Source: Spirochaetales bacterium (GTDB taxonomy: Bacteria > Spirochaetota > Spirochaetia > DAHUYW01). Taken from it: a stretch of DNA of 40,189 nucleotides. The DNA lies in contig DAHVAK010000276.1 in NCBI GenBank assembly GCA_027314665.1, positions 1 to 40,189 on the forward strand, given 5' to 3'. The translations under genes were made by a program, and so were the position numbers. The stretch's first letter is position 1, and the number at the start of each line of letters is the position of its first letter. Shown here piece by piece: positions 1 through 40,189 of this stretch. The notes under the pieces were generated by a model. The model was not told where the DNA came from. It ran no database searches and saw nothing but the letters and a program-made list of their open reading frames with translations.

Positions 1-142
1 ATATGGCCTTGCAGAATATCTCGGGCAAGTGGAGGATGCCGATACGGGAGTGGAGCCAGGCATTGAATCAGCTGGCAATCAAATTCACCGGCCGGGTGCC
101 GGTATGATCAAAGGCCTTTACACAAAGTTCTTGACAGGCCCT
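1..142 (+). mobile_element. 3' end of an IS256-family insertion sequence: transposase C-terminus plus right terminal inverted repeat
   Basis: Frame 3 (3..107) reads [34 protein letters not shown], the typical IS256-family transposase C-terminus (LALxNISKKWxMPIRxWxxALNxxxIxFxxRxP). It is followed by tttacacaaagttcttgacaggccc, which resembles IS256-family terminal repeats. The element runs off the left edge. Confidence 0.82.
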
Positions 143-467
143 TATGGATGCCGATCGAGAAACCGTCGAACGGAGACAACAGCAGCTTCGCGAAGCAGCC
201 CAGAAGGCTGAGATGACCCCGCGCACCGAGACAGAGGCCATCGCCCATCTGATTCCAAAACGAAATATCGAGACCTGGATTCTGTGCCTTGGTCTCGTCG
301 AAGTGGACGAAGACACCGACTATCATGACGACGATCGAGTAGACCGCCTGATTAGAACGGTAGCCGAGACTTTCTATCACTGGAGCCGACCCGGCGTGTC
401 CCCACTGCCTGGATGCGTTCCTTCGCTGTTGACTGGAATTGAGGAAGCGATAAGAATCGAAGGATGA
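143..467 (+). pseudogene. 5'-truncated conserved hypothetical protein (LMDADRETVERR...LIPKRNIETWILCLG...), interrupted by the IS element
   Basis: The ORF begins directly after the IS terminal repeat; the upstream frame hits a stop inside the repeat. MDADRETVERR and LIPKRNIETW look like conserved internal motifs of a longer ~200-aa protein rather than an N-terminus. Confidence 0.5.
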
Positions 468-928
468 TCGACAAAATCGTCATCTTTGTCACTGATCCTC
501 GGGCGAACATTGCTTCTTGTTTTGTTTTGGACCAAATGTTGCCTAAGTGATGGGAGCAGTAGGACCGCGCATTCGAAGAGTTGCCTGGCGTCATCCATCT
601 CGGCAGCCGGGCACACGTGAACCAGCTACGCGAGCAGAGCCTTCGGCCCGAAAAGTCCCTGCCGGCAACGGAGAGAGCAATCGCAGCCAGTACTCGAGGG
701 GCTCCGCGCCCGGGTTGCCGACAAGCAGCTGACGATTGTTCCTCAGCGCCTCGTCGGAAAGGCGAGCACCAACACGGTTCGCCAATGGAAGAAGCTCATT
801 TGCCAGACAGTACAGGCCGCTCGACAGGAAGCTTGTCCATCGGAAGTCGCGGGCGCGGCCCGGGGATGGGCGGACCGATCGCTCCCCGTCCGCACCCGCG
901 CATCGCCGCCTCGTCTCCGATTGGGAGC

Positions 929-1210
929 TCACTCCTTTCGCTCGCTCACCTTCGAGAAGATCCAGATGACGAGGAAGGCCGTGATGATGGGCGGAAAGAT
1001 GTTCACGGAGTTGAGGTTCGCGAGGGCTGCGATGACCCCGGAGAAGACCGTCCCGATCACTCCCCCGAGGAAGGACCCGATGAGGGCCACGATGAGCGCC
1101 CCCCAGAAGTTGCCGAGCATCGGCTTCTTGAAGACGAAGTAGTAGATGAGCGCCACTCCGAAGCCGATCACGGCGTAGATGAGCCCGACGTTGAAGTAGT
1201 ATCCGAACAC
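929..1210 (-). CDS. Small hydrophobic membrane protein (93 aa, about 3 TM segments)
   Basis: GTG start with a strong Shine-Dalgarno (TTAGGAGGCGCGCAGTG); strongly hydrophobic translation; SD overlaps the upstream CDS stop. Confidence 0.75.
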   Translation of the reverse strand: MFGYYFNVGLIYAVIGFGVALIYYFVFKKPMLGNFWGALIVALIGSFLGGVIGTVFSGVIAALANLNSVNIFPPIITAFLVIWIFSKVSERKE

Positions 1211-1220
1211 TGCGCGCCTC

Positions 1221-2051
1221 CTAATTCGCTTCGAGCGTGAGATTGGTGAGGAGATAGTAGCCGATGGGAACCGGGATGCTGTAGACGGTGAGAATGTTGG
1301 GGTCGAAGCCGTAGGCGAGCGCGACGAGCCCGACCCCGAGGTTCGCTATGGTGCTGTTGACGCTAAGGGCGGTAAGGCTCGGGGGCATGTCGGGGTCGAG
1401 GTTGCTGAAGCTCTTCGGGCTGAACCCTTTGAGGTAGGGCTGCGGAGAGCCGGAGAAGGATTCGGTCAGGAGCCTTCCGGCATCGAGCACCGTGCCGCCG
1501 TTGGCGAAGGTGATGCCCCCGCCGTTGGCCGTTATGGTCGGGACCCAGTTGTCAAGAGGGCTGCTCAGGTAGCCCTGGAAGCTTATCTGGACGGTGAAGG
1601 CGGTCGCGCGGTCGCCGATGGAGACCGGGATCATCGGCAGCTGCTGCAGGGCTGATGCCTGGGAAGCGGAGAGGTATGTTGGGTTGGAATAGGTGCTGAC
1701 CGTGTAGCCGACGGAAGGCAGGAAGCCGACGAGGCGCTGGTAGCCCTCGGCGACGAGGACGGCGACCCCCGGGGTCGCGTAGTTCGCGGCGGTGAACTGG
1801 CTCGTATCGGAGATGTAGGCCCCGAGGAGCTGACTGCTCGTATCGTCGTAAAGCTTGTAGTAGAGCTCGAAGCCGAGGAGGGTGTAGGAGGGGTCCGGGG
1901 GCGTGTTGGTGAAGGAAAAGAGGGTGCCGGGGATCGCGTTGACGAGGGCGCCCGTGGGGGCGGCAAGGCCGGGAAGGTTGCTCGGAAGCCCGCAGCCCGA
2001 AAGAAGCCCGAGCGCAAGGAGCGCGAGGGGAAGCGCCGCAAGGCTCCCCAC
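1221..2051 (-). CDS. Putative secreted lipoprotein (276 aa)
   Basis: From GTG at 2051: VGSLAALPLALLALGLLSGC, a signal peptide with lipobox (LLSGC). The longer ORF to 2606 is out of frame over the cyclase gene and is rejected. Confidence 0.65.
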   Translation of the reverse strand: MGSLAALPLALLALGLLSGCGLPSNLPGLAAPTGALVNAIPGTLFSFTNTPPDPSYTLLGFELYYKLYDDTSSQLLGAYISDTSQFTAANYATPGVAVLVAEGYQRLVGFLPSVGYTVSTYSNPTYLSASQASALQQLPMIPVSIGDRATAFTVQISFQGYLSSPLDNWVPTITANGGGITFANGGTVLDAGRLLTESFSGSPQPYLKGFSPKSFSNLDPDMPPSLTALSVNSTIANLGVGLVALAYGFDPNILTVYSIPVPIGYYLLTNLTLEAN

Positions 2052-2167
2052 TCCGCTTGCCTTCGAGGGGGCTGAAGAGGTTGGCGCGTCAGCGCGGGAG
2101 CCTGCGTCGGAGACGGCAGGCGAGCAGGCGGCGAATTGGGGGGAGCGATCGGAAAAGCGCAAGCGGC

Positions 2168-4597
2168 CTACCCCGCCCTTCGCCGGTCGCGCGCATTCGC
2201 GAGCAGCGCGGCGGGATCCTCGAGGCAATCGATCAGCTCGTAGATGAGGACCGGCTTGTTCTTGCCCTTGACGCGGATGTTGTCCAGCTCGCGGGCGATC
2301 ACCTTGTCCTTCACCAGGCCGTAGGTGAACTCGCTGATGATGACGTTGGTGGCGTACTGCTTGTTGGTGCCCTCCAGACGGGCGCCGAGGTTGACCGCAT
2401 CCCCCATGATCGTGTAGTTCATCCGTCCGAGCGATCCCATGTTCCCGACGGTCATCACCCCCGAGTTGATGCCGATCCCGATGGAAAGGCGTCGCTCGGG
2501 CGGCCAGCCCTCGTTGAGCTTCTTCAGGGCCGCGAGCTGCTTCAGCGCGCAGGCGCAGGCAAGGAGGGCGTGATCGGCGAGCGGGAGGGGGGCGCCCCAG
2601 AAGCACATGATGGCGTCGCCCTCGTACTTGTCGAGGGTCCCCTGGTACTCGAGGATGATGTCGGTCATCGCGCTTAAGTAGACGTTCAAGTGATTGACGA
2701 GCTCCTGGGGCATCATGCTCTCGGAGAGCGAGGTGAAGCCGCGGATGTCCGAGAAGAAGACCGTGAGCTCCTTGTCCACGCCGCCGAGCTCAGGCGGGTT
2801 TTCGAGGATCTGATCGACGACCGCGGGGTTGACGTACTTGCCGAACATGTCGCGAATCCTCTGCTTGTCCCGCTCGTCGGTCATGACGCGATAGACCACG
2901 ATCGTGAGAAAGGTGAAGAGTATCGCGACGGCGGGCGTCGCATAGTTCACGACGAGCGAGGAGAGCTCGAACTCCACCGTGACGACGGCGAAGCCGACCA
3001 CGAGCAGGACAAGGGTGATCGCGAAGGCCCAGATCGTCGAAAGGCGCGAAACCATGAACGCCACCAGCAGGACCAGCGCCGCGAGAATGACATCCTCCTC
3101 CCAGCTCGGAACGTGGAGCAGAAAGTCATCCGTGATGATCGTGTTCAGCGAGTTTGCGTGGATCTCGACCCCGTTCATGAGCCCGTAGGGGGTCGGCTTT
3201 TCGTCGGAAAGCCCGGGGGCGAAGGCTCCGACCAGGATGATCTTGTTGGCGACCGCCCGGGTCGGAGGCCAGGTATTCGGGTCGGGACCGGGCATGTTCC
3301 CGGCGGCGTAGCCGTAGAAGGAGCGGACGGGGAAGGTCTGGTAGCCGAAGGGCGAGGCGGATGAGGGCGGGCCCATGAAGTTGATGAGCATCGCCCCCTG
3401 CGCGTTGATGGGAATGCGAATCTCGCTTACCGGCTCGGTGACCGCCGGCTTCACGAGCTTGCCGCTCTTGTCGTAGACGGCCGCGGCTATGAGCTTGCGA
3501 TAGGGAACCCACGCGTGCGTCGTGGTGTCGAACATCTGCGGGTTCTTGATGAGGATATCCTTGCCGAGGTGCACCTCCACGTCAGAGAGGCTCTTGTGGA
3601 AGTAGTCGAGGGCAAGGGAAAGGGTGATGGAGGGGATGAAGTGGTCCTGGAACTCGAGGACCACGTAGTAGCCCTCGGTGACCTTCCCCGCCTGGTCGGT
3701 CTTCACAACCTTCAGGGGCGCCTTTGCCTTCATCTCGGCGGTCAGGCGCGCGATCGATGCCGCGGTGAGGGGATAGGGGATGTTGTGAAAGCCCCCCCGC
3801 TTGTCCATCCAGGCGAGGCGGTGGAAGGCCTTGACGTCGATCCGCGTCTCGGGGGTGAGCTCGGAGAGCGGGATCGCGCGGATTGGCTGAGACCACTTCG
3901 CGACGAGGATCTGCCGCCGATAGACCGCGTCTTGGTCCTGGACGTAGTTGGCGTGCCCGTAGCCGGCCGCCGCCTCGCCGTAGGGTATGAGGGGCGGCTC
4001 TACCCCGAGGAAGGCGCGCAGGTCCTGCCAATCGCCGGTGATGTGGGAGATCTCCCCATCCTTGTGCGCGAGGACCTCTTCGCGTGCGACGTACTCAGGC
4101 GAGGTGTTCGTGAGGGTGGGATGGTCGTCGAGGACGGTCTCGAGGAAGACGCGTCCGTTGTTCTTGATGGCGTCGACGAGCAGGGCATCGTCATAGGCGT
4201 TGCTGTCGGGCTCCACGAAAAAGATATCCAGGAAGATTGCCCGTTCTCGCTGGCTCTGATCCTTGATCCGGGTAAACCCGTTGAGGAAGTCGGCCTCGCG
4301 GTAGCGAGGCCAGGGGAAGCGCCCGAACTTCTCGAGGCTGGTGGGGTCCAGCCCGACGATGAGGATGTCGGAAGAGATCTTCGGATTGCGCTGCACCACG
4401 CTTACCCCGACCTGGACGTTGGTGCGGGTGACCTGATTCTTCAGCGTGAACTGCAGATCGGTGATGCGAAGCTCCAGGCCGCGGAGGAGGCTCGTGTAGT
4501 GCCCTATGGCGAGAAACAGGACGACGACGAGCAGACCGATGATCAGGCCGAAGTATTTCGTCTCAAGAATCTTCGCTCTGCGCCGTGACTTCGCCAT
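2168..4597 (-). CDS. CHASE2-type sensor domain plus class III adenylate/guanylate cyclase
   Basis: N-terminal TM, extracytoplasmic CHASE2-like region, C-terminal TM helices, then the catalytic domain (ELTVFFSDIRGFTSLSE, KYEGDAIMCFWG, MGDAVNLGARLEG). Confidence 0.92.
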   Translation of the reverse strand: MAKSRRRAKILETKYFGLIIGLLVVVLFLAIGHYTSLLRGLELRITDLQFTLKNQVTRTNVQVGVSVVQRNPKISSDILIVGLDPTSLEKFGRFPWPRYREADFLNGFTRIKDQSQRERAIFLDIFFVEPDSNAYDDALLVDAIKNNGRVFLETVLDDHPTLTNTSPEYVAREEVLAHKDGEISHITGDWQDLRAFLGVEPPLIPYGEAAAGYGHANYVQDQDAVYRRQILVAKWSQPIRAIPLSELTPETRIDVKAFHRLAWMDKRGGFHNIPYPLTAASIARLTAEMKAKAPLKVVKTDQAGKVTEGYYVVLEFQDHFIPSITLSLALDYFHKSLSDVEVHLGKDILIKNPQMFDTTTHAWVPYRKLIAAAVYDKSGKLVKPAVTEPVSEIRIPINAQGAMLINFMGPPSSASPFGYQTFPVRSFYGYAAGNMPGPDPNTWPPTRAVANKIILVGAFAPGLSDEKPTPYGLMNGVEIHANSLNTIITDDFLLHVPSWEEDVILAALVLLVAFMVSRLSTIWAFAITLVLLVVGFAVVTVEFELSSLVVNYATPAVAILFTFLTIVVYRVMTDERDKQRIRDMFGKYVNPAVVDQILENPPELGGVDKELTVFFSDIRGFTSLSESMMPQELVNHLNVYLSAMTDIILEYQGTLDKYEGDAIMCFWGAPLPLADHALLACACALKQLAALKKLNEGWPPERRLSIGIGINSGVMTVGNMGSLGRMNYTIMGDAVNLGARLEGTNKQYATNVIISEFTYGLVKDKVIARELDNIRVKGKNKPVLIYELIDCLEDPAALLANARDRRRAG

Positions 4598-4609
4598 CGC
4601 TCCCCCGCC

Positions 4610-5305
4610 TTACTTGCCCTCCGTGGACAAGGACAGGGCGATTATACGGTCCCGTGCCAGTTTTGTCCAACCGCTGTCGGGGTACTGATCGACGAGCTTC
4701 TTGTAGTACAGCTCGGCGTTCTTCTTGTCGTTCTGTCCCTCGTAGAGCCTCCCGAGCGAAAACAGCGCTCCCGGAATCTCGGGGGCGAGCCCGCGGTAGG
4801 TAAGGATCCGTTTGTCGAGCTCGATGGCTGCGGCGGCATCCCCCTGCTGCTCGTCGACGGCTGCCGCATTGTTCAGGGCAACGAGGGAGAGGTAGCTGCG
4901 CGGGAATCGATCGGCGAGGCGGGTATAGAAGGCGACGGCGCTTTTCCAGTCCTTGTTCGTGTAGGCGAGGTCGCCCCGAATGAGCAGGGAGCGCTGCGCC
5001 GCGTAGGTGCGTGGAAACCTCTGGAGAATGACGTTGGTCTGCACGACGATCGCCTTCTCCAGGCCCGCCTTCTTGGCGGCGTCGGGCTCGTTCGACCAGT
5101 TCTCGTAGGTCTTCTGAACGGCTTCGACCTCGCGGGTCGCGATCTCGGCGCGCTTTGCCGCGACCTCGGTATAGATTGCGTAAAGGATAACGGCCGCGAG
5201 CGCTGCGATGACGACCCCGAGAATGACGAAGCGCCCCCGCTGGAGGATAGAGGCAAGGGCAGAGGCGATTCTCTGGCGGGGCGAGGAATCGGGTGAGTGT
5301 GCCAT
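4610..5305 (-). CDS. Membrane-anchored tetratricopeptide repeat protein
   Basis: Single N-terminal TM (FVILGVVIAALAAVILYAIY) followed by TPR-like repeats (ALFSLGRLYEGQNDKKNAELYYKKLVDQYPDSGW). Confidence 0.75.
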   Translation of the reverse strand: MAHSPDSSPRQRIASALASILQRGRFVILGVVIAALAAVILYAIYTEVAAKRAEIATREVEAVQKTYENWSNEPDAAKKAGLEKAIVVQTNVILQRFPRTYAAQRSLLIRGDLAYTNKDWKSAVAFYTRLADRFPRSYLSLVALNNAAAVDEQQGDAAAAIELDKRILTYRGLAPEIPGALFSLGRLYEGQNDKKNAELYYKKLVDQYPDSGWTKLARDRIIALSLSTEGK

Positions 5306-5314
5306 GACTTCTCC

Positions 5315-6829
5315 TTACTGTTTCCGGATCTCGAGCTCTCGAATCAGGCGCGAAAGGTAGGTGCGCTGGACGCCGAGCAGGCGAGCGGCCTCGGTCTGCC
5401 TCCAGTTGTGCTGCTCGAGCGTCCGCTGAATGAAATGCTTCTTGAACAGATTGACAGCCTCCTTGAGAGGCTTTCCTCCGTAGTCGTCTCCCCTCCCCCG
5501 TTCGCCGGCATTGAGAATGAGATCGACCGGATGGATGTAGTCCCCTTTGGCTATCACGACCGCCCGCTCGACGACATTCTCGAGCTCGCGCACGTTGCCC
5601 GGCCAGTTGTAGGTGAGCAGAGCGTCCACGGCCTCCGATGTGAAGCCGAGGATTTGCTTCTTGGTCTCGTGGTTCACGCGCTGCAGGAAGTGCTCGGCGA
5701 GCACGGGGATGTCCTCGGTCCGCTCGCGAAGGGGCGGGACGCGAATTGGGATGACGGCGAGCCGATAGTAGAGGTCCTGGCGGAAGCTTCCGTCCGCGAG
5801 GGCCTTCTCGATGTCCTTGTTCGTGGCCGCGATGATGCGCACGTCGACCGAGGTCGGCTCGCTCGAGCCTACCCGCTCGAAAATCCGGTGCTGCAGCACC
5901 CGCAGGAGCTTGGCCTGGAGGCCCACGGGGAAGTCGCCGATCTCATCGAGGAAGATGGTGCCGGCGTCGGCGATCTCGAAGCGTCCTCGCCGATCGGAGA
6001 TGGCGTCGGTGAAGGCGCCCTTCACGTGACCGAAGAGCTCGCTCTCGAGAAGATGCTCCGGCAGGGCGGCGCAGTTGACGCGCACGAAGGGGCCGTCCTT
6101 TCGCGCCGAGTTCAGGTGAATCTGCTCGGCGAAGAGCTCCTTTCCGACCCCGCTCTCCCCGAGGATGAGCACGGAGGTGGAGGAGGCGGCGACCCGCCGC
6201 GCTATCTCGAGGGTCTCCTGAATCGCCTGACTCTTTCCCACGAAGGCGTGATAGCCCTGGGTCTCCTGGATCCGATCCTGCAGGATGGTGACCTGCTCCT
6301 TCATGCGTTGATAGGTCTGGGCGTTTTGAATGGCGATGGCCGCCTGGGTTGCGAAGATCTCGGTCCAGTAGAGATCCTCGTTGGTGAAGGTGCTTTGATC
6401 CTGCTTGTTGATCAGCTCGATGACCCCGACGCACTCGTCGCGCACCCGCATCGGCACGGCGAGAATCGAGTTCGTGGCGAAGCCGATCTTTCTGCTGATG
6501 TCGGGGAAGAAGCGCGCGTCGTGCTCGACGTCATTGACGATGAGGGAGGTGTTGTGCTGGGCGACCCAGCCGGCGATCCCCTCGCCCATCTTCAGCGAAA
6601 AGCGCTGAACCTCGGGAGCCTTCGAGCCGAGCGCAATCTCGAAGTACAGATGCGCGTTCTCCGAATCGACGAGAAGGAGCGAGGACGCCTCACAGGCCGT
6701 GAGGCGGGTCGCCGATTCGAGAATCCGCGTCAGCAGGGATTTGGCGTCGGTGTAGTTCGAATTGATGAGAGTATTGATCTCGATGAGGGTTTCGAGCCTC
6801 TTTGCATCGATCTTCGATGTCAAGACCAT
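5315..6829 (-). CDS. Sigma-54-dependent Fis-family transcriptional regulator with N-terminal GAF domain
   Basis: Walker A GESGVGKELFAEQIH, GAFTDA loop (KGAFTDAISDRRG), C-terminal Fis-type HTH (NWRQTEAARLLGVQRTYLSRLIRELEI), N-terminal GAF-like region. Confidence 0.93.
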   Translation of the reverse strand: MVLTSKIDAKRLETLIEINTLINSNYTDAKSLLTRILESATRLTACEASSLLLVDSENAHLYFEIALGSKAPEVQRFSLKMGEGIAGWVAQHNTSLIVNDVEHDARFFPDISRKIGFATNSILAVPMRVRDECVGVIELINKQDQSTFTNEDLYWTEIFATQAAIAIQNAQTYQRMKEQVTILQDRIQETQGYHAFVGKSQAIQETLEIARRVAASSTSVLILGESGVGKELFAEQIHLNSARKDGPFVRVNCAALPEHLLESELFGHVKGAFTDAISDRRGRFEIADAGTIFLDEIGDFPVGLQAKLLRVLQHRIFERVGSSEPTSVDVRIIAATNKDIEKALADGSFRQDLYYRLAVIPIRVPPLRERTEDIPVLAEHFLQRVNHETKKQILGFTSEAVDALLTYNWPGNVRELENVVERAVVIAKGDYIHPVDLILNAGERGRGDDYGGKPLKEAVNLFKKHFIQRTLEQHNWRQTEAARLLGVQRTYLSRLIRELEIRKQ

Positions 6830-6835
6830 GACGAA

Positions 6836-8545
6836 TCACGAGCCGAACGAATCATTTCCCTTGTTCTTGAGAAAGTCACCGAGGGTGACGGTCGATTCAT
6901 CCTGCTCGTCGTGGATGTACTTCGCCATCTCGTCGCGCTGCAGGCTGCGCAGGTACTCGCGAATGGACAGAGAGAGACGCTGGCCGCTCACGTTGATGTC
7001 GGTCACGACCGCCTTGACCTTGTCGCCCTTCTTGAACTTTGCGAGCGCTGCTTCCTCGGTCTCATCGGGCGGCTGTCCCAGGTTGCTCTTGCTGATGAGC
7101 CCTTCGATGTCGCCGAAAGCCCGGACAAACACGCCGAAGTCCGTGACGCTCGTGATCTCCCCCTCGACGACGCTTCCCTTCGGGTAGGTGGCGAGCAGAG
7201 ACTTCCATGGGTCGTCGGAGAGCTGCTTGAGGCCGAGGCGAATGCGGCGATTCTCGTGGTCGACCTCGATGACCTTCGCTTCGATCTGATCGTCGACCTT
7301 GAGCACGGAGGCCGGGTTCTTGACCTTCTTGGTCCAGGACAGATCGTCGGCATGCAGGAATCCGTCGATCCCCTCCTCCAGCTCCACGAAGGCCCCGGCA
7401 TTGGTCACCTTCTTGACCACGCCCGTCACGCGCTTGTCGACCGGATAGCGCTCCTCGATCGTGTCCCACGGATTCTGGTGGACCTGCTTCAGGCCGAGCG
7501 ACACCCTTCCCTGCTCGATGTCGTAGCCGAGGATCTTCGCATCGACATCGTCGCCGACCTTCAGGATTTCTTTCGGATGGTTGACCCGCTTGACCCAAGA
7601 AAGCTCGGAGATGTGGGCGAGCCCTTCGATGCCCTCCTCGATCTCGATGAAGGCGCCGAAGTCGGTAAGCTTGGTGACCCGCCCGCGAACGGTGTCGTCC
7701 ACGTGGTACTTTTGCTCGAAGAGGGTCCAGGGATTGGGGGTGAAGTGCTTGAGGGAGAGATTGATCTTCTTGTTTTCCTGGTCAAGCTTGATGATGACCA
7801 GCTCGATCTTCTGTCCCTTCTTGACGTAGTCTTTCGGACGCGTCACGTGGCCCCAGCTCATGTCGTTGATGTGCAGCAGCCCGTCAAATCCTCCGAGATC
7901 GATGAAGGCGCCGAAGGAGGTGAAGCTCTTGACCGTCCCTTCGACGACGTCGCCGACCGTGCGGGTGGCAAAAAAGGCCGTCCTCGTCCGCTCGACCTCC
8001 CCTTCCAGCCAAGCCCGGCGAGAGAGGACGATCTTCACCTTGTTGTCGCTGTAGAGGCGCTCGATGAGGAACTTCGAAGCGATCCCGACGTATTTCTCGG
8101 GATCCTCGACCCGTACGATGTCCGCCTTGGAGATGGGATTGAAGGCGATGACCCCGAAGCCGAGGTCGACCTCGAAGCCGCCCTTGTTGGTGCGGATGAA
8201 CTTCCCGTCTATCGGCTGGTTGTCCTGGTAGGCTTGGCGCAGCTTCTTCCAGAAGAGCTTGACGTCGGCCTTGTTCTTGGAGACGACGACCGCCCCCGAC
8301 TTGCCCTCTTTGTGCACGAGGACGACGCTCACGATGTCGCCGAGCTGCGGCTTCTCCAAGAACTCGCCGATGGGAATCTTGCCCTCGGATTTGTATCCGA
8401 CATCGACAAATACGCTTTCCGGTCCGATCTCGACGACCTTGCCGTCGATAAGCTGTCCTTCCTCCAGGTCTTCGAATGACTTCAGGTATTCTTCTTGTAG
8501 TGCTGTTGGGTTTTGTGCTTCGCTCATAGACTCTCTGTCTGCCAT
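6836..8545 (-). CDS. rpsA: 30S ribosomal protein S1 (six S1 domains)
   Basis: Six S1-type repeats (e.g. GTVKSFTSFGAFIDLGGFDGLLHINDMSW); lies directly downstream of cmk. Confidence 0.95.
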   Translation of the reverse strand: MADRESMSEAQNPTALQEEYLKSFEDLEEGQLIDGKVVEIGPESVFVDVGYKSEGKIPIGEFLEKPQLGDIVSVVLVHKEGKSGAVVVSKNKADVKLFWKKLRQAYQDNQPIDGKFIRTNKGGFEVDLGFGVIAFNPISKADIVRVEDPEKYVGIASKFLIERLYSDNKVKIVLSRRAWLEGEVERTRTAFFATRTVGDVVEGTVKSFTSFGAFIDLGGFDGLLHINDMSWGHVTRPKDYVKKGQKIELVIIKLDQENKKINLSLKHFTPNPWTLFEQKYHVDDTVRGRVTKLTDFGAFIEIEEGIEGLAHISELSWVKRVNHPKEILKVGDDVDAKILGYDIEQGRVSLGLKQVHQNPWDTIEERYPVDKRVTGVVKKVTNAGAFVELEEGIDGFLHADDLSWTKKVKNPASVLKVDDQIEAKVIEVDHENRRIRLGLKQLSDDPWKSLLATYPKGSVVEGEITSVTDFGVFVRAFGDIEGLISKSNLGQPPDETEEAALAKFKKGDKVKAVVTDINVSGQRLSLSIREYLRSLQRDEMAKYIHDEQDESTVTLGDFLKNKGNDSFGS

Positions 8546-9210
8546 TATGTGAACCGACTCCTGGACGATAGCGACCTGAGCTTGCGGATTTTTCGTATCA
8601 CTCTCTCACAAACTTCATCTATGGTCAAGTCCGAGGAGTCCAGGTAGAGGGCGTCCTCCGCGATCTTGAGGCTCCCGACGGGCTTGCTCTTGTCGATTTC
8701 GTCGCGTTTTCGAATGTTCTCCTCGATCTCGGGGAGAGAAAGGGAGCTGACTCCCTGCTCAAAGCGCCTCTTCGCCCGCATTCGGATGGAGGCGTCGAGG
8801 TAGATCTTGACGTCGGCGCTGGGAAACACCGCGGTCCCGATGTCGCGCCCCTCGACAATCACGTCGAGCCCTTGGGCCGCCTGCCGAAGCCTGCTGTTCA
8901 CGATGGAGCGCACCTCGGGGATGGCGGAGTGCTGGGCGACCCAGCGGTCGACCCGATCCGCGTGGAGCTCCTGCTCCGCGTCTTTCCCCTCGACGCGAAT
9001 CCTTCCGCCGACGATCTCGACCGACGCCGTGCGGGCGACCGCGAGCACTCCCGCAGGGTCGGTCGGATCGGCTCCCGCATCGAGCACCGCAAGGGTTATC
9101 GCGCGATAGAAGTTCCCCGAATTGATGTAGAGGAGATTCTCCGCGCCGGCGACCGCTCGCGCTACAGTGCTCTTGCCGGCTCCGGCCGGGCCGTCAATGG
9201 CGACGACCAT
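8545..9210 (-). CDS. cmk: Cytidylate kinase
   Basis: MVVAIDGPAGAGKSTVARAVA and VIVEGRDIGTAVFPSADVKIYLDAS are Cmk motifs. Start placed at MVVAIDG, not the upstream ORF start. Confidence 0.95.
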   Translation of the reverse strand: MVVAIDGPAGAGKSTVARAVAGAENLLYINSGNFYRAITLAVLDAGADPTDPAGVLAVARTASVEIVGGRIRVEGKDAEQELHADRVDRWVAQHSAIPEVRSIVNSRLRQAAQGLDVIVEGRDIGTAVFPSADVKIYLDASIRMRAKRRFEQGVSSLSLPEIEENIRKRDEIDKSKPVGSLKIAEDALYLDSSDLTIDEVCERVIRKIRKLRSLSSRSRFT

Positions 9211-9964
9211 CGACCTTCCTTGGAGGATTGAGCAGCCAGGCGACCTCCTTGGGCGTGAGGGCTCGGTGGGCGCCCGGCGAGAGGTGTCCAAGCTCGACGA
9301 TCCCGACGCGAAGGCGATGAACCCGCGTCACGGCGATGCGGTGCGCCGTGAAGAGGTTCCTGATCTCGCGGTTCTTGCCTTCGGCAAGGACGATCTCGAC
9401 CCTTGTCGAGCTGCGCTGTCGGTAGCGCAGGATGCGGTAGTCGACCCCGTCGACCTCGACCCCGTGGACGAAGCGGGCGAGAAGCTCCTCGGGGACCGGG
9501 AGCTTCGTCTCGACCAGGTACTCCTTTTCGATGCTCGAGGAGGGATGCCCCACCTTGCGCGCGAGCTCCCCGTCGTTGGTAAAGAGGATGAGCCCCGAGG
9601 AAAGATAGTCGAGCCTTCCGATCGAGAACAGGCGGCCTCCGTAGCGGTCGCGCAGCAGATCGATGGCGAGGGGCCTGCCCTGCGGGTCGCTGTTCGTGCA
9701 GATGTAGCCGCGGGGCTTGTGGAGGGCGACGGAGATCGCCTTCCCCGCCGGACGGAGGGTCTTGCCGTCAAGGAGCACCCGGTCCCCCGGCAGGACGCGG
9801 AGGCCCATCTCGCGTACGACGCTCCCGTTGACGCGGACGCGACCCTCCGCGATGAGTGCCTCGCAGGCCCGCCGCGAGGCGACGCCGCAGCGCGCCATGT
9901 GGAGTTGGAGCCGAACGCCCCGCGTCCCCTCTTCGAGGCTCTTGCTACTCCCCATCGAGTTCAA
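9194..9964 (-). CDS. rluB: Pseudouridine synthase, RluB/RsuA family
   Basis: S4-like N-terminus (MARCGVASRRACEALIAEGRVRVNG), KPRGYICTNSDPQGRP, and catalytic region GRLDYLSSGLILFTNDG. Confidence 0.9.
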   Translation of the reverse strand: MNSMGSSKSLEEGTRGVRLQLHMARCGVASRRACEALIAEGRVRVNGSVVREMGLRVLPGDRVLLDGKTLRPAGKAISVALHKPRGYICTNSDPQGRPLAIDLLRDRYGGRLFSIGRLDYLSSGLILFTNDGELARKVGHPSSSIEKEYLVETKLPVPEELLARFVHGVEVDGVDYRILRYRQRSSTRVEIVLAEGKNREIRNLFTAHRIAVTRVHRLRVGIVELGHLSPGAHRALTPKEVAWLLNPPRKVDGRRH

Positions 9965-10487
9965 ACCTCTCGCGGTTCAGATCGTCGAGCTTGGGAAGGT
10001 CGGCGATGCTGCTCAAGCGGAAGGCCGAAAGGAACTCCTTGGTCGTTCCATACTGGGTGGGCCGGCCGGGAGCATCCTTCTTGCCCACGTCCCGGATGAA
10101 GCCGCGGTCGAGCAGGCTCTTGATCATCCCATCGGCGGAGACGCCGCGAAGGCTCTCGATCTCGCCCTTCGTGATGGGTTGGGAATAGGCAATGATCGCA
10201 AGGGTCTCGAGGGCGGCGCGGGACAGCCGATTCTCGTTCTTCTTGCCGTACCGCTCCCGTAGCGACTCCCAGAGCGCGCTCTTGGGCGCGAGCATGTAGC
10301 CGCCGGCGATCTCGATGAGGGCGATCCCATGCAGCTCTCCCTCGTAGTGGGCGCGAAGCTCCGCAAGGGCCTGGACCACCACCTCGCGCGCGAGCCCGGT
10401 GGTCGCCGCGAGCCCCTTGAGGTCGATCGGCTCGCTCTCCAGGAAAAGGACGGCCTCGACGAGCCCGATCTCGGTCTCCAGGCTCAT
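9945..10487 (-). CDS. scpB: Segregation and condensation protein B
   Basis: AVLFLESEPIDLKGLA, LSRAALETLAIIAYSQPITKGEIESLRGV, YGTTKEFL; follows scpA with an ATGA overlap. Confidence 0.93.
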   Translation of the reverse strand: MSLETEIGLVEAVLFLESEPIDLKGLAATTGLAREVVVQALAELRAHYEGELHGIALIEIAGGYMLAPKSALWESLRERYGKKNENRLSRAALETLAIIAYSQPITKGEIESLRGVSADGMIKSLLDRGFIRDVGKKDAPGRPTQYGTTKEFLSAFRLSSIADLPKLDDLNRERFELDGE

Positions 10488-11239
10488 GCGCTTTCTCCCG
10501 TGGCAGCGGGTACGGGATGGGCCCGTACCCGGATGTCGCCGAAGAGCCGATTCTGAAAGACCGCAATCCGGCGAAGCTTCACCGCCTCGAGGATGGCAAG
10601 GAAGGCGCAGATGACCTCGAGGGGGGAGTCGGTGCGGACGACGAGGTCGGTGAAGAGGAACTCGCCCTTCGTTTCGAGGAGCTCGGTAATAAGGCTGATC
10701 TTCTCATTAACCGTGATCTCCTCGTAGAGGTCGAAGATGCGCTCCGAGGAGAGCGAGGTCATCATTGTCGCAAAGGTCTTCAGCAGATCCCAGACATCGA
10801 TCTGCTCCCAGAGGTCATCGTCGTCGGGAAAGGGGAGAATGCGCTGCTTGCGCTTGCGCTCGATGACCCACTCCGCCTCGCGCTCCTTTTCGGCAATCAG
10901 CTCGGACATCTTCTTGTACTTCTGATACTCGATGAGACGCTCAACGAGCTCCTGGCGGGGATCGGCGAACTCCTCGTCCATCTCCACCTCGATCGGCAGG
11001 AGCATCTGCGACTTGATGTGGAGGAGCGTCGCCGCGAGAAGGTAGAACTCGGTCAGATTGTCGAGGTTTGCCTTCGTCGCGTACGATAGGAAGTCGAGAT
11101 ACTGCTCGGTTATCTGGGCGATTGGGATGTCGTAGATGTTGACCTCGTTCTTCTTGATCAAGAAGAGCAGCAGGTCAAGCGGCCCCTCGAACTCGCCGAG
11201 CCTAAAATACTGCTTCTCGATCCGTTCTTGGTCGTCCAT
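10484..11239 (-). CDS. scpA: Segregation and condensation protein A
   Basis: FEGPLDLLLFLIKKNEVNIYDIPIAQITEQYLDFL and AATLLHIKSQMLLP are ScpA signatures. Confidence 0.94.
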   Translation of the reverse strand: MDDQERIEKQYFRLGEFEGPLDLLLFLIKKNEVNIYDIPIAQITEQYLDFLSYATKANLDNLTEFYLLAATLLHIKSQMLLPIEVEMDEEFADPRQELVERLIEYQKYKKMSELIAEKEREAEWVIERKRKQRILPFPDDDDLWEQIDVWDLLKTFATMMTSLSSERIFDLYEEITVNEKISLITELLETKGEFLFTDLVVRTDSPLEVICAFLAILEAVKLRRIAVFQNRLFGDIRVRAHPVPAATGESA

Positions 11240-11267
11240 CGCTGTCCGCTGGGTGAGCTATCAAGGT

Positions 11268-11771
11268 TCAGTGACTATAGCGTGTCACCCCGAAGTAGTA
11301 AATACCCTGGGGCGGGAGCTCGGCAAGATGGTCGGCGAAGGGCACGGACTGGGCGGGATCGAGCAGCTCGGGAGCGAGCTCGAGGAGGGGAACGAGGACG
11401 AACTTGCGAAGGTGCATGCTCGGGTGCGGGACCACGAGGCGCTCTTCGGCAATGACCTGCGATCCGTAGAGGAGGAGGTCGACATCGATCGATCGGGGCC
11501 CCTTCGGTCGTTCGCGCGCTCGGTCGCGCCCAAGGGCGGCCTCGATCGCGTGGAGCGAGTCAAGCAGCGCGAGTGGCGCAAGAGCCGTGCGGCCGGTCAC
11601 GACCGTGTTGAGAAAGGGGGGCTGATCGACTACCTCTTGGGGGGAGGTCTCGTAGAGGGATGCGCTGCGGATCTCGAGGAGAACGCGGGAAAGCAGCTCG
11701 CAGGCGCGCACGAGGTTCTCCTCGCGCGCACCGACATTCGAGCCGAGCCCGAGGTAGACCTGGGTCGTCAG
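11268..11771 (-). CDS. folK: 2-amino-4-hydroxy-6-hydroxymethyldihydropteridine diphosphokinase; apparent CTG start
   Basis: [16 protein letters not shown] is the HPPK signature. In-frame extension upstream of the called start gives [21 protein letters not shown], restoring the GLGSN motif. The first codon is CTG at 11769..11771, overlapping the recA TGA. Confidence 0.88.
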
Positions 11772-13021
11772 AACAGCTCGCCCTCCCCGCTGTCGGGGTC
11801 ATCGTCGGAGAACTCTTGGGGAGCGGCTCGCACCGGCTTCGGGATCGGTTTGGGATTGGCGCGGGACTGTAACTGTCGGGAAGCGGGCGAAGAAGCCGCG
11901 GCGGGGGAAGCGATGGCGGCGGGCTCCTGCTCGGCAACCGCGGAGGCCTGAGGGGGCGGAGCGCCTCCTGCGGGCTCCTGAAGGGCGAAGATCTGCGCGC
12001 GCACCTTGTCTTCGATTGCCTTGGCAATATCGGGGTTGCCCTCGAGGAAGAGCTTCGCGTTGTCCCTTCCCTGTCCGATCCGTTCCTCGCCGTAGGAGTA
12101 CCAGCTTCCGCTCTTCTGCACGATCTCATAGCGGAGCGCCGCATCCAGCAGGCTCCCGCTCCAGGAGATGCCCCTGCCGAAGGTCATCTCGAGCTCAGCC
12201 TTTCGGAACGGGGGAGCGACCTTGTTCTTCACGACCTTGACCCGAACGATGTTGCCGGTGGCCTCGTCAGTCCCCTTCATGATCGTCTCGACCTTGCGCA
12301 CCTCGAGCCGGATGGAGGCGTAGAACTTCAGGGCCTTGCCGCCGGTGGTCGTCTCGGGGTTGCCGAACATCACGCCGATCTTCATGCGGATTTGATTGAT
12401 GAAGATTAGGCAGCAGCCGGACTTGGAGATGGTCGCCGTGAGCTTGCGAAGGGCCTGGCTCATGAGCCGCGCCTGGAGGCCCATGTGCGAGTCTCCCATC
12501 TCCCCTTCGATCTCGGCCTGGGGGGTGAGGGCCGCCACGGAGTCGACCACGATGACGTCGACCGCGCCCGAGCGCACCAGCGACTCGGCGATCTCGAGGG
12601 CCTGCTCGCCGGTATCCGGCTGGGAGACCCACAGCTCGTCGATGTTGACCCCGAGGTTCCTCGCGTAGATCGGATCGAGGGCGTGCTCGGCGTCGATGAA
12701 GGCGGCGATCCCTCCCTTCTTCTGGGATTCGGCGATGGCGTGGAGGGCGAGGGTCGTCTTTCCGGAGGATTCGGGGCCGTAGATCTCGACGATGCGCCCC
12801 TTGGGATAGCCCCCGATTCCGAGCGCCGCGTCCAGGAGGATGGAGCCCGAGGGGATGACCTCCATCGTCATGTCCGCGCTTCGAGCACCGAGCTTCATGA
12901 TCGAGCCCTTGCCGAACTGTTTTTCGATCTGAAGCCGCGCCGCCTCAATGGCCTTGGACTTCTCTTCCATGTCCTGGTTCTGAAGATTAGGAGTCGGCGG
13001 GATGCTCGCCTTTTTTGCCAT
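11768..13021 (-). CDS. recA: Recombinase RecA (417 aa, extended acidic C-terminus)
   Basis: [65 protein letters not shown]. Confidence 0.98.
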
Positions 13022-13074
13022 TGTCAGGGACCTCCTGCCCCATTAGAACGCCCACACCACACTGTTTGCTTCAT

Positions 13075-13102
13075 AGTATAGGCCGGTGTTTGGCGAGGTC
13101 AA
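13075..13102 (-). promoter_or_regulatory. Candidate sigma70-type promoter for recA
   Basis: Minus strand: TTGACC, 16-bp spacer, TATACT, about 55 bp upstream of the recA start. Confidence 0.65.
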
Positions 13103-13125
13103 GAAGGCCGATACTGAAAACGGGT

Positions 13126-13815
13126 ATGAAGAGGCGCTTTCTGCTGTCATTCGCTGTTTTCGTCGCGCTGTCCGCCGAGCTCCTCTCCGCGCAGGGCGGA
13201 GGGGGCGCCGCCTCCGCCGTCACGCAGCTCGTCAGGGATTCGAACGCCTCGGCGAACGGCCTCATCCTCTCGATGATGAGCGAGGGGAATCTCACCCAGT
13301 CCCTCGAGATCGCGCGGGCCCTTGGCGAGCGGCGCGACCCCTACATCGGGAACATCCTCGCCGGGATCGCGAGCGGCGCCCACGGGAAGGACGGATATCT
13401 GGCGGAGCTGCGCCTGCGCGTGCTCCTCATGGGCTTCTTCACGGGGGGCGACTTCCTTCGCGGGCGCGTCGAGTCTGCGCGGCTCGCTCCGAACGCCGCC
13501 GAGGTGAAGAGCCTCGTGCTGCGCCTCCCGGATTTCGAGGACCCCGTCCTGAAGGCCGAGCTCTTGGGGCTCGCCATTGAGGCTGCTCCCCGAGAGGCGG
13601 CGAAGCTCGCGGCCGGGGAGGGGGTCTACCTTCATGCCCTGCTTCGAAGCGGCGGCGGCCTTCTCGCCCCCGAGCGCAGAGAGGAGGCCCTCGCCTACCT
13701 GGGGCTGGTGGGCCGGCTGAAGGATCCGGTGCTCATCGAGCAGACGATAGGACTCATCGCCGCTTCGCGGGATCCGGAGTTCGTACGGAGGGCCCGCGCG
13801 GTGAGCGGCGGCTAG
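13126..13815 (+). CDS. Secreted helical/HEAT-like repeat protein, unknown function
   Basis: Signal peptide MKRRFLLSFAVFVALSAELLSAQ followed by a helical, repeat-like Leu/Ala-rich sequence. Start placed at MKRRF. Confidence 0.6.
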   Translation: MKRRFLLSFAVFVALSAELLSAQGGGGAASAVTQLVRDSNASANGLILSMMSEGNLTQSLEIARALGERRDPYIGNILAGIASGAHGKDGYLAELRLRVLLMGFFTGGDFLRGRVESARLAPNAAEVKSLVLRLPDFEDPVLKAELLGLAIEAAPREAAKLAAGEGVYLHALLRSGGGLLAPERREEALAYLGLVGRLKDPVLIEQTIGLIAASRDPEFVRRARAVSGG

Positions 13816-13860
13816 CCGGAAGGGCTTTCGCAGCGGAGCGAATGCGGCGTCATGACTTCG

Positions 13861-14310
13861 CTAGAAGAGCTTCTTGGAATCGAGGAGGATCGTCACCGGC
13901 CCGCGGTTGGTGTAGGTGACGTCCATGGAGGCGCCGAAACGTCCGGCCTGGGGCGCGATTCCCTTCGCCGCAAGCAGCTCGAGAAAGCGCAGATACAGCG
14001 GTTCCGCCGCGGCGGGAGAGGCCGCCGCGTCATAGGAGGGGCGCCTTCCCTTGCGCGCGTCGGCGTGCAGGGTGAACTGGGACACGACGAGAAGCCCCAT
14101 GCCGGCGCTGAGGGCCGAAAGGTTCATCCTGCCCGATTCGTCGGGGAAGATCCGGAGATTGACGATCTTGTCGGCGAGGTAGTCAGCGTCTCGCTCGTCG
14201 TCGGCGGGCTCGATGCTCACGTAGGCGAGGGCTCCCTCTTCGATCCGGGCGACGAGCTCCCCATGCACGGCCACGGAACATGAGGCCACCCGCTGGACGA
14301 CGGCGCGCAT
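13861..14310 (-). CDS. dtd: D-aminoacyl-tRNA deacylase
   Basis: MRAVVQRVASCSVAV, SQFTLHADARKGRRPSY, and TNRGPVTILLDS (NxGPVT motif). Confidence 0.95.
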   Translation of the reverse strand: MRAVVQRVASCSVAVHGELVARIEEGALAYVSIEPADDERDADYLADKIVNLRIFPDESGRMNLSALSAGMGLLVVSQFTLHADARKGRRPSYDAAASPAAAEPLYLRFLELLAAKGIAPQAGRFGASMDVTYTNRGPVTILLDSKKLF

Positions 14311-15425
14311 CAGTCGCCTCCGGGCGGCGGGCCAATCTCGGGGCTCTTTGGGAGGGAGGGACCGAGCTGGTGGATCGAGACCCCTGCGAGGGCGATTCGC
14401 CCGCCTTTCAGCTCGACCCGTCCGAGGACCTCAAGGGGATAGATCGGATCGATGTTCGCTGCGAACTCGAGGGTCACTGGTACGATGCCCTCGAGGACCC
14501 TCTCGTCGTGGTAGCCGACGAGGAAATCGAAGGTAATGGCCTTGCGGGTGACGACGAGGTTGCTCACCCTCCCCGTCCAATCGACGTAGCAGTCCTGGTA
14601 GAGGTAGGGGTCCTTCGCCACCTCGAGGTAGGCGAAGGAGTCCTTCATCGTGGCGAAGTTCGGAGCCTTGAGGTAGCCCGCAAGGATCCGCGCCTTCTCT
14701 TTGACAATCGGTGTGGCATTGGACTGGACGAGGAGGTTGATCTCGCGCCGGGCGAGGTTGTCGCGATACTGGGAGAAGTCCCGCTTCATGCGGTCGAAGG
14801 CCTTGCGGATCTCGCCGTTGGTGAGGATGTAGCGGTAGTGTCCGGAGAGGTCGGCCACCTCGGAGTTGGCGGGAAGGTTCATTTCGGCAAGCCCGATGCG
14901 CGCAGGAGTCTGCTGCTGTTTGATCCGCGTGATCGCGAGGGGAACCGCGAAGACGAGCAGAGCCGCAACTGCAAACGCGATGAGGATGCGCGGGAAGGCG
15001 CGGAGAAGGGCCCCGCTCGCAGGGAGGAAGGAGCGCATCCGCCGCCGGTCGAGGCTCTCGGCGATGCGGCTCGGGTCGGGATTCCGCTTCACGAAGTTCA
15101 GCCCGCGCTGGGCGATGCGGTTGCGAGGCTCGACGTCCTGCACGGCGAGCCACATCTCGATCGCCTCCGGCAGCTCCTGCCTGCGCAGCGAGATGAGCGC
15201 GAGGGCGAGCATCGCGCTCACGTCGTCGGCCTTGAGCTGATTTGCGCGTCTGAGGTAGGAATGAGCCCCAGCGAGGTCTCCCGTGTGGAGGCAGCTCATC
15301 CCGAGCAGATAGTAGAACCGAAAGCTCTCGCGGTACTTGAAGATCTGCGGCTCGAGCTGGCGAATGAGCTCGCCGTAGCGCTTGGCGCGAAAGAGCCGCT
15401 CTGCCTTCCGAAGCTCTCCTCCCAT
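14310..15425 (-). CDS. TPR-containing membrane protein
   Basis: TPR-like N-terminus (YYLLGMSCLHTGDLAGAHSYLRRANQLKADD), central TM (ILIAFAVAALLVFAVPLAI), C-terminal extracytoplasmic region. Confidence 0.7.
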   Translation of the reverse strand: MGGELRKAERLFRAKRYGELIRQLEPQIFKYRESFRFYYLLGMSCLHTGDLAGAHSYLRRANQLKADDVSAMLALALISLRRQELPEAIEMWLAVQDVEPRNRIAQRGLNFVKRNPDPSRIAESLDRRRMRSFLPASGALLRAFPRILIAFAVAALLVFAVPLAITRIKQQQTPARIGLAEMNLPANSEVADLSGHYRYILTNGEIRKAFDRMKRDFSQYRDNLARREINLLVQSNATPIVKEKARILAGYLKAPNFATMKDSFAYLEVAKDPYLYQDCYVDWTGRVSNLVVTRKAITFDFLVGYHDERVLEGIVPVTLEFAANIDPIYPLEVLGRVELKGGRIALAGVSIHQLGPSLPKSPEIGPPPGGD

Positions 15426-15434
15426 CCCGCTCCC

Positions 15435-16286
15435 TTATTGCCTGTTGGAGGATTGGAGCTGAGCGATGAGGGCCTTGATCTCATCCTGGAGCTGCGCGAC
15501 CTCCCGGTTCAGGGTCGCGATCTGGTCCTCGCTCGTCGCGCCCTGCCCTCCCCCTTGCGCGCTCGCGGAGCTCTGCTGATTCTGGGCCATCTCGGCGAGC
15601 TTGCGCTGGTAGGCGATGAGCGCCTGTTGGTAGGCGCGCTCGCGAGTCTGGTAGTCGTGCTGCGCCTGAAGCGCCTCTACGTGGCTCCACTTGAGAAGCC
15701 GCATGAGCTCGATCTCGCGGTCCTGCAGATCGATGAGGGAGATCTTATAGTGGGCCGCCTCCATCTTGAAGCTCGTCGGATAGTCCTGAATCACGACCTG
15801 AAAGACCCGCTTCGCCTCGTTGAAGTGACCGAGGGAGTAGAGCGATTCGCCGATCCAATAGTAGGCGTTCCCGAGAAAGGGATTGTCCTTGTAGGACTGG
15901 ATGAAGGCATAGAGGACCTGGATCGCCTTGTTGTACTCCCCCTGCAGGTAGAGGAGCCGACCCTTCTGGTAGGTGGCCTCCGGAACGTTGGGATTGTCGG
16001 AATAGTTGAGGAGGAAGAACTCGAGGTTCTTTTCGGCATCGTCTAAGCGCCCGAGGGCCATGTAGGACAGGGATATCCAAAAATAGGCGTCGCCCTGGAC
16101 CGCGGTGTACGCGGGATTCAGGATGATCCCCTGAAACTCATGCAGGGCGCTCTCATATTGCGCGCTTTGGAACTCGGTCTGCCCCTTCTGGAGAAGCGCC
16201 CGGCCGTCGGACGCCTGCTGCGCGAAGACGAAGACGCCGCCCCAGACGAGAAATGCCACGGCAAGGATGATAGTTTTCCGCTTCAA
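15435..16286 (-). CDS. Periplasmic TPR protein (YbgF/CpoB-like) with C-terminal coiled coil
   Basis: Signal peptide MKRKTIILAVAFLVWGGVFVFAQ, TPR repeats (AYYWIGESLYSLGHFNEAKRVFQVVIQDYP), C-terminal heptad-like segment. Confidence 0.72.
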   Translation of the reverse strand: MKRKTIILAVAFLVWGGVFVFAQQASDGRALLQKGQTEFQSAQYESALHEFQGIILNPAYTAVQGDAYFWISLSYMALGRLDDAEKNLEFFLLNYSDNPNVPEATYQKGRLLYLQGEYNKAIQVLYAFIQSYKDNPFLGNAYYWIGESLYSLGHFNEAKRVFQVVIQDYPTSFKMEAAHYKISLIDLQDREIELMRLLKWSHVEALQAQHDYQTRERAYQQALIAYQRKLAEMAQNQQSSASAQGGGQGATSEDQIATLNREVAQLQDEIKALIAQLQSSNRQ

Positions 16287-16367
16287 GGCCCTCCTCCTCG
16301 CTTAATCTTCGTCGAATCGAGAACTTGACTGCATCTCTTTTTCCGAGGGGCTTGACCCCGCGAGGGG

Positions 16368-17039
16368 TCACCCGGGCCGAGCTCCCTTGAAGATGCGAAC
16401 CTCCTCCGCCGGGTTCGATGCCCGGAAGAAGGAGCTTCCGGTCACTAGGACGTCGGTCCCCGCGCTTCGTACCTCGGCGACCGTGGAACGGTTGATTCCG
16501 CCGTCCACCGAGATGAGGTACCCGTAGCCCTGCTCGCTGCGGAGCCGGTCGAGGGTCCTCACCTTCTCGAGGCACTCCGGAATAAGCTCCTGGCCTCCGA
16601 AGCCGGGGTTGACGGTCATGATGAGAATGACGTCGACCAGGTCCAAGACCTCGGAGAGCAGCGCCACGGGAGTGGACGGCACGATCGAGATGCCCGCCTT
16701 GGGGCCAAGCTCCCGGATCTGGTGGATGATTCGATTGACGTGGACGTTGCCTTCGAGGTGAAAAATGATGTGATCGGCACCCGCCTTTGCGAAGTCGGGG
16801 ATGATACGGTCCGGGCGGTCGATCATGAGGTGCACATCGAGGGGCAGGAGGGTGAGCGGACGCACGTCGGAGACCATCTTCGGTCCAAAGGTGAGGTTGG
16901 GCACGAACGAGCCGTCCATCACGTCTAGGTGAACCCAATCGGCCCGGGAGGACTCGATGAGCTTCACGGCCTCGGCGATGCGGCTGAAGTCCGCCGAGAG
17001 AATTGAAGCCGCGACGAGGAAGTTCTTGGCGGCGTCCAT
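16368..17039 (-). CDS. rpe: Ribulose-phosphate 3-epimerase
   Basis: VAASILSADFSRIAEAV, WVHLDVMDGSFVPNLTFGP, VNPGFGGQELIP, VDGGINRSTV. Confidence 0.97.
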   Translation of the reverse strand: MDAAKNFLVAASILSADFSRIAEAVKLIESSRADWVHLDVMDGSFVPNLTFGPKMVSDVRPLTLLPLDVHLMIDRPDRIIPDFAKAGADHIIFHLEGNVHVNRIIHQIRELGPKAGISIVPSTPVALLSEVLDLVDVILIMTVNPGFGGQELIPECLEKVRTLDRLRSEQGYGYLISVDGGINRSTVAEVRSAGTDVLVTGSSFFRASNPAEEVRIFKGARPG

Positions 17040-17111
17040 GAGCTACTTCTACCAGAATTTGCAGGGGAAGGCAATCCGGAGCCGCTTCCTGAGCGCCGCG
17101 GGCGGCAATAA

Positions 17112-17139
17112 TTGACTATTGTAGCGGAGATGGTATAAT
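17112..17139 (+). promoter_or_regulatory. Candidate sigma70-type promoter for the TPR-greA-VWA unit
   Basis: TTGACT, 16-bp spacer, TATAAT, about 30 bp upstream of the CDS starting at 17171. Confidence 0.75.
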
Positions 17140-17170
17140 GAATTGAACCAAATGTTTTCCATACAAGGAT

Positions 17171-18118
17171 ATGGGGGAACTTTCGGCGACGACAGATGCG
17201 GTTTCAACACACTTGAATAAGGCGTATGACCTGTTTCGAGACGGCGCGTTTGCGGAAGGCGAATCGGCGCTGGAAGAGGCGCTGGGGCTGGACTTCGAGA
17301 ACGGTGAGGTTTTGGCCGCGCTAAAGTGCGCCACGGTCTGGAGGGAGCGCAGGGCTCGTCTTGCCGGCGTCGGCGAGGCCTACGAGAAGGGCGAGTTCCT
17401 GCTGAAGGCCTGGCGGGGCTTCCTCGACTTCCTGGACCGGGTGAAGGACGCCTCGGACGCCTGCCTCTACTCGATCCGCCAGTGGGTGTTCGGTCAGGCA
17501 CTTGGTCACTACATGCATCTTTTTGAGGAGGGAGGGGGACACGACACCGAGCTGCTCTTTCGCGTCGGGCGTTGTTTCAAAGGCAAATGCGACTACGAGC
17601 ACGCGGTAGAGTTTCTTGAAGCTGCGAGCGCGCAGCGGCGCGAGGATCCCGAGATCATCGCCGAGCTCGCCGACAGCTACGCCTTCATCAACGAGGTCAA
17701 AGCCGCCAAGGCCTTCTTTCGGGAAGCCTTCTTCATCGACGCTCAGAGGATCGACGTGAAGCTCCTCGAATCGATGATGATCCGCCGCCTGGTCGACCGC
17801 GTCCGCGAGCTGGGTTACGTCTCCCCTGCCTTGGAGGAATGGATTCCGGTGTACGGAGTTGTCTATGGGATATTCAACATCAAGCGGGAGCTCAAGTCCC
17901 TCGAATATGGAAAGCTTCGGCAGTCGATTCTCTCGATCGAGAGTCGACTGAACGAAAATGGGAGCGAAACGGAAGTGCTGGTGCCTCGACTCATCAACCG
18001 CTATCTGTGGCTCATTGACCACTACGTCGCCTCTCGCGACGAGCGAGAAAAGATCGAAGAGGTCCTGGCAAAGATCAAGAAGCTGAGCCCCGACATCTAT
18101 GATCAAATCGTAAACTAA
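17171..18118 (+). CDS. TPR-like alpha-helical repeat protein (315 aa)
   Basis: TPR-like N-terminus (HLNKAYDLFRDGAFAEGESALEEALGLDFENGEVLAAL); 15 bp upstream of extended greA. Confidence 0.7.
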   Translation: MGELSATTDAVSTHLNKAYDLFRDGAFAEGESALEEALGLDFENGEVLAALKCATVWRERRARLAGVGEAYEKGEFLLKAWRGFLDFLDRVKDASDACLYSIRQWVFGQALGHYMHLFEEGGGHDTELLFRVGRCFKGKCDYEHAVEFLEAASAQRREDPEIIAELADSYAFINEVKAAKAFFREAFFIDAQRIDVKLLESMMIRRLVDRVRELGYVSPALEEWIPVYGVVYGIFNIKRELKSLEYGKLRQSILSIESRLNENGSETEVLVPRLINRYLWLIDHYVASRDEREKIEEVLAKIKKLSPDIYDQIVN

Positions 18119-18133
18119 CTCTGGAGCAAGACA

Positions 18134-20824
18134 ATGGCTGAAAAACTGGCAGAGACTACGGCAAAATCCATCTCGGAGCTCTTGAACGAGGAGAAGTGGA
18201 CGCGCGCCACGCTCAACAGCTACACCATTACCAACTTCAAAGAGCTCGACACCCTGATCGAGCAGGTCTTTCGGGATGAGAGTCAGACCGAAGTGAAGGA
18301 GCTCTGCGACGAGCACCTCAACCACACGAAGAACAGCATTATTGCGCTCTATGTCTCGGGGATTATCGCCCTGTCGCGGCAGCTGGTCGACGACAGCAAT
18401 CTCATCACCTTGATCAATATCTTCACGGATAATCACAAGTGGAACATCGTCGAATACCTGTGCAATCGAATTCTTGAGTTCGGCGAGAACAAGTTCGCCC
18501 TTCGCACCCTCTCCGAGTGCTACGACCACGAGAACGAGGAGGCGAAGAAGTACGAGGTCTGGGAACGACTGATTCGCGTCGACTACGACGAGGCTGACAT
18601 CGTCCGGCTCATTGCGGAGAAGAAGGAGAAGGAGGAGAACCTCGAGGAGGCGGTTGAGTACTACAAGAAGGCGGTCCACCGCTACGTCTCGAAGAAGCTG
18701 TTTTCGAACGTTCGGGAGATCTGGCACAAGCTCATCGAGTACAGCCCCGAGGAGATCGACTTCTTCTACCATGTCGACAAGAAGGTCGAGAAGGCAATCA
18801 GCCCCGATCGGGCTGCGCAGCTCCTCGAGGACCTCTATGCCCATTACAAGGACAAGACCGATTGGGACAAGAGCATCGACATCCTCAAGCAGATTCTATC
18901 CTACGACCCGAAGAACGAGTGGGCGCGCAAGGAGATTACCGCCTGCTTCAAGGGCAAGTACGCCGACCACAGCCAGCTCGAGGAGTACATCCGCCTGTCC
19001 AACCTGTCGCAGGGCTGGCGGAACGTGCACGACGCGATTGCGGACTTCGAGAAGCACATCTCCTTCGATGCAGGCAACTTCGTGTTCCATCGAGCATGGG
19101 GCATCGGGCGGATCAACTCGATCAAGGACGACGAGATAGACATCGATTTCTCGCGGAAGCGCGGGCACAAGATGTCGCTGAAGATGGCAGTTGGCTCGCT
19201 CACCTCCTTGAGTCATGACCACATCTGGGTCCTCAAGGCGATCTGGAAGAAGGACAAGCTTCACGACCAGGTGAAGAGCGACATCTCGTGGGCGCTGAAG
19301 ACGATTATCAAGAGCTACGATAACGCCGCCAACATGAAACAGATCAAGGCGGAGCTCGTGCCGAGTGTTCTTACCGCCGGGGAGTGGACGTCCTGGAGCA
19401 CGGAGGCTCGGCACATCCTCAAGACCGATTCCAACTTCGGAAATCTTCCCGACAAGATTGACGTCTTTGTCGTGCGGGAGAAGCCCATCTCCTTCGAGGA
19501 GAAAACCTTCAACAAGTTTAAGGCGGAAAAGAGCTTCTTTACCCGATTCCAGACTCTGCAGGATTTCCTCAAGCACTCGGATCCGGAATCGGAGTATTTC
19601 GGCGAGATGTTCGCGTACTTCACCAACTTCCTCAAGGCCTTCAGCTCGGTGAAGGAAGAGGTGGTCGCAAGCTATCTCATCGTCCGACGAATCGTGAAGC
19701 GCTTCCCATTCCTCAATCCGGGCTACAACTTCGAGTTCAAGGAGCTCTTCGAGAGCATCGACGACGTGGTCGGAGTCTTCCGCGCGGTGGAGGACGCAGA
19801 CCTGAAGAGGGATTTCCTCGAACAGGTCAAGCGCTACATCGAGAACTGGTCCGAGATTTTCGTGATGCTGTTTCCCGACTATCTCTCGCGCTTCATCATC
19901 GACGAGCTCGAAGCGGCCGGGGAAAGCGAGCGGCTTCGCGATCTGTTCACCCAGCTCGTCGATCAGTACAAGGAGTACCGCGAGCCGTTTGTGTGGCTCG
20001 CAAAGAACATCGAGGTGAAGCTTCTCGAGCGCTACGAGCTGAACTATGAGAAGCTCCTCATCGCCCTTATCCACCTTTTGGACATCAGCTTCCGCGAGAT
20101 CGGCAACCGCCGCGACGTGAGTCAGAACCGCAAAATCAACCGCCAGATTCAGCAGATGCTTTTCAAAGAGAACCGGCTGCAGGAATACCTCATGAGCGCC
20201 GATCAGGACGCCATCAGCCGCATCTACACCCTCGTCGAAGACGTGAAGGATCTCGATCCGTCGCTCGTGATCGAGCTGAAGCACAAGATCATGGAAAAGT
20301 ATCCGAGCTTCAAGTTCTATGGCGAGAAAGAGGCCGAAAGGGTGCGCGGCGGTCTGTACGTCACCGCTCCAAGCTACGAGGGCAAGCAGCGCGAGCTCCA
20401 GCACATCCTCGAAGTCGAGGTGCCGGAAAACTCTCGCGAGATCGGCGCGGCGACGCAGCTCGGAGACCTCAAGGAGAACGCGGAATACAAGGCGGCCAAA
20501 GAGCGTCAGGAGCTTCTCAACGCGACGGCGGCGAGGATCAAGGAGGAGATCGAACGGGCGCAGATCTTCGATCGCAATATGATCGACGCTTCCAAGATCT
20601 CCTTCGGGACCTCCGTCAAGCTCATGAACCGCAACACTTCCAAGGTCGAAGAGTTTACGATCCTTGGCCCCTGGGAGTCCGATCCGGCTCGAAACACAGT
20701 GTCCTATCTCTCGCCCTTCGTGAGCAAGCTGTGGAACCACAAGAAGGGCGATCAGCTCGTCTTTACGATCAATGACCGGGAGTACGACTACGAAGTGGTA
20801 GATATCGTTCCTGCCGATTTCTAG
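18134..20824 (+). CDS. greA: Transcription elongation factor GreA with very large N-terminal extension (896 aa)
   Basis: C-terminus has the GreA coiled coil (REIGAATQLGDLKENAEYKAAKERQELL, with conserved GDLKENAEY) and C-terminal domain (FTILGPWESDP...ISYLSPF-like). About 740 aa of helical extension precede it. Confidence 0.88.
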   Translation: MAEKLAETTAKSISELLNEEKWTRATLNSYTITNFKELDTLIEQVFRDESQTEVKELCDEHLNHTKNSIIALYVSGIIALSRQLVDDSNLITLINIFTDNHKWNIVEYLCNRILEFGENKFALRTLSECYDHENEEAKKYEVWERLIRVDYDEADIVRLIAEKKEKEENLEEAVEYYKKAVHRYVSKKLFSNVREIWHKLIEYSPEEIDFFYHVDKKVEKAISPDRAAQLLEDLYAHYKDKTDWDKSIDILKQILSYDPKNEWARKEITACFKGKYADHSQLEEYIRLSNLSQGWRNVHDAIADFEKHISFDAGNFVFHRAWGIGRINSIKDDEIDIDFSRKRGHKMSLKMAVGSLTSLSHDHIWVLKAIWKKDKLHDQVKSDISWALKTIIKSYDNAANMKQIKAELVPSVLTAGEWTSWSTEARHILKTDSNFGNLPDKIDVFVVREKPISFEEKTFNKFKAEKSFFTRFQTLQDFLKHSDPESEYFGEMFAYFTNFLKAFSSVKEEVVASYLIVRRIVKRFPFLNPGYNFEFKELFESIDDVVGVFRAVEDADLKRDFLEQVKRYIENWSEIFVMLFPDYLSRFIIDELEAAGESERLRDLFTQLVDQYKEYREPFVWLAKNIEVKLLERYELNYEKLLIALIHLLDISFREIGNRRDVSQNRKINRQIQQMLFKENRLQEYLMSADQDAISRIYTLVEDVKDLDPSLVIELKHKIMEKYPSFKFYGEKEAERVRGGLYVTAPSYEGKQRELQHILEVEVPENSREIGAATQLGDLKENAEYKAAKERQELLNATAARIKEEIERAQIFDRNMIDASKISFGTSVKLMNRNTSKVEEFTILGPWESDPARNTVSYLSPFVSKLWNHKKGDQLVFTINDREYDYEVVDIVPADF

Positions 20825-20833
20825 GACCGGGCA

Positions 20834-22657
20834 ATGAAAAAGATACTTGTCTTCTTTGCGCTTCTTGGCGTGCTCGGCGTGGGGGCTGTCTCGGCCGAAC
20901 CGGTGGACATGGTCGTGCTGCTGGACACGTCGGAGAGCATGTTCCCCTATTTCAATGAGGTGACGCACTACCTGATCGGGGACATCCTCACTCAGCAGCT
21001 TCGCAAGGGGGACACCTTCAGCCTCTTGAGCTTTGCGAGCAGGCCCGAGATCGAGGTTTCGCGGCAGATCGAGTCGAAGCAGGATATCCAGGACGTCATC
21101 AATCGCGTGCTGTTGCTCCAGCCGCTCGGACGCTACACCGACTTCGTGCTTGCGGTGAAGTATCTCTACCAGTTTACGGTCGATCTGCCGCTTTCGACCA
21201 AGAAGGACATTCTGATCCTGACGGACGGAATCCACGATCCGCCTCCGGGAAGCAGCTTTCCGAACAAGCTTGGCCCGAACGGACAGGATCTGAGCGGCAA
21301 CCGCCAGGAGATCGTCGACATAGCGAACGAGATCCGGCAGCGGGGTTGGGAGGTTCACATCCTCCAGTTCCCTTCCGGAGGGATCCCATCGGCGGCCGCA
21401 GTCGGGCAGCCGGGAGTGGAGCTCCTGCCCTACGGCTCGGCGAAGGCGGGGAGCGCCGCCCCGGGGCAGGCGGGAGCGCCCGGCGCCGGGGTTGCCCCCG
21501 GGGCGGCGGCCTCGGGCGGCTCGGGCGCGGCGAGTTCAGGGGCTTCAGGCGCAGCAGCCGGGGCAGGCCGACCGCAGGTCGGACCGGCGGCGCGGGCGAG
21601 CTCCGCCGGAGGCGCGGCTCAAGGCGCGAAGACGGGCGCATCGCCGGGCGGACAGCCCAACGACAGCCTCTTTCGAACCCTCGCCGAAAAGCTCGGGGTT
21701 CACATCGAAGAGTACCAGGGGACGACGAAGACGAGCATAGCCCACGTGGCCACGGGGGCGCCCGAGCTCACCTTTCCGGGCTATCTCGGCAAGGTCGGCT
21801 ACGACCTCACGGTTCCCTTCACGATTCGCAACTTCGAAGGCTCCCCGATTCTCGTTCAGCTCAATCGGGTCCTCTACAACGGCGCCAACCTCTTGCAGTC
21901 CCGAGTGTCCCTTCCCCTGCAGGCAAGCAAGTCGGGGGTACTCAAGGCGCACCTGCGCCTTCCCGTCACGCTGCGTCCCGGCAAGCAGAGCATCTCGGTC
22001 GATCTCGAGTTTGCCGACTCCGCTCGGGTCTTCCCGCACACGGGGCTCCTCTCCTTCACGCTGCGTGGTGGGATCGCGGGCTCCGGGGGAGTCTCTCTCG
22101 TGCTGCTGCCGATCCTCTTCGCGATTGTTCTGATCGCGGCCGGTATTCTCGTCTTCTTCCTCGTTCGTCGGATCGTGGAGAGCCTTGCGGCTGCCGCCCC
22201 GGCGACGGTGCATCCACGCGTCCACTACGATGCCGGACGGCGACTCGTGAAACCGGTGGAGATGCGCGTGGCCGGGCAGAACCCGAACATCGGCGGGCGC
22301 AACGTTCATCCGTTCGGCTCGGGAGGTCGGAAGTCTATTGGGGGCGGAAGCTCTTCCTTCCTGATCTACCTCTATACCCTTCCCGCGCACATCGCGGAGA
22401 TCGGCCTGTCGGGCGACCGCTTCGTCTTCACCCCTCTTCACCGCGAGTTCTTCCCCGGACTAAGCGGCCCGCTCGAAGACTGCCTCGGAAAGGAGATTCG
22501 CCTCCGGACAAAGGAAGGGCGGGAGCTTACCGTCGTCTTCCGCGAATACGTCTCGCCCCTCGACCAGGTCAATCGCGTCATGCATCTCATCGACCATCCG
22601 GGAGCGGCAGGGAGTGCAAGGGAGAGCGCCGGCGGCGCAGATACGCCGCGGCAGTAG
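20834..22657 (+). CDS. Exported von Willebrand factor A (VWA) domain protein with Gly/Ala-rich linker and C-terminal TM
   Basis: Signal peptide MKKILVFFALLGVLGVGAVSA; MIDAS-like DTSES, GRYTD and LTDG; TM VSLVLLPILFAIVLIAAGILVFFLV. Confidence 0.82.
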   Translation: MKKILVFFALLGVLGVGAVSAEPVDMVVLLDTSESMFPYFNEVTHYLIGDILTQQLRKGDTFSLLSFASRPEIEVSRQIESKQDIQDVINRVLLLQPLGRYTDFVLAVKYLYQFTVDLPLSTKKDILILTDGIHDPPPGSSFPNKLGPNGQDLSGNRQEIVDIANEIRQRGWEVHILQFPSGGIPSAAAVGQPGVELLPYGSAKAGSAAPGQAGAPGAGVAPGAAASGGSGAASSGASGAAAGAGRPQVGPAARASSAGGAAQGAKTGASPGGQPNDSLFRTLAEKLGVHIEEYQGTTKTSIAHVATGAPELTFPGYLGKVGYDLTVPFTIRNFEGSPILVQLNRVLYNGANLLQSRVSLPLQASKSGVLKAHLRLPVTLRPGKQSISVDLEFADSARVFPHTGLLSFTLRGGIAGSGGVSLVLLPILFAIVLIAAGILVFFLVRRIVESLAAAAPATVHPRVHYDAGRRLVKPVEMRVAGQNPNIGGRNVHPFGSGGRKSIGGGSSSFLIYLYTLPAHIAEIGLSGDRFVFTPLHREFFPGLSGPLEDCLGKEIRLRTKEGRELTVVFREYVSPLDQVNRVMHLIDHPGAAGSARESAGGADTPRQ

Positions 22658-22678
22658 GGCCGACGGCTGCTGCGGCGT
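22643..22678. other. Inverted repeat (12-bp arms, one mismatch) between convergent VWA and HEAT-repeat genes
   Basis: acgccgcggcag / ctgctgcggcgt separated by 12 nt; the mismatch can form G-U in the + strand RNA. No T-tract follows. Confidence 0.5.
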
Positions 22679-22685
22679 TCCTGGG

Positions 22686-25344
<2,659 letters not shown>

Positions 25345-25410
25345 CTACTCGCCTGCCTATCTAGGTATCGGCATTCCCGGGGCCTTTCGCCATCGCACGG
25401 GCGCATTCCC

Positions 25411-26490
25411 CTATGTGCGCGCCACGCGGAAGAGATAGAGTCCTGCCGCGAGGAACACGATCGCCGCCCCCCAGGCTCCGCTGAGGGGGGAGATGTAGCC
25501 GAGCTTCGCGAAGAGAATCGCCATCATCTGCGCCACGTAGTAGACGACCGACACGACCAGGCTCGTGAGCAGGCTCATGAGCAGGATGTTCTTGCGGAAG
25601 CGCCCGCCGATGGCGCTTGAGATGAAGGTCACGATGAAGGGCGTCAGGGCGAAGGCGAAGCGGTTGTAGTAGTCGGTGAGGTCTCCGCGATAGGGAAGTC
25701 CAGCCTTCTTGAGGGAGTCGATCCAGCTTCGCGCCCGGGCCATCCGCATCTCGTCGATGTTGCGCGCCGAGCGGCGAAAGGTATCGGGGCTTTCGGCCAG
25801 CGAAGGCTCGCTGTAGCTCGGGCGATCGCTTTCGACGAGGAAGGTGTGCTCCTCGTTCCACGAGTAGATCCGCACGGCCGAAAGCTGCCATTGCCGATCC
25901 CGCCAGGTGGCCGACTGCGCGTCGATCCGCTCGAGGAAGTCGCCCTTCGCATTGCGCTCGATGATCACGAGGTTGGAGAGGGTCCGGGTCGTGTCGTTGT
26001 AGAACTCGGCGTTGTAGATGATGCGCTCGCCCTGGCTCAAAACCGTGACATTGGTGTTGCTGTAGGAGGTCTTTCTCTGGAGCATCGCGTCGGTGAGCTG
26101 GTTCTTTTTCTGAAAGGTTTCGATGACGACATCCTCCTGGAAGAAGAAACCCGCGATGCTGAAGACCAGACCGAGGGCAATCAGGGGGGTTACCAGCCGG
26201 TAGAGGGAAACCCCGGAGCCGAATATCGAGATGAGCTCATTGTTGGTGTAGAGCGTGCCGAGTGTGAAAGACACTGCAAAGAGGAGGGCGATCGGAAGCG
26301 CAAAGGAGATGCACTTCGGAAGGTAGTAGAACGCCGAGAGGGCGATCATCCCGAAGCTCGCGTTGTTCGCGAGATAGCCCCAGAGGTTACCGAAAAAGTC
26401 GACGAGCTGGAGGATGAGGACGAAAAAGAGGGTCGCGAGGAGAAAGATCGGGACAAACAGACGCACTACCATTCGCTGAAGCAGGGTCAT
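25411..26490 (-). CDS. LptF/LptG (YjgP/YjgQ) family LPS-export-type permease
   Basis: Six-TM topology typical of YjgP/YjgQ (LPKCISFALPIALLFAVSFTLGTLYTNNELISIFGSGVSLYRLVTPLI). Start placed at MTLLQRM. Confidence 0.88.
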   Translation of the reverse strand: MTLLQRMVVRLFVPIFLLATLFFVLILQLVDFFGNLWGYLANNASFGMIALSAFYYLPKCISFALPIALLFAVSFTLGTLYTNNELISIFGSGVSLYRLVTPLIALGLVFSIAGFFFQEDVVIETFQKKNQLTDAMLQRKTSYSNTNVTVLSQGERIIYNAEFYNDTTRTLSNLVIIERNAKGDFLERIDAQSATWRDRQWQLSAVRIYSWNEEHTFLVESDRPSYSEPSLAESPDTFRRSARNIDEMRMARARSWIDSLKKAGLPYRGDLTDYYNRFAFALTPFIVTFISSAIGGRFRKNILLMSLLTSLVVSVVYYVAQMMAILFAKLGYISPLSGAWGAAIVFLAAGLYLFRVART

Positions 26491-27767
26491 CGGCGGAGCC
26501 TCACGGCGAAGAGGATGATCCCGGCGGCGAGAATGACGAGGTTGGGAAGCCACATGGAGAGGGCCGGAGAATAGTCCATTCGATAGCCGAGGGTCTGACC
26601 GGCAACCAGCATTCCCCAGTAGAGAATCGAGATGAACAGCCCTATCCCGAAGCCGACTGACCGACCGCTCCTCCTCGTCAAGAGACCCGCCGGAAATGCG
26701 AAGACGACGAAAATCACGCAGGCGAAGGGGACCGAGAACTTGCGATTGAACTCGATTCGATCCACCGAGAGCGAGCGGTCCACGACGGGCTGCTCCCGCT
26801 CGGCTTGCCAGCTCGTATAGGCCTGGCTCAGATCTCGGAGGCTTTGCGCGGTGACCTCTCCCTGCCGGGACTGAAGAGAAGCTGCGGCGTAGCTCTGACG
26901 CAGATCGTATGCCGCAAGGCCGACTCGCGCCTTTTTTGCTTCTCTGAGCTTTCTGAGCTCCGCCTCCTTGTGGAGGATGATTCGATAGACATCCACCGAG
27001 CTCATCTCGCGGGCGGTGGGGGGATGGATGGATACGTTGATGTCGGAGAGAAGGATGTTGTAGAGCATCTGGCGGGCCTCGGAATAACTGAACTGATCCT
27101 TTCGTTTCGCATCGACGCTGAGGCTGAAGACCTTTTCCAGCTTGAGCGAGATGATCCCGAGCCGGGCGCTGTCCTTCTGCAGCGACGCGCTCTTCGCCGT
27201 GATGACGCGCTGGTTGCGCTCGGCGCTGGTATCGAAAATGACGAGGTCGGATATCTTGTTGCCCTCCACCGGTCCGGTCACCATCACGCTGTCCTGATAG
27301 TGCTTAATGGAATAGGGCTCAAGCTCGAGCTGGGGGTTGGTGTAGAGGATCTTGGTGTAGAGCTTACCGAAATTGATCGTGCCGAGCGGCAGAAAGTAGT
27401 CGTTCATGATGAACGAGAAAAGGGAGAACGCGAAGCCGAGCACGAAGATCGGGACAAAGATCCTACCGTGGGAGATGCCCGAGGCCTGGAGGGCAAGAAT
27501 CTCGTTGTCTGAAGAGAGCCGTCCCACCGCCATGAGGGCACCGACCAGGGATGCGAAGGGAAAGGAGATCGCGATGATCGCGGGAAGCGAGTAGATGATG
27601 AGCAGGACGACGTCCGGAAAGCTGACGTGCTTCGCCAGGATGTCTTGGGCAAGGAGGAGAAGCTGGTTGAGGAAGAAGATGAAAAAGAAGAAGAGGAAGG
27701 AGACCAGAAAGGCAAAGGTATACTCTCGACCGACATACAGATCGAGGGACCAGTATCTGCGCTTCAT
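26487..27767 (-). CDS. LptF/LptG (YjgP/YjgQ) family LPS-export-type permease
   Basis: LPAIIAISFPFASLVGALMAVGRLSSDNEILALQASGISHGRIFVPI. Start placed at MKRRYW; ATGA overlap with the next permease. Confidence 0.9.
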   Translation of the reverse strand: MKRRYWSLDLYVGREYTFAFLVSFLFFFFIFFLNQLLLLAQDILAKHVSFPDVVLLIIYSLPAIIAISFPFASLVGALMAVGRLSSDNEILALQASGISHGRIFVPIFVLGFAFSLFSFIMNDYFLPLGTINFGKLYTKILYTNPQLELEPYSIKHYQDSVMVTGPVEGNKISDLVIFDTSAERNQRVITAKSASLQKDSARLGIISLKLEKVFSLSVDAKRKDQFSYSEARQMLYNILLSDINVSIHPPTAREMSSVDVYRIILHKEAELRKLREAKKARVGLAAYDLRQSYAAASLQSRQGEVTAQSLRDLSQAYTSWQAEREQPVVDRSLSVDRIEFNRKFSVPFACVIFVVFAFPAGLLTRRSGRSVGFGIGLFISILYWGMLVAGQTLGYRMDYSPALSMWLPNLVILAAGIILFAVRLRR

Positions 27768-27768
27768 C

Positions 27769-28224
27769 CTACCGGCCGGTCGACCCGAATCCTCCCCCGC
27801 CCCGCTCGGAGTCTTCGAGCGGAGCGTCGGTCGCGAACTCGGCCTGCGCGATGGGCGCGATGACGAGCTGGGCGATCCGATCGTTGGGATGGACGGTGTA
27901 GGCAAGCTCTCCGAGATTGATCAAGAGAACCTTCACCTCGCCCCGGTAGTCCGAGTCGACCGTTCCGGGGCTGTTGAGAAGGGTAACGCCGTTCGCCAGG
28001 GCGAGACCCGATCGCGGTCGCACCTGGCCCTCGAATCCCGCCGGTATTGCCATCCGGACGCCCGTGGGGACGAGACGGCGTTCGCCGGGCTGGAGGGTGA
28101 GCGGCCTGTCGAGGGAAGCGCGGAGGTCCGCTCCTGCGGCTGCCGCAGTCGCGTAGGTCGGACGGCACGCCTCCCCAACCAGCTCGCAGGCTACCCGTAT
28201 CCGCTGCACTGCGCCACGCTCCAT
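27769..28224 (-). CDS. dut: dUTP diphosphatase
   Basis: GADLRASL, RPRSGLALANGVTLLNSPGTVDSDYRGEVKVLLINL, RIAQLVIAP, and C-terminal RGGGGFGSTGR. A GTG at 28209 with a better SD is an alternative start. Confidence 0.96.
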   Translation of the reverse strand: MERGAVQRIRVACELVGEACRPTYATAAAAGADLRASLDRPLTLQPGERRLVPTGVRMAIPAGFEGQVRPRSGLALANGVTLLNSPGTVDSDYRGEVKVLLINLGELAYTVHPNDRIAQLVIAPIAQAEFATDAPLEDSERGGGGFGSTGR

Positions 28225-28271
28225 CGCGCCGCCCCGAGGGCGGCCTGCGGGGCCGCCGCCGAGCTCAGACC

Positions 28272-30464
28272 CTACCCTCTTCTCCGCCCGCCGCCGTGGT
28301 GAGGCGTGGAGGGTCGGCTGTAGGGTCTTCCCCCGCCCTGGGCGCCGCTTGCGGCAGGCTCGGGCGCCTGCGCTCCTTCGGGGTCGATCGCATCGATGTA
28401 GCTCAAGTTCATCCTGCCCATGCGGTCGACCTCGACGAGCTTCACGGGGATTTCCTGGTCGATGGAAAGCACGTCGCCAACCGTGTTGATCCGCTGGCGG
28501 GAGAGCTTCGAGATGTGAACGAGCCCCTCCTTGCCCGGGAAGATCTCCACGAACGCCCCGAAGTCGACGATCCGGCGCACGATCCCGTGGTAGATCCTGC
28601 CGATGTCCGGCTCCTCAACCAGCCCGCGGATGATGGCCTCGGCTTCCTCGGCCGACTTCTGATCCTTGCCGAAGATGGTGACGCTGCCGTCGTTCTCGAT
28701 ATTGATGGAGGCCCCCGTCTTTTCGGAGATGCTCTTGATCGTCTTGCCGGCCGGCCCGATTACGGCTCCGATCTTGTCGGTATCGATCTTCAAGGTGGCG
28801 ATCTTCGGGGCAAACTCGGAGACCGTGCCGCGCGGTTCGGACAGGGTGCGGTTCATGATCTCGAGGATGTGAAGCCGCCCGCGATGGGCCTGCTCGAGGG
28901 CCTGCGAGAGAATCTCGAAGCTCACCCCCGAAATCTTGATGTCCATCTGAAAGCCGGTGATCCCGTCTTCGGTACCCGCGACCTTGAAGTCCATGTCCCC
29001 GAGGTGATCCTCCTCGCCGAGGATGTCGCTCAAGACGACCGTCCGACCCGAATCGCTCTCCGTAACGAGACCCATGGCGATCCCGGCGACCGGCTTGCGA
29101 ATTGGAACCCCGGCGTTGAGCAGCGAGAGGGTCCCGCCGCAGACCGTCGCCATCGAGGATGAGCCGTTCGACTCAAGGATCTCGCTCACGACGCGAATCG
29201 TATAGGGAAAGGCATCCTTCGAGGGAAGCACCCCGGCGAGGGCGCGATGGGCGAGGTGGCCGTGACCGATCTCTCGGCGTCCGGTAGCAAGGCGCCCCAC
29301 CTCCCCGACCGAGTAGGGCGGGAAGTTGTAGTGCAGCATGAAATTGACGTAGCGCTTGTCGCCTTCGATGTCGTCGATCATCTGCTCGTCGGAGACCGTC
29401 CCGAGGGTGGTAACCGCGAGGGCTTGCGTCTCCCCGCGGGTGAACAGCGCGCTCCCGTGGGTGCGCGGAAGGATGTCCACGTCGCAGGTGATGGGGCGAA
29501 TGTCCTCGGGGCCGCGTCCGTCGGTTCTGACCTTGCGATCGAGAATCGACTTGCGCACGATCGTATACTCGAGATCTTCCATGAGGGCGCCGAAGAGCTT
29601 CATCTCCGCATCGCTGAACTCACCCGCGTACCGGGCCTTCATCTCTTCGGCCACCTTCTTGATCGCCCGTGCGCGCTCTTCCTTGCCCTTCACGAAACAG
29701 GCCTGCTCCATGAGGGGGGTGGCTGCCGCGTGAATCTCATCCCGCTTGGGGAGGGTCGGTTCGGCATCGGTTATAGGGATCTTGGGCTTGCCGGCAAGCC
29801 GGGCAAGCTCGCGCTGGATGCGGCAGATGTCGGCGATGACCGGTTGGGCGAGCTTGATCGCGTCGAGCAGCAGCTGCTCGGGGACCTCCTTGGCGCCTCC
29901 CTCGACCATCGTCACTCCCTCCTCGGTGCCGGAGACCACGATCTCCAGCTCCGCCTGCTCGATCTGCTGGAAGGTGGGGTTGACGATGAGCTCTCCCTTC
30001 ACCGACGAGACGCGCACCGCTCCGACCGGTCCTCCAAAGGGGATGTCGGAGATGACCACCGCCGCCGAGGAGGCGACCATCGCTATCACGTCGGGTGGGT
30101 TGATCTGGTCGGTGGAGATGGTGGTGGGAACAACCTGGATCTCGCGCGCGAACTTCTTGTCGAAGAGAGGGCGCATCGGGCGGTCGATGAGCCGGGAGAC
30201 GAGGATCTCGCGATCCTTCGGCTTGCTCTCCCGCTTGATAAAGCCGCCCGGGATCTTTCCCGCGGCGTAGTACTTCTCGTTGTACTCAACTTGAAGAGGA
30301 ACGTAGTCCAGTCCCTCTACCTCTTTGTCCGAACAGCAAACAGTCGCAAGGACCGCTGAGCCGCCATAGGTGGCAAAGACGGCGCCGTTTGCCTGTTTAG
30401 CCATTCTGCCAGTCTCAAGGACGAGGTTTTCCTGTCCAATCTTGAGACTCACTTTCTGCATCAT
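28272..30464 (-). CDS. pnp: Polyribonucleotide nucleotidyltransferase
   Basis: Two RNase PH-like domains ([24 protein letters not shown]), KH domain ([15 protein letters not shown]), C-terminal S1 domain. Confidence 0.98.
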
Positions 30465-30483
30465 CTCTTAGTTTCCTTCTGGT

Positions 30484-30753
30484 TTATTTGCGTAGGTTGA
30501 GCTTCTTGATGAGCTCGCGGTACTTCTCCAGGTCGACTCTGCTCAGATACTTGAGAAGCTTTCGCCGCTGTCCGACGAGCTTGAGCAGACCCCTTCGGGA
30601 GGCATGATCCTTCTTGTGCACTTTGAAGTGCTCCGTGAGCTCCTGGATGCGGGTCGTGAGGAGTGCGATCTGCACCTCCGTCCTGCCCGTATCCTTGTCG
30701 TTTGCGCCGTATTCCGCGACGACCGCGACCTTCTGGTCTTTCATGAGCGCCAT
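30484..30753 (-). CDS. rpsO: 30S ribosomal protein S15
   Basis: [50 protein letters not shown]. Start placed at MALMKDQ. Confidence 0.97.
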
Positions 30754-30904
30754 ACATCTCTCCTTTGACAATGGTCCACGTGCATCAGTGTTCGGTAGCA
30801 TCTGTGGTGATGGTTGAAGGAGGAACGGATCCTTTCCGTGCTGCGCTGATAGTCCCGGCGAAGACCGCCCTGTATACCTTTCTGCACCGATGTTCTCACC
30901 CGAC

Positions 30905-30933
30905 AGTTTGACCGAATTCGGGGGAAAAGTCAA
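30905..30933 (-). promoter_or_regulatory. Candidate rpsO promoter overlapping the truB stop
   Basis: TTGACT, 17-bp spacer, CAAACT (weak -10). It would give an rpsO leader of roughly 140-150 nt. Confidence 0.35.
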
Positions 30934-31817
30934 TCTGGCGGGGCAACCACGAACTCATAGCGCAATCTTCCGTCCCCTTCCCTGCGGGCGAGAGCGAGGA
31001 ATTCCCCCCCCTCGCCAAAGAGAGCCAGAACTGCCCCGGAGGGCGGCGCGGAGGCAAAATCCGCCTCCCTCAAGGGTCTTCCGGCGCGGACGGATCCTTC
31101 GGATTCGGGTCTCACGAGGGCCGGCGCCACCCCTCCCAGTCGCTCGAAGAACTCCCTCCAGGAGCGGAGGTCTCGCTCTTGGTCGAACTCCTGCGCGGAA
31201 ACCGCCTCCGAAAGGGAAAAGGCGCCGATCCGGGTTCGCACGAGACGACGGAGGTGGCCACGGCTCCCGCAGGCTCGCGCGAGGTCTCGCGCAAGGGAGC
31301 GGACGTAGGTCCCCTTCGAGCAGCGTACCCGCAGGGAGAGCTCCGGCGGGGCGTAGCCAAGAATCTCGAGGGAGTGGACCGTGACGGATCTGACCGCGAG
31401 ATCGACGCTTCCCCCGGCCCGGGCGACCTCGTAGGCCCGCTTGCCGCCGACGTGGACCGCCGAAAAGGCGGGAGGGGCCTGGCAGATGACGCCGGTAAAC
31501 GCGGGCAGGGCAGCCTCGATGACCGAGAGAGGGGGAACCGGGCCCCTGTCGACCACCCTCCCCTCAGGATCCAGGGTGTCCGTCTCCTCCCCGAGCCTCA
31601 CCACCGCCTCGTACTCCTTCTCGCCCTCCGAGGCAAGCGGCGTGAGGCGGGTCATCGCGCCGCACAGAACGAGGAGGAGCCCTTCGGCGAATCGATCGAG
31701 GGTGCCGGCATGACCCACCTTGCGCGTGGCGAGGCGGCGCTTGATCGCCTGAAGGGCGTCGAAGGAGGTTATGTCGGGCGGTTTTGACAGGAGCAGAAAG
31801 CCGTCGGGACGGCTCAA
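30930..31817 (-). CDS. truB: tRNA pseudouridine(55) synthase
   Basis: [58 protein letters not shown] start overlapping the rbfA stop. Confidence 0.96.
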
Positions 31818-32161
31818 GAACTGAGCTCCGAAAGCTTGTGGGTGATCTCGAAGCCCTCTTCGATCGAGCGATCGGCGACAAAGGCGAGCTGCGGTGTCAC
31901 GCGCAGGTGCAGCCGCTTGCTCAAGCGGGACTGGATGAAGCCGGCGGCATGGTTGAGGGCGTCGACCGAGTTCGCGACCTTGCTATGGCTCTGGAAGCTC
32001 GAGACGTGGATCCTCGCGTGGCTCAGGTCCTTGGAGACCTTGACCCCCGTGATCGAGACGAAGCTGCTCACGCGGGGGTCCTTGATCTCGTCGCCCATGA
32101 TCATCGCGCTGATCTCGTTGCGCAGGGCATGCTCGATCCGCTGGAGGCGAAACTCACCCAT
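31814..32161 (-). CDS. rbfA: 30S ribosome-binding factor A
   Basis: [47 protein letters not shown]. Confidence 0.95.
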
Positions 32162-34700
32162 TGCGGACTTCCTGGGTCAGCTTCTTGGCGATCTCCTTCA
32201 CCTCGAAGACCTCGATCTGGTCACCCACCTTGAGATCCGTGAAGCCCTCGATCCCGATCCCGCACTCGAAGCCGGACTCGACCTCGCGGGCGTCGTCCTT
32301 GAAGCGCTTCAGAGAGGAGATCTTGCCCGAGAAGATTTCGACCCCGTCGCGAATGACGTGGACGCTCCCGCCTCGGCGGACCTTCCCGGAAACGACGTAG
32401 CTTCCGGCGATGAGCCCGATCTTGGGAACCTTGAAGGTGTTGCGGACCTCCACGATCCCGGTGGTCTCTTCCTTCAGCTCCGGGGAAAGCAGCCCCTCCA
32501 TGGCCTTCTTGATGTCGTCAACGGCGTCGTAGATGATGTTGTACTTTCGGATCTCGACCTTTTCCTGATCCGCGAGCGCCGAAGCCTTCGCGGTCGGACG
32601 AACGTGAAAGCCGATGATGATCGCGTTCGAGGCGATCGCCAAGTTCACGTCGTTTTCGATGATGGCGCCGGCGGAGGCATCGATCACCGCAAGCTTGATC
32701 TCGGAGGTGGATAGCTTCTCGAGGGCGGTCTGAAGCGCCTCCACGGACCCGTGAACATCGCCCTTGATGATGACCTTCAGCTCCTTGATCTCGCCCTGCT
32801 GAATCGAATCGTAGAGATTGTCGAGCGTGACCTTCTTCACGTTGCGGGCTTCGCCCTGCTTCTCGAGCTCCTGGCGCTTCATTCCGACCTGTCGCGCGAT
32901 CTTCTCGTTCTCGGTGACTTGGAAGGGGGCGCCGGCAGCGGGGATTCCCGTGAAGCCGAGGACCTCTACCGGGGTTGCGGGAGTCGCCTCATCGATCTTC
33001 TGGCCCTTGTCGTTGAACATGGCCCGCACCCGTCCCGGGTAGACTCCGGCTACGAAGGCGTCGCCCACCCGCAAGGTGCCGCGCTCGATGATGACCGTGG
33101 AGACGATGCCGCGCCCCTGGTCCACCCGTGATTCGATGACGCGCCCCTCGGCGCGGGTCGCGTAGTTCGAACGCAGTTCGAGAATCTCCGCCTGGAGGAT
33201 AATCGACTCGAGAAGCTCTTTGACCCCTGTTCCTTTGAGCGCCGAGATCTCGTTGTAGAGCGTGGTCCCTCCCCATGCCTCAGGAACAAGCCCATGCTCG
33301 GCGAGCTGCTGTTTCACTCGCTCGGGGTTGGCGGATGGGAGATCGACCTTGTTGACCGCGACCATGATCGGGACCTTGGCCTCGCGCGCGTGGTTGATCG
33401 CCTCGATGGTCTGGGGCATCACTCCGTCGTCGGCGGCGACGACGAGGACGACGATGTCGGTGATCTGGGCGCCCCGCGCCCGCATCAGGGTAAAGGCCTC
33501 ATGACCAGGCGTATCGAGGAAGACGATGTTGCCCTGCGGAAGCTCGACCTTGTAGGCGCCGATGTGCTGCGTGATGCCGCCGTATTCGGTCGAAGCCACG
33601 TCGGTCTTGCGAATGGCGTCGAGCAGCTTGGTCTTCCCGTGGTCGACGTGACCCATGATGGTGACGATGGGAGGCCGGGGACGCAGGTCTTCATCGCGGT
33701 CCTTGTCGGTCTCGATGAGGGTCTCCTCGTACAGCGAAACGATCTTCACCTTGCACCCGTACTCGGCCGCAAGGAGCGAGGCGGTGTCGGAGTCGATCTG
33801 TTGATTGATCGTGACCATCATCCCCATCGACATGAGCTTGGAGATGAGGTCGGAGGCCTTCAGGTTCATCTTGCGAGCGAGCTCGGAGACCGTGATGACC
33901 TCCATGATGTCGATCTCCTTGGGAACCGGGTTAACCTTCTGCGTGGCCTTCTTCTTGATCTGGAAGCTCTTCTCCAGAATTTCGTCTTTCTTGCTCTTGA
34001 CGTAGGAGGTCTTCTTCTTGGCCTTGAAGAACTTCTTCGCGGCGGTTCTCCCCTCTTCCGTCGACTGCGGCGCCCCCTGCCCCTGCGGACGATTTCCTAC
34101 GGGGCCCCCCGGGCGACGCGGCGGAAAGGGAGGCCGCCCGCCGGTTTGAAAACCACCGGGGCGCGGCGCTCCGGGACGCGGACCAAAGGGGGGTCTGCCG
34201 CTCTCAAAGGTGCGCCGGGGCGGGAAGGTGCCGGTTCGCGGCTGAAAGCCTGTGGAGGTGTACCCGCCCCCACCACCCTGGGGCGGACGGAAGCTGGTAG
34301 GGGGACGCTGGGGATATCGCGGCTCGGTGGACTTGGGATAGGCGGGCCGCGGGCGGGGCGCCTGACCCGCCTGCGGCCCGATGGGGAGATTCACCCTTCG
34401 CACCGGCGGCGGCGACGGCGGAGTTTCCGCAAGGGGGGGCCGCGCGGCGACGGTCTCGGGCGGGGTCTCACGCGCCTCTTCGCGAACGGGAGGCGGGACG
34501 GGCTCGATCTTGGCACCGGGCGACGCGACCACCTTGGGTACCGGCTTCTTCGGCGGGAGTGCCTTCTTCTTGACGACGACTACCTTCTTCTTCTCGAGCT
34601 TCGCGGCCTCTTCGCGAGTTTCGACCTCGGTCTCGCTGCGCTTGTGCTTGATTAGGGTCGCCTTCGGTTTCTGCTTACTATCCTGCTCTTCCGCCATCAT
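32154..34700 (-). CDS. infB: Translation initiation factor IF-2
   Basis: [80 protein letters not shown]; low-complexity N-terminus. Confidence 0.98.
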
Positions 34701-34754
34701 CCCACCTTTCGATCCGCCGGCACATTCACCGGGAGCGGGCCGCCACGCCTGCTC

Positions 34755-36248
34755 CTAGCTCTTTTGCTCGTCAGTATCCTCTTCTTCGCCATCGTCTTCA
34801 AGCTGGAAGCTTAATCCAACCCCGCAGTTTGGACAAGAAGTCATGTCGATCGTGATCGGCGTGCCGCACTCCGGACACTCGTAGGTCTCGGGTTCGGGTT
34901 CCGCCTTCTCCGGCGCGGCCGCGGCGCTCTCTTCCGCCGGAGGCTCTTCTTCGATGATGTCGACGTTCTCCGCAATGATGGCCTGAATGGTCTGCACGTC
35001 CTGAGGGGTGATCCCCTCGAGCTTCGTCAGCTGCTCCCCGTCCAGGGAGATGAGCGACTCGATGAGCTCGATGCCGTTCTGCTTGAGAAGCTCGACCAAC
35101 CGCTCCGAAATGCCGGGAAGCTCGGAGATCTTGGTGATCTCCTCTTCCTCTTCCGTCAAGTCGCTGAACAGCGCGGACACCGCCCGCTTCGATTCCGCGG
35201 AGATGTCCATCTCGGCGAACTGTGCTGCGGTCTTCACGTCGATGTTCCAATCGACGAGACGATTCGCGAGGCGGACGTTGAGACCCTGTTTTCCAATCGC
35301 TAGCGAGAGCTGGTTCTCGCCGACTACCGCGAGTGCCTGTCGCTTCGCCTCGTCAAGGATCACCACGGTCTCCACCTCGGCCGGAGAGAGGGCGTTCTTG
35401 ATGAACTCCCGCGGATCGCTGTCGAACTTGAGGATGTCGATCTTCTCGCCCTCGAGCTCGCGCACGATCGCCTGGATGCGGACGCCCTTCATCCCCACGC
35501 AGGCTCCCACCGGATCGACGTCCTCCCGATTCGAGAGGACCGCGATCTTGGTGCGATACCCGGGCTCCCGGACGATCTTGAAGATCTCCACCGTTCGATC
35601 GTAGATCTCCGGCACTTCCAGCTCGAAGATCCGTTTGACGAAATCGGTGTGGGTCCGCGACAGGACGATCTGCAGCCCCGAGGGACTCTTGTTGACCTCG
35701 TAGATGAGGGCCTTGATGCGGTCGTTGGGGCGGTAGATCTCGCGCGGCGACTGGAAGCGCTTGGGCAGAATGCCCTCGGTCTTCCCCAGATCGACGAAGA
35801 TGTTGCCGTTGCGCTCGCGCTGGTAGTAGCCGATGATCATCTCACCGACCTTGTCCTTGAACTCCGAGTAGAGGGTGTCCTTCTGAATCTCGCGCAGGGT
35901 CTGTTTCGCCTTCTGCTTCGCGCTCTGGACGGCGACCCGATCGAACTCCTGGGGGTTGATCTCGATCAGGAGCTCGTCGCCGATTTCGCAGTCCTCGTTG
36001 AGGGCAAGCGCCTCCTCGAGAGCGATCTCGGTGACCGGATCATCGACCTCTTCGACGATGCTCTTTCGCGCGTAGATGGCGACATCCGCGCCGTCATCGC
36101 TGAACTTGACGACCGCGTTGTCGGCCATCCCGAACTTCCGCTTGTAGGCGGCGATCAAAAAGTCCTCTATTGTCTTGATGACAAGCTCTTCGGAGATACC
36201 CTTTTCCTGCACGAGTCCCCGAATTGCATCTGCAAGTCCAGAAGCCAT
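34755..36248 (-). CDS. nusA: Transcription termination/antitermination factor NusA with C-terminal zinc-ribbon-like tail
   Basis: S1 domain (GEMIIGYYQRERNGNIFVDLGKTEGILPKRFQ), KH regions (DPVGACVGMKGVRIQAIVRELEGEKIDIL), HhH-like repeats, and tail CPECGTPITIDMTSCPNC. Start placed at MASGLAD. Confidence 0.96.
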   Translation of the reverse strand: MASGLADAIRGLVQEKGISEELVIKTIEDFLIAAYKRKFGMADNAVVKFSDDGADVAIYARKSIVEEVDDPVTEIALEEALALNEDCEIGDELLIEINPQEFDRVAVQSAKQKAKQTLREIQKDTLYSEFKDKVGEMIIGYYQRERNGNIFVDLGKTEGILPKRFQSPREIYRPNDRIKALIYEVNKSPSGLQIVLSRTHTDFVKRIFELEVPEIYDRTVEIFKIVREPGYRTKIAVLSNREDVDPVGACVGMKGVRIQAIVRELEGEKIDILKFDSDPREFIKNALSPAEVETVVILDEAKRQALAVVGENQLSLAIGKQGLNVRLANRLVDWNIDVKTAAQFAEMDISAESKRAVSALFSDLTEEEEEITKISELPGISERLVELLKQNGIELIESLISLDGEQLTKLEGITPQDVQTIQAIIAENVDIIEEEPPAEESAAAAPEKAEPEPETYECPECGTPITIDMTSCPNCGVGLSFQLEDDGEEEDTDEQKS

Positions 36249-36249
36249 G

Positions 36250-36711
36250 TTAACCTCCCACCTCCTCGGAATAGTCGAGTTGGGCTTTCGCGATGTCCTC
36301 GAATTCGTACTCGAACCGGCCGCCTGAGTTCTGGAGCTCAAGCGAATGGTCGGTCGCGGCGTGGATCGTCCCGGCTATCCACTCTCCGCTCGATTTCATC
36401 AGTATCTTCACCCCTCTGCCGCGGAAGACCTCAAACTCGTCGGTCGACCTGATCGTGCGACTGAGCCCCGGAGAGGAAACCTCCAAATGCACATCGCGCC
36501 GATTCTCTGAAACCTCGATCCTGGGAAGCACGGCTCGATAGACCCTCGTGCAGTCCTCGAGATTCACTCCTTCAGGCCGGTAGATGACGAGGCTGACGCG
36601 AAGGGCCTGTCGAGTAGCGCCCGAGCGAAGCTCGACAATGGAGAACCCAAGCTTATCGACGAGGGGCTCCACGACGGGCTTCAGTCTGTCTGCGAGGCCT
36701 CCGCGGTCCAC
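36250..36711 (-). CDS. rimP: Ribosome maturation factor RimP
   Basis: VEVSSPGLSRTI-like region (HLEVSSPGLSRTIRSTDEFEVFRGRGVKI), upstream of nusA. GTG start with SD TGGAGGGCGGTG. Confidence 0.93.
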   Translation of the reverse strand: MDRGGLADRLKPVVEPLVDKLGFSIVELRSGATRQALRVSLVIYRPEGVNLEDCTRVYRAVLPRIEVSENRRDVHLEVSSPGLSRTIRSTDEFEVFRGRGVKILMKSSGEWIAGTIHAATDHSLELQNSGGRFEYEFEDIAKAQLDYSEEVGG

Positions 36712-36723
36712 CGCCCTCCACCT

Positions 36724-36751
36724 ACAAAAAAAGAGTCGGTTGCCGACTCTT
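36724..36751 (-). terminator. Intrinsic-terminator-like hairpin plus U-tract in the rimP leader / downstream of comF
   Basis: Minus strand AAGAGTCGG-CAA-CCGACTCTT, a perfect 9-bp stem with 3-nt loop, running into TTTTTTTG. Confidence 0.85.
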
Positions 36752-36782
36752 CTGCAAAAGCCTTCCTTATGATGCTAAGGAA

Positions 36783-36811
36783 AGAATAACAACTGCGACC
36801 GACAATGTCAA
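36783..36811 (-). promoter_or_regulatory. Strong candidate sigma70-type promoter of the rimP-nusA-infB operon
   Basis: Minus strand TTGACA, exactly 17-bp spacer, TATTCT, in the comF-rimP intergenic region. Confidence 0.8.
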
Positions 36812-36842
36812 CCGTTGCGGTGAGGGTTGTCGCGCGAGGCGG

Positions 36843-37586
36843 TCAAGCGATTGCGATCGTGAGGACGAAGACGGTCGCTACACCGGCTTCGCGAAGGAGG
36901 CGAGCGCATTCCGAGGCCGTGGCGCCGGTCGTCAGGATGTCGTCGAGCAGCACCACCGCCCTCGGCGGGCGAAGGAAGGCTCCCTCCGACAGGGGGCCGC
37001 CTCTGCCCTCGCGGAGCCGTATCCTGCCCCGCAGGTTTCCCATGCGTCCTTCGAAGTCGAGGCGCTTCTGCTGCGGGCCGTCGTCGCGGGCAAGCAGGGG
37101 CAGCGGCGGGATGTGGTAGGTCCGCGCAAGATGGGAGAGGATGCACTCGACATGGTCCCACCCCCTTCGTCGCCTCCCCGACGGGCGGAAAGGGACCGGC
37201 ACGAGGGGAAGCCCGGGATATCGGGTCTGGTACCCGCGAGCCAGCCAGAAGGCGAAGTATCGCGCGAGCCGCCGTTGATTGCGGAATTTGTACTGGTAGA
37301 CGAGCTCTCTCACCTCGTCCTCGTAGGCAAAGGGCGACCAGTTCGCTTCGAAGGAGAGCTCCCGTTCCCGACACCTCAGGCACAGCCCCTCCTCAGAGGT
37401 GAGGGGTTGGCTGCAGCGCGCGCAGCGCCGCCCCTCGATGGGGCGAAGGCCGCAGTGGCAGGAGCGGCACACCGGGATCGCAGCGGCATCCGGGATCTCC
37501 TCCGCACATTCGAACAGGACAGGAGCCCCGCAGAGAAGACAGGCCTGGGGGAAGAGGCACGCGAAGGGGTTGTTTCTTTGCCGCAT
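36843..37586 (-). CDS. ComF family protein (zinc finger plus phosphoribosyltransferase)
   Basis: N-terminal Cys pairs (CLLCG, CRSC, CARC, CLRC) and PRPP-binding motif VVLLDDILTTGATASECARLL. Start placed at MRQRNN. Confidence 0.92.
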   Translation of the reverse strand: MRQRNNPFACLFPQACLLCGAPVLFECAEEIPDAAAIPVCRSCHCGLRPIEGRRCARCSQPLTSEEGLCLRCRERELSFEANWSPFAYEDEVRELVYQYKFRNQRRLARYFAFWLARGYQTRYPGLPLVPVPFRPSGRRRRGWDHVECILSHLARTYHIPPLPLLARDDGPQQKRLDFEGRMGNLRGRIRLREGRGGPLSEGAFLRPPRAVVLLDDILTTGATASECARLLREAGVATVFVLTIAIA

Positions 37587-37635
37587 GCCTCCAATACCGC
37601 CGGAGGTCGTCTTTCGCTTCGCGCGAAAGCGATCT

Positions 37636-40188
37636 CTATGGGAGCGGATGTTCGAGGAGGCCCTTCCATCGGGCAAGGAGGTTCAGGGCCTCTATGGGAG
37701 TGGTGGCGTCGAGGGGAAGTTCCGCAAGCTCATCGAGAATCGACTGCCGAGCGGGGAAGAGCTCCGCCTGCGCGGGGCGCGATCGCCTCTCTTTCGCCGC
37801 AGGGGCCGTTTCCTCGGGCCTTCGTTGCGGAGCGTCGCCCACCTCGCCCCGCCCCGAGGCCTCGTCGGGCGGCGCTTCCCGCGCTCTCTGCACCAGACTG
37901 GCGAGGATCTCAGAGGCGCGCGCGACGACCGCCTCCGGCAGACCCGCGAGGCGCGCCACGTGAATCCCGTAGGAGTTCGCCGAAGGCCCCTCGGTCACCC
38001 GCTTAAGAAAGACGATCTCCCCCCTTCGCTCGAGAACCTCCATCGAGAGATTCTGCAGCTTGGGATGGGGGATGGAGGTGAGCTCATGGTAGTGGGTGGC
38101 AAAGAGAGTCTTCGCCTGGAGGCTCTCCACGAGGTACTCGAGGACCGCCCACGCGATGGCAAGCCCGTCGTTGGTGCCGGTCCCCCTACCCACCTCGTCC
38201 ATGATAATGAGGCTTCGCTTCGAGGCCGAGTGGAGAATGTGCGCGGTCTCGTTCATCTCCACCAGGAAGGTCGATTCGCCCCGCGCAAGGTTGTCGGAAA
38301 CCCCGACCCGACAGAAAAGGCGATCGACCACCCCGATCGTCGCCTCCTCCGCCGGAACGAAGCTGCCCGCGTGGGCCATCAGCACGATGAGGGCTATCTG
38401 CCGCAGATAGGTGGATTTTCCCGCCATGTTCGGGCCGGTGATGAGGGCGAAGGAGACCCCCTCGGCATCGAGGGTGCATCCGTTGGGAACGAATTCCCCG
38501 GGCGGCAGGTTGGCCTCGACGACGGGATGGCGCCCCCCGACGATGGAGAGCGCGCCAGAATCGAGAATCCTTGGCTTGGTGTAGCCGTGAACGGTCGCGG
38601 CTTGGGCGAAGGACTGCAGGACGTCCAGGTCGGCGACGCGATCGGCGAGCTCGAGCAGCATGCCAAGCCTTGCCTTCACGCTCTCCCGCACCGTCAGAAA
38701 GAGCTCTCGCTCGAGCTCGATGATCCGCTCGGTCGCGCTGTTCAGGCGGGTCTCGAGCTCGACGAGACGATCGGTGGTGAATCGCTCGCCCCCGACGAGG
38801 GACTGGCGGCGGATGAAATGCCCGGGCACGGAGCCGAGGTTGGCTTTGGTAATCTCGAAGAAGTAGCCGATGATGCGGTTGTAGCGCAGCTTCAGCGAGC
38901 CTATTCCGCTCGCCGCGCGCTCCTCCTCGAGGTAGCCGTCGAGAATCGACTGGCTCCCTCGCTTCAGGGCTTCTAGCTCGTCGAGCTCCTTGTTGTAGCC
39001 CTCCCGGATGAGCCCCCCCTCGGTGAGAAGCACCGAGGGATTCTCGTCGATTGCCCGCTCGAGGAGATCGCGGAGGCTCGCGTTCTCCTGCGGCGTCGCC
39101 GCGGGAGAGCCCTCCGCATCAGAGCGGAAGAGCTCTTGCCGCTCCGAGAGCAGTGCGATGAGCTGCAGGGCCCCCGAAAGTGAGGCCTTGATCCCGAGAA
39201 GATCCTTGGCGTGCGCCCGGTCCATTGCCACGCGGGCCGACAGGCGTTCGAGATCCAGGATCTCGGTGAGGGCGTCGCGAACCGTCGACAGGAGGGCCTG
39301 GTTGCGGTAGAGGTACTCGACTCGGTCGAGGCGGCGTCCCACAGCCTCTGCCTTCGATAGGGGCTGGGCGAGCCATCGCTTCAGCCGCCGGGCTCCCATC
39401 GACCCCTTGGTGTGGTCGAGGACCTCAAAGAGGGTGTAGCGGCTCGTGCCGTCCTGAAGGTTGGCGAGTATCTCGAGGTTCTTTTGGCTCGATTCGTCGA
39501 GTCCGAGGAAGTCGCCGTCGGAATAGTAGCGGATTGCCTTGATGTGGGGGGTGAGGCTCTTCGAGGTCTCCGCCGCGTATTCGAGCAGGATGCCCGCCGA
39601 ATAGATGCAGGGGCTCCGCTCGACGATGCCGAATCCCTTGAGCGAGGCGGTACCGAACTGCCGCATGAGGGTTTGGGCGCCGGTCTTCAAATCGAAGTTC
39701 CAATCGGGATAGCGATTGACGACGATCTCGGGGCGCTCCGCGAGGAGGCTCGCGGTGGTGAGATCCTCCTCGAGGAGCGATTCCTGGATGATGAGCTCGC
39801 GGGGGGTAAGGCGAGCAAGCTCCTTTTTGATCCGCTCGCTGCGACCCTCCCACGCGAAGTCGGTCGTCGCGAACTCTCCGGTTGAGAGATCGATGTACGA
39901 TAGGGAGAGCCGTGTTCCCGTCCGAGCAAGGGAGACAAGGTAGTTGTTCGACCGTTCATCGAGGAAGTCCGGATCGACCACCGTCCCCGGCGTGATGACC
40001 TCGACCACCTCGCGGTCGGCAAGCCCCTTACCGCCCGGAGCAAGGGAAAGCTGCTCGCATATCGCGATCTTTCTTCCCGCGCGCAGGAGGCGCGCAACGT
40101 AGGTGTGCGCTGCGTGGTAGGGGATGCCGCACATGGGCACCCCATTGCGTGCGGTGAGCGTGAGATCGAGCAGAGAGCTTGCCTCCTT
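37636..40188 (-). CDS. mutS: DNA mismatch repair protein MutS (5' end outside window)
   Basis: ALITGPNMAGKSTYLRQIALIVLMAHAGSFVPAEEA, MDEVGRGTGTNDGLAIAWAVLEYL, FATHYHELT. The frame stays open to the right edge (KEASSLLDLTLTARNGVPMCGIPYHAA). Confidence 0.98.
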   Translation of the reverse strand, partial: KEASSLLDLTLTARNGVPMCGIPYHAAHTYVARLLRAGRKIAICEQLSLAPGGKGLADREVVEVITPGTVVDPDFLDERSNNYLVSLARTGTRLSLSYIDLSTGEFATTDFAWEGRSERIKKELARLTPRELIIQESLLEEDLTTASLLAERPEIVVNRYPDWNFDLKTGAQTLMRQFGTASLKGFGIVERSPCIYSAGILLEYAAETSKSLTPHIKAIRYYSDGDFLGLDESSQKNLEILANLQDGTSRYTLFEVLDHTKGSMGARRLKRWLAQPLSKAEAVGRRLDRVEYLYRNQALLSTVRDALTEILDLERLSARVAMDRAHAKDLLGIKASLSGALQLIALLSERQELFRSDAEGSPAATPQENASLRDLLERAIDENPSVLLTEGGLIREGYNKELDELEALKRGSQSILDGYLEEERAASGIGSLKLRYNRIIGYFFEITKANLGSVPGHFIRRQSLVGGERFTTDRLVELETRLNSATERIIELERELFLTVRESVKARLGMLLELADRVADLDVLQSFAQAATVHGYTKPRILDSGALSIVGGRHPVVEANLPPGEFVPNGCTLDAEGVSFALITGPNMAGKSTYLRQIALIVLMAHAGSFVPAEEATIGVVDRLFCRVGVSDNLARGESTFLVEMNETAHILHSASKRSLIIMDEVGRGTGTNDGLAIAWAVLEYLVESLQAKTLFATHYHELTSIPHPKLQNLSMEVLERRGEIVFLKRVTEGPSANSYGIHVARLAGLPEAVVARASEILASLVQRAREAPPDEASGRGEVGDAPQRRPEETAPAAKERRSRPAQAELFPARQSILDELAELPLDATTPIEALNLLARWKGLLEHPLP

Positions 40189-40189
40189 G

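Follow-up and report, generated by a model that had tools for sequence, protein, structure and literature searches.

The rimP-leader has been reported as the most ubiquitous predicted attenuator, displaying a GGGc..gCCC stem and no antiterminator, with NusA as its likely effector (Naville and Gautheret 2010, PMC2965389). In B. subtilis, NusA is autoregulated via NusA-stimulated termination in its own leader (PMC12288461), while RNA-seq in S. agalactiae shows the rimP leader terminating 31 nt downstream of its start, ahead of rimP-nusA-infB (PMC4448216). Similarly, in E. coli the t1/t2 terminators are located upstream of rimP and NusA exerts feedback on its own operon (PMC6511841). The main text of Naville and Gautheret (PMC2965389) makes no mention of spirochaetes, and the main text presenting published Borrelia 3'-end data (PMC10319736) makes none of the nusA/rimP leader. 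Here a spirochaete comF-rimP intergenic region is described which, judged from its sequence and that of its relatives, probably contains a promoter-proximal attenuator of rimP-nusA-infB, most likely autoregulated by NusA.

Organisation of the comF-rimP intergenic region

The window, that is the whole stretch of 40,189 nucleotides analysed, carries an operon of the order rimP-nusA-infB-rbfA-truB-rpsO-pnp, as assigned with Pfam. The gap separating rimP from the upstream comF-like gene spans 131 nt. The features of the region, in the direction of transcription, are the following.

37676 to 36843, minus strand: comF-like gene upstream of rimP and co-directional with it, stop at 36843 (translation; Pfam DZR_2 weakly, below cut-off)
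36811 to 36806, minus strand: -35 hexamer TTGACA (read from sequence; promoter scan)
36791 to 36783, minus strand: extended -10, TGT-TATTCT, TGTTATTCT, with the hexamer TATTCT at 36788-36783 (sequence; promoter scan)
36776, minus strand: predicted transcription start, an A 7 nt past the -10 hexamer (from conservation)
36776 to 36726, minus strand: predicted 51-nt leader RNA after termination (length calculated from the promoter and T-run coordinates)
36751 to 36731, minus strand: intrinsic-terminator-like hairpin AAGAGTCGG-CAA-CCGACTCTT with core GAGUCG/CGACUC; arm AAGAGTCGG 36751-36743, loop CAA 36742-36740, arm CCGACTCTT 36739-36731 (sequence, own scan, covariation in relatives)
36732 to 36726, minus strand: T-run (T7), then GTAGG (sequence)
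36724 to 36714, minus strand: Shine-Dalgarno-like stretch TAGGTGGAGGG (sequence)
36711 to 36250, minus strand: rimP, GTG start 36711-36709 (Pfam RimP_N, E 3.2e-13)
36341 to 34755, minus strand: nusA, longest ORF, true start probably internal (Pfam NusA_N, KH_5)
34700 to 32154, minus strand: infB (IF2) (Pfam IF-2, IF2_N)

The succession of promoter, hairpin and U-tract that the initial annotation had proposed upstream of rimP was confirmed by direct reading. The near-consensus promoter TTGACA-N17-TATTCT is indeed located upstream of the hairpin, with a spacer of 17 nt, 10/12 consensus matches and a TG one base ahead of the -10, which defines an extended -10; by itself, this promoter is at chance level (1 found vs 0.9 expected in 10 kb with a generic promoter scan). 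The U-tract, initially estimated to end about 15 nt before the GTG and to leave no room for another promoter, ends 14 nt before it. Thus, transcripts entering from upstream must cross the hairpin too. The isolated hairpin has a folding energy of -11.9 kcal/mol and the leader fold a z of -1.83. The hairpin was missed by a simple terminator scan, presumably on account of a G.U pair that carries the stem into the T-run, and was detected by our own scan. In contrast with these elements, a second leader hairpin initially proposed, CCTTA-GCATCA-TAAGG, is not sustained, as nearly all of its 5' arm (36780-36776) precedes the predicted start A36776. The window on its own warrants only mild interest, and it is the comparison with relatives that raises the element above chance.

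Within the operon, the translated ORF 34755-36341 (minus strand) displays, behind the helix-hairpin-helix domain, a zinc-ribbon at the C-terminus of NusA (Pfam PF13248; residues ~485-509), and a CxxC..CxxC pair is found close to the NusA C-terminus in 53 of the 68 related loci checked.

Conservation of promoter, spacing and hairpin across the class

Of 60 related genomes of the class, 57 yielded a RimP locus, and the upstream DNA of those loci was compared. When the best candidate at each locus is taken, a TTGA-type promoter and a T-tract hairpin precede rimP, in the same order as in the window, in 56/57 class loci, and throughout these 56 the distance from the -10 to the hairpin end is 44-58 nt. 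Because this search takes the best candidate per locus, it was rerun with fixed strict promoter-spacing-hairpin criteria and with 100 dinucleotide shuffles per locus as control; 40/57 loci pass, against 0.0 expected in shuffles, and elsewhere in the same loci the strict criteria give 0 matches in 352,612 bases. The sequence TTGAC is present at the matching place in 51 of 56 class relatives, the TG of the extended -10 is enriched among relatives as well, and past the -10 no position is better conserved than the A at the predicted start (0.70 bits). The predicted terminated RNA has a median length of 52 nt (range 45-59, sd 3.2, 56 leaders). That promoter, spacing and hairpin are all conserved throughout the class strongly supports the candidate attenuator of rimP-nusA-infB proposed in the initial annotation. 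In several families a weak motif, ACAGYTTAA or similar, is observed near the predicted start (leaders L010, L012, L018, L029, L033, L042 and L049).

Covariation and sequence conservation of the hairpin stem

The stem alignment comprised 40 distinct class hairpins, with ~10 class loci left out; these, including those of Borrelia-sized genomes, carry other stems or gave no clean alignment. Among the 40 aligned hairpins the core GAGUCG/CGACUC is highly conserved. Paired cells amount to 96.9%, compared with 89.2% after shuffling, and 0/500 shuffles reach the observed values. Double (compensatory) changes are found in 7/8 stem pairs, and shifting the partner arm abolishes the covariation signal. 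Alignment of rimP leaders among related spirochaetes, the comparison initially suggested for the hairpin, thus reveals it to be both conserved and covarying. Together, pairing and covariation indicate that the hairpin structure is preserved; its sequence in addition remains close to a single consensus. At alignment columns 8/19 of the core, every one of the 40 class sequences has a C-G pair; Bacillota leaders and several other spirochaete classes have G-C there instead, with the GAGU around it retained.

Intrinsic terminators normally require just a stable stem and a U-tract. The element described here is a predicted terminator with near-constant stem letters across a class, nearly confined to the operon of the termination factor NusA. 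It is conceivable, if doubtful, that the stem is read as sequence in a lineage-specific code, its identity co-evolving with the reading protein, probably NusA. The near-constant stem letters make the long-standing idea of recognition of the leader stem, by NusA or a partner, testable through single base-pair swaps between lineages.

With regard to the interrupted distal U-tract or weak stem base that characterise NusA-dependent terminators, the stem is followed by T6-purine-T in 28/47 leaders, for which only four control terminators were usable for comparison; the control set comprised 11 terminators in 400 kb of five class genomes (L226-L245), four of them with a clean T4 start. After the T-run (window 36725-36721) the T6-purine-T is often followed by (A/G)GG, and this conservation (T 85%, purine 83%) extends to leaders in which rimP begins farther downstream. 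Strong intrinsic terminators directly behind genes are rare in the 400 kb of five class genomes (11 found with our own criteria), which agrees with reports of few canonical terminators in Borrelia. A-runs flank the leader terminator in L015 (G053), L013 (G011), L035 (G020) and L019 (G059), where the hairpin model matches both strands, and these are possible bidirectional terminators.

Specificity for rimP leaders and spread beyond the class

The hairpin pattern GAGTCG-N2..8-CGRCTCY-T5, searched in 60 whole genomes, occurs at 28 sites in 26/60 genomes. One site, G028:C64, is an ordinary 3' terminator; all the others belong to rimP leaders, including that of G051, whose gene the RimP profile had missed. 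With the hairpin covariance model the sole match in the window's genome (E <= 0.1) is the rimP leader site, and the top-scoring matches across relatives are rimP leaders, many of which had served to build the model. The stem signature is thus specific to the rimP leader within the genome by pattern, covariance model and promoter+hairpin scan.

A RimP protein-based scan of genome contigs gave no matches, and the promoter+hairpin DNA pattern was used in its place over ~85,000 species genomes, returning at least 117 loci. Among the 117 matches listed, 113 bear spirochaete titles, and RimP follows within 900 nt in 111; the remaining six consist of four loci that are cut off and two, from Desulfitobacterium and Ruminiclostridium bins, that lack RimP downstream. 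Treponema denticola, T. lecithinolyticum, Alkalispirochaeta alkalica and Rectinema are included among the matches listed. In other classes of the phylum the corresponding position is occupied by GAGUCG or GAGAGUGG stems, and a few lack a detectable hairpin; the arrangement at rimP is thus conserved over the class and over much of the phylum. In Bacillota, to which the Ruminiclostridium bin belongs, 19/30 rimP leaders have a stem that contains GUGGG, mostly as GAGUGGG/CCCACUC. The Spirochaetia hairpin model gave no match in Bacillota rimP leaders, so the link between Spirochaetia and Bacillota rests on reading the stems and not on a model match. Neither at the gathering score nor at E <= 5 did Rfam searches of the window and of the relatives tried yield a relevant match.

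Proposed mechanism and alternative explanations

The comF-rimP gap is proposed to consist of a promoter and a promoter-proximal attenuator. RNA polymerase would start at about A36776 and transcribe a ~51-nt leader ending in an intrinsic terminator (GAGUCG/CGACUC stem, U7) before rimP. Some polymerases would stop at the hairpin and the remainder would read on into rimP-nusA-infB-rbfA-truB-rpsO-pnp, such that the cell can probably abort its own operon message at this point. No class-wide antiterminator signal was detected in the 56 leaders (mean z -0.41), and in the search for a leader peptide the ATG count is at chance (22 vs 20.5 expected), a start with an SD-like stretch being present in 5/56 leaders. 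This leaves as the remaining option a terminator modulated, if at all, by a protein. The leading candidate effector, by precedent, is NusA; there is a reasonable likelihood that this product of the second operon gene raises termination at the hairpin, a feedback that would steady its own level.

The hairpin may alternatively attenuate with a constitutive set-point, a fixed fraction of polymerases reading through with no tuning factor. Such an arrangement is consistent with the lack of a detected antiterminator, leader peptide or conserved ligand-like domain, and the long T-run of the window means that termination might be strong and unregulated. It is nevertheless judged unlikely, as the stem sequence is conserved far past the needs of stability and NusA acts on its own operon both in B. 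subtilis (PMC12288461) and in E. coli (PMC6511841). The conserved stem sequence could just as well be recognised by a different protein, and RimP, IF2, S15 or NusG, rather than NusA, might tune termination through the GAGUCG stem. The core pair invariant in the 40 class sequences and the GAGUGG core of other lineages look like recognition, and RimP and S15 are encoded within the same operon; this alternative is held at a low probability since no precedent was found for these proteins at rimP leaders, whereas NusA has one.

A signal-responsive switch, in which an upstream segment pairs with the 5' arm as antiterminator, is improbable. An antiterminator with z < -1.5 is present in 10/56 leaders, including that of the sister species (L021, -4.07), but it is not class-wide, neither its position nor its sequence is conserved, and the 5' part of the leader is itself poorly conserved. 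In the window, the CTTTT-GCAG-AAGAG initially suggested as a weak antiterminator loses its support, given that 13% of shuffled leaders score as well and that its -6.7 cannot outcompete the -11.9 kcal/mol of the hairpin.

The null alternative raised in the initial annotation, whereby the hairpin merely ends mutS-comF transcripts and rimP starts elsewhere, suits the co-directional upstream gene of the window and of most relatives but is contradicted by the promoter located upstream of the hairpin at fixed spacing, by the 14 nt left before the GTG, and by loci in which hairpin and promoter spacing persist beside a divergent, clearly coding neighbour, namely a decarboxylase (L006), a sigma-54 activator (L057), a transposase (L189) and a ProC-like gene (L133); termination of mutS-comF is thus not the hairpin's reason for being there, and this alternative is very improbable. 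Equally slight is the chance of a free-standing ~50-nt trans-acting small RNA to which rimP is merely adjacent, for while promoter, terminator and constant length would suit one, the 5' half is poorly conserved whereas the hairpin and its linkage to rimP are conserved.

The conserved leader hairpin gives spirochaete researchers a specific candidate regulatory site in an essential operon, absent from Rfam, to seek in existing RNA-end data.

Comparison with known rimP and nusA leaders

Rfam family RF01770 (rimP, Gammaproteobacteria) is likewise a leader that regulates rimP-nusA-infB in cis and has a terminator at its end. In contrast to the spirochaete element, it extends over ~100 nt and carries a tandem pair of terminators; its covariance model at the gathering score gave no match in the window or in the spirochaete loci tried, with E. 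coli as positive control at 102 bits. The B. subtilis rimP (ylxS)-nusA leader shares a promoter upstream of the leader terminator and the presence of nusA in the operon. Bacillota leaders differ in their GAGUGGG/CCCACUC stem and interrupted T-tracts, and the dependence of the spirochaete leader on NusA is proposed by analogy with them. The S. agalactiae leader is shorter, belongs to another phylum and is backed by transcripts, whereas the spirochaete leader is predicted from sequence.

The closest resemblance is to the rimP-leader of Naville and Gautheret, described in Firmicutes and Gammaproteobacteria. Both comprise a short leader with a sequence-conserved terminator stem and a U-tract just ahead of rimP, both have a general form devoid of antiterminator (none class-wide here, mean z -0.41), and in both NusA is the proposed effector. 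The stems are different, GGGc..gCCC in the rimP-leader and GAGUCG/CGACUC in the spirochaete class, and in the spirochaete element the promoter is positioned at a nearly fixed distance of ~50 nt. As all the rimP-leader features tested were found save the stem motif, the element would work like the rimP-leader and is best called a lineage-specific variant. The spirochaete version, which matches no Rfam family, is thus a distinct, lineage-specific form of the known rimP-leader.
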